A stretch of 64,000 nt of DNA from assembly GCF_016820575.1 (NCBI RefSeq), contig NZ_JAEMQH010000002.1, positions 1,366,933 to 1,430,932 of the forward strand. Direction: 5' to 3'. The position numbers were made by a program, and so were the translations under genes. This DNA comes from Marinobacter sediminum (GTDB lineage Bacteria; Pseudomonadota; Gammaproteobacteria; Pseudomonadales; Oleiphilaceae). A model generated the notes under the pieces. That model did no database searches. It saw only the letters and a list, made by a program, of their open reading frames with translations, and was not told where the DNA came from. Positions within the stretch are counted from its first letter, which is position 1, and every line of letters begins with the position of its first letter. This document shows positions 1 to 64,000 of the stretch, piece after piece.

Positions 1-1056
1 TGAACGCATGCCAACACCCACGATGCTGACCTTGGCAATCTTGCTGTCGCCGCTGACTTCACGGGCACCCAGCTCATCTGCAACACCTTGCAGAACTTCC
101 TTCGCGCGTTTGAAATCGTTGCGATGCACGGTGAAGGTAAACGCGGTCTTATTATCTTCGCCCACATTCTGAACGATCATGTCTACTTCAATATTAGCAT
201 TACTCACCGGCTTCAGAATTCGAAGTGCACTCCCCGGCGTATCGGGAACGCCGGCAATGGTCAGTTTTGCTTCGTCGCGGTTAAAGGCGATGCCGGAAAC
301 AACCGGTTGCTCCATGGCGTTTTCATCCTCAAAAGTAATCAGGGTACCTTCACCTTCCTGGAAGCTGGAAAGAACCCGTAATGGAACGTTGTATTTGCCT
401 GCAAATTCGACTGACCGAATCTGGAGAACCTTGGACCCCAGACTCGCCATCTCAATCATTTCTTCAAAGGTGATGCGATCCAGGCGACGAGCGCTGTCGA
501 CCACACGGGGATCGGTGGTATATACACCGTCCACGTCCGTATAGATCTGGCATTCGTCTGCCTTCAGTGCAGCTGCCAGGGCAACGGCCGTGGTGTCTGA
601 CCCGCCACGACCAAGCGTAGTGATGTTGCCGCACTCATCAATGCCCTGAAACCCGGCCACGACCACAACCCGGCCTGCATCCAGGTCTTCCCGCATCCGC
701 TGCTCATCAATCTGCTTGATGCGCGCCTTGGTGTGGGTGCTGTCGGTAACGATCCGCACCTGGGAGCCGGTGTAAGAACGGGCGGAGCAATTGCGCTTCT
801 GCAATGCCATGGACAGCAGGGCAATGGTGACCTGCTCGCCGGTGGACACCAGCACATCCATTTCCCGGGGCGTCGGCTCCTCCATGATGCTGTTGGCCAG
901 ACCAATCAATCGGTTGGTCTCACCGCTCATGGCCGAGACCACAACCACTACATCGTGACCTTCCTTCCGGAAGCGGGCGACCTTATCTGCAACCGCTTCA
1001 ATACGCTCGGTTGTGCCAACCGACGTGCCACCAAATTTTTGAACCAACAGAGCCAT
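1..1056 (-). CDS. lysC: aspartate kinase (C-terminus cut by window edge)
   Basis: Cytosolic aspartate kinase phosphorylates L-aspartate with ATP, the entry step to lysine, threonine and methionine. The frame opens at an ATG at 1056 behind a purine-rich GGGAAAAA stretch and stays open for 352 codons to the window edge, so the end of the protein is missing (about 60 residues compared with Pseudomonas-type enzymes). The kinase motif KFGGTS lies at residues 7-12. The regulatory ACT region begins near residue 255 ([17 protein letters not shown]), so feedback inhibition is expected from the family. It lies downstream of alaS in the same direction across a 108-bp gap that contains two hairpins and a possible promoter of its own. 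Identification is secure; allosteric specificity cannot be read. Confidence 0.95.
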
Positions 1057-1088
1057 TTTTTTCCCAATATCCGAAACGGTGACTCACA

Positions 1089-1149
1089 GCGAGGCAGCGC
1101 CTCGCCAGTCGTAAGAGATCGTGGGCAGGAGTATACCCTCCTGACCCAC
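1089..1149 (-). promoter_or_regulatory. lysC leader: two palindromes and a possible -10
   Basis: The alaS-lysC gap holds two inverted repeats. One has arms at 1121-1131 and 1138-1149: an 11-bp stem with one bulged A (GTGGG-CAGGAG paired with CTCCTG-A-CCCAC). The other is a 6-bp stem, GCGAGG/CCTCGC, at 1089-1105. Read toward lysC, the loop of the first contains TATACT, a good -10 candidate with a weak TTGTGA 15 bp upstream. There is no T-run after either stem, so simple intrinsic termination is unlikely. This could be a promoter with an overlapping operator, or a structured leader. Confidence 0.4.
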
Positions 1150-1164
1150 CTCACAAACAGTTGC

Positions 1165-3795
1165 TTAAGCTATATTTTTCGCAATCCACTCAGGCACGCC
1201 GGCCAACGCATCCGCCAGCTTGCTCGGATCACTGCCACCACCTTGGGCCATATCAGGTCGGCCGCCGCCCTTGCCATCAACCTGGGCCGCCAGATGCTTC
1301 ATCAGGTCACCGGCCTTGATCTTGCCGGTGGCAGACTTGGTCACACCGGCCACCAGCGTGACCTTGCCGTCTTCCACACTGGCCAGCACAACCACGCCCT
1401 CACCCAGCTTGTTCTTAAGCTGATCGGCGGTTTCCATCAGGGCCTTGCGATCAGCACCTTCCATTTCGGAGGCCACTACTTTGAGACCCGCCACGTCGAC
1501 AGCGGAACCCGCCAGGTCACTACCGGCGGAGCTTGCCAGCTTGGCTTTGAGGGCATCCACTTCTTTCTCGAGCTGACGGCTGCGATCCAGGGTTTGCTGC
1601 ACTTTTTCAACGACCGTGTCACGAGTCGCCCGCACCAGGCCGGCAGTGTCGCGCAGAGTACGTTCAGTGCTGTCGACCCACTCCAGCGCGCCCATGCCAG
1701 TCACTGCTTCGATACGGCGAACGCCCGAGGAGATGCCGCTTTCAGAAGTGATGCGGAACAGGCCGATGTCACCGGTGCGACCAACGTGGGTGCCGCCGCA
1801 CAGTTCCACCGAGTAGTTGTCGGTGCCCATGCTCAGCACCCGCACGGTGTCACCGTATTTCTCACCGAACAGAGCCATGGCGCCTTTTTCCTGGGCCTGC
1901 TCCATATCCGTGATTTCGGTTTGCACCGGGGTGTTGTCGAGAATCAGCTCATTCACCTTGCGCTCAATCTCAGTCAGTTGCTCTGGTGTAACTGGCTCGA
2001 AGTGCGAGAAATCGAAACGCAGTTTGTCCGGATCCACCAGCGAGCCTTTCTGGTTAACGTGTTCACCGAGAATCTTGCGCAGTGCCGCGTGCAGCAGGTG
2101 CGTGGCGGAGTGATTGCGCTTGGTGCGCTCACGACGGGCGTGATCAATCCGCGCATCCACCTCCAGACCCGGGAACAGCTCACCTTCGATCAGCGTGCCT
2201 ACATGAAGGTGGTTCTCGCCTTCCTTGCGAGTGTCGGTAACCTTGAAGCGGCCACCGCTCCAGGTCAGCAGGCCGGTGTCACCCACCTGGCCGCCGGATT
2301 CCGCGTAGAACGGCGTGCGCTCCAGTACCACAACCGCTTCGTCACCCGCCTCGGCGTTCTTCTCTTCGCCACCGACAATCACGGTGCGAATGCGCTCGTG
2401 GCCATCAATGTTGTCGTAACCGGTGAATTCGGTCTTGCCTTCAAGCTTAAGCCCGGCGGCGTTGTAATCGATACCGAACTTACTCGCGGCACGGGCGCGG
2501 TCACGCTGGGCTTCCATGGCTTTCTCGTAGCCATCGTAATCCAGGGTCAGGCCACGCTCGCGGGCAATGTCGTTGGTCAGGTCGACCGGGAAACCGAAGG
2601 TGTCGTACAGAGTAAAGATGGTTTCGCCCGGAATCACGTCGCTTTTCAGTTCAGCGATGTCCTGCTCCAGCAGACGCAGGCCTTTGTCCAGAGTTTTGGC
2701 AAACTGCTCTTCCTCCTGCAGCAATACCTTTTCAATCTGCTTCAGGCTGCTGACCAGCTGCGGGTAAGCCTCGCCCATCAGGTCAGCCAGGGGCCCGGCG
2801 AGCTTGTAGAAAAACGGCTGGGTAGCGCCGAGCTTGTTGCCGTGGCGGGCAGCGCGACGGATGATGCGACGCAGTACAAAGCCCCGGCCTTCGTTGGAGG
2901 GCATAACGCCGTCGGAAATCAGGAAGGCGCAGGAACGGATGTGGTCGGCCACCACGCGCAGGCTGGCCTCGCTGGCATCCACACCACCGAGCACGTCAGA
3001 GGCTGCTTTCAGCAGGTTCTGGAACAGATCGATCTCGTAGTTGCTGTGTACGCCCTGCAGCACGGCGGTAATACGCTCCAGCCCCATGCCGGTGTCTACG
3101 GACGGCTTGGGCAGGTTCAGCATCTCGCCATCAGCGGTGCGGTTGTACTGCATGAAGACCACGTTCCAGATCTCGATATAGCGGTCGCCGTCTTCCTCGG
3201 GGCTACCCGGAGGCCCACCGGCCACATCCGGGCCATGGTCGTAGAAGATCTCGGTGCACGGGCCACAGGGGCCGGTGTCGCCCATCTGCCAGAAGTTGTC
3301 AGACGCGTAACGGGCACCCTTGTTGTCGCCAATGCGGACAATGCGGTCGGCCGGAACGCCGATTTCCTGGTTCCAGATATCAAAGGCTTCATCGTCTTCG
3401 GCGTAAACGGTCACCCACAACTTTTCCTTGGGCAGCTTCAGCCACTCATCACCGGTCAGGAAGGTCCAGGCGTAGTTGATCGCTTCGCGCTTGAAGTAGT
3501 CGCCAAAGCTGAAGTTGCCCAGCATTTCAAAGAAGGTGTGATGGCGCGCGGTGTAACCCACGTTTTCCAGGTCGTTGTGCTTGCCGCCGGCACGAACACA
3601 CTTCTGGGAGGTGGTGGCGCGGGTGTAGTCACGCTCTTCCCGGCCAAGGAATGCGTCCTTGAACTGGTTCATTCCCGCATTGGTAAACAGCAACGTGGGA
3701 TCGTCCGCCGGAACCAGCGAACTGCTTGAAACAATGGTGTGACCTTGCTGTTTGAAATATTCGAGAAATGCCTGTCGCAACTCAGCGGTTTTCAT
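1165..3795 (-). CDS. alaS: alanyl-tRNA synthetase
   Basis: Class II aminoacyl-tRNA synthetase that charges tRNA-Ala and edits mischarged Ser and Gly. The ATG at 3795 gives 876 residues starting [14 protein letters not shown], the length of the E. coli enzyme. The frame stays open upstream to 3999, but that would run through the promoter region. The N-terminal catalytic domain includes [16 protein letters not shown]. The editing-domain metal ligands are visible as HSATHLLH (about residue 565) and CGGTH (about 665), and a C-Ala domain follows. It is divergent from the RDD gene and followed by lysC. The promoter region carries a perfect palindrome around the -10, resembling the E. coli autoregulatory site. 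Confidence 0.97.
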
Positions 3796-3866
3796 AGCCC
3801 TTTGATACCTTTCCAGAAACTTGCCGTAAATCCGGCGCGTCCGCGATTGAATACGAATACTTACAT

Positions 3867-3897
3867 GCGTGTGCAAATCGGCTACTCTAGCACACGC
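3867..3897 (-). promoter_or_regulatory. alaS promoter flanked by an 8-bp perfect palindrome
   Basis: On the alaS strand the order is GCGTGTGC, then TAGAGT (a 4/6 match to the sigma70 -10), nine bases, then GCACACGC. The arms (3867-3874 and 3890-3897) are exact reverse complements and bracket the -10 and the likely start point. The -35 is weak. E. coli AlaRS is known to repress its own gene by binding a palindrome around its transcription start, so the same logic is inferred here. Confidence 0.55.
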
Positions 3898-3935
3898 CGA
3901 GAACGGGAAAAACGTGAAACCGCACAGGAGACCCC

Positions 3936-4469
3936 ATGCCCCGACGCTTCCATGATGCCGAAGAACTGTTGCCACCGGCCACCTTTCTGAAGCGTGCACT
4001 AGCCATTATCTATGACGGCCTGATCAGTATCGCGGTTCTGCTCGTGGCGACCTGGATTTACACCATGATTGGCGGCTGGATTACCGGCTGGGACAAGTTT
4101 GAGTCGATGGCGGAAGCGGGACAGCTGTCCGGAGATCCCGGTCTCACCTTTGCCCTGTTCCTGACCCTGTACCTGTTCTTCGCGTATTTCTGGACTCGCA
4201 TCGGCCAGACACTGGGCATGCAGGTCTGGCGCATCCGCATCGAGAATCTGGACGGCACCTCAGTGAGCTGGAGCCAGGCTCTTCGCCGCTATGTGACCGC
4301 AGCCGCGGTGGTCTTTCTGACCTTGCTGGCAAGCTACTATGTCGGCGCGATCACCCTGATCATTACCCTGCCCGCCTTGCTCGCCCTGTTCTTCCCGATC
4401 AATGGCCTGTCAGTCACCGATCGCCTGTCCGGCAGCGTGGTGGTGCAGGTTCCGAAAGAAAGCACATAA
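3936..4469 (+). CDS. RDD-family inner-membrane protein
   Basis: A 177-residue RDD-family protein. It has the typical [13 protein letters not shown] opening (R and D of the family signature), a hydrophobic segment at about residues 25-45, a second after [18 protein letters not shown], the [12 protein letters not shown] turn, and a final hydrophobic stretch at about 125-160. AGGAG lies 5 bp before the ATG. It is divergent from alaS over a 140-bp shared regulatory region and convergent with lptG, whose stop is 15 bp away. RDD proteins are mostly uncharacterised; some have been linked to ion exchange. No function is claimed beyond membrane location. Confidence 0.85.
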
Positions 4470-4484
4470 CCGCCAGCAGCTCGA

Positions 4485-5546
4485 CTAACCGGCCCGGCGC
4501 ATCAGGATGGCGCCGGCCGCCGCGCTGATGGCAATCGGGATCAGCACCGCCAGCATCGGGTTAAAGCCATACACCAGGCTCATCGGCCCGAGCAGATCCT
4601 GCATGTACTTGAACAGCAGGCCCACCAGCAAACCGGTGAACACCCGGAACCCCATGGTCACCGACCGCAGCGGGCCGAAAATAAAGGAAATCGCCACCAG
4701 CACCATCACCCCGGTTCCCAGCGGCATCAGGGTCTTTTTCCAGAATGCCAGCCAGTACCGCGACGCGCTCAGGTCCTGCTCTTCCAGATAGCTGGCGTAG
4801 GTGTACAGGCCAGACATCGAGAGATTCTCCGGTTTTACGATCAGCACGCTCAGCACCTGGGGCGAGAGCCCAGTCTCCCAACGCATGGACTGCTCGGTTT
4901 CCAGCTCTGTTCCTTCCTTTTCAATCAGCGTTCGGCGAACATCCTCCAGGCGCCAGTGATCACCCTGAAAAATACCGCGCTTGGCGAAACTGGCCGATTT
5001 CAGCTCCCGCGCCTCGTTGAACCGGAACAGTGACACGCCGTGCAGCACGCCATTGGGCTGCACGGCGTTCAGATGAATAAAGACATCGCCTTCCCGGTGC
5101 CATAACCCTTCCGCCGAAGCGACATTGCTGCCGGCACCGAGAGCCACCGCTTTCTCGCTCTGGGCAAGGCGTTCAGCCGGCGGCGCCACGTATTCGCCGA
5201 TCAGCACACCCAGAACAACAACCACCAAAGCCGGCTTCATGGCCGACCAGACGATGCGTTTCAGTGAAACACCAGCGGCGCGGATGACCGTCAGTTCAGA
5301 CGAACTGGCCATGGAGCCAAGCCCCACCAGGCAGCCCATAAAGGCGCCCAGCGGCAGATAATCGTAGATACGCCGCGGCAAGGTCAGGGCCACGTACCAG
5401 AGCGCTTCCAGGGTCTGGTAGTTGTTGCGGGTGTCTTCCAGCTCAGCGATGAACCCGAAGATCAGGTCCAGCGACAACACCACCACCATAACCAGAAACA
5501 TGGCACCGCCAACGGTGCGCATGACATAACCGTCAATCCTACGCAT
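4485..5546 (-). CDS. lptG: LPS export permease LptG
   Basis: Inner-membrane permease of the LptB2FGC machine that extracts lipopolysaccharide from the inner membrane and pushes it onto the Lpt bridge. It has 353 residues (E. coli 360). Three N-terminal membrane segments begin at about residue 12, a periplasmic beta-jellyroll spans about 110-265, and three C-terminal membrane segments follow (for example PLGTGVMVLVAISFIFGPLR). The start MRRIDGYVMRTVGG is typical. It overlaps the end of lptF by 8 bp, so the two are translationally coupled. LptB and LptC are not in the window. Confidence 0.95.
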   Translation of the reverse strand: MRRIDGYVMRTVGGAMFLVMVVVLSLDLIFGFIAELEDTRNNYQTLEALWYVALTLPRRIYDYLPLGAFMGCLVGLGSMASSSELTVIRAAGVSLKRIVWSAMKPALVVVVLGVLIGEYVAPPAERLAQSEKAVALGAGSNVASAEGLWHREGDVFIHLNAVQPNGVLHGVSLFRFNEARELKSASFAKRGIFQGDHWRLEDVRRTLIEKEGTELETEQSMRWETGLSPQVLSVLIVKPENLSMSGLYTYASYLEEQDLSASRYWLAFWKKTLMPLGTGVMVLVAISFIFGPLRSVTMGFRVFTGLLVGLLFKYMQDLLGPMSLVYGFNPMLAVLIPIAISAAAGAILMRRAG

Positions 5547-6642
5547 GGGTACGCGCCTCCTTCAGTGCCCTGCGCTTATGCAGCCACGCCGGCCCGAATT
5601 GCAGCCAGAGCCCAAACGCCAGGAACAGCGCGTGCACCCAGAGCATCCCGATCCACTCCGGCACCTTGCCATCGGCGAGGGCATCGCGGGCAACGATCAG
5701 AAGACCCAGGTAGGTGATGTACACCAGCATCGCCGGCAGCAGGTGAAAGAACCGGCCCTGGCGTGGATTAACCCGGCTCAGACGAACCGCCAGCAGGGTC
5801 ACGATGGGCACAATCAATGGCAACGAGAAGCGCCAGTGCAGGAGCGCACGATCCTCAAGGTTGTCCGACTTCATCAGGGCCAGGGTGCTGAGCCCTTCCT
5901 CCAGCTCTCGGGTGCCTTTTTCCCCGCTCTCGATTTTAAGACCGTAGGCTTCGAAGCCGGTGACGTTGTAATCCAGCCGGCCGGGCTCGCCGTTAAAACG
6001 GCCCCCTTCTTCCAGAATCAGAAACCGGCTGCCGGTCTCGCCATCGATCAGCTGGGATCCGGAATTGGCGGTGAAGATGGTGATGCCCTCGCCATCCTTG
6101 CCGTACTCCGCAATGAATACGCCGCGCAGCTCCCGCTTGTCGTCGCTGAGTCCTTCGGTATAGGTCACACGGTTACCGGCACTGAAATCCTGAAAACGAC
6201 CGGGCGCCAGCATTTCAAATTCGGTGGCCTGGCGCTGCTCGTTGAAGATCTGCTCCACCTGCTTCATGCCCCAGGGCGATACATACAGACTCATGACTCC
6301 GACCACGACCATCACCGGCAGGCTGCCGAGCAGCGTTTTGGTCAGCAGTTGCCGGTCACTCACACCACAGGCGAACAGCACCGTCATTTCGCTTTCGAGG
6401 TACATGCGCCCGTACGCCAGCAGAATGCCGATGAACAGGCCCAGCGGCAGGATCAGTTCAAGGAAGCCGGGAAAGCGGAACGCCATAATCGAGAACAGCA
6501 CATCGGCCGCAATCTCGCCTTCCGCGGCGCTGCCCAGGTACTTCAGGAACCGGCCGCTCATGAACACCAGCAACAGAATGCCGGAGACGGCCACCATACT
6601 GATCATCACCTGGCGAATTAGATAACGGAAAATAATGGTCAA
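5539..6642 (-). CDS. lptF: LPS export permease LptF
   Basis: Partner permease of LptG in the LPS transporter. At 367 residues it matches the family (E. coli 366). It begins MTIIFRYLIRQVMISMV, followed by three membrane helices with the conserved ILPLGLFIGILLAYGR stretch, a periplasmic domain at about residues 120-270, and three final helices ending in the WLHKRR region. It is the first gene of lptFG and divergent from pepA. A TAGAAT -10 candidate lies on its strand at 6697-6702, and an 11-bp tandem repeat lies about 70-100 bp further upstream. Confidence 0.95.
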   Translation of the reverse strand: MTIIFRYLIRQVMISMVAVSGILLLVFMSGRFLKYLGSAAEGEIAADVLFSIMAFRFPGFLELILPLGLFIGILLAYGRMYLESEMTVLFACGVSDRQLLTKTLLGSLPVMVVVGVMSLYVSPWGMKQVEQIFNEQRQATEFEMLAPGRFQDFSAGNRVTYTEGLSDDKRELRGVFIAEYGKDGEGITIFTANSGSQLIDGETGSRFLILEEGGRFNGEPGRLDYNVTGFEAYGLKIESGEKGTRELEEGLSTLALMKSDNLEDRALLHWRFSLPLIVPIVTLLAVRLSRVNPRQGRFFHLLPAMLVYITYLGLLIVARDALADGKVPEWIGMLWVHALFLAFGLWLQFGPAWLHKRRALKEARTHA

Positions 6643-6770
6643 AAGGATCTCTCTGCCGGTGCCGGTAAATCATGGAGGAAACAGGTAACTGCGCGTATTC
6701 TATGTAACCTTCGGGCCGAATGACAGAGCCGGGACCATACGGACAATCCTGGCGCTTGGCTCTCGCCCAA

Positions 6771-6803
6771 CTCTCACGCATCTCTCACGCATCTCTCACG
6801 TAA
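6771..6803. repeat. three 11-bp direct repeats between lptF and pepA
   Basis: CTCTCACGCAT occurs at 6771-6781 and 6782-6792, followed by the degenerate CTCTCACGTAA at 6793-6803. The 11-bp period is about one helical turn. The repeats sit 70-100 bp upstream of the lptF -10 candidate and about 40 bp upstream of the pepA -10, where an activator or repressor would bind. No known operator is recognised. Confidence 0.6.
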
Positions 6804-6841
6804 GTAGCCCCACGGCTTGATAAATCCGCGGCCAGCCCCAA

Positions 6842-6850
6842 TGCTAGACT
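6842..6850 (+). promoter_or_regulatory. pepA promoter, extended -10
   Basis: TGC-TAGACT is an extended -10 (TGn plus a 4/6 match to TATAAT). It lies 62 bp upstream of the pepA ATG. No convincing -35 is seen at 17 bp, which extended -10 promoters tolerate. Confidence 0.45.
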
Positions 6851-6911
6851 AGATCGGAAATCGCTTCCGCCCTCGGCGGTGAGTTCTTCAAAAGAATCAA
6901 CAGGAGTTGCC

Positions 6912-8405
6912 ATGAATTTCAGCCTGAGCAGTAAAGCCATTGCCAGCACCAAAGCCGACTGTCTTGTTATTGGCCTGCCCGAAAAAGGCACCTGGCCAGA
7001 ATCCACGACTCAGGCCGATGAAGCGCTGGACGGGTTGATCAAGACACTCCAGAAGAACGGCGACATCAGTGGCAAAAACGCCACCACCCGTACCGTACCG
7101 TTGAGCAACCAGCCCTGGAGCCGGGTTGTGGTTGTGGGCACCGGCAATGACAGCGAGCGCACCCAGGCCACCTACCGCAAGGCCCTGATTGCCATGGTCG
7201 GCGCTCTGAAAGACGGCCCCTCCAAATCCGCGCTGATCACGCTGACCGACACCGCCGTAACCGGCACCGACGCCGTCAGTTCGGAAGAGGCTCGCCTCAA
7301 CCTGATCGGTCGCACCCTGGAAGAACAGCTCTACACCTTCCACGACTACAAGAGCGACAAGCCGGCCGCGCGCAAGCTCAACAAGCTTGTGGTTACCGCC
7401 TCCGGCAGCGGCAAGGGCCTGAAAGACGCCTTCAATCTGGGTCTGGCGACCGGTCGCGGCATGAACTTTACCCGCGATTTGGGCAACACCCCGCCCAACA
7501 TCTGTCACCCGGAATATCTGGCCCAGCAAGCGAAGCGGATGGCCAAAGAGAACGACTGCATCAAGACCGAAGTGCTCGACGAAAAGCAGATGGAAAAGAT
7601 GGGCATGAACACCATCCTTGCCGTCGGCAAGGGCAGCACCCAGCCGCCGCGCCTGATCGTGATGGAATATCGCGGCGGCAACCCGAAGGACAAACCGTAC
7701 GTGCTGGTCGGTAAAGGCATCACCTTTGACACCGGCGGCATCAGCTTGAAGCCGGGCGCCGGCATGGACGAGATGAAGTACGACATGGGCGGCTCTGCCA
7801 GTGTTTTTGGCACCATGCAGGTCCTGGCGGAAACCCAACCCAAGATCAACGTGGTTGCGGTAATCGCGGCCGCTGAAAACATGCCGGACGGTGGCGCCTG
7901 CCGCCCGGGTGACATCGTCACCACCCTGTCGGGCCAGACCGTCGAGATTCTGAACACCGATGCCGAAGGCCGCCTGGTTCTGTGCGACGCCCTCACCTAC
8001 GTCAAGAAGTTCGATCCGGAAGCGGTGATCGACATGGCCACCCTGACCGGCGCCTGCATCATTGCCCTGGGCCACCACGCCTCCGGCCTGCTTGCCAACA
8101 ACGACGAACTGGCGAATGAGCTGCTGGCCGCCGGTGAACGCTCCGACGACCGCGCCTGGCGCCTGCCGCTGTGGGACGATTACCAGAGCCAGCTGGACAG
8201 CAACTTCGCCGACATGCAGAACATCGGTGATCGCTCCGCCGGTACCATCACCGCAGCGTGCTTCCTGTCCCGCTTCGCCAAGGAATACCGCTGGGCGCAC
8301 CTGGATATCGCCGGTACTGCCTGGCATTCCGGCAAGGCCAAAGGCGCCTCCGGTCGCCCGGTACCCCTGCTGGTTAACTACCTGATGTCTCATGTCGGCA
8401 AATAA
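6912..8405 (+). CDS. pepA: cytosol (leucyl) aminopeptidase
   Basis: M17-family leucyl aminopeptidase: a hexameric two-metal exopeptidase that removes N-terminal residues and, in E. coli, doubles as a DNA-binding factor in Xer recombination and carAB control. The ATG at 6912 follows AGGAG at 6902-6906 and gives 497 residues (E. coli 503). The upstream in-frame ATG at 6879 lacks this spacing. The metal and catalytic motifs are VGKGITFDTGGISLKPG (K near 268) and the family signature NTDAEGRL (near 348). It overlaps holC by 14 bp and heads the pepA-holC-valS order. Whether the DNA-binding role is kept is unknown. Confidence 0.96.
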   Translation: MNFSLSSKAIASTKADCLVIGLPEKGTWPESTTQADEALDGLIKTLQKNGDISGKNATTRTVPLSNQPWSRVVVVGTGNDSERTQATYRKALIAMVGALKDGPSKSALITLTDTAVTGTDAVSSEEARLNLIGRTLEEQLYTFHDYKSDKPAARKLNKLVVTASGSGKGLKDAFNLGLATGRGMNFTRDLGNTPPNICHPEYLAQQAKRMAKENDCIKTEVLDEKQMEKMGMNTILAVGKGSTQPPRLIVMEYRGGNPKDKPYVLVGKGITFDTGGISLKPGAGMDEMKYDMGGSASVFGTMQVLAETQPKINVVAVIAAAENMPDGGACRPGDIVTTLSGQTVEILNTDAEGRLVLCDALTYVKKFDPEAVIDMATLTGACIIALGHHASGLLANNDELANELLAAGERSDDRAWRLPLWDDYQSQLDSNFADMQNIGDRSAGTITAACFLSRFAKEYRWAHLDIAGTAWHSGKAKGASGRPVPLLVNYLMSHVGK

Positions 8406-8919
8406 CACCGACGGACACCCGGAGCCGGGCAGCACCGCTGCCTCGGCTCCCGGCCAAAAAGGAACCGGACAGAGCGACGCCAATCAACGCTATTGGTTCC
8501 ACATCCTGGCCCAGAACACGCCCGCTGCCCGCAACCTGCACGCCGCCAAACTGGTGGACAAGGCCTGGCAACAAGGCGATCGCGTCTGCGTGGTGTGCGA
8601 TACCATGCAGCAGGCTCAAGAACTGGACGACCTGCTCTGGAACTTCAGCCCGGATGCGTTCATCCCGCACAGCTTAGTGCCCGATTCCGCCACCACCTGT
8701 TCCGAGCCCGTTGGCATCCTCCTGTGCCCACCCGTGGCCGAGGACTGGGACACCGTGGTCATATTGTCGGCCACCCTGCCGGCCGACGCCGACCGTTTCA
8801 AACGGCTTGCCCTGGTCGCCCATAACGACCCCGCGGTTCTGAACCAGGCACGATCACACTTTAAGCAGCTCCGGGCCCTCGGTATCGAACCGAAAGTCCA
8901 CGATCAACGAAAGCGCTGA
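8392..8919 (+). CDS. holC: DNA polymerase III chi subunit
   Basis: Chi links the clamp-loader complex (through psi) to SSB on lagging-strand DNA. The protein has 175 residues, longer than E. coli chi (147) because of a low-complexity N-terminal extension of about 30 residues (MSANNTDGHPEPGSTAAS). The chi core follows: RYWFHILAQN, HAAKLVDKAWQQGDRVCVVC, LDDLLWNFSPDAFIPHSL, and PVGILLCPP. The start overlaps the last 14 bases of pepA. The extension may reflect an upstream start choice, since no internal ATG precedes the core. The valS promoter lies just downstream. Confidence 0.9.
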   Translation: MSANNTDGHPEPGSTAASAPGQKGTGQSDANQRYWFHILAQNTPAARNLHAAKLVDKAWQQGDRVCVVCDTMQQAQELDDLLWNFSPDAFIPHSLVPDSATTCSEPVGILLCPPVAEDWDTVVILSATLPADADRFKRLALVAHNDPAVLNQARSHFKQLRALGIEPKVHDQRKR

Positions 8920-8945
8920 GGTTCGCCGCAAACAAGGCGAGCATG

Positions 8946-8951
8946 TATAAT
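8946..8951 (+). promoter_or_regulatory. valS -10 box
   Basis: A perfect TATAAT lies 54 bp before the valS ATG and downstream of the holC stop. The matching -35 (around 8923-8928) is poor. It suggests valS can be transcribed apart from pepA-holC. Confidence 0.4.
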
Positions 8952-9005
8952 CGTGCGTCCTGAATTTTCCCTTGCGAACTAACCAACGGTCACCTGCAGA
9001 ATCCC

Positions 9006-11858
9006 ATGGAAAAAACCTACCAGCCAGAAAACATCGAGCGCCAGTGGTACGAAAACTGGGAAGCCAAGGGCTACTTCCGCCCCTCCGGTGAAGGCGAGTC
9101 CTACAGCATCGCCATTCCGCCACCCAACGTTACCGGCAGCCTGCATATGGGCCACGCGTTCCAGCACACGATCATGGACACGCTCACCCGCTACAAACGC
9201 ATGCAAGGCCACAACACCCTTTGGCAGGTAGGCACCGACCACGCCGGCATCGCCACCCAGATGGTGGTGGAACGCAAGCTGGCCGCAGAAGAAGAAAAGA
9301 CCCGCCACGACCTGGGCCGCGACGAGTTCATTAAGCGGATCTGGGACTGGAAGGAAGAATCCGGCGGCACCATCACCCGCCAGATGCGTCGCCTGGGCAA
9401 CTCCGTGGACTGGGACCACGAACGTTTCACCATGGACGACGGTTTTTACAAAGCCGTGCAGGAAGTGTTCATCCGTCTGTACGACGAAGGCCTGGTGTAT
9501 CGCGGCAAGCGCCTGGTGAACTGGGACCCGAAACTGCACACCGCCATTTCCGACCTGGAAGTGGAGAACAAGGAAGAAAAGGGCTTCTTCTGGCACCTGC
9601 GTTACCCGCTGGCTGACGGCGCCAAGACCCAGGACGGCAAAGACTATGTCGTGGTCGCCACCACCCGCCCGGAAACCATGCTCGGCGATACCGCCGTTGC
9701 CGTGCACCCGGACGACGAGCGCTATCAGCACCTGATCGGCAAGCACGTGATGCTGCCGCTGGTAAACCGTCGTATCCCGATCGTGGCCGACCACCATGCC
9801 GACCCTGAAAAAGGCAGTGGCTGCGTCAAAATCACCCCCGCCCACGATTTCAATGACTATGCCGTTGGCAAGCGCAACGAATTGCCGATGATCAACGTGA
9901 TGACCCAGGACGCCAACATCCGGGACATCGCCGAAGTCTTTAACTTCGACGGCACCGAAAACACCGAGATCGATGGCCAGCTGCCGAGCGCCTACGCCGG
10001 TCTGACCCGCGAAGCGGCCCGCAAAGCCATCGTGGCTGACTTGAACGAAGCTGGTCTGCTTGAGCGGGAAGAAGATCACGTTCTGAGCGTGCCCCGGGGT
10101 GACCGTTCCGGGCTGATCATCGAGCCGATGCTGACCGACCAATGGTTTGCCGACGCCAAGACCCTCGCCAAGCCCGCTATTGAAGCGGTCGAAGACGGCC
10201 GTATCCAGTTCGTGCCCAAGCAATACGAGAACATGTACTTCTCCTGGATGCGTGACATTCAGGACTGGTGCATTTCCCGTCAGCTCTGGTGGGGCCACCG
10301 CATCCCGGCCTGGTACGACGCCGACGGCAGCATCTACGTGGGCCGCAGCGAAGAAGAAGTGCGCCAGAAGCACAACCTCGACGGCGATCTGGAACTGTCC
10401 CAGGACGCCGACGTGCTGGACACCTGGTTCAGCTCCGCGCTGTGGACCTTTGGCACCCTGGGCTGGCCCGAGATCACCGAACGCCTGAAGCAATTCCACC
10501 CCACCGATGTGCTGGTCACCGGCTTCGACATCATCTTCTTCTGGGTCGCCCGGATGATCATGATGACCATGCATTTCATGAAGAACGAAGACGGCACGCC
10601 TCAGGTGCCCTTCCACACCGTGTACGTGACCGGCCTGATCCGGGACGAGCACGGCGACAAGATGTCCAAGTCCAAGGGCAACGTGATTGACCCCCTGGAC
10701 ATGATCGACGGCATCGGCCTGGATGATCTGCTGGAGAAGCGCACCGGCAATCTGATGCAGCCGAAACTGGCTGAGAAGATTGACAAGCGCACCCAGAAAG
10801 AATTCCCGGAAGGCATCTCCGCTCACGGCACCGATGCCCTGCGTTTTACCCTGGCGGCCATGGCCACCACCGGCCGTGACATCAACTGGGACATGAAGCG
10901 CCTCGAGGGCTATCGCAACTTCTGCAACAAGCTGTGGAACGCCGCGCGCTATGTGCTGATGAACACCGAAGGCGAAGACTGCGGCGTCAACGACGAGCCA
11001 GTCGAGCTGTCCCTGGCAGACCGCTGGATCATCAGCGAGCTGCAGACCTGCGAACAGGAGGTGATTCGTCACCTGGACCAGTACCGCTTCGATCTGGCCG
11101 CCTACGCGCTGTACGAATTCATCTGGAATGAATACTGCGATTGGTACCTGGAACTGTCCAAGCCGGTGCTGAGCGACGACAGCGCCAGTGCCGAAGCCAA
11201 GCGTGGCACCCGCCGCACGTTGGTCCGGGTACTGGAAGCCGTGCTGCGAGTCGCGCACCCGATCATGCCGTTCATCACCGAGGAAATCTGGCAGCGGATC
11301 GCCCCGCTGGCGGGCAAATCCGGCGACAGCATCATGCTGCAGCCCTACCCGCAACCGGACAGCGGCAAGCAGGACAGTGCCATCACCGCCGACATCGAGT
11401 GGCTCAAAGGCGTGATTCTGGCCGTGCGCAACATCCGCGGCGAGATGAACATCTCTCCGGCCAAAAAGGTACCGGTGCTGCTGCGTGGCCAAAGTGCCGA
11501 CGACAAGCGCCGCATGGACGACAACCGTCAGTTCCTGGCGTCACTGGCCAAGCTGGACAGCCTGGACTGGTTTGACGGTGAAAAAGCCCCGATGTCCGCC
11601 ACCCAACTGGTTGGCGAGATGGAAGTATTGGTACCCATGGCCGGTCTGATTGATAAGGACGCTGAGCTCAAGCGCCTGGACAAGGAGCTGGAGCGGCTGC
11701 AGAAGGAAATTGGCCGCCTGGAAGGCAAGCTGGGCAACGAGAAGTTCACCGCCAAGGCGCCCGCCGAAGTGGTGGAGAAAGAACAGGACAAGCTCCGGGA
11801 TGCCCAGAGCAGCCTGTCCCGTCTCAGTGAGCAACGGGCCGACATCGAGGCCATGTAA
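9006..11858 (+). CDS. valS: valyl-tRNA synthetase
   Basis: Class I synthetase that charges tRNA-Val and hydrolyses Thr-tRNA-Val at its CP1 editing domain. It has 950 residues (E. coli 951). The HIGH-type motif is HMGH at residues 47-50 in [13 protein letters not shown], and KMSKS is at 552-556 (DKMSKSKGN). The editing domain includes [17 protein letters not shown]. The C-terminus forms a coiled coil rich in [17 protein letters not shown], usual for ValRS. The next gene begins 4 bp after its stop. Confidence 0.97.
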
Positions 11859-11862
11859 CGGC

Positions 11863-12756
11863 ATGATTGCCATTCTTGGCGCAGGTGCAATGGGGCGGCT
11901 ATGGGCCGCCTCATTGCCCGCCGATGAGCCCGCCTTCATTGCCCGCCCCGGGCACAGCCCCAGCACACCCCTTAGCTACAACTTCCGCGCCCTGGATGGC
12001 ACCGAGCGCGCGGTCACAGTACCCTGGCTTACACCCTCACAGATGCCTGAGCTGGTGTTGGTTACCACCAAAGCAGGCGACACCCTGACGGCCCTGAAGG
12101 GCATTGCCGAGTCCCTTCCGCCCACCGTGCCTGTCGTGTTGTTCCAGAATGGTCTGGGTAGCCAGCAACAGGTTGCCGAGCGCTGGCCGGAACGACCCAT
12201 ACTGGCCGCCAGTACCACCGAAGGCGCCAACCGGCCATCGCCCGACCGGGTGGTGCATGCCGGTGCCGGCGCCACCTGGCTTGGCCCGATGACCGGCCCG
12301 GCCAATGCGGTCCTGGCCAACTGCACTACGGCCCTGGCCAACAGTGGCCTCACCGTGCATCCGGAAGCCGACATCCTTGGCCGGTTATGGCAGAAATTGG
12401 TGGTTAACGCCGGTATCAACCCGTTCACCGCCCTGCTTGACTGTCCCAACGGCGACATTCTTCACGCCGAGCTGTTCCAGAACCACATTGATGGCCTGTG
12501 CGAGGAGATCGCCAGCCTGATGGTGGCGGCAGGTCAGCCACGGCAAGCACCGGCAACCTTGAGAGAACGCATCGAAACCGTTGCCAGAAATACCGCTCGC
12601 AACACCTCGTCCATGCGCAGCGATGTGCAAAATGGACGCGCCACCGAGATTGATTACATCAATGGCTTCCTGGTGCGGCTGGGCCGGTCAAAAGGAATCG
12701 CCACACCGGTGAACCAAATGTTGGCGGAGCGGGTACATCATCTGTCACTAAATTAA
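11863..12756 (+). CDS. ketopantoate reductase (PanE/ApbA) family protein
   Basis: NADPH-dependent 2-dehydropantoate 2-reductase family; the classic role is reducing ketopantoate to pantoate for coenzyme A. The ATG at 11863 gives 297 residues and opens directly on the Rossmann motif ILGAGAMGRLWAASL. The frame extends upstream into valS, but those residues are not PanE-like. Family landmarks are VVLFQNGLGSQ, the catalytic-lysine segment RLWQKLVVNAGINPFTAL, and the C-terminal SSMRSDVQNGRATEIDYING. It starts 4 bp after valS. Many genomes carry PanE paralogues of unknown substrate, so the specific reaction is not certain. Confidence 0.88.
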   Translation: MIAILGAGAMGRLWAASLPADEPAFIARPGHSPSTPLSYNFRALDGTERAVTVPWLTPSQMPELVLVTTKAGDTLTALKGIAESLPPTVPVVLFQNGLGSQQQVAERWPERPILAASTTEGANRPSPDRVVHAGAGATWLGPMTGPANAVLANCTTALANSGLTVHPEADILGRLWQKLVVNAGINPFTALLDCPNGDILHAELFQNHIDGLCEEIASLMVAAGQPRQAPATLRERIETVARNTARNTSSMRSDVQNGRATEIDYINGFLVRLGRSKGIATPVNQMLAERVHHLSLN

Positions 12757-12769
12757 CAGGAGCACGCCC

Positions 12770-13327
12770 ATGGGCAATCGCCTTTCGAAGATCTACACCC
12801 GAACCGGAGACGACGGCTCGACCGGCCTGGCCGATGGCAACCGGATTGCCAAGAACGCCCAACGGGTTGATGCCATGGGCACCGCCGATGAACTCAACTG
12901 CCACATTGGCCTGTTGATCGAAACCCTCGACAGTGACGATGAGTTGATTGAAAGCCTGCGCCGAATTCAGCATCACCTGTTCGACCTGGGCGGCGAATTT
13001 GCCATTCCAGGCAGCACGGTGATTGGCGAGGACCATATCAACTGGCTGGAACAGACCCTGGACACCTACAACGAGGGCCTGCCGCCGCTTAAGAACTTCG
13101 TGCTGCCCGGTGGCTCGCCAGCCGCGGCCCAGTGTCACCTGGCCCGAGCCGTGTGCCGCCGCGCCGAGCGCATCGTGGTTGCCCTGGGACACGAGGATTC
13201 CATCAACACCGCCTCCCGACACTACCTGAACCGGCTTTCGGACTTGCTGTTCGTTGTCGCCCGGGTATTGGCACGACGGGAAAACGGGGAAGAGATTTTG
13301 TGGGAACAAAAAAAATCCGGCCTTTAA
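12770..13327 (+). CDS. PduO-type cob(I)yrinic acid a,c-diamide adenosyltransferase
   Basis: Transfers the adenosyl group of ATP to cob(I)alamin to make coenzyme B12. The 185 residues match the PduO-type family. The ATP-binding N-terminus is [17 protein letters not shown], followed by [17 protein letters not shown]; the helical core has [25 protein letters not shown] and [14 protein letters not shown] strong AGGAG precedes the ATG, 13 bp after the PanE-like gene. The last codons (QKKSGL-stop) are embedded in the downstream bidirectional terminator. No other cobalamin gene is nearby, so it probably serves salvage. Confidence 0.92.
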
Positions 13328-13342
13328 GGCCGGATTTTTTAT
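13307..13342. terminator. bidirectional terminator overlapping a coding end
   Basis: A-run, then AATCCGGCCTTTAAGGCCGGATT, then T-run: a perfect GC-rich stem with A/T tracts on both sides. It can stop the adenosyltransferase transcript (+) and the convergent chemoreceptor transcript (-). The TAA stop of the adenosyltransferase gene lies inside the hairpin loop. Confidence 0.9.
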
Positions 13343-13355
13343 TGCCGCAGCTCAC

Positions 13356-15386
13356 TTATACCTTGAACGTTTCCACCAGGCGCTGCAGTGAAGCGGTCAG
13401 CTCCGACATCTCCCGGGATGAGCCCAAGGTTTCCTCGGCGTTGGCGGCCGTGGTCTGACCCAGTTCCCCAATCTGTTCAACGCTGGTGTTCACATCCTTG
13501 GCCACCGCCGACTGCTCTTCCGCCGCCTGGGCGATCTGATGGCTCATGTCCACGATGGTTGAAATGCCCTGAGCAATGCGATCGAGCGCATGGGTGACCT
13601 CGCCGGACTTGGTCACGGTTTTCTCGGTCACATCCCGGCTATTGGTCATCGCGGACACCGCGTCCTTCACGCCGCTTTGCAGGCGCGAGATCATGCCTTC
13701 GATTTCTTCCGTGGACTTGTGGGTACGCTGGGACAGTGAGCGAACCTCGTCGGCAACCACCGCGAAACCACGGCCCTGCTCGCCAGCCCGGGCCGCCTCG
13801 ATTGCGGCGTTCAGGGCCAACAGGTTGGTCTGTTCGGCAATCGCCTTGATCTCTACCAGCACCTGGCTGATGTTATCGCTGTCGTGACTGACCCGGTTGA
13901 TCACGTCAACCGCTCCGGAAATCTCCGCCGCCAACCGGTTGATGGTTTCAACGGTGTCGGCCACCACCTTGCGCCCGGTGTCGGTATCGCTTTCTGCGGT
14001 ACCAGCACTGTCGGCCACGCGATGTGCGCTTTCGGTCACTTCGCTGACCGCGCTCACCATCTGGTTCATGGCCTCATTGATCTGACCACTTTCCTCCATC
14101 TGACGAGCCACGGCGCTGCTGTTGGCTGCGGCGGTATCGTTCACCCGTCTTGCCTGCTGATCGACGTCGCCGGTGGTGCGGCTGACCGAGCGAATCAGCT
14201 CCGCAATGCGGTCGGTCATGCTGTTAAATTCGTCAGTCAGCTCGCCCAGTTCATCCTGATTGCGCAATTGGATGTGTGTGGTCATATCGCCCGCTGCCAC
14301 ACTCCGGGCCGCCTCAGTAAAGCGGTTGATGGCGTTGCGCACCGACATGAAGAAACCCACATAGAGGTAGACCACCACCAGCAAGATCGCGATCAGGGCA
14401 ACCACAATCAGCCGACGCTGATTGACCTCTTGTTCCAAACGCGAGGACAGATTGGCCTCCATCACATCAAAGATCGCCAGAGTCAGCTCGTTGTAACTAT
14501 CAAGCTGGGCACGAATCCGGCTGTCGTACTGCTGCCAGGGCATTTCAAGGCGCATGGGTGAAATCACGTTCAGCTCAAGCAGGTCGCGCACCACAATCAG
14601 GCTCTCGTTGACCTGATCGATGCTGTTGCCGGCGTCTTCAGACAACTGGTCCGAGGCCTCGGAGGCCACCGACAACGCCGGTTCAAGCAGGGACGCACGG
14701 TTGGTCAGGCGATCGTAGATACTGTTCAGAACCTCGCTCAGGGCGTAACCGACCTGGCCTTCCACCAGAGCAAAGCTGCCATAGGAACGGGCCTGGCCGA
14801 TGACACTGCGCGCTTCGGGCAGCGCCTCGCGGACCAGTCCCAGCAGCAACTGGTTCTGTCGGGAGGAGTCCTGCCCCAGACCGGAAATCTCGACGGTAGC
14901 CGGCAGCAAGGCCACCACCTTCTGGACAAATTCCTGGTAGTACTTGAACTGGGGATCAATGTTGCCCTGGTAATTATCATCGGCGCGCAGGGCTTCCCAG
15001 TCCTGCCGGAGGGCCGTAACCTGCTCCGCCCAGGAACCAGAGGCATCAAAAGAGCGCTCTTCCGCCAGCAGCGACTCAAAGATGGCGTCGACCTCGTCGG
15101 CGGCTTCTTCGGAGGCGGCAATCAGCTCGTCTTCGTTCTTGAGGATGCCGGGGGCACGGTAATCCCGATACGCCATCGAAGAAGAGAGTAATTGTTCAGC
15201 CTTGCGCAGCTGCTCAAGCCCCTCAACCCCGCGGGTCATGGTCTGCACCGATTGATTCAGTTGCGACATGACCAGCCAGGACAACCCTCCGATCGGCAAC
15301 AGGAAAAGAATGCTGATCAGGCTGAATTTATACACCATGGGCAGCCGATTCATCAGTGCTATGGCGGGATAAATGAGTTGCTTCAT
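13356..15386 (-). CDS. methyl-accepting chemotaxis protein
   Basis: Transmembrane chemoreceptor of 676 residues. The first membrane helix is at about residues 21-41, with a large all-helical periplasmic ligand domain (about 42-325) and the second helix at 326-349 ([18 protein letters not shown]). A HAMP domain follows, then a cytoplasmic signalling hairpin whose conserved tip includes [19 protein letters not shown] and [16 protein letters not shown]. No CheR-binding pentapeptide is present (it ends VETFKV). An ATG at 15386 is preferred to the GTG two codons upstream because of spacing to AAGAAG. A sigma28-like promoter lies upstream. The ligand is unknown. The neighbouring ampED order is shared with Pseudomonas (recalled). 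Confidence 0.95.
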
Positions 15387-15439
15387 GGTCACTCTTCTTG
15401 TTGGCTGTTCAACAAATGAACATTGATTCTTATTTAGTA

Positions 15440-15466
15440 TTATCGCCTAAGGATCTAAAACCTTGA
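15440..15466 (-). promoter_or_regulatory. sigma28 (FliA)-type promoter of the chemoreceptor
   Basis: On the minus strand TCAAGGTT, 11 bp, GGCGATAA closely match the flagellar sigma factor consensus TAAAGTTT-N11-GCCGATAA (6/8 and 7/8, exact spacing). It is followed by a leader of about 45 nt to the chemoreceptor ATG. This places the gene in the flagellar/chemotaxis class-IV regulon by inference. Confidence 0.7.
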
Positions 15467-15512
15467 GCATTATTTGTTGTTTTAAAATGTTATGTCTTTG
15501 ACCCTACTACCG

Positions 15513-16400
15513 TCAGACGATGCCAAAAATCACCAGCAACGCCAGCGCACAAATCCAGACCAGCATGCTGCGGTTCAGCAAATCGCGGATGGCACTCAGG
15601 CTCCGGCCGCCGAAATCGGCCCACTCCTCCGGATGCATCTGCGAGAACCGATTCGGATCCAGCGCATACCTGGTTAACGACCCGTTGGCAGAAATCATGA
15701 GAGTGTCGGCGACATTTTTGCGCAATCGCCCCGCGCCATCCGGCGATTCCCTGAGCCAGCCGGCCAGATCCCCTGCGATCCCGAAGGTCACCGACAACAA
15801 CCGCACCGGAATCCAGGCCAGAATCTCCGCGTAGCGTTGAAACCGCGGCCGCGCTGCTGCCCGTGGCCACTGCTCAGCCAGGGCCACCATGCCCCGGGCC
15901 AAGACCGCCAGCCCTATGCCACCAACCACGTACCAGAAGGCAACCAGGAAAAAGCGCTGGAACACGGTGACCATGAACACCCGCGCAACGGAGAGGTGCA
16001 AGGCATCTGGTGACAAGGCTGCACCCCGCTCGTCCGCTGGCAGGCGATCCTCAACATTGCGCCAGGCCGCCTGCATATCACCTCGGCGCCAGGACATGGA
16101 ATAAGCGCGAAGCACGGTGTTCCAGCCCGGAGCGCCCATCAGCAACACCAGAACCAGGATTTCCAGGGGGTAGCCCGCAATTTGCCAGCCAATCGCGCCC
16201 AGCGCGAAAATGCCCAGCCCTGCCCCCAGCGCCGGCAGGAGAATCAGCGTAAGCCCCACACCGTTGCCGGATTCGTGCCCCGCCTTCACCGTGTTGGCAC
16301 GACGGAACCAGTGCCGCCAGAGTTTGTCACCAGACAGCCGGTTGGTGGCGTCGAGCTGGCGTCGAATCAGGTAGGCAAGCAGAAAAACGATCAAAACCAT
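15513..16400 (-). CDS. ampE: AmpE-like inner-membrane protein
   Basis: AmpE family: a polytopic membrane protein encoded with AmpD and implicated in beta-lactamase induction, with unknown biochemical activity. It has 295 residues (E. coli 284). It starts on a membrane segment (MVLIVFLLAYLIRRQLD); further hydrophobic segments lie at about 50-85, 150-180 and near the C-terminus (LVWICALALLVIFGIV). The conserved stretch VFQRFFLVAFWYVVGGIGLAVLAR is cut here into shorter recognisable parts: RFFLVAFWYVVGG and GLAVLARGM. It begins 6 bp after ampD, so they form an ampDE operon. Confidence 0.88.
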   Translation of the reverse strand: MVLIVFLLAYLIRRQLDATNRLSGDKLWRHWFRRANTVKAGHESGNGVGLTLILLPALGAGLGIFALGAIGWQIAGYPLEILVLVLLMGAPGWNTVLRAYSMSWRRGDMQAAWRNVEDRLPADERGAALSPDALHLSVARVFMVTVFQRFFLVAFWYVVGGIGLAVLARGMVALAEQWPRAAARPRFQRYAEILAWIPVRLLSVTFGIAGDLAGWLRESPDGAGRLRKNVADTLMISANGSLTRYALDPNRFSQMHPEEWADFGGRSLSAIRDLLNRSMLVWICALALLVIFGIV

Positions 16401-16406
16401 GAAGCG

Positions 16407-17027
16407 TCACTCCCCGGCGACTGCAGCGTTAGCCAGAACGGCGCGAAAATGGGACCAGTCAAAGGCCGGACCCGGATCGGTCTTGCGGCCCGGGGCAATG
16501 TCGCAATGCCCGGTCAGGCGCTCCGGCGTGATTGCAGGCCAGGCGGTCATGATCAGGTCGGCCGTGGCGGCCAACTGACGATACTGGTCTTCGGTGTAGG
16601 GCACGTCGTCAGCGCCCTCAAGCTCGATGCCGATGGAGAAGTCATTGCACTCTTCCTCGCCCTGGAAGCTGGAGCGGCCTGCGTGCCAGGCGCGATCAAG
16701 CAGGCTGACAAACTGCACCATCGAGCCATCCCGGCGAATCAGGGCATGAGCCGACACCTGCATACCGGCGATGGTTTCAAAGTAGGGATGGGCCGTGTGG
16801 TCCAGCCGGTTGCAGAAAAAGTCCTCTATCTCTGGCCCGCCAAACTGACCCGGTGGCAAGCTGATGTTATGCACCACCAGAAGAGAGACCGAGGCATTAT
16901 CGGGGCGTGGGCCAAAATTGGGAGAGGGGCACCAGCGGGCCTCAGGAAGCTTCCCGGTCTCGCGGAGTGTGGTGATGGTGTGGTCGGAAAAGACCTGTCT
17001 GGCTGGTTTGGCGTCTGAGTGCGGCAA
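16407..17027 (-). CDS. ampD: 1,6-anhydro-N-acetylmuramyl-L-alanine amidase
   Basis: Cytosolic zinc amidase that splits anhydro-muropeptides during peptidoglycan recycling and so holds down AmpR-type beta-lactamase induction. The 206 residues are slightly longer than E. coli (183) because of an N-terminal extension. Zinc and catalytic residues are visible: H53 (VVHNISLPPG), E135 (SIGIELEG), H174, K182 and D184 (LTGHCDIAPGRKTDPGP). It is transcribed with ampE. No ampC or ampR is in the window, so the recycling role is the safer inference. Confidence 0.95.
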   Translation of the reverse strand: MPHSDAKPARQVFSDHTITTLRETGKLPEARWCPSPNFGPRPDNASVSLLVVHNISLPPGQFGGPEIEDFFCNRLDHTAHPYFETIAGMQVSAHALIRRDGSMVQFVSLLDRAWHAGRSSFQGEEECNDFSIGIELEGADDVPYTEDQYRQLAATADLIMTAWPAITPERLTGHCDIAPGRKTDPGPAFDWSHFRAVLANAAVAGE

Positions 17028-17042
17028 GGTAAATCCAAAGGT

Positions 17043-17068
17043 ATCAGGGCATTACAGAATGCCCTGAT
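17043..17068 (-). terminator. hairpin after the DUF1631 gene
   Basis: A perfect 11-bp stem ATCAGGGCATT/AATGCCCTGAT with a 4-base loop lies in the 85-bp gap between the DUF1631 gene and ampD. Only a weak T-rich tail follows on the minus strand, so it may terminate partially or act as an mRNA-stabilising structure. Confidence 0.45.
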
Positions 17069-17112
17069 TGAAGCACAAAGACGCCGGCTTGGCTACGACT
17101 GGCAGGACGACT

Positions 17113-19416
17113 TCAGTCCTTGCGGCTGCTGCGCAGGTTATCGATGATGGATTCCAGGGCCCGGTCGAAAATCAGGCCGTCATCCAGCAGGGTAATCTCG
17201 CTGGCAGCCAAGGCCGCTGCCAGGTTCTCACGATGATACTCCGCCACCTTGGCGCCGCTGCGATTGACGAAAATGTACTTGCCGGTGGCCTTGATGAACG
17301 CCGCCAGCTTGCAGCGCACCTTAGTGCCGTCTCTGGACAGTTCAATCCAGGAGCCAACTGTCAGGCCATCCGCACGCTTGAGCCATTCCTCGGCCACCTC
17401 CGGTTGAGGCTCGGCCACTTCTGGTGTAACCGGTGCCTTGTCGGCCTCAGTCACCGGGCTGGGTGTTGCCTGCGGCAGGGGTTCAGACGCTGAATAAGAT
17501 TCGGGTTCTACCGGCGTTACTAACGCCGCTTCCGACCGGGCAGGCGCCGTGACCAATTGCTGGAACACATCCACGTGCACCAACTCCAGGTCACGAATCG
17601 CCGAATCGGTGGCAAACGGATCCCAGGATATTTCCTGCAGTGCCTGGCGCAAATCATCAACGATGGTCGGAATGGCCCGCAGCAAATCACCGCGGGTGGT
17701 CTCGGTAACCGGATGGGGGGCCACACTCCAAACCAGGCGCTCGGTCAGTGCCCGGGCCTCGGTCCAGCGCTCACTTTCGACCCCCTCACGCAGCACTACC
17801 CACTGCAGGTATTTGTTCCAGGCATCCTTTAAGAGCTCACTGACTGGTGCCGGCACGTCTCGTTCAGCAAGCAAAGCATCCACCACACCGTTGGCGGCGT
17901 CAGCGGCCTGCTCCTGCTTGGCACGTCCCTCTTCGGCATCGCGCAGCCGTTGCTCCACCAGCTCACGTCGACGACGGTCGAGATCCATGAAATGGCTGAA
18001 TTCATCCAGCAGCTCCTCGAACAAGCCGACGTTGTCGGTGAAGTCGTTCAGGATCCGTTCGACCACCGATTCAATTTTGTCCCGCAGCGGATCGCGCTGC
18101 CCGGAGCGTTTCTCGGCCCAGCCAATGGCGGACATAGCGAGCTCGTTCAGGAGCTTGCGAACCGGATGACCTCCGCGGTTAAAGAAGTTCCGGTCTCTCA
18201 GGGCAACCTTCAACACCGGAATCTGCAATCGCCCGATCAGGGATTTCATCACCGGATGGAGCTGGCGATCTTCCAGAATAAAATCAAACAGCATGGACAC
18301 CAGATTGATGACATCGTTGTCGACCTGCCCGACTTCGTAGGAATTGCCATTACTGGCTGTGAGCACCGGCGCCAGCTGATCATTCAACGCAACGACCTGG
18401 CCCTCGCCCCACTGGCCACACGTGACCTGGACCTCGCTGAGCCGGGCCATCAAACCATCGGTGTCCAGATGCCCTTCGCTCGCTCCCTGTGTACGGTTCG
18501 CCCAGGAGCCGCCGCCCTGATGCAACAGTGCGCTCAATTCCGAGAAGGTCGCCCGCGGTGCAAACTGTTCACTGTACCCGCCCATGTCAACACGAGGCGC
18601 ATTGCCACCGCTCGGGGGCGCCACGCCGTTTTGCTGTCCGACACCCGACATCCCGCCATTTGGGGCCACACCAGCCTGAGCACTGCCACTGGGAGCCGCG
18701 CCCTGACCTGAACGAGACGACCCCACCGGTGGCCGCTTCATATCCGGCAGAACGCCTTCCGACACCAGGGTGCGATTGGCTTCCTGATAAAAATCACCCA
18801 GGGTATCGGCCAACAGGCGATCGAACATCTTCAGCACGACCAGCTTGGCCCGGATATCAATGTCCAGATCGGCACAAGCTTCGGCCACGCCGCCGCATAT
18901 CACCTCCGGGCTCAATGGCATCTGGTTGTCTGCCAGATCCACTCTGGGAACCAGATGGCTAACCCGCACCAACAGCAAGCGAATCTGCTCGGCATAGCGA
19001 TTGCGTAACTTGTTGACCAGATTGTCGACGGCAACCTGTTGTTCGAGCTGGGAATGATCCACCAGGCTGAGGGAATCCTGATCCACCCCACCGAGCGAAC
19101 CAGAGGCCTGGCGCGGTTTAAACTTGCCAATATCATTGAAGGCCTGGCTGACGTGCTGCAAAACGGAGACGACCATTGCCTTGCGCTGGAGCCGGAGTTC
19201 ACGCATGGCATCAAAATAGGCGCTTTGATCAACGTTGGTGGCGGCTCGATCGGCCAGCTCAAACAGGGCATCGTCTGCGCGATCGAAGAAATTTGCCAGG
19301 ACTTTCTGCAGCGACTGACCCGATGCGTCACGCAATCGAATCAACGCCGGCGGCAACGAAAATCGCTGCAGCGGCTTCTGGCCAACCATACTGACAATCT
19401 TGTTATCCTGCGCCAT
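17113..19416 (-). CDS. DUF1631 family protein
   Basis: Large 767-residue protein of the DUF1631 family, sometimes annotated as a thymidine phosphorylase without support. The ATG at 19416 has GGAG nine bases upstream; the open frame above it lacks a site. The body is helical and charged, with a Gly/Ser/Pro-rich linker at about residues 235-285 (SSRSGQGAAPSGSAQAG). A C-terminal beta-rich segment (LTVGSWIELSRDGTKVRCKL, IFVNRSGAKV) looks PilZ-like. There is no signal peptide or membrane segment. It lies between nadC (divergent) and ampDE, an order recalled from Pseudomonas. Function unknown; c-di-GMP binding would be speculation because no RxxxR motif is obvious. Confidence 0.85.
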   Translation of the reverse strand: MAQDNKIVSMVGQKPLQRFSLPPALIRLRDASGQSLQKVLANFFDRADDALFELADRAATNVDQSAYFDAMRELRLQRKAMVVSVLQHVSQAFNDIGKFKPRQASGSLGGVDQDSLSLVDHSQLEQQVAVDNLVNKLRNRYAEQIRLLLVRVSHLVPRVDLADNQMPLSPEVICGGVAEACADLDIDIRAKLVVLKMFDRLLADTLGDFYQEANRTLVSEGVLPDMKRPPVGSSRSGQGAAPSGSAQAGVAPNGGMSGVGQQNGVAPPSGGNAPRVDMGGYSEQFAPRATFSELSALLHQGGGSWANRTQGASEGHLDTDGLMARLSEVQVTCGQWGEGQVVALNDQLAPVLTASNGNSYEVGQVDNDVINLVSMLFDFILEDRQLHPVMKSLIGRLQIPVLKVALRDRNFFNRGGHPVRKLLNELAMSAIGWAEKRSGQRDPLRDKIESVVERILNDFTDNVGLFEELLDEFSHFMDLDRRRRELVEQRLRDAEEGRAKQEQAADAANGVVDALLAERDVPAPVSELLKDAWNKYLQWVVLREGVESERWTEARALTERLVWSVAPHPVTETTRGDLLRAIPTIVDDLRQALQEISWDPFATDSAIRDLELVHVDVFQQLVTAPARSEAALVTPVEPESYSASEPLPQATPSPVTEADKAPVTPEVAEPQPEVAEEWLKRADGLTVGSWIELSRDGTKVRCKLAAFIKATGKYIFVNRSGAKVAEYHRENLAAALAASEITLLDDGLIFDRALESIIDNLRSSRKD

Positions 19417-19562
19417 TGAACTGCTCCGGGTCTGATCGCGCGAGTGCGTAACGTGTACTGTCACTTCATCTTACGAGCTGGCCACGTCAGCTTGTGTCAG
19501 ATTTTGTCACCTTTTGTTTAGATCAGACGCTGTTCACAGTTTAGCAGTTCGGTACCACCCGA

Positions 19563-19591
19563 TTGGCGAATGCCCTTAAGGCCTATAGAAT
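19563..19591 (+). promoter_or_regulatory. nadC sigma70 promoter
   Basis: TTGGCG, 17 bp, TAGAAT. A start point near 19598 gives a leader of about 40 nt to the ATG at 19639 but only 8 nt to the ATG at 19606, which supports the later start for nadC. Confidence 0.55.
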
Positions 19592-19638
19592 CCCCACCTA
19601 AATTCATGTTCCACCCAGACTCCAACGGACCCGACACC

Positions 19639-20478
19639 ATGATCCCTGCTGAACTGCTACGCCAATCCCGAGTTGAAACTGTCGCCCAGAGCCTGCGTGA
19701 GGATATTGGCGACGGCGACATCACCGCTCAGCTGATTGCCGCAGACACCCAGGGCTCAGGCAGGGTCATCACCCGTGAACATGCCACCGTGGCAGGCAAA
19801 GACTGGGTGGACGAAGTATTCCGCCAGGTAGATCCGAGCGTAGTGCTGGAATGGCAGGCTCACGATGGCGACAAGGTGGTGCCGGATCAGGTGCTGTTCC
19901 AGATGCGCGGACCGGCGCGGAGCTTGCTGACTGCAGAACGCGCAGCTCTGAACTGGCTACAAACCCTCTCGGGCGTGGCCACTGTCTGCGCCAGTTATGC
20001 CGACAAGGTCGCACACACCAGTGTGCGCCTGCTGGATACCCGCAAGACCCTGCCGGGCCTCCGCTTGGCCCTGAAATACGCGGTTACCTGCGGAGGCTGC
20101 TTCAACCACCGGATTGGCCTGTGGGACGCCTTCCTGATCAAGGAAAACCACATCTCAGCCTGTGGCTCCATCGCCAAAGCCGTCGCAGAAGCAAGACGCA
20201 TTGCGCCTGGCCGGCTAGTGGAAGTGGAAACGGAAAACATGGACGAACTGAACCAGGCACTGGCGGCGGGCGCCGATGTGATCATGCTGGATGAGTTTTC
20301 ACTGGCAGACATGCGGGCGGCAGTGGCCCTCACTGCAGGCAGGGCACGCCTGGAAGCCTCTGGGGGCATCAACGAACAGACCCTGGTGCCGGTGGCGGAA
20401 ACCGGGGTGGACTACATTTCGATCGGCGCCCTGACCAAAGACATCAAGGCCACCGATCTTTCTATGCGTCTGGACTAA
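19639..20478 (+). CDS. nadC: nicotinate-nucleotide pyrophosphorylase (carboxylating)
   Basis: Quinolinate phosphoribosyltransferase converts quinolinate and PRPP to nicotinate mononucleotide in de novo NAD synthesis. The ATG at 19639 gives 279 residues, close to Pseudomonas NadC (282). An in-frame ATG at 19606 would sit almost on the predicted transcription start. Family motifs are [26 protein letters not shown], and [20 protein letters not shown], with the substrate-binding R, H and K residues. The C-terminal barrel ends [12 protein letters not shown] and [18 protein letters not shown]. It is convergent with the yqcC-like gene (21 bp apart). Confidence 0.95.
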
Positions 20479-20499
20479 CTGGCCATGCACCTGCTGCGA

Positions 20500-20835
20500 T
20501 CAGCCTCCGGACAGAAGCTGATCGATTTCTTCAAGAGCCTGGATCAGGCCCTGACCGGATTCAGGCCGAGCCCGAAAATACTCTTCAGCCATGGGCGCCA
20601 TGCCGGACACTGCCGGCAGCGGGTGCCCCTGCTCGATGATCACCTTCATCCGCACCACAAACACGAACTGCAGCCATTGGGTAAATTCGAGAGTGTCGAT
20701 ACAGAACGGCTGGGTACTCTGCAACGCTTCCTGAGATGGCCACTCGGCCTCCCACAGGCCAAGCTGTCGCAGCTCCATCTCGATCTGTAGCAGGCTGTCG
20801 GCAACCTGCCCTATGTCGTCTCGCGGTTCGGTCAT
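20500..20835 (-). CDS. YqcC-like (DUF446) protein
   Basis: Small 111-residue all-helical protein of the YqcC/DUF446 family: LQIEMELRQLGLW, STQPFCIDTLEFTQWLQFVF, and MKVIIEQGHPLPAVSGMAP are typical. In enterics yqcC sits beside the pseudouridine synthase gene truC; here it lies 12 bp downstream of a ParA-type gene and is probably cotranscribed with it. No catalytic residues are recognised; function is unknown. Confidence 0.85.
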   Translation of the reverse strand: MTEPRDDIGQVADSLLQIEMELRQLGLWEAEWPSQEALQSTQPFCIDTLEFTQWLQFVFVVRMKVIIEQGHPLPAVSGMAPMAEEYFRARPESGQGLIQALEEIDQLLSGG

Positions 20836-20847
20836 GGCGGGTCTTCT

Positions 20848-21645
20848 CTAATCGGCCAGGGGCGCCAGCTCCACCTTCTCGCCGTGCAGTACACCGAACA
20901 GGTCTTCATACTGGCGAGTCAGGGCGTGTTTGGGCGCCATGTGAATGAGCGGCTGACGGGCCTGGTGCGACTCTTTCATCTTGACCGAGCTTGATAGGCG
21001 CACCGGCAGAACCGGCAGGCCTTCTTCCGTCAACTCACGAACCAGCTGTTTGGGCAGACTGGCGCGGGGCTGGAACTGGTTGGCAACAATGCCTTCCACC
21101 ACCAGGTCTTCATTGTGGTCTTCCTGCAGATCACGGATTTCGTTCAGGATGTTGTACAGCGCCTGACGCGAGAAATCGTCGCAATCGAACGGAATCAGAC
21201 AGCGTTGGGCGGCGATCAGCGCCGACCGGGTGTAGAAGTTCAGGGCCGGAGCGGTATCGATGTAAATCGCATCAAAGGTCTCACCCAGCTTTTTCAGTGC
21301 TTCGCGCAGTTTGTAGATCTTGTGCTTGGCCTCGAGCTTTCGCTCCAGGAAGTCCAGTTCCGGGCTGGACGGCATAACAAACAGGTTGTCATAGGGTGTC
21401 GCGTGCACGAATTCGTCCGGACGACGGTTAAAGACCGTGAACGCTACCGTCTGCTCCAGCATGTCCGCCACGGTATCCCTAAGCTCACTGGCGGGTTTGC
21501 CCAGCAGGTAGTGGGTAGAGTTGCCCTGGGGATCGAGATCCACCACTAGCGTCCGTTTGCCACGGGCTGCACTGATTGCAGCCAAATTACAGGTGATGCT
21601 GGATTTACCAACGCCGCCTTTTTGATTGAATACAACCCGTCTCAT
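20848..21645 (-). CDS. ParA/MinD-type P-loop ATPase (orphan)
   Basis: 265-residue ATPase of the ParA/MinD superfamily with a deviant Walker A at residues 9-16 (KGGVGKSS), a switch-I-like DLDPQGNST, and a Walker B-like YIDTAPAL. It lacks the N-terminal DNA-binding domain of plasmid ParA types, and no ParB or centromere-like repeats lie nearby, so it is not an obvious chromosome-partition locus. It is followed by the YqcC-like gene and preceded by hda, 45 bp away. Such orphan ParAs position protein cargo in some bacteria; that role is inference only. Confidence 0.85.
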   Translation of the reverse strand: MRRVVFNQKGGVGKSSITCNLAAISAARGKRTLVVDLDPQGNSTHYLLGKPASELRDTVADMLEQTVAFTVFNRRPDEFVHATPYDNLFVMPSSPELDFLERKLEAKHKIYKLREALKKLGETFDAIYIDTAPALNFYTRSALIAAQRCLIPFDCDDFSRQALYNILNEIRDLQEDHNEDLVVEGIVANQFQPRASLPKQLVRELTEEGLPVLPVRLSSSVKMKESHQARQPLIHMAPKHALTRQYEDLFGVLHGEKVELAPLAD

Positions 21646-21690
21646 TTAGTCTCTCCCTTGCACGCTTTGTAGTTGTGGGCGATCTTCCGT

Positions 21691-22389
21691 TTACCAACCC
21701 ATCACGGTCTTCACGAACGGAATGGTCAGCCTGCGCTGAGCCTGAAGCGAATTCTCATCCAGAGTATCCAGAATTGCCAGCAAATCTCCAAGCCGGCGCG
21801 GTGCGCGCCGCATAATGAAGGTGGCAACGTCGTCCCCGATGACCAGGCCGCGCTGCTCTGCACGGGCCATAAGGATGCGCAGACGGTCACCATCACGGTA
21901 TATGCCAAGCTGGATCAGCAATCCGTGGGAAAGTCTGGACACCAGGTCAGGAAGTTTGAATGGCGCTGCTGATGGCACCTCGGACAAGCTCACAATGAGC
22001 AGCCCACCGCGATCCTGAACCCGATTGTAAAGATGAAAGACCGCCTCTTCCCAGGCCGGCTGACCAGCAATGCGGTCAAGGTCGTCGAGGCAAATAACGT
22101 CGGCGCCATCGAGTCCGGCCAAGGCCTCGGGGCCGAAGGGCTCCAGTTCGGCAATGCTGATGCACACGGCCAGAGTGCCCCGATGCTCGGCATCGTGGCA
22201 GGCAGCCTGCAGCAGATGGCTTTTACCGGTATCGGAATCGCCGCAGATGACCACCACCGGAATCCCCCGGGGCTGGCTGCAGACCGCCTTCAGACGTGCG
22301 GCAGAATCGGCGTTACGATCACCGTGGAAGTTGCCAAATCGGGCATCGTCCCGGAGTTTGATACCCAGGGGTAGCTGTGACGCACTCAC
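21691..22389 (-). CDS. hda: DnaA regulatory inactivator Hda
   Basis: AAA+ protein homologous to DnaA domain III that, with the sliding clamp, triggers ATP hydrolysis on DnaA after initiation. I place the start at a GTG at 22389: it overlaps the upstream gene's stop in a GTGA, has GGAGGG about 10 bases upstream, gives 232 residues (E. coli 233), and puts the clamp-binding motif SQLPLGIKL right at the N-terminus. Walker A is GDSDTGKS and Walker B CLDDLDRI. The DnaA DNA-binding domain is absent, as expected. Confidence 0.93.
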   Translation of the reverse strand: MSASQLPLGIKLRDDARFGNFHGDRNADSAARLKAVCSQPRGIPVVVICGDSDTGKSHLLQAACHDAEHRGTLAVCISIAELEPFGPEALAGLDGADVICLDDLDRIAGQPAWEEAVFHLYNRVQDRGGLLIVSLSEVPSAAPFKLPDLVSRLSHGLLIQLGIYRDGDRLRILMARAEQRGLVIGDDVATFIMRRAPRRLGDLLAILDTLDENSLQAQRRLTIPFVKTVMGW

Positions 22390-22946
22390 GACCGCCTGGC
22401 CCTCCAGGCCCGCAGGCCCCAAACCATCAGGTAGTGCCCGCCGCTGAAGATCGCCGAAACGGCCACCAACAATATGCCCGCGTCCATGACCCAGGGCTGC
22501 ATCGGCAGCCCCGCCAACAGGACGATGATGGCCAGCACCACCAGAATCTGGATGAAGGTGTTCAGTTTGCCCGGGAGACTGGGCTCCATATCAAAGCGTC
22601 CGATACCGTAGTGATAAGCCAGGCCTCCGCCAACGATAAGCAGATCGCGGCCAAGCACCAGAATGAATAACCAGACCGGCAACACCTCGGTCAGCGTGAG
22701 CATCAGGTAGGCGGTCAGCAACAGGGCCTTGTCCGCCAGCGGGTCGGCCACCGCTCCAAACCGTGAGCGCCAATTGAAGTGGCGCGCCAGGAAGCCATCG
22801 AAGGCATCGGTGGCAGCCGCGACAACGAAGATGAGCAGTGCGAGCCGATAATTTTCGGTCAGCAGGCCCCTTGCAAAAGGAGCAATCAGCAGGATGCGCA
22901 AAAACGTCAGGGCATTGGGAATCCAGCGCCAGCGTTCCAAACTCAC
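22386..22946 (-). CDS. CDP-alcohol phosphatidyltransferase family protein
   Basis: Integral-membrane enzyme of 186 residues that moves a phosphatidyl group from CDP-diacylglycerol to an alcohol (PgsA type makes phosphatidylglycerol phosphate). The full signature D-G-x2-A-R-x8-G-x3-D-x3-D is present in DGFLARHFNWRSRFG followed by AVADPLAD (residues about 49-71). Four or more hydrophobic helices surround it. It is coupled to hda by a 4-bp overlap and follows the DUF2066 gene. Many Marinobacter-type genomes carry another pgsA near uvrC, so this may be a paralogue; the acceptor alcohol is unproven. Confidence 0.85.
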   Translation of the reverse strand: MSLERWRWIPNALTFLRILLIAPFARGLLTENYRLALLIFVVAAATDAFDGFLARHFNWRSRFGAVADPLADKALLLTAYLMLTLTEVLPVWLFILVLGRDLLIVGGGLAYHYGIGRFDMEPSLPGKLNTFIQILVVLAIIVLLAGLPMQPWVMDAGILLVAVSAIFSGGHYLMVWGLRAWRARRS

Positions 22947-22967
22947 AAGGCTCCCTCCGGTAGCGCC

Positions 22968-24347
22968 TTACTTTTCAGCACTCTCTCCAGCGCTCTCTCC
23001 AGCGCTCTCTCCAGCACTCTCGCCAATACCCTCTCCAGCACCATTGCTGATCCGGGGCGTTGACTGCCACCGATAATACAGCACCTGATAGAGGGATTCG
23101 AACGCCTGTTCAGCCTCCTGCTCATCCACCGGCATAGGCTGATAGGTAAACATTGACTGAGTGGACTCCTCGCTACCACCTTCGGACTGGCCACCGGTTT
23201 CGGCGCCCTGCTCTGCTGCGGAGGCTTCAGCTTGACCCGATCCTGACTCGGCAGCCTCTTGCGCTGGCGCCGACGTCGCCGGCTCGGCTTCCAGCGGCAC
23301 GAAACGGGGATCCAATGCGATGTATTCCTTGAGCTGGTCCAGCTCGCCGGAGAAGGCGACGCGAAGCGTCAGCTGGTCGCCTTTAACCCGGGTGGCACCG
23401 GCACTGAGCACCGGAGTCAGACCTTCGAGCACCTTGGTGACCTTGCCATAGTCCGCCAGGGAAGAGGCGCCCTTCAGCACGATATCGACCTGAGGCGACT
23501 CGGCCACCTTGCCTGCCGCCACGGCATAGCGATCGGCGTACCGTTCGGCCCAGCGGTTGATTACCGTTTGCGCCAGGGCCTCTGGGCTGTCAGCGGTAAC
23601 CGACTCTTCACCACCGTCCATGGCCATGCCGTCAAAAACCCAGCCCGCGCGCCATTGACCGCCGCTGCGATTGACCCGCACCAGCGCCATGACATCCTGA
23701 TCCAGATCTCCTGAGGCGTTGCGGATGCGGTTGATAAACTGGCCCCACAGATCCGACAGGAGTTCCCGGTCGCCGCTGAATTTTGCAGGCGGCAGGGCCA
23801 CGGGAAGGCCACGCTCCTGCGCAGCCTGGTCAAACGCCTGCTGCCAGATAGAGGACACCTGACGGCTGGCACCGGTGCCAGACGCCTGCTCGGTAATCAG
23901 AGTGCGCGTGCCGCGGTCTTCGACCGCAACCCAGGCCAATGTGAGAGGGCGATTGGCGCCCCACACCGGCGCGTTGATTGACGCCAGGGCACGGTTAACC
24001 CCGACAGCGCCAAATGCCATGCGAAGCCGGTTTTCGCCGGTCTCTCCGCGCAGGTACTGGTACGACAGCAGCAGCGACTCGGCGTCGGCAAGCAGCGCCT
24101 CAACACCTTCCTGCTCCAGCACCTCCCGGGTGCCGGACACTCGCACGAACACTCGCGCCAAACCATCAGCGTAGCCCACCGCCAGCTCGCTTGGGGAGGA
24201 GCCAGCAACCGGAACCTCCACGTTATAGAGCCCTGATACGGTCACCGCCGAGACGGGGGCGCACAAAGACGCAACCATAAGGCCCAGCAATGCAAGCCAC
24301 GCTACCGGTCCGGACTGGCGTGCCGATTTTCGTCTTGATACTGACAT
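22968..24347 (-). CDS. DUF2066 protein with GESA repeat tail
   Basis: 459-residue exported protein of the DUF2066 family. The ATG at 24347 (AGGGTG upstream) begins a clear signal peptide: MSVSRRKSARQ, a hydrophobic core WLALLGLMVASLCA, then cleavage near PVSA-VTVSG. The body includes VGYADGLARVFVRVSG and repeated beta-rich segments. A Ser/Glu/Gln/Ala-rich linker (about residues 385-420) precedes the C-terminus, which ends in tandem GESA units. It heads the DUF2066/phosphatidyltransferase/hda unit and is divergent from purM, an arrangement recalled from Pseudomonas. Function unknown. Confidence 0.85.
   Translation of the reverse strand: MSVSRRKSARQSGPVAWLALLGLMVASLCAPVSAVTVSGLYNVEVPVAGSSPSELAVGYADGLARVFVRVSGTREVLEQEGVEALLADAESLLLSYQYLRGETGENRLRMAFGAVGVNRALASINAPVWGANRPLTLAWVAVEDRGTRTLITEQASGTGASRQVSSIWQQAFDQAAQERGLPVALPPAKFSGDRELLSDLWGQFINRIRNASGDLDQDVMALVRVNRSGGQWRAGWVFDGMAMDGGEESVTADSPEALAQTVINRWAERYADRYAVAAGKVAESPQVDIVLKGASSLADYGKVTKVLEGLTPVLSAGATRVKGDQLTLRVAFSGELDQLKEYIALDPRFVPLEAEPATSAPAQEAAESGSGQAEASAAEQGAETGGQSEGGSEESTQSMFTYQPMPVDEQEAEQAFESLYQVLYYRWQSTPRISNGAGEGIGESAGESAGESAGESAEK
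22971..23035 (-). repeat. 12-bp coding tandem repeat (GESA)n
   Basis: On the coding strand, units of GGAGAGAGCGCT and close variants follow each other about five times at the 3' end of the DUF2066 gene, encoding GEGIGESAGESAGESAGESA. The repeat is in frame, so gain or loss of a unit changes only the acidic tail length. Confidence 0.85.
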
Positions 24348-24493
24348 GAAACACCCTGCAGTTCGCATGAATGGCGCATAGGATACACCATGGCCAGAAG
24401 TGTGAGTAGCGGCCCCGAGTTTCATAAAAGCAATAATGCCAAAGCCTTGCCCACGCCTCGTTCTGCCGCAGACACCATAGGGGGAATAACAGG

Positions 24494-24522
24494 TTGGAGC
24501 GCCTCACCTCACCTGTTAAAAT
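24494..24522 (+). promoter_or_regulatory. purM sigma70 promoter
   Basis: TTGGAG, 17 bp, TAAAAT. The likely start near 24529 leaves a short leader to the purM ATG at 24561. No clear PurR operator is seen. Confidence 0.6.
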
Positions 24523-24560
24523 CCGCCGCCTTACCCATTGGCCAACGGTGAAAGCACACC

Positions 24561-25625
24561 ATGAGCGAACAGAAGCCCTCCCTGACCTACCGCGATGCCG
24601 GCGTTGACATTGACGCAGGCAACGAACTCGTAAACCGCATCAAGCAGACGGCCGCGCGCACCAAACGCCCCGAAGTGCTAGGCGGCCTGGGCGGGTTTGG
24701 CGCCATGGTCTCCATCCCTGCTGGATACAAGGAGCCCGTGCTGGTATCCGGAACCGATGGCGTGGGCACAAAGCTGCGCTTGGCCATGCAGCTGCAAAAG
24801 CACGACAGCATCGGCATCGATCTGGTGGCCATGTGCGTGAACGACCTGATCGTGGGTGGTGCCGAGCCTCTGTTTTTCCTGGACTACTACGCAACCGGCA
24901 AGCTCAACGTCGACGTTGCTGCCCAGGTTGTAGAAGGCATTGGCGAGGGCTGCGAACAGTCCGGGTGCGCCCTGGTAGGCGGTGAAACCGCGGAAATGCC
25001 AGGCATGTACGAAGGCGACGATTACGATCTGGCCGGCTTCTGCGTTGGTATCGCTGAACGCGCTGACATCATCGACGGCAGCCAAGTCCAGAGCGGCGAC
25101 GTATTGCTGGCGCTGGGTTCCTCCGGCCCCCACTCCAACGGCTATTCCCTGATTCGCAAGATCATTGACGTCAGCAACGCCGATCTGGACCAGCCCATGG
25201 GCGATACTACCCTGGCCAATGCCCTGATGGCGCCAACCCGAATTTACGTTAAAAACCTGCTGCAGCTGATCCGTCAGGTGGATGTCCGCGCCATGTCCCA
25301 CATCACCGGCGGCGGGCTGCCAGAAAATATCCCCCGGGTACTTCCGAACGGTTGCGTGGCGGCGATCGACACCGCCAGCTGGACCCTGCCCCCGGTTTTC
25401 CAGTGGCTCAAGGAAGCCGGCGGTGTTGCTGACGAAGAAATGTACCGCACCTTTAACTGCGGCATTGGCATGATTGTCTGCGTGCCGGCCGAGCAGAAAG
25501 ACCTGGCGCTGGACACCCTGAAAGCACTGGGCGAAAACGCCTGGCAGGTCGGCGTGGTTGAAAGCGCTGACAACCTCGACGACGAACCGACTGTGCGCTA
25601 CGCACCGGGACTTGTGTCGGCATGA
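24561..25625 (+). CDS. purM: phosphoribosylformylglycinamidine cyclo-ligase
   Basis: AIR synthetase closes the imidazole ring in de novo purine synthesis (FGAM + ATP to AIR). 354 residues, near the E. coli length (345). Motifs are [16 protein letters not shown]-like [13 protein letters not shown] at the start, the ATP-binding [41 protein letters not shown], and [16 protein letters not shown]. It overlaps purN by 4 bp (ATGA), so translation is coupled. Transcribed away from the DUF2066-hda unit. Confidence 0.97.
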
Positions 25626-26284
25626 ATGCAGATCAGCCCCCCCTGCCCACCATTCTCGTTCTGGCTTCCGGCAGCGGCACCAATCTGCAGGCGCTGATTG
25701 AGGCCAGCCGGGAGCGGGATTTCCCGGGCCAGATCGCTGCGGTTGGCTGCAACCGGCCAAACGCCTTCGCACTGGAACGCGCGGCCAAGGCTCACATCGA
25801 AACCTTCGTGGTGGACCACACCAAGTACGACTCCCGGGAGGCGTTCGATGGTGCACTTATGCAGGAAATCCGGCGCCACAACCCCGATCTGGTGGTCCTG
25901 GCCGGGTTCATGCGGATCCTGACCACGGACTTTGTTCGTGCCTTCCGCGGCCAGTTGCTCAACATCCATCCATCTCTGCTGCCGAAATACACCGGCCTGA
26001 ACACCCACCAGAGAGCCCTGGATGCCGGCGACACCCTGCACGGCGTTTCAGTGCACTTTGTCACCGAAGAGCTCGATGGCGGCCCGGTTATTGCCCAGGC
26101 AGAGGTGGCCGTGGCACCGGATGACACGGCCGAGAGTCTGGCGGAAAAAGTTCAGGAGAAGGAACACATCCTTTACCCAATCGTTGTACGCTGGTTCTGC
26201 GAAGGCCGCATTCAGCTGGGCAGCGATTACGTGACCTTCGACGGTGAATTACTGAAAAAACCGATGCGGTTGCCTGATAACTGA
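25622..26284 (+). CDS. purN: phosphoribosylglycinamide formyltransferase
   Basis: Folate-dependent GAR transformylase adds the first formyl group in purine synthesis, using 10-formyl-tetrahydrofolate. 220 residues (E. coli 212). The phosphate-binding [14 protein letters not shown], the catalytic [18 protein letters not shown] (N and H) and the catalytic Asp in [15 protein letters not shown] are all present. It is the second gene of purMN. Downstream comes a weak hairpin and the DUF3108 gene. Confidence 0.97.
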
Positions 26285-26316
26285 GTCGCACCCTGAACGT
26301 ATTGTCATCTTGCACT

Positions 26317-26373
26317 ATCGGGCAACCCGCTAAACTGTCGCCATAAAAGACAGCTTTTCTAGGGTTACCCGAT
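26317..26373 (+). promoter_or_regulatory. inverted repeat over the DUF3108 ribosome-binding site
   Basis: Arms ATCGGGCAACCC (26317-26328) and GGGTTACCCGAT (26362-26373) pair with one mismatch. The right arm contains the AGGG Shine-Dalgarno sequence and ends at the ATG of the DUF3108 gene. A nested CTGTC/GACAG stem with a short T-rich tail could weakly terminate purMN. A role in limiting translation is inferred. Confidence 0.4.
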
Positions 26374-27156
26374 ATGCATTTGAATCGAACGACCACAAAA
26401 CCTCCTACCCGCCGAACCGCCATCCTGCTGGCCCTTGCGCTGTTCTCGGCTCCCACTCTGGCCAGCCAGCCTTCTGCCGACAACCAGCCGCCCAAGGACG
26501 CCCAGCAACCCGGCGCCGAACTTGCTCCCTATGAGGTTACCTACACCGCGGCCATGGACAAGGGCATCACCCTGAACGGCACCGCCAAGCGGACACTGAC
26601 CAGAAAAGACGGGAACGTCTGGCTGTACCGGACCGATGTGGATTCGTTCATCGCCAATATCGATGAATCCCTGATCCTGAAATGGGAAAACAACCAGGTT
26701 ATCCCGCTGCGCTACCGTTACCGGCTATCGGGCTTCCTGATCAAGGATCGCGAACAGAGCATTGATTTTGATTGGGATGCCGGAGTCGCCACTGGCAAGG
26801 ATGAGGGCAAGCCGTTCAAACTGGAGCTACGCGAAGGCGCGCTGGACCCGCTCGGGTTCCAACTGCAGCTCAGTCAGGACATCAAATCCGGCAAGCGCGA
26901 CATCACCTATCTGGTGATTGATGGCGACGATTACGATGAAGACCGATTCGCCGTACTCGATCAGGAGCCGATGAAAACCAATCGGGGCTCCATCACCACG
27001 TTGAAAGCCGAGAAAGTACGGGATGAAGGTTCCAAGCGCGAAACCCTGATGTGGTTTGCGCCGGACGAAGACTTCCTGCTGGTGCGACTGCTCCAGACTG
27101 AACCCGACGGCAGTCGCTACGAACTCCGGCTTAACCGGTCAGACCTGGGCGGCTAG
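26374..27156 (+). CDS. DUF3108 exported protein
   Basis: 260-residue periplasmic protein of the DUF3108 family. A signal peptide is clear (TRRTAILLALALFSAPTLAS, cleavage near LAS-QPSA). The mature part has the family features: YEVTYTAAMDKGITLNGTAKR, YRYRLSGFLIKDREQSIDFD, and DPLGFQLQLSQDI. It follows purMN, an order recalled from Pseudomonas. It overlaps the avtA-like stop tail-to-tail (CTAG). Molecular function is unknown. Confidence 0.88.
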   Translation: MHLNRTTTKPPTRRTAILLALALFSAPTLASQPSADNQPPKDAQQPGAELAPYEVTYTAAMDKGITLNGTAKRTLTRKDGNVWLYRTDVDSFIANIDESLILKWENNQVIPLRYRYRLSGFLIKDREQSIDFDWDAGVATGKDEGKPFKLELREGALDPLGFQLQLSQDIKSGKRDITYLVIDGDDYDEDRFAVLDQEPMKTNRGSITTLKAEKVRDEGSKRETLMWFAPDEDFLLVRLLQTEPDGSRYELRLNRSDLGG

Positions 27157-28430
27157 GCGCTCTTCCCCGCCTCCGCCCAGACTGCCTTGACCTCGTCGGC
27201 AATAATCCGGAGCCCTACTGCCACCCGTTCATCGTCCTGGGAATAGGTAACCCGCAGGCATTCGTGCCGGTGTCTCCAGTCGTCCTCGGGCAGGCCGGGG
27301 AAGAAATAGTGACCGGACACCACCAGAACACCACGCGCCTTCAGCCGCTCGTACAGCTCAAGACTGGTGATGGGCAGGTCCGGGAACCACAGCCACAAGA
27401 ACATGGCCCCTTCCGGCTTGTGGATGTACCAGCGGCAACTGTCCTCGCCCATGGCGTCACGGAACGCCGCCACCGCTTTTTCCATCTTCGCCTTGTAGAA
27501 CGGACACACCACGTCGCGGCTCAGTGACAGCAGGTCTCCGGAGCGAACCAGCGGTTCCGCCAGCATGGCGCCAAAACTGCCAGTAGCCAGGTTCATGATC
27601 GCATTCACTCCTGACAGCGCTTTGATGACCGGTTTGGCGGCAATCACGATGCCGGTGCGGGCAGCGGGCATACCCAGCTTGGACAGGCTCAGGCAGAGAA
27701 TAATCTGCTCATTCCAGGTCGGCTCGGCGTCTACAAACAACAGGCTTGGGAATGGCATACCGTAGGCGCCGTCAACGATCAGCGGCACGTCGTGCTCGCG
27801 AGCGAGAACTTCCAGCCGCGCCAGTTCGTCGTCGGTGATCACGTTGCCAGTGGGGTTGGTGGGCCGGGACACGCAAATGGCGCCGGTTTCACCGGTCACT
27901 TCCACGGCGTCGAAATCAACCCGGTACTTGAACTCGTGGGCATCGGTGAAGGAGATGTCCGGCTGAACGGCGCGGAATAGGCCCGGTTCGATGCCGGCAT
28001 CGGCGTAACCGATGTACTCCGGCGCCAGCGGCAAGAGGATATGTTTGTGCTGCCCGTTACCGTAGTCGCCCCCGAACATGTTGAACAGCATGAAGAAGGC
28101 CGCCTGGCTGCCGTTGGTCAGGGCTATGTTTTCAGGCTCCAGATCCCAACCGTATTCCCGGCTGAGCAGCTCTGCCAGCGCGGCAACAAACTGCTTTTCG
28201 CCCTGGGGCGGATCGTAGACTCCCACCAAACGACGGACGTCGGATTCGCTCTGGCTGATGTTGGCCAGAATTTCCTGCACGCGCTCCTGGATTTCCGGTA
28301 TGTGCCCGGGATTGCCGCCCCCCATCATGATCATGTCGTCACCGGACGCCATGGCGTTTCCGAGATCATCCATCAATGAGGTTATGCCGGCATCGGCGGT
28401 GAACTTGCGACCAAATGCAGAGAGCTTCAT
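27153..28430 (-). CDS. avtA: valine--pyruvate aminotransferase (AvtA-like)
   Basis: PLP-dependent class I/II aminotransferase; AvtA exchanges the amino group between valine and pyruvate. The ATG at 28430 gives 425 residues (E. coli 417) starting MKLSAFGRKFTADAGITSL. Strong family matches are MGGGNPGHIPE, ALTNGSQAAFFMLFN, LAPEYIGYADAG, RPTNPTGNVITD, the PLP-lysine segment LSLSKLGMPAARTG, and KPEGAMFLWLWFPDLPIT. A frame extension of seven codons upstream has no better ribosome site. Monocistronic by position; ends tail-to-tail with DUF3108. Confidence 0.92.
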   Translation of the reverse strand: MKLSAFGRKFTADAGITSLMDDLGNAMASGDDMIMMGGGNPGHIPEIQERVQEILANISQSESDVRRLVGVYDPPQGEKQFVAALAELLSREYGWDLEPENIALTNGSQAAFFMLFNMFGGDYGNGQHKHILLPLAPEYIGYADAGIEPGLFRAVQPDISFTDAHEFKYRVDFDAVEVTGETGAICVSRPTNPTGNVITDDELARLEVLAREHDVPLIVDGAYGMPFPSLLFVDAEPTWNEQIILCLSLSKLGMPAARTGIVIAAKPVIKALSGVNAIMNLATGSFGAMLAEPLVRSGDLLSLSRDVVCPFYKAKMEKAVAAFRDAMGEDSCRWYIHKPEGAMFLWLWFPDLPITSLELYERLKARGVLVVSGHYFFPGLPEDDWRHRHECLRVTYSQDDERVAVGLRIIADEVKAVWAEAGKSA

Positions 28431-28521
28431 GGCGAAAAATCCGTTATGCACACCCGGTAAATTTATCGTTCTGTGGCAGCGACAGTCTAGCCGCTCTTTT
28501 GGCGAGCGGCTTGCTGTGCCG

Positions 28522-29121
28522 TTATTCGGTCAGGGAAATGCCAAGATTGCTGATGCCGTCGTTGGCGGCGTCGATGCGGAGGCCTTCGGTAAACTGCTGC
28601 GTGGGCGTGCGCTGACGCTTCAGGGCCAGCACCAGTTCACGCTGAAAGGCTTTGTCTTCTTTCATCAACGGGTGCACCTCCAGCAGGCGCACCAGTCCGT
28701 CTTCATCGAGCTCGTCGCCCTCGGACATCTCGATGAAGCTCATCACCGTGCCGGTGGCTATCTGGGAAGCTTCGGTGGCGCGATGCTTGGCCGGGTTCAG
28801 GCGATTCAGCAGGGCCTGCTCCAGCAGCTGGCAAAAATCGAAGGCCGGGTACACGCCATAGGCGTCGTAGGCTTCCACATCCGGAGACAGGGCCTCAAGC
28901 TTGGCCAGGAGCTGGGGGATGGCGGATTCGGCGACATCCTCTTGCAGCATGCCCCAGCCCTGATCCAGCATCTGCCGCATCTTGGCGCCGGTTTTCAGGC
29001 CAACGGCATCGGCAAACAGGGCGTAGTTGGGGAATGAGCGCTCGGCGAGCGACAGCAGGAAGGCGCATTCGCGCCATCCCTGCAGCTGGGAAACGGCTTT
29101 CAGAAACTGGTTGGCGTTCAT
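28522..29121 (-). CDS. YjaG-like (DUF416) protein
   Basis: 199-residue DUF416/YjaG protein. Typical features are [21 protein letters not shown], split here as [16 protein letters not shown] and [11 protein letters not shown], then [12 protein letters not shown] and the C-terminal [18 protein letters not shown]. No signal or membrane segment. The start ATG overlaps the dcd stop (ATGA), so it is cotranslated with dcd. The family function is not established. Confidence 0.87.
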
Positions 29122-29684
29122 GTCCTGGGCAGGGTCACGCCGGTCTGGCCCAAGTATTTGCCGCCCCGGTCTTTGTAGCTGGTTTCGCAGACTTCATCGG
29201 ATTCGAAGAACAGCATCTGCGCCACACCTTCGTTGGCGTAGATTTTCGCCGGCAGGTTGGTGGTGTTGGAGAATTCCAGGGTCACCTGGCCTTCCCACTC
29301 CGGCTCCAGCGGCGTGACGTTCACAATGATACCGCAGCGAGCGTAGGTGGATTTGCCCAGGCAGATGGTGAGTACGCTGCGCGGGATGCGGAAGTACTCG
29401 ACGGTGCGCGCCAGGGCGAAGGAGTTCGGCGGAATGATGCAGACGTCACCGGTGTAGTTCACGAAGCTGTTTTCGTCGAAGTTCTTGGGGTCGACGGTGG
29501 CGGAGTGAACGTTGGTGAAGATTTTGAATTCGTTGCTGCAGCGTACGTCGTAACCGTAACTGGAGGTGCCGTAGGAGATAACACGGCCTTTTTCGGATTC
29601 ACGGACCTGACCGCTTTCGAACGGCTCGATCATGCCCTGCTGCTCGGACATTCGGCGAATCCACTTGTCGGATTTGATGCTCAT
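29118..29684 (-). CDS. dcd: dCTP deaminase
   Basis: Deaminates dCTP to dUTP, the main source of dUMP for thymidylate in gammaproteobacteria. The ATG at 29684 gives 188 residues, exactly the Pseudomonas length. The frame continues upstream into the repeat element, but those residues are not Dcd-like. Key stretches are the opening [24 protein letters not shown], the active-site [19 protein letters not shown], and [11 protein letters not shown]. It is coupled to the YjaG-like gene by a 4-bp overlap and lies about 240 bp below apbC. Confidence 0.96.
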
Positions 29685-29779
29685 GGGTGACGTCTCGTGT
29701 TCACTGGAAAAATTGGGGCGTAGTTTACCCGTTACTCGGAGTTGTGTCGAAGCCCTATGGCATCTGTGTTTCGGTGGCT

Positions 29780-29887
29780 GCAGGCACAGCATAAGCCGAC
29801 CAAAAACCGCGACGAGCACGTCCCTGTGTGCTTCTCTCCGGCCTTCCATGGCCTACGAGATTTTTGATCGGCTTATCCTGCGCCCGC
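29780..29887 (+). repeat. palindromic intergenic element, copy A
   Basis: 27-nt arms at 29780-29806 and 29861-29887 pair with four mismatches and close a 54-nt core (29807-29860). The core contains ACGAGCACGTCCCTGTG and GGCCTTCCATGGCC. The same core, in the opposite orientation, occurs at 47321-47374 with completely different arms. It sits in the apbC-dcd gap. An upstream extension of the dcd reading frame would translate it and should be ignored. Confidence 0.8.
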
Positions 29888-29925
29888 GATCGAAGCTGGA
29901 ACCTCTGACCCGAAGCCTCTCTCAA

Positions 29926-31026
29926 TCAGTGTTCGGTAACGGACACGCTGGAGATCGAACCGGACAGGTTACGCTCACGGGTGGACAGCTCCGCACCAAC
30001 CCGGCGGGCAATGTCCCGGTAGCGGCGCGCCACTTCGGAATCCGGCTCGGCCACCACCGAGGGCTGGCCGCCGTCGGTCTGTTCGCGGATGGTCATGTGC
30101 AGGGGCAGCTGGCCCAGCAGGGTGGTGTCGTATTCGTCGGCGATGCGCTCGCCGCCACCGTGGCCGAACAGGGGCTCTTCGTGGCCGCAGTTGCTGCAGA
30201 TGTGCACGCTCATGTTCTCGACCACACCCAGCACCGGAATATCCACTTTACGGAACATCTCGATGCCTTTCTTGCCGTCCAGCAGGGCAATGTCCTGGGG
30301 TGTGGTGACGATTACCGCGCCGGTGACCGGGACTTTCTGGGCCAGGGTAAGCTGGATGTCGCCAGTGCCCGGGGGCATGTCGACGATCAGGTAGTCGAGC
30401 TCGTTCCACAGGGTCTGCTGCAGCAGTTGCATGACCGCGCCGCTGACCATTGGCCCACGCCAGACCATGGGGGTTTTGTCGGTGACCACGAAGGCCATGG
30501 AGTTCGCCTGAAGGCCGTGGGCTTCCATGGGCACGAAGTATTTGTTTTCACGGGTGTCCGGGCGCTTGCCTTCGGGCACGCCCAGCATCATGCCGATGCT
30601 TGGGCCGTAGATGTCGGCGTCCAGGATGCCCACGCGAGCACCTTCGGCCTGCAGGGCAAGGGCCAGGTTGACGGCGGTGGTGGATTTGCCAACGCCGCCC
30701 TTGCCGGAGGCCACGGCAATAATGTTCTTCACACCCGGCACCGATGGCAGTTCTTTCTGCACTTTGTACGAGTGGATCTTCTGGCCCACGTGAACCTCGG
30801 CGCTTTCAACGCCGTCCACGTTTTCCAAAGCCACCGACACCAACTGCTTCAGTGCGCCAGCAATACCTTTGGACGGGTACGGCAACTCGACCATCAGCGT
30901 GACTTTGCCCGCCTCATCGGTGTTCAGGGCCTTTACGGCATCCAGTTCGTACAGGTCCTTCTGGAGATACGGATCGCGGTATTCGCGAATCGCCGTTTGC
31001 AGGGCCTGCTCTGAAATCTGTGTCAT
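29926..31026 (-). CDS. apbC: iron-sulfur cluster carrier protein ApbC/Mrp
   Basis: P-loop NTPase that binds and delivers Fe-S clusters. The ATG at 31026 follows CCGGAG and gives 366 residues (E. coli Mrp 369). The N-terminal MIP18-like domain covers about residues 1-80; the deviant Walker A is SGKGGVGKST, with LDADIYGPSIGMMLG and MPPGTGDIQLTLAQ after it. The cluster-ligand motif CSNCG is in MSVHICSNCGHEEPLFG. Divergent from metG, as in many gammaproteobacteria. The upstream in-frame ATG at 31065 lacks good ribosome-site spacing. Confidence 0.95.
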   Translation of the reverse strand: MTQISEQALQTAIREYRDPYLQKDLYELDAVKALNTDEAGKVTLMVELPYPSKGIAGALKQLVSVALENVDGVESAEVHVGQKIHSYKVQKELPSVPGVKNIIAVASGKGGVGKSTTAVNLALALQAEGARVGILDADIYGPSIGMMLGVPEGKRPDTRENKYFVPMEAHGLQANSMAFVVTDKTPMVWRGPMVSGAVMQLLQQTLWNELDYLIVDMPPGTGDIQLTLAQKVPVTGAVIVTTPQDIALLDGKKGIEMFRKVDIPVLGVVENMSVHICSNCGHEEPLFGHGGGERIADEYDTTLLGQLPLHMTIREQTDGGQPSVVAEPDSEVARRYRDIARRVGAELSTRERNLSGSISSVSVTEH

Positions 31027-31166
31027 CGGGTTCTCCGGAATAAGCTCATGCTTCATTTTAAGCATGGAAACAGGGGATTCGGGTGAAAAATATCTGCTCG
31101 GAAGGTATCATCTGTGCCCGTTTCTGACCACACAACCCCTATTCTGAAGAAAGGTTCGGACACACC

Positions 31167-33206
31167 ATGACGCAAGCGAGTCCAAAGCAACAGCGCGATA
31201 TCCTGGTCACCAGCGCCCTGCCCTACGCCAACGGCCCCATTCATCTGGGCCATCTGCTGGAGTATATTCAGACCGACATCTGGGTGCGTTACCAGAATAT
31301 GCGGGGCCAGAACTGCTACTACGTTTGCGCCGATGATGCCCACGGTACTGCCATTATGCTCCGCGCCGAGCGCGAAGGCATCACCTCCGAGGAGCTGATT
31401 GACCGCATTCGCGATGAGCACCAGCAGGACTTTGCCGGCTTCCATATCCGGTTCGACAACTATTACACCACCCACTCGGAGGAGAACCGTCAGTTCTCCG
31501 AGTACATTTACCGTCAGTTGCAGGAAAACGGGCACATTGCCACGCGCAAGATTACCCAGTCCTTCGACCCGGAAAAGAACATGTTCCTGGCCGACCGCTT
31601 CATCAAGGGCACCTGCCCGAAGTGCAAGACCGAGGACCAATACGGCGATAACTGTGAGGCCTGTGGTGCCACTTACACCCCGGCCGAGCTGATCAACCCG
31701 CGTTCGGCCGTATCCGGTGCCACGCCGATTGAGAAAGAGTCCGAGCACTACTTCTTCAAGCTGCCCGATTTCGCCGATTTCCTGGCCAACTGGACCCGCA
31801 GCGGCACACTTCAGCCCCAGGTTGCCAACAAGCTCGCCGAGTGGCTGGACGCCGGTCTGCAGGAATGGGACATCAGCCGGGATGCGCCCTACTTCGGCTT
31901 TGAGATTCCAGACGCACCGGGCAAGTACTTCTATGTCTGGCTGGACGCGCCTATTGGCTACCTTGCCAGCTTCAAAAACCTGTGTAACCGCGAGAACATC
32001 GATTTCGAGCACTTCTGGAAGGCCGATTCCACCGCCGAGGTGTATCACTTCATCGGCAAGGACATCATCAACTTCCACGCACTGTTCTGGCCGTCCATGC
32101 TGCACGACGCCGGTTTCCGGACGCCCACCGCGGTCTGGGCCCACGGCTTTGTAACCGTGAACGGCAAGAAGATGTCCAAGTCCCGCGGCACCTTCATCAT
32201 GGCCCGCACCTACCTGGACCATCTGAACCCGGAGTACCTGCGCTACTACTTCGCCGCCAAGCTCACCGGTGGTGTGGATGACATGGACCTGAACCTGGAA
32301 GACTTCGCGGCCCGGGTGAACTCGGATCTGGTCGGCAAGGTGGTCAACATTGCCAGCCGTAGCGCCGGCTTCATCACCAAGCGCTTCGACGGACAGCTGG
32401 GCAAAGTCACCGAACACGACAAGATCCGCGAGTTCGTGGACGCCGGCAAGGAAATCGAGGACTTTTTTGAGGCCCGGGAATTCGGCCGCGCCATGCGTCG
32501 GATCATGGAACTGGCGGATATCGCCAACCAGTACGTCAACGACGAGCAGCCCTGGGTGATTGCCAAGCAGGAAGGCCAGGACGAGAACCTGCAGGCCATC
32601 TGCACCAACGCCATCAACATGTTCCACCTGCTGATGACCTACCTGGCGCCGGTGCTGCCGGAAACCGCCAAGGCCTCCGAAGCCTTCCTGAATGCCAAAC
32701 TGGATTGGAATGGCCGGGAGCAGCGTCTGGAGAATCACGGCATCAACAAGTTCAAGCCACTGATGAACCGGGTGGACATGGCACAGATTGAGAAAATGCT
32801 CGACGCTTCCAAGGAAGAGCTGCCGGCGGCAACCGGGAAACCTGCGCCAGAGGCCAAGGCAGATCTGGAGCCCGTGGCGGACGAGATTGAATTTGGCGAT
32901 TTCGCGAAAGTGGACCTTCGGGTCGCCAAGATTGTCAGAGCAGAACACGTTGAAGGTGCCGACAAGCTGCTGCGCCTGACCCTGGACATTGGCGAAGGTG
33001 AGCGCAATGTGTTTGCGGGCATCAAGTCGGCCTACAAACCCGAGGATCTGGAAGGACGACTGACTGCGATGGTCGCCAACCTGAAGCCACGGAAGATGAA
33101 GTTTGGCATGTCCGAAGGCATGGTACTGGCCGCAGGGCCAGGTGGTGAGGACATCTTCATCCTCTCGCCTGATTCCGGCGCCACGCCCGGCATGCGGATT
33201 ATGTAA
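31167..33206 (+). CDS. metG: methionyl-tRNA synthetase
   Basis: Class I synthetase that charges elongator and initiator tRNA-Met. 679 residues (E. coli 677). The HIGH-type motif HLGH is in [13 protein letters not shown]; the zinc knuckle is [23 protein letters not shown] occurs in [12 protein letters not shown] linker rich in Ala/Glu/Pro (about 555-575) leads to the C-terminal tRNA-binding domain ([20 protein letters not shown] to the end), which dimerises the enzyme. It is followed after 37 bp by rnfA with no terminator seen between. Confidence 0.97.
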
Positions 33207-33243
33207 GTGCTGAGCACGCACTGACAACGGCGGAGACGCTCCG

Positions 33244-33825
33244 ATGACAGAGTATTTGCTGATTCTGGTCAGCACCATTTTGGTCAACAACTTCGTGCTG
33301 GTGCAGTTTCTCGGCCTGTGCCCCTTCATGGGGGTTTCGGGCAAGCTGGAAACTGCCATGGGCATGTCGCTGGCGACCACCTTTGTGCTGACTTTGTCAT
33401 CGGTGTGCAGTTACCTCGCCTACACCTATCTGCTGGCACCGCTGGACCTGGCGTTCCTGAAAACCATCACCTTTATTCTGGTGATCGCGGTGGTAGTCCA
33501 GTTCACTGAAATGGTGGTGCGCAAGACCAGCCCGCTACTGTACCGGGTGCTAGGCATTTTTCTGCCGTTGATCACCACGAACTGCGCGGTACTCGGTGTG
33601 GCACTGCTGAACCTCAACAAGAACAACAACTTTGTTGAGTCGGTCCTGTACGGCTTCGGCGCTGCCGCCGGCTTCTCCCTGGTACTGGTGCTGTTCGCGG
33701 CCATGCGTGAGCGCATTGCAGTGTCTGATGTACCGGTGGCCTTCCGGGGCGCCGCCATTGGCATGGTAACCGCAGGCTTGATGTCGCTGGCGTTCCTGGG
33801 CTTTACCGGCCTGGTCAGCGTGTAA
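33244..33825 (+). CDS. rsxA: Rnf/Rsx electron transport complex subunit A
   Basis: Membrane subunit of the ion-translocating ferredoxin:NAD oxidoreductase (Rnf), called Rsx in E. coli, where it helps keep SoxR reduced. 193 residues with six membrane helices, the E. coli length. It begins [20 protein letters not shown] and contains [10 protein letters not shown] and [14 protein letters not shown], the paired Cys half-motifs that hold a membrane Fe-S cluster with RnfE. First gene of rnfABCDGE; GGAG lies before the ATG. Confidence 0.96.
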
Positions 33826-33839
33826 CGGAGACGGGTTGT

Positions 33840-34418
33840 ATGTGGACGGGCATTATCATTGCTGTTCTGGTTCTGCTGGCTCTGGCCATGGTCTTTGGTG
33901 GCCTGTTGGGCTTTGCCGCGGAGCGATTCCGGGTTGAGGGTAATCCCCTGGTGGAGCAGATTGATTCGCTACTGCCTCAAACCCAATGCGGCCAGTGTGG
34001 CTTTCCCGGCTGCCGTCCGTACGCCGAATCCATTGCCGATGGCGATGCCATCAACAAGTGTCCTCCCGGCGGTGAATCCACCATCAAGGCGCTGGCCGAC
34101 CTGCTCGATGTCGAGCCCCAGCCCCTGGATGCCGAACACGGTGTCGAACAGGCCAAGCGTGTGGCGGTGATTCGCGAAGACGAATGCATCGGATGCACCA
34201 AGTGCATCCAGGCCTGCCCCGTTGACGCCATCCTTGGCGCCGCCAAGCACATGCACACGGTCATTGAGAGCGAGTGCACCGGCTGCGACCTGTGCGTCGA
34301 TCCCTGCCCGGTCGACTGCATTGATATGATCACCATCGAGCCCGACATTCGGACCTGGACCTGGACACCACCCGCCAATGGCGTGATTGCCACCGATCGC
34401 CAGGGAGCCAGTGCCTGA
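33840..34418 (+). CDS. rsxB: Rnf/Rsx complex subunit B (Fe-S)
   Basis: Iron-sulfur subunit that passes electrons into the complex. 192 residues (E. coli 192): an N-terminal membrane helix (about 5-28), a 4Fe4S domain with [14 protein letters not shown] followed by C in KCPPGG, and two ferredoxin clusters, [16 protein letters not shown] and [21 protein letters not shown] precedes the ATG. Its TGA shares a base with the rsxC ATG (TGATG), giving tight translational coupling. Confidence 0.96.
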
Positions 34419-36256
34419 TGACGCAATTATGGGATTTCAGTGGCGGCATCCATCCGGACGAGAACAAGCACCAGTCCACTGCCCGGCCAATCCGGGCAGC
34501 CGTTCTGCCTGAGCACCTGATTCTGCCCCTGCAGCAACATATCGGCGAGCCGGCCACCGCCCTGGTCAAGGTTGGCGACCGGGTGCTGAAAGGCGAGAAG
34601 ATTGCCGACGTCACCAATGGCCTGGGCGTGCCGGTGCATGCCCCGACCTCCGGGATTATTGAGAGCATTGCCCAGCTGCCGGTGCCACACCCGTCCGGCA
34701 TGACCGACTGGTGCATTACCCTTCGCCCCGACGGCGAAGATCAGTGGGTTGAGCTGCAACCGGTTGCCGACTACCGCAGCCTGGAACGGGATCAGGTCCT
34801 GGATATGATTCGCGACGCCGGCATCGCAGGCCTTGGCGGCGCCGGCTTCCCCACCGACATCAAACTGCGACCGCCCCGGGATCGTAAGGTGGCAACGCTG
34901 ATCTTGAACGGTGCCGAGTGCGAGCCCTACATTACAGCTGATGACATGACCATGCGCGAGCGGGCCGGGGAGGTCTTGGCTGGGTTTAAGGTGATGGCGT
35001 GGCTGCTGCGGCCCGAACGCTGCGTGATTGGCATCGAAGACAACAAGCCTGAGGCCATTGCCGCGCTCAGGGCCGCCACAGAAGGCACCCAGATAGAAAT
35101 GGCGGTCATTCCGACCAAGTACCCCTCGGGTGGCGAAAAACAGTTGATACAGATCCTCACCGGTATGGAAGTGCCCAGCGGAGGCATTCCCGCGGATATC
35201 GGGGTGATGTGCCAGAACATCGGCACAGCGGTGGCGATTTCCCAGCTGATCGTTGAAGGCAAGCCGTTGATCTCACGCACCATTACCATCACCGGTGAGG
35301 CGGTGCGCGAGCCCGGTAATTTCGAGGCTCTTATCGGCACGCCGGTCCAGCACCTGCTGGAGCAAGCCGGTCTGCAGCCGGATCAGGTTAACCGGCTGGT
35401 GATGGGCGGTCCGATGATGGGTTACATCCTGACCACCACCGCCGTGCCCATCGTTAAAACCAGCAATTGTGTCATCGCCGCCACCGCCAGCGAGCTGCCG
35501 GCACCACCACCGGAGCAGGCCTGCATTCGCTGCGGCATGTGTGCCGAGGCCTGCCCCATGGAACTGTTGCCGCAGCAACTGTTCTGGTACTCCAAGGCCA
35601 CCGAGTTTGAAAAGGCTGAACACCTCAATCTGTTCGACTGCATCGAGTGCGGGGCCTGTTCCTACGTCTGCCCCAGCTCCATTCCGCTGGTCCAGTATTA
35701 CCGCTATGCCAAGGGTGAAATCCGCGTGCAGCGGGCGGAGCAGCTGAAGGCCGACCGTGCCCGAGAGCGTTTCGAAGCGCGCCAGGAGCGCCTGGAACGG
35801 GAACAGCAGGAAAAAGAACAACGGCGCAAAGAGCGCGCCAAGGCTGCAGCCGAAGCCCAGGCGAAGAAAAAGGCCGAAGCCGAGAAGGCAGCTGCCGAGG
35901 GCGAGGCTGTGGACGAACGATCCGCCAAGGCGGCGTTGGTGCAGCAGGCCCTCGCTCGCAAAAAGGCTAAGACCGAGGCTGCCGCGACCGCCAAGGAACC
36001 TGCCGCTGCCCCTTCGGAGCCGGCGGTGGAGAAGCCAGATCTTGAGGCATTGGAAAAACAGTTAACCCAGGCCCAGGCAAAACTTGAAACCATGCAGGGC
36101 ATGCTGGAAGACGCCAAGGCTCAGCAGGCCGACAACGTGGACAAACTGGAACGGGCCGTTGCCAAGAATCACGACCGGGTAGACCGCGCGCAAAAAGCGC
36201 TGACCGAAGCCCGCGAGCAGCTGGCCCGGAACACCGAAACCCAATCACCCGACTAA
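34418..36256 (+). CDS. rsxC: Rnf/Rsx complex subunit C
   Basis: Peripheral subunit with NADH/FMN-binding and Fe-S domains; the likely entry or exit point for NADH electrons. 612 residues. The N-terminal barrel-sandwich (about 35-90) precedes the flavin/NADH domain with IAGLGGAGFPTDIKL and LNGAECEPY. Two ferredoxin motifs start at C369 (CIRCGMCAEACPM) and C408 (CIECGACSYVCPS). From about residue 440 the protein becomes an Ala/Lys/Glu coiled coil with an Ala/Pro-rich break, the variable tail typical of proteobacterial RsxC. Confidence 0.95.
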   Translation: MTQLWDFSGGIHPDENKHQSTARPIRAAVLPEHLILPLQQHIGEPATALVKVGDRVLKGEKIADVTNGLGVPVHAPTSGIIESIAQLPVPHPSGMTDWCITLRPDGEDQWVELQPVADYRSLERDQVLDMIRDAGIAGLGGAGFPTDIKLRPPRDRKVATLILNGAECEPYITADDMTMRERAGEVLAGFKVMAWLLRPERCVIGIEDNKPEAIAALRAATEGTQIEMAVIPTKYPSGGEKQLIQILTGMEVPSGGIPADIGVMCQNIGTAVAISQLIVEGKPLISRTITITGEAVREPGNFEALIGTPVQHLLEQAGLQPDQVNRLVMGGPMMGYILTTTAVPIVKTSNCVIAATASELPAPPPEQACIRCGMCAEACPMELLPQQLFWYSKATEFEKAEHLNLFDCIECGACSYVCPSSIPLVQYYRYAKGEIRVQRAEQLKADRARERFEARQERLEREQQEKEQRRKERAKAAAEAQAKKKAEAEKAAAEGEAVDERSAKAALVQQALARKKAKTEAAATAKEPAAAPSEPAVEKPDLEALEKQLTQAQAKLETMQGMLEDAKAQQADNVDKLERAVAKNHDRVDRAQKALTEAREQLARNTETQSPD

Positions 36257-36277
36257 CCGATCTCAGGCTCACTATTC

Positions 36278-37330
36278 ATGGCATTTGCGCAACAGTCCTC
36301 ACCCCATGCCCGCCGCGCCCGGTCGACCTCACAGGTCATGCTCTGGGTGATCCTGGCGGCGCTGCCCGGCCTGCTCGCGCAGACACTGTTCTTTGGTTGG
36401 GGCAACCTGATCAACGTGGTGTGGTGCATTGCCGTCGCATTGGCCAGTGAAGCGGCAATCCTGAAGCTCCGGAACAAGCCCATAGCGTTCTTCCTGAAAG
36501 ACAACACCGCTGCGGTGACCGGCCTGTTGCTGGGGCTCTCGCTGCCCCAATTTGCGCCCTGGTGGGTGTCGGGCATTGCCGTTATCTCGGCCATCGTGAT
36601 GGCCAAACAGCTTTATGGCGGCCTGGGCTCCAATCCGTTTAACCCGGCGATGGTGGGCTACGCGCTGGTACTGATCTCCTTCCCGGTGGCCATGACCACC
36701 AACTGGGCCGATCCCGCCCTGCTCTGGCAAGGCGCCCCAAGCTTCACCGACACTTTGCGTGCCATCGCATCGGTCCAGCAGACCGTTGTTGATGGCTGGA
36801 CCATGGCAACCCCGCTGGATGAATACAAACACAAGATCGGCAGCCTCACTGCCGCAGAGGTAACCAGCCACCCCAGTTTCGGTGACGGCGTTGCCCGGGG
36901 CTGGGAGTGGGTGAATGCAGCCTTTCTGGCCGGCGGCCTGGTGCTGATTGGCCTGCGGATCATTACCTGGCACATTCCCGTCAGCGTTCTTGCCGGGCTG
37001 GCGATCATGAGCCTGGCGTTCGGCAGCAACGCCGACCAGTATGCGCCGCTGTCGCTGCACCTGCTGGCCGGCGGCACCATGCTGGGCGCCTTCTTCATCG
37101 CCACCGACCCGGTCTCGGCCGCCACCAGCCACCAGGGCAAACTGATCTACGGTGCGGGCATTGGCGTTCTGATCTACCTCATCCGCACCTGGGGCAGCTA
37201 TCCCGATGCCGTGGCCTTCAGCGTGCTGCTGATGAATTTCGCGGTGCCGTTCATCGATCACTACACGCCGCCCCGCACCTATGGCCACCACAAGGCCAGG
37301 CGCGGTGTGCCCGGCAGGACTCAGGGGTAA
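36278..37330 (+). CDS. rsxD: Rnf/Rsx complex subunit D
   Basis: NqrB/RnfD-type membrane subunit with covalently bound FMN. 350 residues with about nine membrane helices. The FMN-acceptor threonine is best assigned to T178 in [10 protein letters not shown], matching the family ATPL motif. Other landmarks are [20 protein letters not shown] and [19 protein letters not shown]. It ends 3 bp before rsxG. Confidence 0.95.
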
Positions 37331-37333
37331 ATC

Positions 37334-38035
37334 ATGGCTTCACTGGCACACTCCGTACGCCGCAGCGCCGTGGGTCTTGGGCTGTTTGCGGTGATTACCG
37401 GCGGCACCATCGCGGTGACTCAGGCACTTACTTCTGAGCGGATTCAGGAGCAGGCGGCACGAGCCGAAGCCAAGGCGCTGTTCGAGATTATTCCCGAGAG
37501 TGCCCACGATAACGAGTTACTGCGGGATACCATTGCACTTCCATCGAGTGACATCCTCGCCACCGACGGTGAGATGACGGCGTGGGTAGCACGCCAGAAC
37601 GGCGAGCCGACGGGCCTGATCCTGCCAATTGTGGCGCCGGACGGCTATTCCGGGAATATCCGGTTGCTGGTGGGCATCGACCTGCAGGGAACCGTGCTGG
37701 GTGTCCGCGTTACCAGCCACAAGGAAACCCCGGGCCTGGGCGACCGGATTGAGTTGAAGAAATCAGGCTGGATTACCAGCTTCGATGGCCGCGCCCTGGG
37801 CGAGCCCCCGCTCCGTGACTGGACCGTCAAAAAGAACGGCGGCGTGTTTGACCAGTTTACCGGCGCCACCATCACGCCACGAGCCGTGGTCAAGGCGGTG
37901 AAAGAGGCACTGGTTTATTTCCGCCTGAATCAGGAGGTGATCCGGTCGCGGGTCAACGCAGCGCCCTCGCCCCGAAACAAAGCCCTGACACCGGAAGCCA
38001 TCGCCGGACAAGCCACCACAGCGGAGCATTCCTGA
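37334..38035 (+). CDS. rsxG: Rnf/Rsx complex subunit G
   Basis: NqrC/RnfG-type subunit: one N-terminal membrane helix (about residues 12-32) and a periplasmic FMN-binding domain. 233 residues. The covalent FMN threonine is T179 in [15 protein letters not shown], the family S/TGAT motif. [10 protein letters not shown] is also conserved. AGGGG overlapping the rsxD stop serves as ribosome site; rsxE follows after 1 bp. Confidence 0.95.
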
Positions 38036-38036
38036 C

Positions 38037-38753
38037 ATGGCCAGCAAAACCTCCCGCGAGATCATCCGTGACGGTCTATGGACCAACAACCCGGCCCTGG
38101 TTCAGGTGCTGGGCCTGTGCCCCCTGCTGGCAGTCACCAGCACCGTCGTCAACGCCATTGGCCTGGGTCTGGCAACGCTGATGGTGCTGATGGGCTCGAA
38201 CCTTGCCGTGTCCCTGATCCGCAACTTTGTTGGCGAGTCGGTGCGGCTACCGGCCTTCGTGATGATCATCGCCTCCTTCGTAACCTGCGCCGAGCTGCTG
38301 ATGCAGGCGTTCACCTACGAGCTGTACCAGATTCTCGGTATCTTCATTCCGCTGATCGTCACCAACTGCGCGATTCTGGGCCGGGCCGATGCTTTTGCCT
38401 CGAAAACCAGTCCGGGACCGGCGCTGCTTGATGGCGTCATGATGGGTCTGGGTTTCCTGGTTGTGCTGGTGCTGCTTGGCGGCATGCGCGAGCTGATTGG
38501 CCAGGGCACCCTGTTCGTGGACATGAACCTGCTGCTAGGTCCGGCGGCCGCAGACTGGGTTATTCGCCCATTCGAGAGCTATCCGGATGTCCTGTTCATG
38601 GTGCTGCCACCCGGTGCCTTTGTTGGCCTTGGCCTGCTGATCGCACTCAAGAACGGCATCGACAACCACCTGGAAGCCCGCCGTAAGCTCGCCGAACCCA
38701 CCCCAACCGCCAGCGGCAGCAAGCGGGTCCGGGTAACCGGCAACGTGTCCTGA
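38037..38753 (+). CDS. rsxE: Rnf/Rsx complex subunit E
   Basis: Six-helix membrane subunit paired with RsxA. 238 residues. It starts with the conserved [20 protein letters not shown], and carries [11 protein letters not shown] and [16 protein letters not shown], the Cys half-motifs for the shared Fe-S centre. The cytosolic C-terminus is basic. Last gene of the complex; nth follows 28 bp later and is probably cotranscribed, as in E. coli. Confidence 0.96.
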
Positions 38754-38781
38754 TTCGCAGGTAAGGTGAAACTCAGCTCCT

Positions 38782-39420
38782 ATGAATAAACAGAAACGAA
38801 CCGAAATCTTTACCCGGTTGCGAGATGCAAACCCCAACCCCACCACGGAGCTTAACTACAACACACCGTTCGAGCTTCTGATTGCGGTGATCCTGTCGGC
38901 CCAGGCTACCGACGTTGGGGTAAACAAGGCCACCGACAAACTGTACCCGGTCGCCAACACACCAGAAGCCATCCTGGCCTTGGGCGTGGATGGGCTGAAG
39001 GAGTACATCAAGACCATCGGCCTGTTTAACAGCAAGGCCGTAAATGTCATCAAAACCTGCCGCATTCTGATCGAGAAGCACGGCAGCCAGGTGCCTGAGC
39101 GTCGGGAAGACCTGGAGGCCCTGCCCGGTGTCGGCCGCAAGACCGCGAACGTGGTGCTCAATACCGCATTCGGGCACATGGCCATGGCGGTGGACACCCA
39201 CATTTTCCGGGTTTCCAACCGAACTGGCATTGCCCCCGGCAAGAATGTGCTGGAGGTAGAACAACGCCTAATGCGGCTGGTGCCAAAGGAATTCCTGCTG
39301 GACGCCCACCACTGGCTGATCCTGCATGGACGCTATACCTGCACTGCCCGCAAGCCCAAGTGCGGGGCCTGCAGCATTGAGGATCTGTGCGAGTTCAAGG
39401 ACAAGCGCGAGTACCTGTAG
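38782..39420 (+). CDS. nth: endonuclease III
   Basis: Bifunctional DNA glycosylase/AP lyase for oxidised pyrimidines in base excision repair. 212 residues (E. coli 211). The helix-hairpin-helix is LPGVGRKTANVVLN with the catalytic lysine, the catalytic Asp is in MAVDTHIFRVSNR, and the 4Fe4S ligands are the C-terminal C-x6-C-x2-C-x5-C in CTARKPKCGACSIEDLC. It ends the metG-rnf-nth run and is followed by an intrinsic terminator. Confidence 0.97.
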   Translation: MNKQKRTEIFTRLRDANPNPTTELNYNTPFELLIAVILSAQATDVGVNKATDKLYPVANTPEAILALGVDGLKEYIKTIGLFNSKAVNVIKTCRILIEKHGSQVPERREDLEALPGVGRKTANVVLNTAFGHMAMAVDTHIFRVSNRTGIAPGKNVLEVEQRLMRLVPKEFLLDAHHWLILHGRYTCTARKPKCGACSIEDLCEFKDKREYL

Positions 39421-39458
39421 CAGACCAGATCGGGGCCAAATCTGACTGCATCAGAACG

Positions 39459-39488
39459 AAAAAGCCGGCACTCAGAGCCGGCTTTTTA
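39459..39488. terminator. terminator between nth and the chalcone-isomerase-like gene
   Basis: AAAAAGCCGGC, a short loop, then GCCGGCTTTTT: a GC stem with A/T tracts on both sides, able to end both convergent transcripts. Confidence 0.9.
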
Positions 39489-39503
39489 CTAAGACAGCGA
39501 TGT

Positions 39504-40079
39504 TTACCGCTGGCCCAACATCTTTTCTTTCAAATCCTGCTGGGCAGGCTTATCAGACAGCCAGATGCCAAACAGCGCTTTCTTGAACGCCAGGCCACCC
39601 AAGGTGTCCTTGTGCTTGCCATTCTTCAGCACTTTTACGCCCTCACCAGGCAGGTACACCAGATCAAAGACATCACCTTCCTTGATCTCTTCCTGGAACA
39701 CGCCCATGAACTGATTGACGTCGTTCTGGATCGCCGCCATGTCGCCCTCAGTGGAGGCTTTGAAGCCTTCCAGGGTAGCTTCTGTCATCCGCTCACTGGT
39801 GATCATACCGGAGATGATGTGCAGGGTGATGGCCTGGGGCTCGTCGGCTTTAATGATGGCCTGGCCATCATTAATGGTTTCAGGCACGTACAGACCGCCC
39901 ACGTACAGATCCATGAACCACTTCGAACGCGTACCCGCGCCGTTGAGCTTCAGCTCAGTATCCATGGCTGAGTAGGTGTCCGGTACATCCACACCTTCCA
40001 CGGTCAGTGCTGAGGCCGGGGCCGACAGAGCAGCAGCCATGACCAGCGACATAAAACCGGTTGAGAGAGTCGTCTTCAT
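39504..40079 (-). CDS. exported chalcone-isomerase-fold protein
   Basis: 191-residue protein with a signal peptide (MKTTLSTGFMSLVMAAALSA, cleavage near ASA-LTVEG) and the bacterial chalcone-isomerase-like domain: SKWFMDLYVGGLYVPE, SERMTEATLEGFKAS, and GDVFDLVYLPGEGVKVL. The ATG at 40079 has AAGGAAAGGA upstream. Bacterial members of this fold usually lack flavonoid-cyclase residues and are of unknown function, possibly lipid binding. An extended -10 lies at 40163-40171. Convergent with nth, downstream of rpoS. Confidence 0.85.
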   Translation of the reverse strand: MKTTLSTGFMSLVMAAALSAPASALTVEGVDVPDTYSAMDTELKLNGAGTRSKWFMDLYVGGLYVPETINDGQAIIKADEPQAITLHIISGMITSERMTEATLEGFKASTEGDMAAIQNDVNQFMGVFQEEIKEGDVFDLVYLPGEGVKVLKNGKHKDTLGGLAFKKALFGIWLSDKPAQQDLKEKMLGQR

Positions 40080-40162
40080 AGTCCTTTCCTTTTGATCGTT
40101 ATTATTGATTCGTTTCATTCGTCCACCAGGTTTCGACACCCTTATCCCCGCCCGGTCCGCGC

Positions 40163-40171
40163 ATTCTAGCA
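40163..40171 (-). promoter_or_regulatory. extended -10 of the chalcone-isomerase-like gene
   Basis: TGC-TAGAAT on the minus strand, giving a leader of about 75 nt. This separates the gene from rpoS, whose terminator lies just upstream. Confidence 0.5.
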
Positions 40172-40227
40172 ACGACAGAGGGCGGTCTTACGAAACGTGG
40201 TTCTCATTTGCGGCGATACTGAAACGT

Positions 40228-40258
40228 AAAAACCGGCAGGGTTGCCCCAGCCGGTTTA
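40228..40258 (-). terminator. rpoS terminator
   Basis: On the minus strand AAACCGGC, an inner GGG/CCC stem, GCCGGTTT and a T-run, 23 bp after the rpoS stop. Confidence 0.85.
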
Positions 40259-40280
40259 ACGTAGAACGATCAAAAAGAGA

Positions 40281-41276
40281 TTACTTGAACAGCAGGTTTC
40301 CGGACAGGCCTTCTTTTTCCAGAATTTCACGAAGGCGACGTAACGCCTCCACCTGAATCTGCCGGACCCGCTCCCGGGTCAGCCCAATTTCCTGTCCAAC
40401 CTCTTCCAGCGTACTCACCGGATAGCCCCGCAGGCCAAACCGACGCGACAGGACTTCCTGCTGTTTATCACTGAGTAGATCAATCCACTTCTCAAGGCAG
40501 GAGCACATGTTGTTGTCCTGCAGCAGATCGGCCGGGTCCGAGGCACCTTCGTCGGCAACCGTGTCGAGCAGAGACTTTTCCCCGCCCGTACCAATCGGTG
40601 TATCCATGGACGCTACGCGCTCATTGAGTCCGAGCATGCGTTTCACGTCGGCGACCGGCTTATCCACCAAGCGCGCGATTTCCTCGGCCGAGGGCTCATG
40701 ATCCAGCTTCTGGGTCAGCTCTCGCGCGGCACGCAGGTACAGGTTCAGCTCTTTGACCACGTGAATCGGCAGGCGAATGGTGCGGGTCTGGTTCATGATG
40801 GCCCGCTCAATGGTCTGTCGGATCCACCAGGTGGCGTAGGTCGAGAAGCGGAAACCGCGCTCCGGATCGAACTTCTCCACGGCCCTGATCAGCCCGAGGT
40901 TGCCCTCTTCAATCAGATCCAACAGCGTCAGGCCACGGTTAACGTAGCGCCGCGCAATCTTCACCACCAGGCGCAAATTGCTTTCAATCATGCGCTTGCG
41001 GCCGGATTCCTCGCCCTTGCGTGCCAGCCGGGCGAAATACACTTCTTCTTCCGGTGTCAGTAGGGGGGAAAAGCCAATTTCATTGAGGTAAAGCTGAGTG
41101 GCGTCCAGCTGTTTCTGGCTGGTGAAATAACGCCCCTGGGTAGGAATGTCTTCGCTATCGGAACGGTCACTACCGGCCGACGTTTTCTCCACCTTCTCTT
41201 CTGCAAGCAATTGATCTTCGGACTCATCCTCGTCCACGACACGATCAACAATCATATCTTCCTGGTCTGCTGACAT
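40281..41276 (-). CDS. rpoS: RNA polymerase sigma factor RpoS
   Basis: Stationary-phase and general-stress sigma factor. The ATG at 41276 gives 331 residues (E. coli 330). Region 1.2 is [20 protein letters not shown]; region 2 holds [19 protein letters not shown] and [20 protein letters not shown] (-10 recognition); region 4.2 holds [17 protein letters not shown] (-35 recognition). The acidic N-terminus ([13 protein letters not shown]) is typical. Transcription probably comes from upstream of nlpD and perhaps from inside it; a leader of nearly 200 nt separates it from nlpD. Confidence 0.97.
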
Positions 41277-41473
41277 TTTTCTTGCCCCGCCTCTCAATCA
41301 TCCTGGATGTTCGTTCGGTCTTTCTTGTTATTGCGAACGTTCTTGGTACTGCTTCTTTTCTTCTTCAGGACATCTGCTGGTTGGCCGGTCACAGTGGTGA
41401 CCGTTGTTGTTTTTAGTGGTTTGTCTGTCAGTGCCGGAGGATCAGGAGCGACAGCATCCGGGCCGTCTGCTCA
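41277..41473 (-). promoter_or_regulatory. rpoS leader with hairpin and AAC repeats
   Basis: No gene is visible in this 197-bp nlpD-rpoS gap. It holds a perfect 7-bp hairpin CGGTCAC/GTGACCG (41386-41403) and, on the rpoS strand just before it, AAAAACAACAAC (about 41404-41416), which resembles Hfq-binding A-R-N/AAY repeats of the E. coli rpoS leader. A purine-rich GAAGAAGAAAAGAAG run follows. A post-transcriptional role is inferred. Confidence 0.35.
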
Positions 41474-42358
41474 TTAGCGTCTTGGGAGGTAGTGGGAGGG
41501 ATCAACCGGGTTGCCATTTTTTCGAATTTCAAAATGCAACATGGGTCGTTCGGTGCCACTGCTACCAAGCTCTGCGATCACTTGACCGGCTTTAACGTCC
41601 TCCCCTTCCTGCACCAGAATCTTCCGGTTGTGTGCGTATGCGCTCAAATAGTGCTCATTGTGATTCACGATAATCAGGTTGCCATAACCAAGCAAACCGT
41701 TGCCGGCGTAGACCACATTTCCATGCGCTGCTGCTCTCACAGCATCTCCGGCTTTCCCGGCAATATCAATACCTTTGTTGACTTTTCCGGATGATGAATA
41801 TCCAGCAATTACGGTGCCAACATGCGGCCAACGCCAGTCTACGCGGGCCACCGTCTGGCTCTGGGACTTCAATGGAGCCCCTTTCTTTGGTGTCCGAGTT
41901 ACCGTCGGCTTGGTTGCCGGCCGAGCTGATGCAGAGGCCCGGGGTTTGCTCGACGAGGCCTTTGGTTTACTGGCCGCAACCTTAGTCTGGCTGCTGGATG
42001 TTACCGTTCCGCGTAAGTCGAGCCGCAACACCTGGCCTGCTTTCAGATTCCAGGGCGGTGCCAGTCCGTTAGCGTCACCCAGTTCGCGATAGTCACGGCC
42101 ATAGCGCCAGGCAATGCCATAAAGCGTCTCACCCGGTTGCACCACATGACGCCCCCAGTACACCGGCGGGTTATAAATGTCATCACGGTAGAGTGCGGAG
42201 GTGTTACAGCCGGAGAGGAGCGCTACAAATAGGAGGATGGCCGCCGACACTGACCGCTTGCTGAGACGTTTTGGCGCACAACGGGAGGCCTGGGCACCGG
42301 AAGGGAACCGCGGGGAAGCCGGCCAGGCGGCATTGATTAACCCACGAAAAAATCTCAC
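41474..42358 (-). CDS. nlpD: murein hydrolase activator NlpD
   Basis: Outer-membrane lipoprotein that activates the amidase AmiC at the septum. 294 residues: lipobox LLSGC (about 47-51), a LysM domain (VVQPGETLYGIAWRYGRDY), a Ser/Lys/Ala-rich linker, and a LytM/M23 domain. The domain is catalytically dead, as in E. coli NlpD: the first zinc His is Asn in NKGIDIAG and the HxH motif is MLHFEIR. The start is uncertain: the GTG at 42358 has no clear ribosome site and gives a long pre-signal region of about 35 residues. A sigma54-like promoter lies 40 bp upstream. Confidence 0.92.
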   Translation of the reverse strand: MRFFRGLINAAWPASPRFPSGAQASRCAPKRLSKRSVSAAILLFVALLSGCNTSALYRDDIYNPPVYWGRHVVQPGETLYGIAWRYGRDYRELGDANGLAPPWNLKAGQVLRLDLRGTVTSSSQTKVAASKPKASSSKPRASASARPATKPTVTRTPKKGAPLKSQSQTVARVDWRWPHVGTVIAGYSSSGKVNKGIDIAGKAGDAVRAAAHGNVVYAGNGLLGYGNLIIVNHNEHYLSAYAHNRKILVQEGEDVKAGQVIAELGSSGTERPMLHFEIRKNGNPVDPSHYLPRR

Positions 42359-42397
42359 AAGAATAAAAACGACCCAGTTATAAATAATCCGTATAAC

Positions 42398-42412
42398 GCA
42401 TACGGCGTGCCA
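42398..42412 (-). promoter_or_regulatory. sigma54-like promoter before nlpD-rpoS
   Basis: On the minus strand TGGCACG-CCGT-ATGC matches the -24/-12 consensus TGGCACG-N4-TTGC except for one base, with the invariant GG and GC at the right spacing. The predicted start lies about 28 nt before the nlpD start. A weaker sigma70 reading (TTGTTT, 16 bp, TATACG) overlaps it. Confidence 0.45.
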
Positions 42413-42533
42413 AACAACTTTCTAAAGTTTTATGAGTAACTTGCTAATATATTGCACAATTCAATCTGGAATCCAAGTTACTGACTGACCACATCTGTTA
42501 CCGGGGGGAACAGTCAAAATGTGCATCAGGTAA

Positions 42534-42557
42534 CACTTTGAAGATTCTTCCAAAGTG
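42534..42557 (-). terminator. possible hairpin after the DUF368 gene
   Basis: CACTTTG/CAAAGTG with a nested AAG/CTT and one bulge, 10 bp after the DUF368 stop. It lacks a T-run, so termination is doubtful. The rest of the 208-bp gap to nlpD is AT-rich promoter DNA. Confidence 0.3.
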
Positions 42558-42566
42558 AACCGCACA

Positions 42567-43535
42567 CTAACCGTTACGTTGATGGCGCCCACCGCCCCAC
42601 TCGACGGCCAGCACCAATAAAAAGCCCGCCAGCGCCACCAGCAACGCGAAAGCCACCTGCGGATCCTGTCCGGTTATATCCGCAAAGGTGAACGGACTGA
42701 CACTCGCTTCATTCAGCGGCACCTGTTCACCGGCACTGTTGGACCGCCAGCTAAGGGTCTGTTTCCAGGGCCATACTTTGTTCAACGCCCCAATCATGAA
42801 GCCTGTAAGCACAGCCAGGACTACATCGTGAAAATGATGAAACGCCCAGGTAATTACCCGTGCGATGGAAAGCAGGCCCAGCACACACCCGACCAGGAAC
42901 AACGCCAGCAGCGTGATATTGGCGGACTGGATGGCCTCTAGAACCGGTGCGTACATGCCAATAATGACCAGGATGAAGCTCCCGGAAATGCCCGGCAAAA
43001 TCATTGCACAGATGGCCAGCGCACCGGCCAGAAGGAAAGTCAGGGACGATGGCGCTGGTTGCACTGCGGATAAGGTGGATATCCACCACGCCACTGCAAT
43101 GCCAGCAACCAAGGGCAAGCATAGGAAAGCTTTGTATTGCCGGACCTGACGACCCACGTGCCAGACCGAGGCAACAATCAGCCCGAAAAAGAAACTCCAG
43201 ATCAAAATGGGGTACGTGACCAGAACGTAACTGATCAGGGATGCCAACGTGAGGATACTGGTCAGAACCCCAGCCAGCAGACACACCAGGAAAGTGCCAT
43301 CACAGGCTCGCCAGAATGCCTGTACCCGGCCCCGAAACAGATCACGCACGACCGCACCGGGCACCGCGTTGATGGCCTCAAGCAGGCGAAAATAAATACC
43401 CGTAATAAAGGCAATGGTACCACCGGATACACCGGGCACTATGTCCGCAGCGCCCATGGCCATACCCCGGACAAATACCGCGGCCGGATGGTGTTGGCGC
43501 TCACCCTCGGAACTGGTTTGGTCGCTGCCGGTCAC
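42567..43535 (-). CDS. popT: DUF368 protein, PopT-type undecaprenyl-phosphate transporter
   Basis: Polytopic membrane protein of the DUF368 family, members of which (PopT) were shown to return undecaprenyl phosphate across the inner membrane for reuse in envelope synthesis. 322 residues with the signature MAMGAADIVPGVSGGTIAFI near the N-terminus, a second half-motif (CAMILPGISGSFILVIIGMY) and about eight helices, an inverted-repeat layout usual for the family. The GTG start overlaps the pcm stop (GTGA). Its place between pcm and nlpD is absent in E. coli. Function is by family; the substrate is untested here. Confidence 0.88.
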   Translation of the reverse strand: MTGSDQTSSEGERQHHPAAVFVRGMAMGAADIVPGVSGGTIAFITGIYFRLLEAINAVPGAVVRDLFRGRVQAFWRACDGTFLVCLLAGVLTSILTLASLISYVLVTYPILIWSFFFGLIVASVWHVGRQVRQYKAFLCLPLVAGIAVAWWISTLSAVQPAPSSLTFLLAGALAICAMILPGISGSFILVIIGMYAPVLEAIQSANITLLALFLVGCVLGLLSIARVITWAFHHFHDVVLAVLTGFMIGALNKVWPWKQTLSWRSNSAGEQVPLNEASVSPFTFADITGQDPQVAFALLVALAGFLLVLAVEWGGGRHQRNG

Positions 43536-44188
43536 CGGACTACCCCGCCGAGCAGCGGTACGAAATGCACAGGTTCCAGTTCCTTGTGGTCAAACCGGTC
43601 GCCCCGGCGGGTCACTTCCACCAGAATCTGGTTTTCCTCTCCCACAGGGGCGATCAGCACGCCGCCGTCCCGCAGCTGCATTAACAGCTCCTGAGGTATC
43701 TCGACCGGGGCTGCAGTGACAATGATGCCATCGAACGGACCACGGTCTGGCCACCCCATGCCGCCGTCCGCGTGCTTCAGGAGCACGTTACGGGCATGAA
43801 GCTGGCGCAACCGGTCACGAGCCCGATCCTGCAAGGGCTTGATTCGTTCAACACTGTAGATTTCATCAAAAAGCCGAGCGAGCACAGCGGTCTGATAGCC
43901 GGAACCGGTGCCCAGCTCAAGCACCCGCTCAGGTTCGTGCGCCAGCATCAGCTCGGTCATACGGGCCACAATGTAGGGTTGGGATAGGGTCTGGCCATAG
44001 CCGATGGGCAGGGATGTATCCTCATAGGCGCGGTGAGAAAGCGCCTCATCCAGGAAAATATGGCGGGGAACTTCGCCGAGGACATCAAGCACTCGATCCG
44101 ACTCAATGCCGGCCTCTCGAAGACGCTGCACAAGGCGCATTCGGGTGCGCCGGGACGTCATCCCAATGCCCTGAAGTTGAGCGGTCAT
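43532..44188 (-). CDS. pcm: protein-L-isoaspartate O-methyltransferase
   Basis: Repairs isoaspartyl residues in aged proteins using S-adenosylmethionine. The ATG at 44188 overlaps the surE stop (ATGA) and gives 218 residues (E. coli 208). Motif I for SAM binding is VLELGTGSGYQTAVLA; the active-site segment is YEDTSLPIGYGQTLSQPYIV, shared with all PIMTs. Coupled on both sides, to surE upstream and the DUF368 gene downstream. Confidence 0.96.
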   Translation of the reverse strand: MTAQLQGIGMTSRRTRMRLVQRLREAGIESDRVLDVLGEVPRHIFLDEALSHRAYEDTSLPIGYGQTLSQPYIVARMTELMLAHEPERVLELGTGSGYQTAVLARLFDEIYSVERIKPLQDRARDRLRQLHARNVLLKHADGGMGWPDRGPFDGIIVTAAPVEIPQELLMQLRDGGVLIAPVGEENQILVEVTRRGDRFDHKELEPVHFVPLLGGVVR

Positions 44189-44955
44189 GCTTCGGCCTCC
44201 CCGGAATCGCCCAGCCCCTCGACCCAATCCCGAAGGGAGGCCAGTGCGTCGTGTCGGGTCATGTCGATATGCACCGGCGTGATGGACACATAGCCTTCGC
44301 GCACGGCGTGAAAATCGGTACCCGGGCCGGCATCCCCACCGGCGCCGGCGGCGCCAATCCAGAAGCGTTCCTTGCCCCGCGGACAGGTCATGGGAACAGC
44401 GCCCTCAGCCCGCTCACGACGACCCAGACGGGTAACCCGAAAGCCATTCAGTTCTTCCCAAGGCAGGTCGGGCACGTTCACATTCAGGATCGAACGCGGG
44501 CCAAGCACCAAGGGCCGTCTGCTCTCGAGCAGACGGCGCACTACAAGCGCAGCGGTTTCGTAATGGAAATGGCCGTTGTTCACCAGTGACACGGCAATTG
44601 CCGGCAGCCCCAGGTGACGGCCCTCGGTAGCGGCGGCCACAGTACCGGAATAGATAATGTCGTCACCGAGGTTGGCGTGGGTATTAATCCCCGAGACAAC
44701 CCGATCGAACGGCTGGCTGAACAACCCGTTGACCGCCAGGTGTACGGAGTCAGTGGGAGTACCATCCACGGAACGAAAACCGTTGGGATGCTGTTCAACC
44801 GTTAACGGCCGGTTCAGGGTCAGGGAATTACTGGCCCCGCTATGGTCCCTATCCGGAGCCACGACTTCCAGATCACCAAGGCCCTTCAAGCCCTCGAACA
44901 GGGCAACCAATCCTGGTGAGTGAACGCCGTCATCGTTGGACAACAGAATACGCAC
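44185..44955 (-). CDS. surE: 5'/3'-nucleotidase SurE
   Basis: Metal-dependent survival-phase phosphatase acting on nucleoside monophosphates. 256 residues (E. coli 253). Starts with MRILLSNDDGVHSPG carrying the metal-binding Asp pair, followed by PDRDHSGASNSLTL (Ser/Asn ligands) and VVSGINTHANLGDDIIYSGT. The start codon is GTG at 44955 with GGAG eight bases upstream. First gene of the surE-pcm-DUF368 group, 11 bp after truD. Confidence 0.96.
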   Translation of the reverse strand: MRILLSNDDGVHSPGLVALFEGLKGLGDLEVVAPDRDHSGASNSLTLNRPLTVEQHPNGFRSVDGTPTDSVHLAVNGLFSQPFDRVVSGINTHANLGDDIIYSGTVAAATEGRHLGLPAIAVSLVNNGHFHYETAALVVRRLLESRRPLVLGPRSILNVNVPDLPWEELNGFRVTRLGRRERAEGAVPMTCPRGKERFWIGAAGAGGDAGPGTDFHAVREGYVSITPVHIDMTRHDALASLRDWVEGLGDSGEAEA

Positions 44956-44966
44956 TGTGTTCTCCG

Positions 44967-46067
44967 CTAGCCTTGTTGTTTGTTATGGCGGCCGAGGCTC
45001 ATGTCCTCAAGCTCGAATACATCATTCAGCAGTGTGGTGGCGTACTGGCCGGGTGCCAGCGAAAACTCAAGCTGGAGACTGCCGTCATCCTGCCAGTGCC
45101 ACGCCAGCTCATCGGGCAAAACTGCCAGGGCACGCCGCTCAGGTTTCATTCGGGTGGTCGAGAATACCCGGACGAGATCCGGCGCCTGCTCGACCACCCG
45201 GCGCTCCAACTCGCCCTGTCCCCCTTCGGCAACAGTCCCGCCATCACCCCATAGCGGTCCCGTTGGTACCGAGTCACCCTCAGAAAAACCAGGCTCACCG
45301 TCCATTGCCGTGAGCCAGCTACCCTCAGATACCCGGTGGGCAAGCACCTCATTGAACAGCCACGAACGTGCCGCCGAAAAGTACAATACGTTTTTCGAGG
45401 CCTCTCTGCCAGCGCGGTTTTTGCCTTTGCGACCGCGGCCACCAGAACGGGACCGGCTGTCCATGGCGGACGGATCCATCGCAGCGGCCTGATCCAGATT
45501 GCCACCACCATGACCAAAGCGCTGAGGACCAAAATAATTGGGCGCCCCCTGCCCTTTTAGCCGATCCAACGCCTCATCAATCTCGTCGCGGGCTCCAACC
45601 ACATCCCGCAGGACGATGACAAACCGGTTGCCCTGATGATCACCGCGACGCAGCTTGCGGCTGGAGCGACATGCCGACAACACTTGCCAGCGCTCGGCCA
45701 CGCTTGCAATAAACTCGGAATCTGCTGATGCCTTGCCTGGGCGGTAGAGGCTGAACCACTGGCTGGTCACCGCATGACGGTCCTTGAGGCCACAAAAGCC
45801 AACATCAAACGACCGACAGCCGGCAAGCAAGGCCAGGTCCCGCGCCACGAACTCGGTGTTGTCGCCGGTTTTGCGAAGCCGCAGATACAGATGCTCACCG
45901 TCCCCGGAAATGTCTTCGGGCGACGCCTCTGGGGGTACTCCCTGCAGATCCTCATCCACCTGGAAGTCTTCAGGACAGGATTTCAACTGACCCCGGGCGA
46001 TTCGTCCACCAGCAGAGGTCGGCCAATCCAGACGCCAGCGACTCGTGGATTCGTCGTTGTTACTCAC
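44967..46067 (-). CDS. truD: tRNA pseudouridine(13) synthase
   Basis: Makes pseudouridine 13 in tRNA-Glu. I choose the GTG at 46067, which overlaps the ispF stop (GTGA), giving 366 residues (E. coli 349). The catalytic Asp is in [29 protein letters not shown] and [13 protein letters not shown] are diagnostic. Between these last two there is an extra basic loop ([19 protein letters not shown]) of about 15 residues not present in E. coli TruD. The frame also opens 12 codons upstream inside ispF, a less economical start. Confidence 0.93.
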
Positions 46068-46543
46068 GAGGACACTGGCTCCAGCAGACACGCGGCCTGG
46101 CAAGCAATACCCTCACCGCGGCCAGTGAAGCCCAGCTTTTCGGTGGTGGTGGCTTTCACACTCACACGACTCGCCGGAATACCGAGATCCTCAGCGATGT
46201 TCAGGCGCATAGCCTCGATGTGCGGCGCCATTTTTGGCGCTTGGGCGATGATGGTGCTGTCGATATTGATCACACCATAGCCCTCTTCCCGCACCCTCTG
46301 CATGACACGGCGCAACAGATCGCGACTGTCGGCGCCGGCCCATTCGTCGCTGGTGTCCGGAAACAGGTGCCCGATATCCCCCAGAGCAACGGCACCCAGC
46401 AGGGCATCCGCCAGCGCGTGCAGAAGCACGTCGCCATCCGAGTGCGCCTTCAGCCCCTGACTGTGGGGAATAGACACCCCGCCAAGAATAACTGAATCGC
46501 CTGGACCAAAGGCGTGGACGTCAAAGCCCTGACCAATACGCAT
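46064..46543 (-). CDS. ispF: 2-C-methyl-D-erythritol 2,4-cyclodiphosphate synthase
   Basis: Fifth enzyme of the MEP isoprenoid pathway, a homotrimer with zinc. 159 residues, the E. coli length. Starts [16 protein letters not shown] with the D-x-H metal ligands; [21 protein letters not shown] and [11 protein letters not shown] are conserved. Lies 25 bp after ispD and is coupled to truD by a 4-bp overlap. With ispD it supplies isoprenoids, including the lipid carrier handled by the nearby DUF368 protein. Confidence 0.97.
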
Positions 46544-46568
46544 AACCTACTCCGGGAAACGAGAAAAT

Positions 46569-47270
46569 TCAGAAACGGCTGAGAATAAAACCAGCAAGAT
46601 CCAGATCCGCAGGAACCGTGACCTTGATGTTGTCAGGCCGGCCTTCAACCAGTACCGGCATGGTACCGGAAAACTCCATGGCAGAGGACTCATCCGTGAT
46701 CGGTAACCCAGCCTCCAGGGCTTTTTCGAGCGCAGCCACCAGCGACGAATAGCGAAACATCTGCGGTGTTAGCGCCCGCCACAGCGGGCGCCGGTCCACG
46801 GTCTCCTGAACTTCCGGATTCTCACCCGGGCCCGCTTTCTTCAGCGTGTCCGCAACCGGCGCCGCCAACAGTCCGCCAACCGGGTGGTCGGACAGGGTGT
46901 CGATAAGCCTGCTCAGATCCTCACCATGCACGCACGGCCGCGCCGCATCGTGCACCAGAACCCAGTCATCGTCCCCAGCCTGGCCAGCCAACGCACGCAG
47001 CGCCGCCAACACCGAATCCGCGCGCTCGGCACCGCCCAGGCACGTCTGAATACGCTCATCCTGACTGGACTCGGTAGTCGGCCACCAGTGGTCCGTGGGA
47101 TTCAAGGGAACCATACAGCCGGCAAATTGGGCAGCATTCAGCACACGTGAGAGGGTGATATCGAGAATAAAACGGGAATCAATACGAAGGTACTGCTTGG
47201 GGCATTCAGCCTGCATTCGCTGGCCAATCCCAGCAGCAGGAACAATAAGCCAGAGGTTGGATTCAGTCAT
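46569..47270 (-). CDS. ispD: 2-C-methyl-D-erythritol 4-phosphate cytidylyltransferase
   Basis: Third enzyme of the MEP pathway: couples MEP with CTP. 233 residues from the ATG at 47270 (E. coli 236). The CTP-binding loop is VPAAGIGQRMQAECPKQY, the active-site stretch VLVHDAARPCV, and TDESSAMEF is also conserved. The frame runs upstream into the palindromic element at 47294-47401, whose translation (MAADIPGKGSLADLPT) is not part of IspD. Preceded by ftsB. Confidence 0.96.
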   Translation of the reverse strand: MTESNLWLIVPAAGIGQRMQAECPKQYLRIDSRFILDITLSRVLNAAQFAGCMVPLNPTDHWWPTTESSQDERIQTCLGGAERADSVLAALRALAGQAGDDDWVLVHDAARPCVHGEDLSRLIDTLSDHPVGGLLAAPVADTLKKAGPGENPEVQETVDRRPLWRALTPQMFRYSSLVAALEKALEAGLPITDESSAMEFSGTMPVLVEGRPDNIKVTVPADLDLAGFILSRF

Positions 47271-47293
47271 GGGGCGCCCGTACAAGGTCGGAA

Positions 47294-47401
47294 GATCGGC
47301 GAGGCTGCCTTTTCCGGGAATGTCTGCGGCCATGGATGGCCACAGTCAAGCGCACATGGATGTGCTCGTAGCGGTTCCCGGGAAAGGTAGCCTCGTCGAT
47401 C
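47294..47401 (-). repeat. palindromic intergenic element, copy B
   Basis: 27-nt arms at 47294-47320 and 47375-47401 pair with three mismatches around a 54-nt core (47321-47374). On the minus strand the core has ACGAGCACATCCATGTGC and GGCCATCCATGGCC, each a 6-bp hairpin with a CC turn. The core matches copy A at roughly three quarters of positions, while the arms do not match. It lies inside the ftsB-ispD operon. Confidence 0.8.
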
Positions 47402-47420
47402 TATACTCCGAAGAAGGAGC

Positions 47421-47693
47421 TTAGTTCTCTACGACAAGAAAGAAGGTTTCGTCTTCGCGAATCAAACCAAGGTTCATTCTGGCTCTTTCCTCCACCGCGC
47501 TCTGCTCATTACGCAGGTTACGAACCTCCGCGTAGAGACGCTCGTTACGGGTCGCCAGGTCGGAGTTCTCCTCACGCTGCTCAGCAATAGACTTTTCCAG
47601 CGCCCAGACCTGCGCAAAGCTGCCCTCCCCGACCCACAGGCGCACCTGCAGCAGGAGTATCAGCACAATCATTGTGGTCCAGAGCAACTTCAT
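47421..47693 (-). CDS. ftsB: cell division protein FtsB
   Basis: Small bitopic septal protein that forms the FtsQ-FtsB-FtsL complex. 90 residues (E. coli 103): membrane helix at about residues 5-21 (WTTMIVLILLLQVRLWV), then a periplasmic coiled coil (VWALEKSIAEQREENSDLAT) and the conserved ARMNLGLIREDETFFLVV end. First gene of the ftsB-ispD-ispF-truD run, with its own promoter upstream. Confidence 0.95.
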   Translation of the reverse strand: MKLLWTTMIVLILLLQVRLWVGEGSFAQVWALEKSIAEQREENSDLATRNERLYAEVRNLRNEQSAVEERARMNLGLIREDETFFLVVEN

Positions 47694-47743
47694 TGCCGAG
47701 CCCGTTCCGGATTAACCGATTAAAAAGTAAACGACGTTTGCCG

Positions 47744-47773
47744 AGTATAGACCTTGGAGTAGATTAACAACAA
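47744..47773 (-). promoter_or_regulatory. ftsB sigma70 promoter
   Basis: TTGTTG, 18 bp, TATACT on the minus strand, about 50 bp before the ftsB ATG. It lies downstream of the eno gene's position but reads away from it, after the eno terminator. Confidence 0.5.
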
Positions 47774-47793
47774 CTTCTTCTAACCGCTTGTGT

Positions 47794-47839
47794 AAAAAGG
47801 CCATCTCGCCTGGATTTTCTTCCAGAGCGGGATGGCCTT
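47794..47839 (-). terminator. eno terminator
   Basis: A long hairpin (AAGGCCATC.CGC..TGGA on both arms, one mismatch and one bulge) followed on the minus strand by TTTTT. It ends the eno transcript before the ftsB promoter. Confidence 0.85.
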
Positions 47840-47852
47840 AATCACTTTGTGG

Positions 47853-47873
47853 CCACAATCATAAAGATTGTGG
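47853..47873 (-). other. second hairpin in the eno 3' region
   Basis: A perfect 8-bp stem CCACAATC/GATTGTGG with a 5-base loop, between the eno stop and its terminator, with no T-run. It may protect the mRNA 3' end. Confidence 0.5.
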
Positions 47874-47894
47874 TTCAAAATGGAAGGATGGGCT

Positions 47895-49211
<1,317 letters not shown>

Positions 49212-49251
49212 TCAGGTAATCAAAGAGGGACGAAACGAAGAACACCGCCAA

Positions 49252-51770
<2,519 letters not shown>

Positions 51771-51815
51771 TCATCTCAAGATGGGACGCCAGACTACCAG
51801 AAACCCCCCACTGAC

Positions 51816-53180
51816 TCAATCACCTTCCCGCTTCACGATGAGCCGCCAGCCAGCGGCAGGAGCGCTTCCCGAGTATTGGCCCGAACACCACAGATCGCCT
51901 ACGGCAATGAGCTCGGCATCATCCCCTGAACCCGCAAAAACCAACGGAAGACGGGCCCGCTCCCAGGGCGGAACAGCCTGTTCCTGGAGCCAGTTTTTCA
52001 GGGATTTCGAGTGCCCGTCCAGGTGCATCCGGATGCGTTCACCCCCTTGCCTCGTAGATACCCGTATTGGCGGCAACACCGATTCCGGGTTAGCGGCGGA
52101 CTCCAGGGCAAGCGTCCAGCCTCCCCACACTATGGATTGCCCAGACAATATCTCCTGAGGCGAAACCGGATTTTCCCCTTGCTCCGGCACCAGGTGAATC
52201 CGGCCCTGAAACCGACGCAAGCTGAAACCCTCACCCCGCAACTCGGGCTCACGGTCTGGACCGGCTTCCAGCAACTCATGCAGCACCTGCTGCCAGCCCG
52301 AGATCGCAGGCGGCTCAAAACCCTGCCGGCCAATCCACCAGCGCACCAGATTGGTCTGTTCAGCCACCGTCAGCGCCCGCAAAGCTGGCACCGACAAGCG
52401 ACCCCCGGCATCAGCCACCTCGGCGCACTGGAGTTCCGCCAGCCGGTCATTCAGAAACGCACTATCCGCGCAGGCGCCGGCACTGTGCCGAAGCCTCTGG
52501 CTCAGATTCGGCCAGCGGGCTTTCAGGCCCGGCAGCATGCTGTGGCGAAGGTAATTGCGATCGTAGCCCTGATCGGTATTGCTCGGATCGTCCACCCAAT
52601 CGAGTGACACCTGGCGCGCCCAACGCTCAAGCTCTGCCCGCTCCAGATCCAGCCAGGGTCGGACTAGCTGACCGGCACCCAGCGCCCGGCTGCGGGGCAT
52701 ACCGGCCAATCCGGCAACGCCGCTGCCACGTAACAGCCGAAACAAAACCGTTTCCGCCTGGTCGTCAGCGTGATGTGCCATCAGCAACAGGTCGCCCGGT
52801 TCCAGAACCTGCTCAAACACCGAATAGCGCGCCTTGCGCGCAGCTTCTTCAATACCGCCTACATCACCACTCTCGCCACTTACCTTGTCGGTCTGCACCG
52901 ACACCCGACGGGAGACAAAATGCACGCCCAGCCGATCGCACAACCCACGGCACAGGGCTTCGCTGTCACTGGCATTTGATTGCAACTGGTGATTAACGTG
53001 GATAGCGCCAACCGGAACCCGGGCAGCGTGGCAATGGGCGACCACATGGAGCAGCAAGACGGAATCCAGGCCACCACTGACGGCGACCCACAGGCGGGCG
53101 TGTTCGGGAAGTGACCTGACCGGAGCACACAGGGCGTCCGGCCAGGCAACGCCGTTCTCGGGCTTAGCGCCCGGTGTCAT
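51816..53180 (-). CDS. tilS: tRNA(Ile)-lysidine synthase
   Basis: Attaches lysine to C34 of tRNA-Ile(CAU), switching it to AUA decoding; essential. 454 residues (E. coli 432). The PP-loop SGGLDS is at residues 35-40; [20 protein letters not shown] and [12 protein letters not shown] follow, then substrate-binding (TilS-type) C-terminal domains. The ATG lies 17 bp inside the end of accA, coupling the two genes. Confidence 0.95.
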
Positions 53181-54117
53181 AGCGGGTCAGCCGCTCATAG
53201 CGGCGTGCGACCAGTTCGTCCTTGGGCAGGCGGGACAGCTCAGACACGCCCTTGGCCAGAATGTCTTTCAGGGATTGCGCCATCTTGTCCGGATTCCGGT
53301 GTGCACCACCCAAGGGCTCCTGGATGACGTTGTCCGCCAGCCCCAGGTCCTTGAGCCGGTCAGCCGTTACACCCATGGCTTCTGCAGCCTGGGCGGCAAA
53401 CTCGGCACTCTTCCAGAGAATGGAGGCACAACCTTCCGGTGAAATGACAGCGTAGGTGGAGTACTGCAGCATGTTCAGCTGATCGCACACACCAATAGCC
53501 AGGGCGCCACCAGAGCCACCCTCGCCAATGACGGTGGAGATGATCGGAGTTTTCAGCCGTGACATCACCGCCAGGTTGAACGCAATGGCTTCACTCTGCC
53601 CACGCTCTTCGGCACCGATGCCAGGATAGGCACCCGGAGTGTCGATGAAAGTGAGGATTGGCATATTGAACCGCTCGGCCATTTCCATCAGGCGCAGGGC
53701 CTTACGGTAGCCTTCCGGTCGCGGCATGCCGAAATTGCGCTTGACCTTGTCCCGCACTTCCCGGCCTTTCTGATGACCGATCACCATGACCGGCTTATCG
53801 TCCAGGCGGGCGGTGCCGCCCACGATGGCCAGATCGTCAGCGTAGCGACGATCGCCGTGCAGCTCGTCAAAATCCTCGAACATCGATTCGATGTAATCAA
53901 GGGTATAGGGTCGGCGCGGATGGCGTGCCAGACGCGCAACGTCCCACGGCTTGAGATCCGAGAAAATACTCTCGGTCAGGCTGACGCTCTTCTTCTTCAG
54001 CCGGGTGATCTCATCGCTGATGTTAATGTCGGTGTCGTTGCCGACCATGCGAAGCTCTTCAATCTTGGCTTCCAGGTCGGCAATGGGCTGTTCGAAATCC
54101 AGATAATTAGGGTTCAT
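53164..54117 (-). CDS. accA: acetyl-CoA carboxylase carboxyltransferase subunit alpha
   Basis: Alpha subunit of the carboxyltransferase that makes malonyl-CoA for fatty-acid synthesis. 317 residues (E. coli 319). Starts [59 protein letters not shown] and [16 protein letters not shown] are diagnostic. Lies 178 bp after dnaE, in which only a weak GCGGAC/GTCCGC hairpin is seen. Upstream of tilS. Confidence 0.97.
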
Positions 54118-54295
54118 GATGTTCCATCATTTGATTGCCAGGTGGAGAAACACTCCGCCAAACCAGAATTTGGGACAAAGATAGCAGCGCCCGCAACACG
54201 GCTAAAGCGGACATTGGTATGAGTCCGCATTCTGACAAAACCGTAATTTATCAATATGTCAGCCGTATCAGCGCCCAGAACCTTGCCGGACTCAT

Positions 54296-57778
<3,483 letters not shown>

Positions 57779-57823
57779 AACGTCGGGCAATTCCTGCTGA
57801 TAAATTCTGTTTGGGCCCGGCGG

Positions 57824-58291
57824 TTAACCGCCGATCAAGGCCCGGATGTCTGCTTCTGTCTGGGGCCCGAACCGGGCCTCCAGCAGATCCCCGTCGGGGT
57901 TAACAATAAAGGTGGCCGGCAGGGCCACGGGGGTCTGCCAGCCTAATTTCTGCCCGGGATCTTCCGCCAGCATGGTGTACTCGATTCCCATGCGCTCGCC
58001 CAGGCGCTTCAGTTCTTCGCCATGCACGCCGTCAAAATTGACGCCGAGAACGGCAATGTCTGGAGCCTTATCCAGTTCATTCAGTTCCGGGATTTCCTCC
58101 AGACAGGGCTTGCACCACTCAGCCCAGTAATTGACCAGCACCCACTGGCCGCGAAGCATATCCCAGTTCATCTTTGGCCCGTCGGCCCGCTCCAGCTCAA
58201 TCTTCTCACAACCGGCCAACGCCAAGACCAGGAAGAACAGCCCAACATGGGCCATCCGGGGGAAAAAGCTCCGGTTTGCAGGGTACTGCAC
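57824..58291 (-). CDS. thioredoxin-fold (TlpA-like) lipoprotein
   Basis: Periplasmic, lipid-anchored thiol:disulfide protein. The start is a GTG at 58291, set by a strong AGGAGG seven bases upstream, giving 155 residues. A lipoprotein signal follows (HVGLFFLVLALAGC, lipobox LAGC). The thioredoxin domain has the active site WAEWCKPCLEEIP and the cis-Pro segment VALPATFIVNPDG. The resolving partner (DsbD or CcdA type) is not in the window. Probably reductive; substrates unknown. Confidence 0.9.
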   Translation of the reverse strand: MQYPANRSFFPRMAHVGLFFLVLALAGCEKIELERADGPKMNWDMLRGQWVLVNYWAEWCKPCLEEIPELNELDKAPDIAVLGVNFDGVHGEELKRLGERMGIEYTMLAEDPGQKLGWQTPVALPATFIVNPDGDLLEARFGPQTEADIRALIGG

Positions 58292-58363
58292 GAGAAAACC
58301 TCCTGTTAGACTACGGGCCACTTAAACAACGGCATCCATTCAGACGGACGATCAGGCCAGAAC

Positions 58364-58717
58364 ATGACAGAACCCACCCGGATTTTCCATAACCCGCGCT
58401 GCTCGAAATCGCGACAGACCCTTGAACTGCTTACCGACCGGGGCATTGAGCCGGAAATCGTACGCTACCTGGACACACCACCCACAGTGGCTGAACTGGC
58501 GGACATCCTGACGGCACTTGATTGCGAACCCCGGGCACTGATGCGCACCAAGGAAAAGGAATACCGGGAACTTGGGCTCGACAACCCCGGACTGAGCCGC
58601 GATCAGCTGATTGCAGCCATGGTAGCCACCCCCAAACTGATCGAGCGCCCCATTGTACTCGCGAATGGCAAGGTCGCGGTAGGCCGACCACCGGAAAACG
58701 TACTGTCCATTCTGTAA
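58364..58717 (+). CDS. ArsC-family reductase (YfgD-like)
   Basis: 117-residue member of the glutaredoxin-coupled ArsC family. The catalytic Cys13 is in FHNPRCSKSRQTLELL; RTKEKEYRELGL and ERPIVLANGKVAVGRPPE contain the conserved arginines. It resembles the chromosomal YfgD more than plasmid arsenate reductases, and no ars genes are nearby, so arsenate reduction is not assumed. Divergent from the thioredoxin-like gene, 54 bp before wrbA. Confidence 0.9.
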   Translation: MTEPTRIFHNPRCSKSRQTLELLTDRGIEPEIVRYLDTPPTVAELADILTALDCEPRALMRTKEKEYRELGLDNPGLSRDQLIAAMVATPKLIERPIVLANGKVAVGRPPENVLSIL

Positions 58718-58756
58718 TTCCGGCCGCAAGCCGGAAACCTCACGTTCATTCCTTAG

Positions 58757-59377
<621 letters not shown>

Positions 59378-59433
59378 TACAGCCGGGGCCAATGCCCGTA
59401 TTTCATTTGAACACTTATTTTGGGAAATACACT

Positions 59434-59793
59434 ATGCTGCACAATCCGAAGGCCCAGAAAACGGCGCGCCTGACCATATTGCTCTACGTGGCGGTTCTGG
59501 CAACGCTGCTGGCCACCACTTTTTACCCGGCACCCGTGGAAGGCGTATCCATTCCGTTGGTGCTGGCTGTGAAGCTGCTGCCCCTTCTTGCCTTTGCGGT
59601 TCCGGTATTCCGTGGCCATAACCGCGGCTACATCTGGATGGCGTTCGTGATCATTTTCTACTTTACTCAGGCCGTGGTTACCGCCTGGTTGAGTGAGGGC
59701 GACATTGGCCCGGTTATCCTGACCGTGCTGACCTTCTTGCTGTTTACTGTCGCCATGGTGCACCTGAAGGTCAACCGCCCGGTCGCAGGCTGA
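59434..59793 (+). CDS. DUF2069 inner-membrane protein
   Basis: 119-residue protein of the DUF2069 family with four membrane helices (LTILLYVAVLATLLATTFY, LVLAVKLLPLLAFAVPVF, WMAFVIIFYFTQAVV, VILTVLTFLLFTVAMV) and the central FRGHNRGYIW. The ATG at 59434 is preceded by GGGAAA; an upstream in-frame ATG at 59392 would add an atypical hydrophilic leader. Function unknown. Confidence 0.88.
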   Translation: MLHNPKAQKTARLTILLYVAVLATLLATTFYPAPVEGVSIPLVLAVKLLPLLAFAVPVFRGHNRGYIWMAFVIIFYFTQAVVTAWLSEGDIGPVILTVLTFLLFTVAMVHLKVNRPVAG

Positions 59794-59826
59794 CTGCCAC
59801 CGCAATGCTCCTGACTGCGAGACCCT

Positions 59827-61644
59827 ATGTCCGATACCAAGTCGCCAGAACACGCCAACCTGCCGACGGCGCCGGCTCGAAGCATCCTGACTCTCAGGGA
59901 TGTGTGCACGGCGTTGGTCACTAGCGGGGAAATCAGTCAGGGCGACGCCGAGCGTGTGCTCACCGCCAATCTCGGCGCCACATCCGGCAAAGGCCAGGAT
60001 GCCAAACGACACCCTCTGGAACTGGTGGCGATAGCCGCGCTTACCAGCCGGAAAACCAATCGTACCCTGGATCTCGACCGGCTGACCCAGTGGCTTGCGG
60101 ACTGGGCCGGACAACCCTACTTCCATATTGATCCACTGAAGATTGATGTCTCCGCCATCGCCAAGGTAATGTCGTACGCCTTCGCGCAACGGCACGGCAT
60201 CCTGGCAGTGGAAATTAGCCCGGACGAGGTGTGGATTGCCAGCTCGGAGCCGTTTAAATCGGACTGGGAAGGCAACCTGAAACAGGCCATGCGGAAAGAC
60301 ATCCGCCGGGTCGTTGCCAACCCGGAGGACATCCGCCGCTACACGGTCGAGTTCTACCAGCTGGCGAATTCCGTCAGCAAGGCCGGCGGCGGACAATCGT
60401 CAGCCTCGGTTGGCAGCAACAACTTCGAGCAACTGCTGGACCTGGGTACCAGCGAAAATCCCGACGCCAACGACCAGCATGTGGTCAAGATCGTCGACTG
60501 GCTGCTCCAGTACGCCTTTGACCAGCGCGCCTCGGACATTCACATAGAACCACGACGGACGGTTACCCAAATGCGTTTCCGGATCGACGGGGTGCTGCAC
60601 AATGTCTACGAGTTTCCCGAACATGTGGGCGTTGCCGTCACCAGCCGTCTGAAAATTCTCGGACGCCTGAATGTGGCCGAGAAACGGCGGCCACAGGACG
60701 GCCGGATCAAAACCCGCAAACCGGACAACCGGGAAGTGGAACTGCGCCTGGCCACCATGCCCACGGCCTTTGGCGAAAAGATGGTGATGCGGATCTTTGA
60801 CCCGGATGTGCTGCTGAAATCCTATGAGCAATTGGGCTTCGGCAAGGACGACCGCCAACGCTGGCAAACCATCACCTCCCAGGCCCACGGCATTGTCTTG
60901 GTAACCGGCCCGACAGGCTCGGGCAAGACCACCACCCTGTACTCAACCTTGAAGCAGATCGCATCGCCGGAGCTGAATGTCTGCACCATCGAAGACCCGA
61001 TCGAGATGGTGGAGCCCGCCTTCAACCAGATGCAGGTCCAGACCAACATCGATCTGACGTTCGCCGCCGGCGTGCGGGCACTGTTGAGGCAGGACCCGGA
61101 CATCATCATGATCGGTGAAATCCGCGACCTGGAGACCGCCGAAATGGCCGTTCAGGCCGCCCTCACCGGCCATCTTGTGCTGTCCACCCTGCACACCAAT
61201 GACGCGCCCAGCGCAATCACCCGCCTGATGGAACTGGGCATTCCGCCCTACCTGATCCGGGCGACTGTTCTGGGGGTTATGGCCCAGCGTCTGGCGCGCA
61301 CGCTCTGCCCCCATTGCAAGACACCGGGGCCGGCGGATGAGCAGGCCTGGCAGGCCCTGACCCGGCCCTGGAAGGCACCGGTGCCGAAACAGTTTTACCA
61401 GCCCGTTGGCTGCCTGGAATGCCGGAACACCGGCTACATGGGACGCGCGGGTGTCTACGAGATCATGAGCCTGTCTGGCAATCTGACCCGGCAGATCACC
61501 GAGCGCTGCGAACTGGAACAGCTGCGGCTGGACGCCTACAAGGAAGGGATGAAGTCACTAAGGCTGGGTGGCGCCCAGAAAGTCGCCGCGGGACTGACCA
61601 CGGTGGAAGAGATCCTGCGGGTGACACCGGAAAGCCAGCGCTAA
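59827..61644 (+). CDS. GspE/PilB-family secretion or pilus ATPase (orphan)
   Basis: 605-residue hexameric traffic ATPase. An N-terminal MshE/GspE-N domain (about 25-170) precedes the motor: Walker A GPTGSGKTTTLYS (about residue 361), the Asp box CTIEDPIEMVEP, Walker B and His box LLRQDPDIIMIGEIRD and TGHLVLSTLHTNDAPSAITR. The four zinc cysteines are present: LCPHCK and GCLECRNTGYMGRAGVYE. No pilin, GspD-M or PilC-type gene is adjacent, so its machine lies elsewhere. Closest in overall form to GspE. Confidence 0.92.
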   Translation: MSDTKSPEHANLPTAPARSILTLRDVCTALVTSGEISQGDAERVLTANLGATSGKGQDAKRHPLELVAIAALTSRKTNRTLDLDRLTQWLADWAGQPYFHIDPLKIDVSAIAKVMSYAFAQRHGILAVEISPDEVWIASSEPFKSDWEGNLKQAMRKDIRRVVANPEDIRRYTVEFYQLANSVSKAGGGQSSASVGSNNFEQLLDLGTSENPDANDQHVVKIVDWLLQYAFDQRASDIHIEPRRTVTQMRFRIDGVLHNVYEFPEHVGVAVTSRLKILGRLNVAEKRRPQDGRIKTRKPDNREVELRLATMPTAFGEKMVMRIFDPDVLLKSYEQLGFGKDDRQRWQTITSQAHGIVLVTGPTGSGKTTTLYSTLKQIASPELNVCTIEDPIEMVEPAFNQMQVQTNIDLTFAAGVRALLRQDPDIIMIGEIRDLETAEMAVQAALTGHLVLSTLHTNDAPSAITRLMELGIPPYLIRATVLGVMAQRLARTLCPHCKTPGPADEQAWQALTRPWKAPVPKQFYQPVGCLECRNTGYMGRAGVYEIMSLSGNLTRQITERCELEQLRLDAYKEGMKSLRLGGAQKVAAGLTTVEEILRVTPESQR

Positions 61645-61655
61645 TCCCCGGCGTT

Positions 61656-62735
61656 TCAGGCGCCGGGCCGCATACCACACTGTTCCAGCAAGGCCTGCCA
61701 GCTCTCGGTATGGCGCGCCATGGCGGCATCCAGCTCAAGCCACAGGCTGTCGTCCGCCACCTGAGACAGATGCTTGCGATACCAACGGGCAAACTTGGGC
61801 GGCATCACCGCCCTTTGTCGCTCCGCCATCATCGCCAATGGTTCGATCAGCTCAACCCGGGCCCGGCTAAGATCACTCATATAGGGCTGTATCTTTTCGA
61901 TATAAACGCTGAAGAACATGCTCTGGACAATCTCTGACTGATTGTTGGGCTTACCCTTGAGACACAGCGGACGTTGCTGGATTCGCTGCTGCAGCAACGC
62001 GGTGGCGTCATTCAGTCGGGTTTTAACCAATGCGGCACTGTTGATCAGCTGGCCGGCCCGGTATTCCGCCTGCCAGCGTTGCTGGACCGCACCGGCAAAC
62101 TCCAGCGAACTATCCAGTGCATTCTCCTCCAGCGCTTCTTTTCCCGCCAGCAGCGCGCCCACGACCTGATTCATCCGATCACTGTCACGGGCCAAATTTG
62201 CCACCGGATTGCCCTCGCTCTGAACCGGATAATAGCCCTTGGCCAGGGTAAACAGGGTCTCGATCTCCTCGACGCCCCAGGTGGCGTTCCAGAGTGCAAT
62301 CGGCAGGGTTTCCCGTTTGCTGGCAATGGCTTCGTTCAGCACCTCCACCAGATCTTCGTCTTCGGTTTCCGGGATACAGTCCTGGGCTGCGCGAATAAAG
62401 CGCAGCTCATAGCGCAGCCGGTTCAGCGGCTGCATAACCTTGCCCATCACCGAGTTCTTCTCACCCACTACGAACTGCAATTCACAACCGTAGAGCGACA
62501 GGAAATCGAGCATGCCCAACTCAAGCTCGGGCATGGTCAGTACGCGATCACGGCGGCGGGGAATTTGGGTGGGTAAATCGATAGCGGAAAGCCCCGGCTC
62601 TGTTTCCAGAACCCGGGCTACCCGTTCGACGTATTCGTCCATCATCGGACGGGCTTCAGAGAAGGGATTGCAGGCGCTCAGTACCACCATCAACAGGCCC
62701 GGAACGCACAATCTGATCCATCCTGTACCGGGCAT
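61656..62735 (-). CDS. DUF3080 lipoprotein
   Basis: 359-residue predicted lipoprotein of the DUF3080 family. The ATG at 62735 is six bases after AGGAG; the ATG two codons earlier abuts the site and is unlikely. The signal ends in lipobox LSAC (VPGLLMVVLSAC). The body is helical, with PRRRDRVLTMPELELGMLDF and LSLYGCELQFVVGEKNSVMG typical of the family. Convergent with the GspE-like gene. Function unknown. Confidence 0.87.
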   Translation of the reverse strand: MPGTGWIRLCVPGLLMVVLSACNPFSEARPMMDEYVERVARVLETEPGLSAIDLPTQIPRRRDRVLTMPELELGMLDFLSLYGCELQFVVGEKNSVMGKVMQPLNRLRYELRFIRAAQDCIPETEDEDLVEVLNEAIASKRETLPIALWNATWGVEEIETLFTLAKGYYPVQSEGNPVANLARDSDRMNQVVGALLAGKEALEENALDSSLEFAGAVQQRWQAEYRAGQLINSAALVKTRLNDATALLQQRIQQRPLCLKGKPNNQSEIVQSMFFSVYIEKIQPYMSDLSRARVELIEPLAMMAERQRAVMPPKFARWYRKHLSQVADDSLWLELDAAMARHTESWQALLEQCGMRPGA

Positions 62736-62768
62736 GAACATCTCCTGATGGGTTACGCCAAGGGCGGA

Positions 62769-63461
62769 TTACCGCTTTCTAAGCAGGGTATCCACCTCCG
62801 AAAAGGTGCGGGCGACAAAGCGACCAGTGTCCGGCAGGTCGCCATCGCGAACCAGCCAGGCGGTCTGCATTCCAGCCGTTTCCGCCGCCTCCAGTTCCGC
62901 CTCTACGTCGGACAGGAACAACACCGTGGACGGCTCTACCCCTAGCTCACCGAGGATGGCGTGGTAAGACCCGGCTTCTTTCTTGCCGCCGACCCGGGTA
63001 TCGAAATAGCCGGAGAAGTACGGCGTGAAGTCGCCCGCCGTGGTATGGCCGAAAATCAGCTGCTGGGCTTTGACCGATCCGGAAGAATATACGAACAGAC
63101 GCAGGCCCCGATCATGCCAGCGCTGCAGGTAATCGGCGGCGTCATCGTAGATGTGGCCCTTGAGCACGCCCTGCTGATAACCCTGCTCCCAGATCAGGCC
63201 CTGGAGCGTCTTAAGCAGCGTTTCCTTGCGATCCTCACGAATCCAGCCCTGAAGGGTATCGATCAGGCCATCAATATCGTCACGGTCAACGCCAGCGGTG
63301 GTCGCCACTGCATCCAGCTGCTCTGCCACCAGCGGGTTGTCCCGGTGCTGGGCCCGAACAAAGTCAGCCAGGTGCTCGCTGGCATACGGAAACAGGACAT
63401 CGTGAACGAAGGAAATCGAACTGGTGGTGCCTTCGATATCGGTCAAAACTACCCGAATCAT
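62769..63461 (-). CDS. mtnC: enolase-phosphatase E1
   Basis: Bifunctional HAD enzyme of the methionine salvage pathway: enolises and dephosphorylates 2,3-diketo-5-methylthiopentyl-1-phosphate. The ATG at 63461 overlaps the mtnD stop (ATGA) and gives 230 residues. The HAD nucleophile motif is VLTDIEGTTSSISFV; FVYSSGSVKAQQLIFGHT and LFLSDVEAELEAAETAGMQT are further HAD motifs. The frame extends upstream inside mtnD but without MtnC similarity. Confidence 0.96.
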   Translation of the reverse strand: MIRVVLTDIEGTTSSISFVHDVLFPYASEHLADFVRAQHRDNPLVAEQLDAVATTAGVDRDDIDGLIDTLQGWIREDRKETLLKTLQGLIWEQGYQQGVLKGHIYDDAADYLQRWHDRGLRLFVYSSGSVKAQQLIFGHTTAGDFTPYFSGYFDTRVGGKKEAGSYHAILGELGVEPSTVLFLSDVEAELEAAETAGMQTAWLVRDGDLPDTGRFVARTFSEVDTLLRKR

Positions 63462-64000
63462 TCGACCGCTCCCGCCAGAGCTTCGTAGCGGGGCAACCGT
63501 CCGGCGATGTCTTCGCCAGTGAAGTCCGCAACCCAGCCTTCCGGATTGGTAAACAGGCGAACGCAGGTAAACGCCGGTTCCGGCCCCATATCGAACCAGT
63601 GCCGGGTGCCATTGGGCACGCTGATCAGATCGTTCTTCTGACACAGTACCGCCAGCACCTGGTCACCAAAGTGCAGATAGAACAGCCCCTGCCCTCGAAC
63701 AAAGAACCGTACCTCGTCTTCGCTGTGGGTATGCTCATCCAGGAATTTCTGGCGAAACGCCTCTTTCTGCGGGTTGTCCGAATTCAGGCTGATTACGTCC
63801 GCAGTCTGGAAGCCGTTCTCAGCTTTCAGGGTCGAGATTTCATCCTGGTAAGCCGCCAGAATGTCTTCTGGGGAGGCATCCGCCGGCAGGTCACGGGTCG
63901 GCCACTGTTCAAAGCGCACACCGTGCTGAGCCAGCAGGTCGCGAATTTCCGAAGGGTTGTGGGTTACCGTATGGGCCGTCGCTGGCTGGCTTTGATCAAA
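63458..64000 (-). CDS. mtnD: acireductone dioxygenase (N-terminus cut by window edge)
   Basis: Cupin metalloenzyme that oxidises acireductone in methionine salvage. 180 codons are seen; the frame is open to the right edge (FDQSQPATAHTVTHNPSEIR at the border), so only a few N-terminal residues are missing. The metal ligands are in EHTHSEDEVRFFV (H-x-H-x4-E) and RHWFDMG. With the iron-bound form the pathway makes 2-keto-4-methylthiobutyrate. It precedes mtnC with a 4-bp overlap; mtnB may lie further upstream outside the window (inference). Confidence 0.95.
   Translation of the reverse strand, partial: FDQSQPATAHTVTHNPSEIRDLLAQHGVRFEQWPTRDLPADASPEDILAAYQDEISTLKAENGFQTADVISLNSDNPQKEAFRQKFLDEHTHSEDEVRFFVRGQGLFYLHFGDQVLAVLCQKNDLISVPNGTRHWFDMGPEPAFTCVRLFTNPEGWVADFTGEDIAGRLPRYEALAGAVE

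Follow-up and report, generated by a model that had tools for sequence, protein, structure and literature searches.

A dispersed intergenic element of Marinobacter sediminum with privately paired arms and a candidate CsrA-binding core

The window, a stretch of 64,000 nt from the genome of Marinobacter sediminum, holds two copies of an intergenic element in which a core is enclosed by two arms that pair with each other. For the structure, copy 1 is informative on the + strand and copy 2 on the − strand. The copies, their parts and their neighbouring genes are as follows.

47294..47401, + strand: copy 1, whole element (112.1 bits, covariance model positions 1-108)
47421-47693, − strand: ftsB, with the start codon of ispD at 47270, also − strand; neighbours of copy 1, which is antisense to both
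47294..47320, + strand: copy 1, 5' arm, 27 nt, pairing with 47375-47401 (24 Watson-Crick and 3 G.T pairs)
47321..47374, + strand: copy 1, 54-nt core, from the alignment
47328..47341, + strand: copy 1, hairpin 1, GGCCATGGATGGCC, with a loop of the CANGGANG type
47352..47365, + strand: copy 1, hairpin 2, GCACATGGATGTGC, which fits ACANGGANGU
47375..47401, + strand: copy 1, 3' arm, 27 nt, pairing with the 5' arm
29780..29887, − strand: copy 2, whole element (97.8 bits, covariance model)
29926-31065, − strand: gene upstream of copy 2, presumed Mrp/ApbC-type; its stop lies 38 nt before the element, which is sense to it
29684, − strand: start codon of dcd, the gene downstream of copy 2; the element lies upstream of dcd and sense to it
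29861..29887, − strand: copy 2, 5' arm (23 Watson-Crick pairs, 3 G.T pairs and 1 mismatch)
29807..29860, − strand: copy 2, 54-nt core, with hairpin 1 at 29840-29853 and hairpin 2 at 29816-29829
29780..29806, − strand: copy 2, 3' arm, pairing with the 5' arm of copy 2

Pfam profiles matched DivIC (an FtsB-type protein) and IspD at the neighbours of copy 1 and DCD and NUBPL/ParA at those of copy 2; the NUBPL/ParA gene is one that we take to encode an Mrp/ApbC-type ATPase. A first-pass annotation of the window had described both copies, with 54-nt cores and 27-nt arms, and positions and lengths were confirmed. The core likeness of about three quarters that it gave corresponds to 41 agreeing positions of 54 in opposite orientation, its 3–4 arm mismatches to three non-Watson-Crick pairs in copy 1 (all G.T) and four in copy 2 (three G.T and one other), and the two small hairpins described in the core of copy 1 are present.

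BLAST searches of the own genome (3.72 Mb, 11 contigs) returned 24 matches for copy 1 and 11 for copy 2, and a covariance model of the stem and the two hairpins was built from an alignment of 24 copies and run on the same genome, a search that the first-pass annotation had recommended. Of the 57 rows at E ≤ 1, 55 were full length (all E ≤ 2.2e-12), so the core is not limited to the two copies in the window; the others were a partial, interrupted copy (C1:1033327) and one row at E 0.3, which was ignored. Core length was 52–57 nt in 54 of the 55 copies (mostly 54, with subtypes of 52, 53 and 57) and 135 nt in one, which is extended by an insert of about 82 nt. Named genomes were scanned with a pattern, which gave at least 114 stretches, and among the 80 matches listed 79 were titled Marinobacter and one Halomonas. 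Matches occurred in 42 of 58 genomes searched (own included), among them all 37 of the genus, where copies per genome ranged from 2 to at least 67 (numbers were taken from the best 67 scored candidates, the high values being lower bounds). Across the class, with the best 10 candidates scored per genome, 54 of 369 genomes matched (own included), in 49 of 272 genera.

Two CANGGANG motifs were present in all 54 own copies of ordinary length, in 45 of 46 copies of G028, the closest of 41 genus genomes (FtsB 99%, Dcd 100%), in 111 of 115 genus copies (three of the four without them are opposite-strand reads) and in 26 of 33 class copies, and the two GGAs are spaced by 22–25 nt. The hairpin-loop consensus feature of CsrA/RsmA, ACANGGANGT, was found in 52 of the 54. 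Among the invariant columns of the first alignment are ACA.GGA.GT in hairpin 2 and GCCA.GGA.GG in hairpin 1, and the core hairpins covary across the class (in an alignment fitted to the structure). The SELEX consensus given for CsrA is RUACARGGAUGU, with ACA and GGA fully conserved and loops mostly of 6 nt (PMC7652899). The sRNAs that sequester CsrA/RsmA (RsmX/Y/Z, CsrB/C) resemble the element in their GGA hairpins fitting the CsrA consensus, whereas they are described as dedicated sRNA genes with several sites (PMC7652899) and the element is a two-site unit scattered through the genome at gene ends. The CsrA-related RNAs described for Alcanivorax are two sRNAs, not repeats (PMC9788540). A single PF02599 match places csrA of the own genome at C4:1366405-1366560, just before the window, and the encoded protein is a close match to CsrA/RsmA chains of known structure (best 3.9e-30). 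By its sequence, the core resembles a pair of docking sites for the global regulator CsrA, although CsrA alone may not account for it, since AAGCG and AGCGG, outside the loops, are also conserved in the 24-copy alignment.

The element was compared with TwoAYGGAY (RF01731), an RNA reportedly listed by Weinberg 2010 and for which Gardner and Eldai are said to have proposed CsrA binding. At the gathering threshold, Rfam gave no match over the window. In the own genome, RF01731 gave 31 matches at E ≤ 10, the best of which (39.4 bits) lies below the gathering score of 43, and all 31 fall on these elements, on the same strand and over the full model (1-168). A permissive Rfam search of seven loci matched RF01731 at full length (1-168, stem paired) in three, with up to 35.9 bits, and two microRNA families and others also matched weakly. 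The external closing stem and the order of parts of RF01731 are found in the aligned copies. Two loops of the CANGGANG type are present in all 54 own copies of ordinary length, with a first variable base that is often A or G rather than the Y of AYGGAY. RF01731 has an Rfam clan id in common with RsmY. TwoAYGGAY has been reported from the human gut, gamma-Proteobacteria and Clostridiales (PMC2864571), has been proposed to bind CsrA, its external stem being noted as poorly conserved (PMC4333381), and is the subject of further papers (PMC11661157, PMC11701678). A long, poorly conserved external stem, two ANGGAN-loop hairpins and a CGG after hairpin 2 are common to both; the element differs in its score below gathering, in its first loop base and in its 55 dispersed copies per genome, in both orientations to genes (a count for the element only, copy numbers of TwoAYGGAY carriers not having been compared). 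Because the full-length, same-strand matches lie below the cut-off, the element is called a TwoAYGGAY-type lineage, and on sequence grounds we read it as a divergent, high-copy TwoAYGGAY-type RNA that is not a formal member of RF01731. The link to TwoAYGGAY and CsrA formed no part of the first-pass annotation.

Rather than a jumping gene, the element is probably a regulatory RNA in many scattered copies. The explanation that we favour, with better than even confidence, is a dispersed TwoAYGGAY-type RNA that would serve as a CsrA clamp and whose stem would be kept by selection on the core-strand RNA together with template switching. Its fold would be a three-way junction, in which a closing stem of 27–28 bp displays the two ANGGAN-loop hairpins 23–25 nt apart. 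We infer that transcription on the core strand passes through the element and that one CsrA/RsmA dimer would clamp both loops of the transcript; the tens of copies would have their regulatory effect as local CsrA-responsive 3'-end or UTR elements and jointly form a distributed CsrA sink. The stem would be needed as a fold and not as a sequence, with pairing kept by selection on the core-strand RNA, and template switching between the arms at replication would renew both arms in blocks and sometimes flip the core.

By placement, as judged from simple ORF calls (away from the window copies, from gene calls by composition only), the 55 own copies are convergent in 18 cases, sense in 16, antisense in 11 and divergent in 3, with 7 not fully classified, and about a fifth are antisense to both neighbours. 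At the ftsB-ispD site an element in the same orientation was found in 12 of 30 congeners (own included, one cut by a contig end), with arms that are related but changed; since copy 1 and its orthologues are antisense to ftsB-ispD, a core-strand transcript is not assured there. Placement at gene ends (18 convergent vs 3 divergent) without clear regard to orientation, together with a very stable core-strand fold (z −7.5 to −10.5, five copies folded), would also suit a REP-like 3'-end stem that protects transcripts or borders transcription units, its GGA loops serving another protein or none. This is unlikely in our view, because ANGGAN is kept in both loops class-wide (26/33 with two CANGGANG) and plain stem protection needs none. 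Nor is the element an ordinary intrinsic terminator: in none of the 55 copies does TTTT occur within 15 nt 3' of the 3' arm, and two have it within 30 nt, while on the other strand five have it within 15 nt.

The 27-nt arms pair within every one of the 55 full-length own copies, the reverse of the prevalence of unpaired arms that the first-pass annotation had named as fatal to its idea of covarying arms. Of the 55 copies, 38 have a 28th pair, and beyond it the count of paired copies drops to 7–21 at each of five further positions; the stem in the own genome is 27–28 bp. Within the arms, partial conservation is seen in the inner 9–11 bp, with a preference for G at 5'-arm positions 10-11, and the outer ~16 nt are private to each copy. 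As had been claimed from the two window copies, no arm sequence is common to two copies of the own genome: the best outer-arm match between two copies within one genome reaches 25 of 38 positions, and in the 23 own pairs whose cores are identical at ≥53 positions the arms match at only 8–23 of 38. Compensatory change, which the same annotation had suggested looking for, is seen in the 24-copy alignment, where both sides have changed in 26 of the 27 arm pairs and the covariation score is 0.734, far above the shuffled (0.194) and slid (0.126–0.185) controls, so the arm pairing is not chance. The reading of the element as structured, its core conserved and its private arms covarying under pairing selection, is thereby borne out.

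In other genomes of the class, 28 of 29 loci have 20 or more of the 27 arm positions paired, every arm pair shows both-sided changes (the alignment having been fitted to the structure), and 33 of the 34 copies in the 29 loci measure 105–109 nt, a length that the model favours. Positions outside 27 still pair in 22, 16, 15 and 10 of 28-29 class loci. A stem fixed at 27 bp throughout the class was therefore rejected, pairing often running past position 27 outside Marinobacter, and because of this and the preference of the model for 108 nt the limit of 27–28 bp is claimed for the own genome only.

The arm pairs of the 55 own copies are biased with respect to strand. Read on the core strand, defined as that on which hairpin 2 reads ACANGGANGT, the arm cells (n = 1485; C1:1385797, absent from the first arm count, is included) comprise 1360 Watson-Crick, 75 G.T, 3 A.C and 47 other pairs, the last being 44 purine-purine vs 3 pyrimidine-pyrimidine. 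A G.T on one strand is an A.C on the other, so a double-stranded cruciform predicts no bias, and the excess (75 vs 3) means that selection acts on one strand in a folded, single-stranded form, most likely as RNA. The orientation of host transcripts was rejected as the cause, the bias being similar whether copies are sense (29 vs 2) or antisense (17 vs 1, 12 copies). Among 115 copies from named genomes, nearly all Marinobacter, the counts are 84 vs 14 (121 rows, 115 counted; at least three are opposite-strand reads of a copy, which lowers the bias), and outside the genus the bias is weaker (17 vs 7 in 31 copies from other genera; of 34 rows in the class set, 31 were counted for arm pairs and 33 for loops).

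In a rival reading the core strand would act as folded single-stranded DNA, in replication, recombination or the nucleoid, with gene orientation irrelevant. G.T is also the milder mismatch in DNA, sense placement has no strong excess (16 sense vs 11 antisense), and some orthologues are flipped between congeners. We nonetheless find a role at the DNA level rather improbable, as the loops fit the consensus of an RNA-binding protein that the genome encodes, and as copies on both contig strands have a similar wobble bias, so that exposure of the leading or lagging strand is no obvious common factor.

For the comparison with G028, the 48 matches in that genome were used, together with the places where an own copy has no partner. 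An element was found at the orthologous place for 46 of the 55 own sites: 36 are in the same orientation and ungapped, 7 are flipped and 3 are altered or degraded (C9:10795, C1:800036 and C4:85796). Eight sites have no model-found element and one (C1:760026) is placed in none of these groups. There were eight flip candidates, of which C4:85796 was judged to lie at a different place. Over the 36 sites, the arm cells (n = 972) comprise 658 unchanged, 89 changed on one side and 225 changed on both sides, against about 75 expected from independent change at the arms' own rate, and 110 of the 225 lead from one Watson-Crick pair to another without a G-U path. The both-sided changes are clustered (21 sites with 2-24 changes), with 40 adjacencies, a value reached in 0 of 5000 permutations (positions 1-22; mean 21.7) and 0 of 400 margin-preserving swaps (mean 31.8); C4:1287810 differs from its partner in one 4-bp block changed on both sides and one other position. 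At one of the seven shared sites with the element in opposite orientation in G028, C1:905235, some of the arm sequence has kept its position, and it is the core that flipped. Immediate flanks are replaced too at some arm-changed sites.

Arm differences range from 0 to 33 of 54 positions per site, at 27.7% per site (36 sites), and their correlation with flank identity is close to nil (Spearman 0.08; 34 of the 36 sites). In a control over 46 kb of the window, divergence from G028 was 14.8% at third codon positions and 5.7% in aligned intergenic sequence (two element sites included). General decay was rejected as the source of the arm differences, which exceed both controls and do not follow flank identity. 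Ectopic conversion, in which new arms would be taken from another copy, was likewise rejected, no donor for new arms having been found among the 55 own and 46 G028 copies. Core divergence (8.8%) is above that of the intergenic control (5.7%), and conservation of each single copy is therefore not proven. Elsewhere in the window, the intergenic stretches more diverged from G028 are 29850-29925 (75%), which overlaps copy 2, and 39421-39503 (83%) and 58730-58771 (67% identity), at which no element was found; the other aligned ones are 92–100% identical.

Template switching between inverted-repeat arms is described as homogenizing the arms and inverting the spacer (PMC8604942). It has also been put forward as a way in which RNA stems arise and persist, and argued to be able to skew base-pair frequencies (PMC8794818). 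Inverted repeats evolved in this way are like the present elements in block homogenization of arms, spacer inversion and double changes without G-U intermediates (PMC8604942, PMC8794818); the cases given there are yeast genes and rRNA/miRNA stems, whereas here many paralogous bacterial elements are concerned at once. Template switching, which we infer as the cause, would yield both the block changes and the flips, and part of the arm bias may come from the mutational process (PMC8794818). Taken by itself, this mechanism, documented elsewhere (PMC8604942, PMC8794818), would make the elements largely neutral palindromes whose pairing is renewed by switching alone, with no selection on the fold, in keeping with the both-sided blocks (110 of 225 from Watson-Crick to Watson-Crick without a G-U path), the 7 flipped sites and a core divergence from G028 that is not exceptionally low. 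Such neutrality appears quite improbable, for the strand-biased mismatches (75 vs 3; 44 vs 3) are unpredicted by switching alone, the core hairpins covary class-wide in the structure-fitted alignment, and arm pairing is maintained in 28 of 29 class loci (≥20/27 positions). Because template switching alone does not give G.T over A.C, the bias is read as selection on the core-strand RNA.

A broader proposal is offered tentatively: Marinobacter and many other Gammaproteobacteria may possess a genome-wide CsrA sink and sensor, made of tens of two-loop clamps at gene 3' ends, in which template switching continually rewrites the free stems on both arms at once and flips the clamp where it lies, and selection holds only the fold and the two loops. 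Accounts of CsrA control usually involve the protein, the mRNAs that it regulates and a small number of sponge RNAs. Were CsrA bound by dozens of dispersed two-site RNAs, the level of free CsrA would be tied to genome-wide transcription, a different circuit layout, and TwoAYGGAY would gain a high-copy system in cultured bacteria for testing the CsrA hypothesis. The many paralogues and orthologues are also a natural data set on long RNA stems that change sequence while staying paired, with both-sided block changes seen directly between close species.

The first-pass annotation had offered as an alternative a passive mobile element moved by a hairpin-recognising, Y1/RAYT-like transposase encoded elsewhere, and had suggested a search for a RAYT/IS200-type gene and a comparison of empty sites. 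The PF01797 (Y1_Tnp) profile gave no match in the own genome, with controls matching in 5 of 14, and the core gave no match in plasmid and phage collections. Y1_Tnp is present in 23 of the 41 genus genomes searched (own included); among the 37 with copy numbers it occurs in 14 of 26 high-copy and 7 of 11 low-copy genomes, leaving 12 of the 26 high-copy genomes with none, and the number of Y1 matches has a Spearman correlation of −0.08 with element copy number (37 genus genomes, own included; high copy numbers are lower bounds). One Marinobacter genome, G004, has 22 Y1_Tnp matches and only 6 elements. Seven of the eight own sites without a G028 element could be aligned, and none of the seven shows a clean insertion with target duplication. 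Two keep arm remnants: the element-less site at C1:792845 keeps 22 nt of the 3' arm, and C1:1113323, which keeps remnants of both arms, therefore reads as a deletion. An origin of the arms as inverted target copies made at insertion, which the site at C1:792845 had brought to mind, was set aside for lack of any polarised case (no clean insertion; C1:1113323 like a deletion), though not disproved. Like the element, REP/BIME repeats with RAYT are short and palindromic, lie between genes in many copies and sometimes form inverted pairs; the element differs from them in that its terminal sequence (the outer arms) is not conserved among copies, that the own genome has no Y1 match and that it is mostly kept at orthologous G028 sites. 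Although copy number varies from 2 to at least 67 across the genus, movement by a Y1/RAYT-like transposase is very improbable given the PF01797 results, G004, the arms not common between copies, the 46 of 55 sites occupied in G028 and the absence of clean insertions.

The privacy of arms holds in the own genome and fails in a distant gammaproteobacterium, G128, where 8 of 9 copies read have identical or nearly identical arms, an outcome that the first-pass annotation had named as one that would undo its idea of covarying arms. The G128 copies sit inside a larger repeat, about 370 bp long and dispersed, that often lies close to contig ends, and the element there is, to judge from this setting, carried by something else. 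In the own genome, four divergent, BIME-like pairs lie between gene ends (C4:142135/142339, C4:411297/411498, C4:1287505/1287810 and C9:10795/11417), and the members of such pairs have unrelated arms. Structured inserts of ~80–95 nt within a GGA loop were seen at five loci, including C1:381351-381539 of the own genome, where the extra structured segment lies in the loop of hairpin 1 and carries further GGA hairpins. Inserts in hairpin 2 occur in several species, at G028:777294, at one locus each in G060 and G018, and at C1:1033327 of the own genome.
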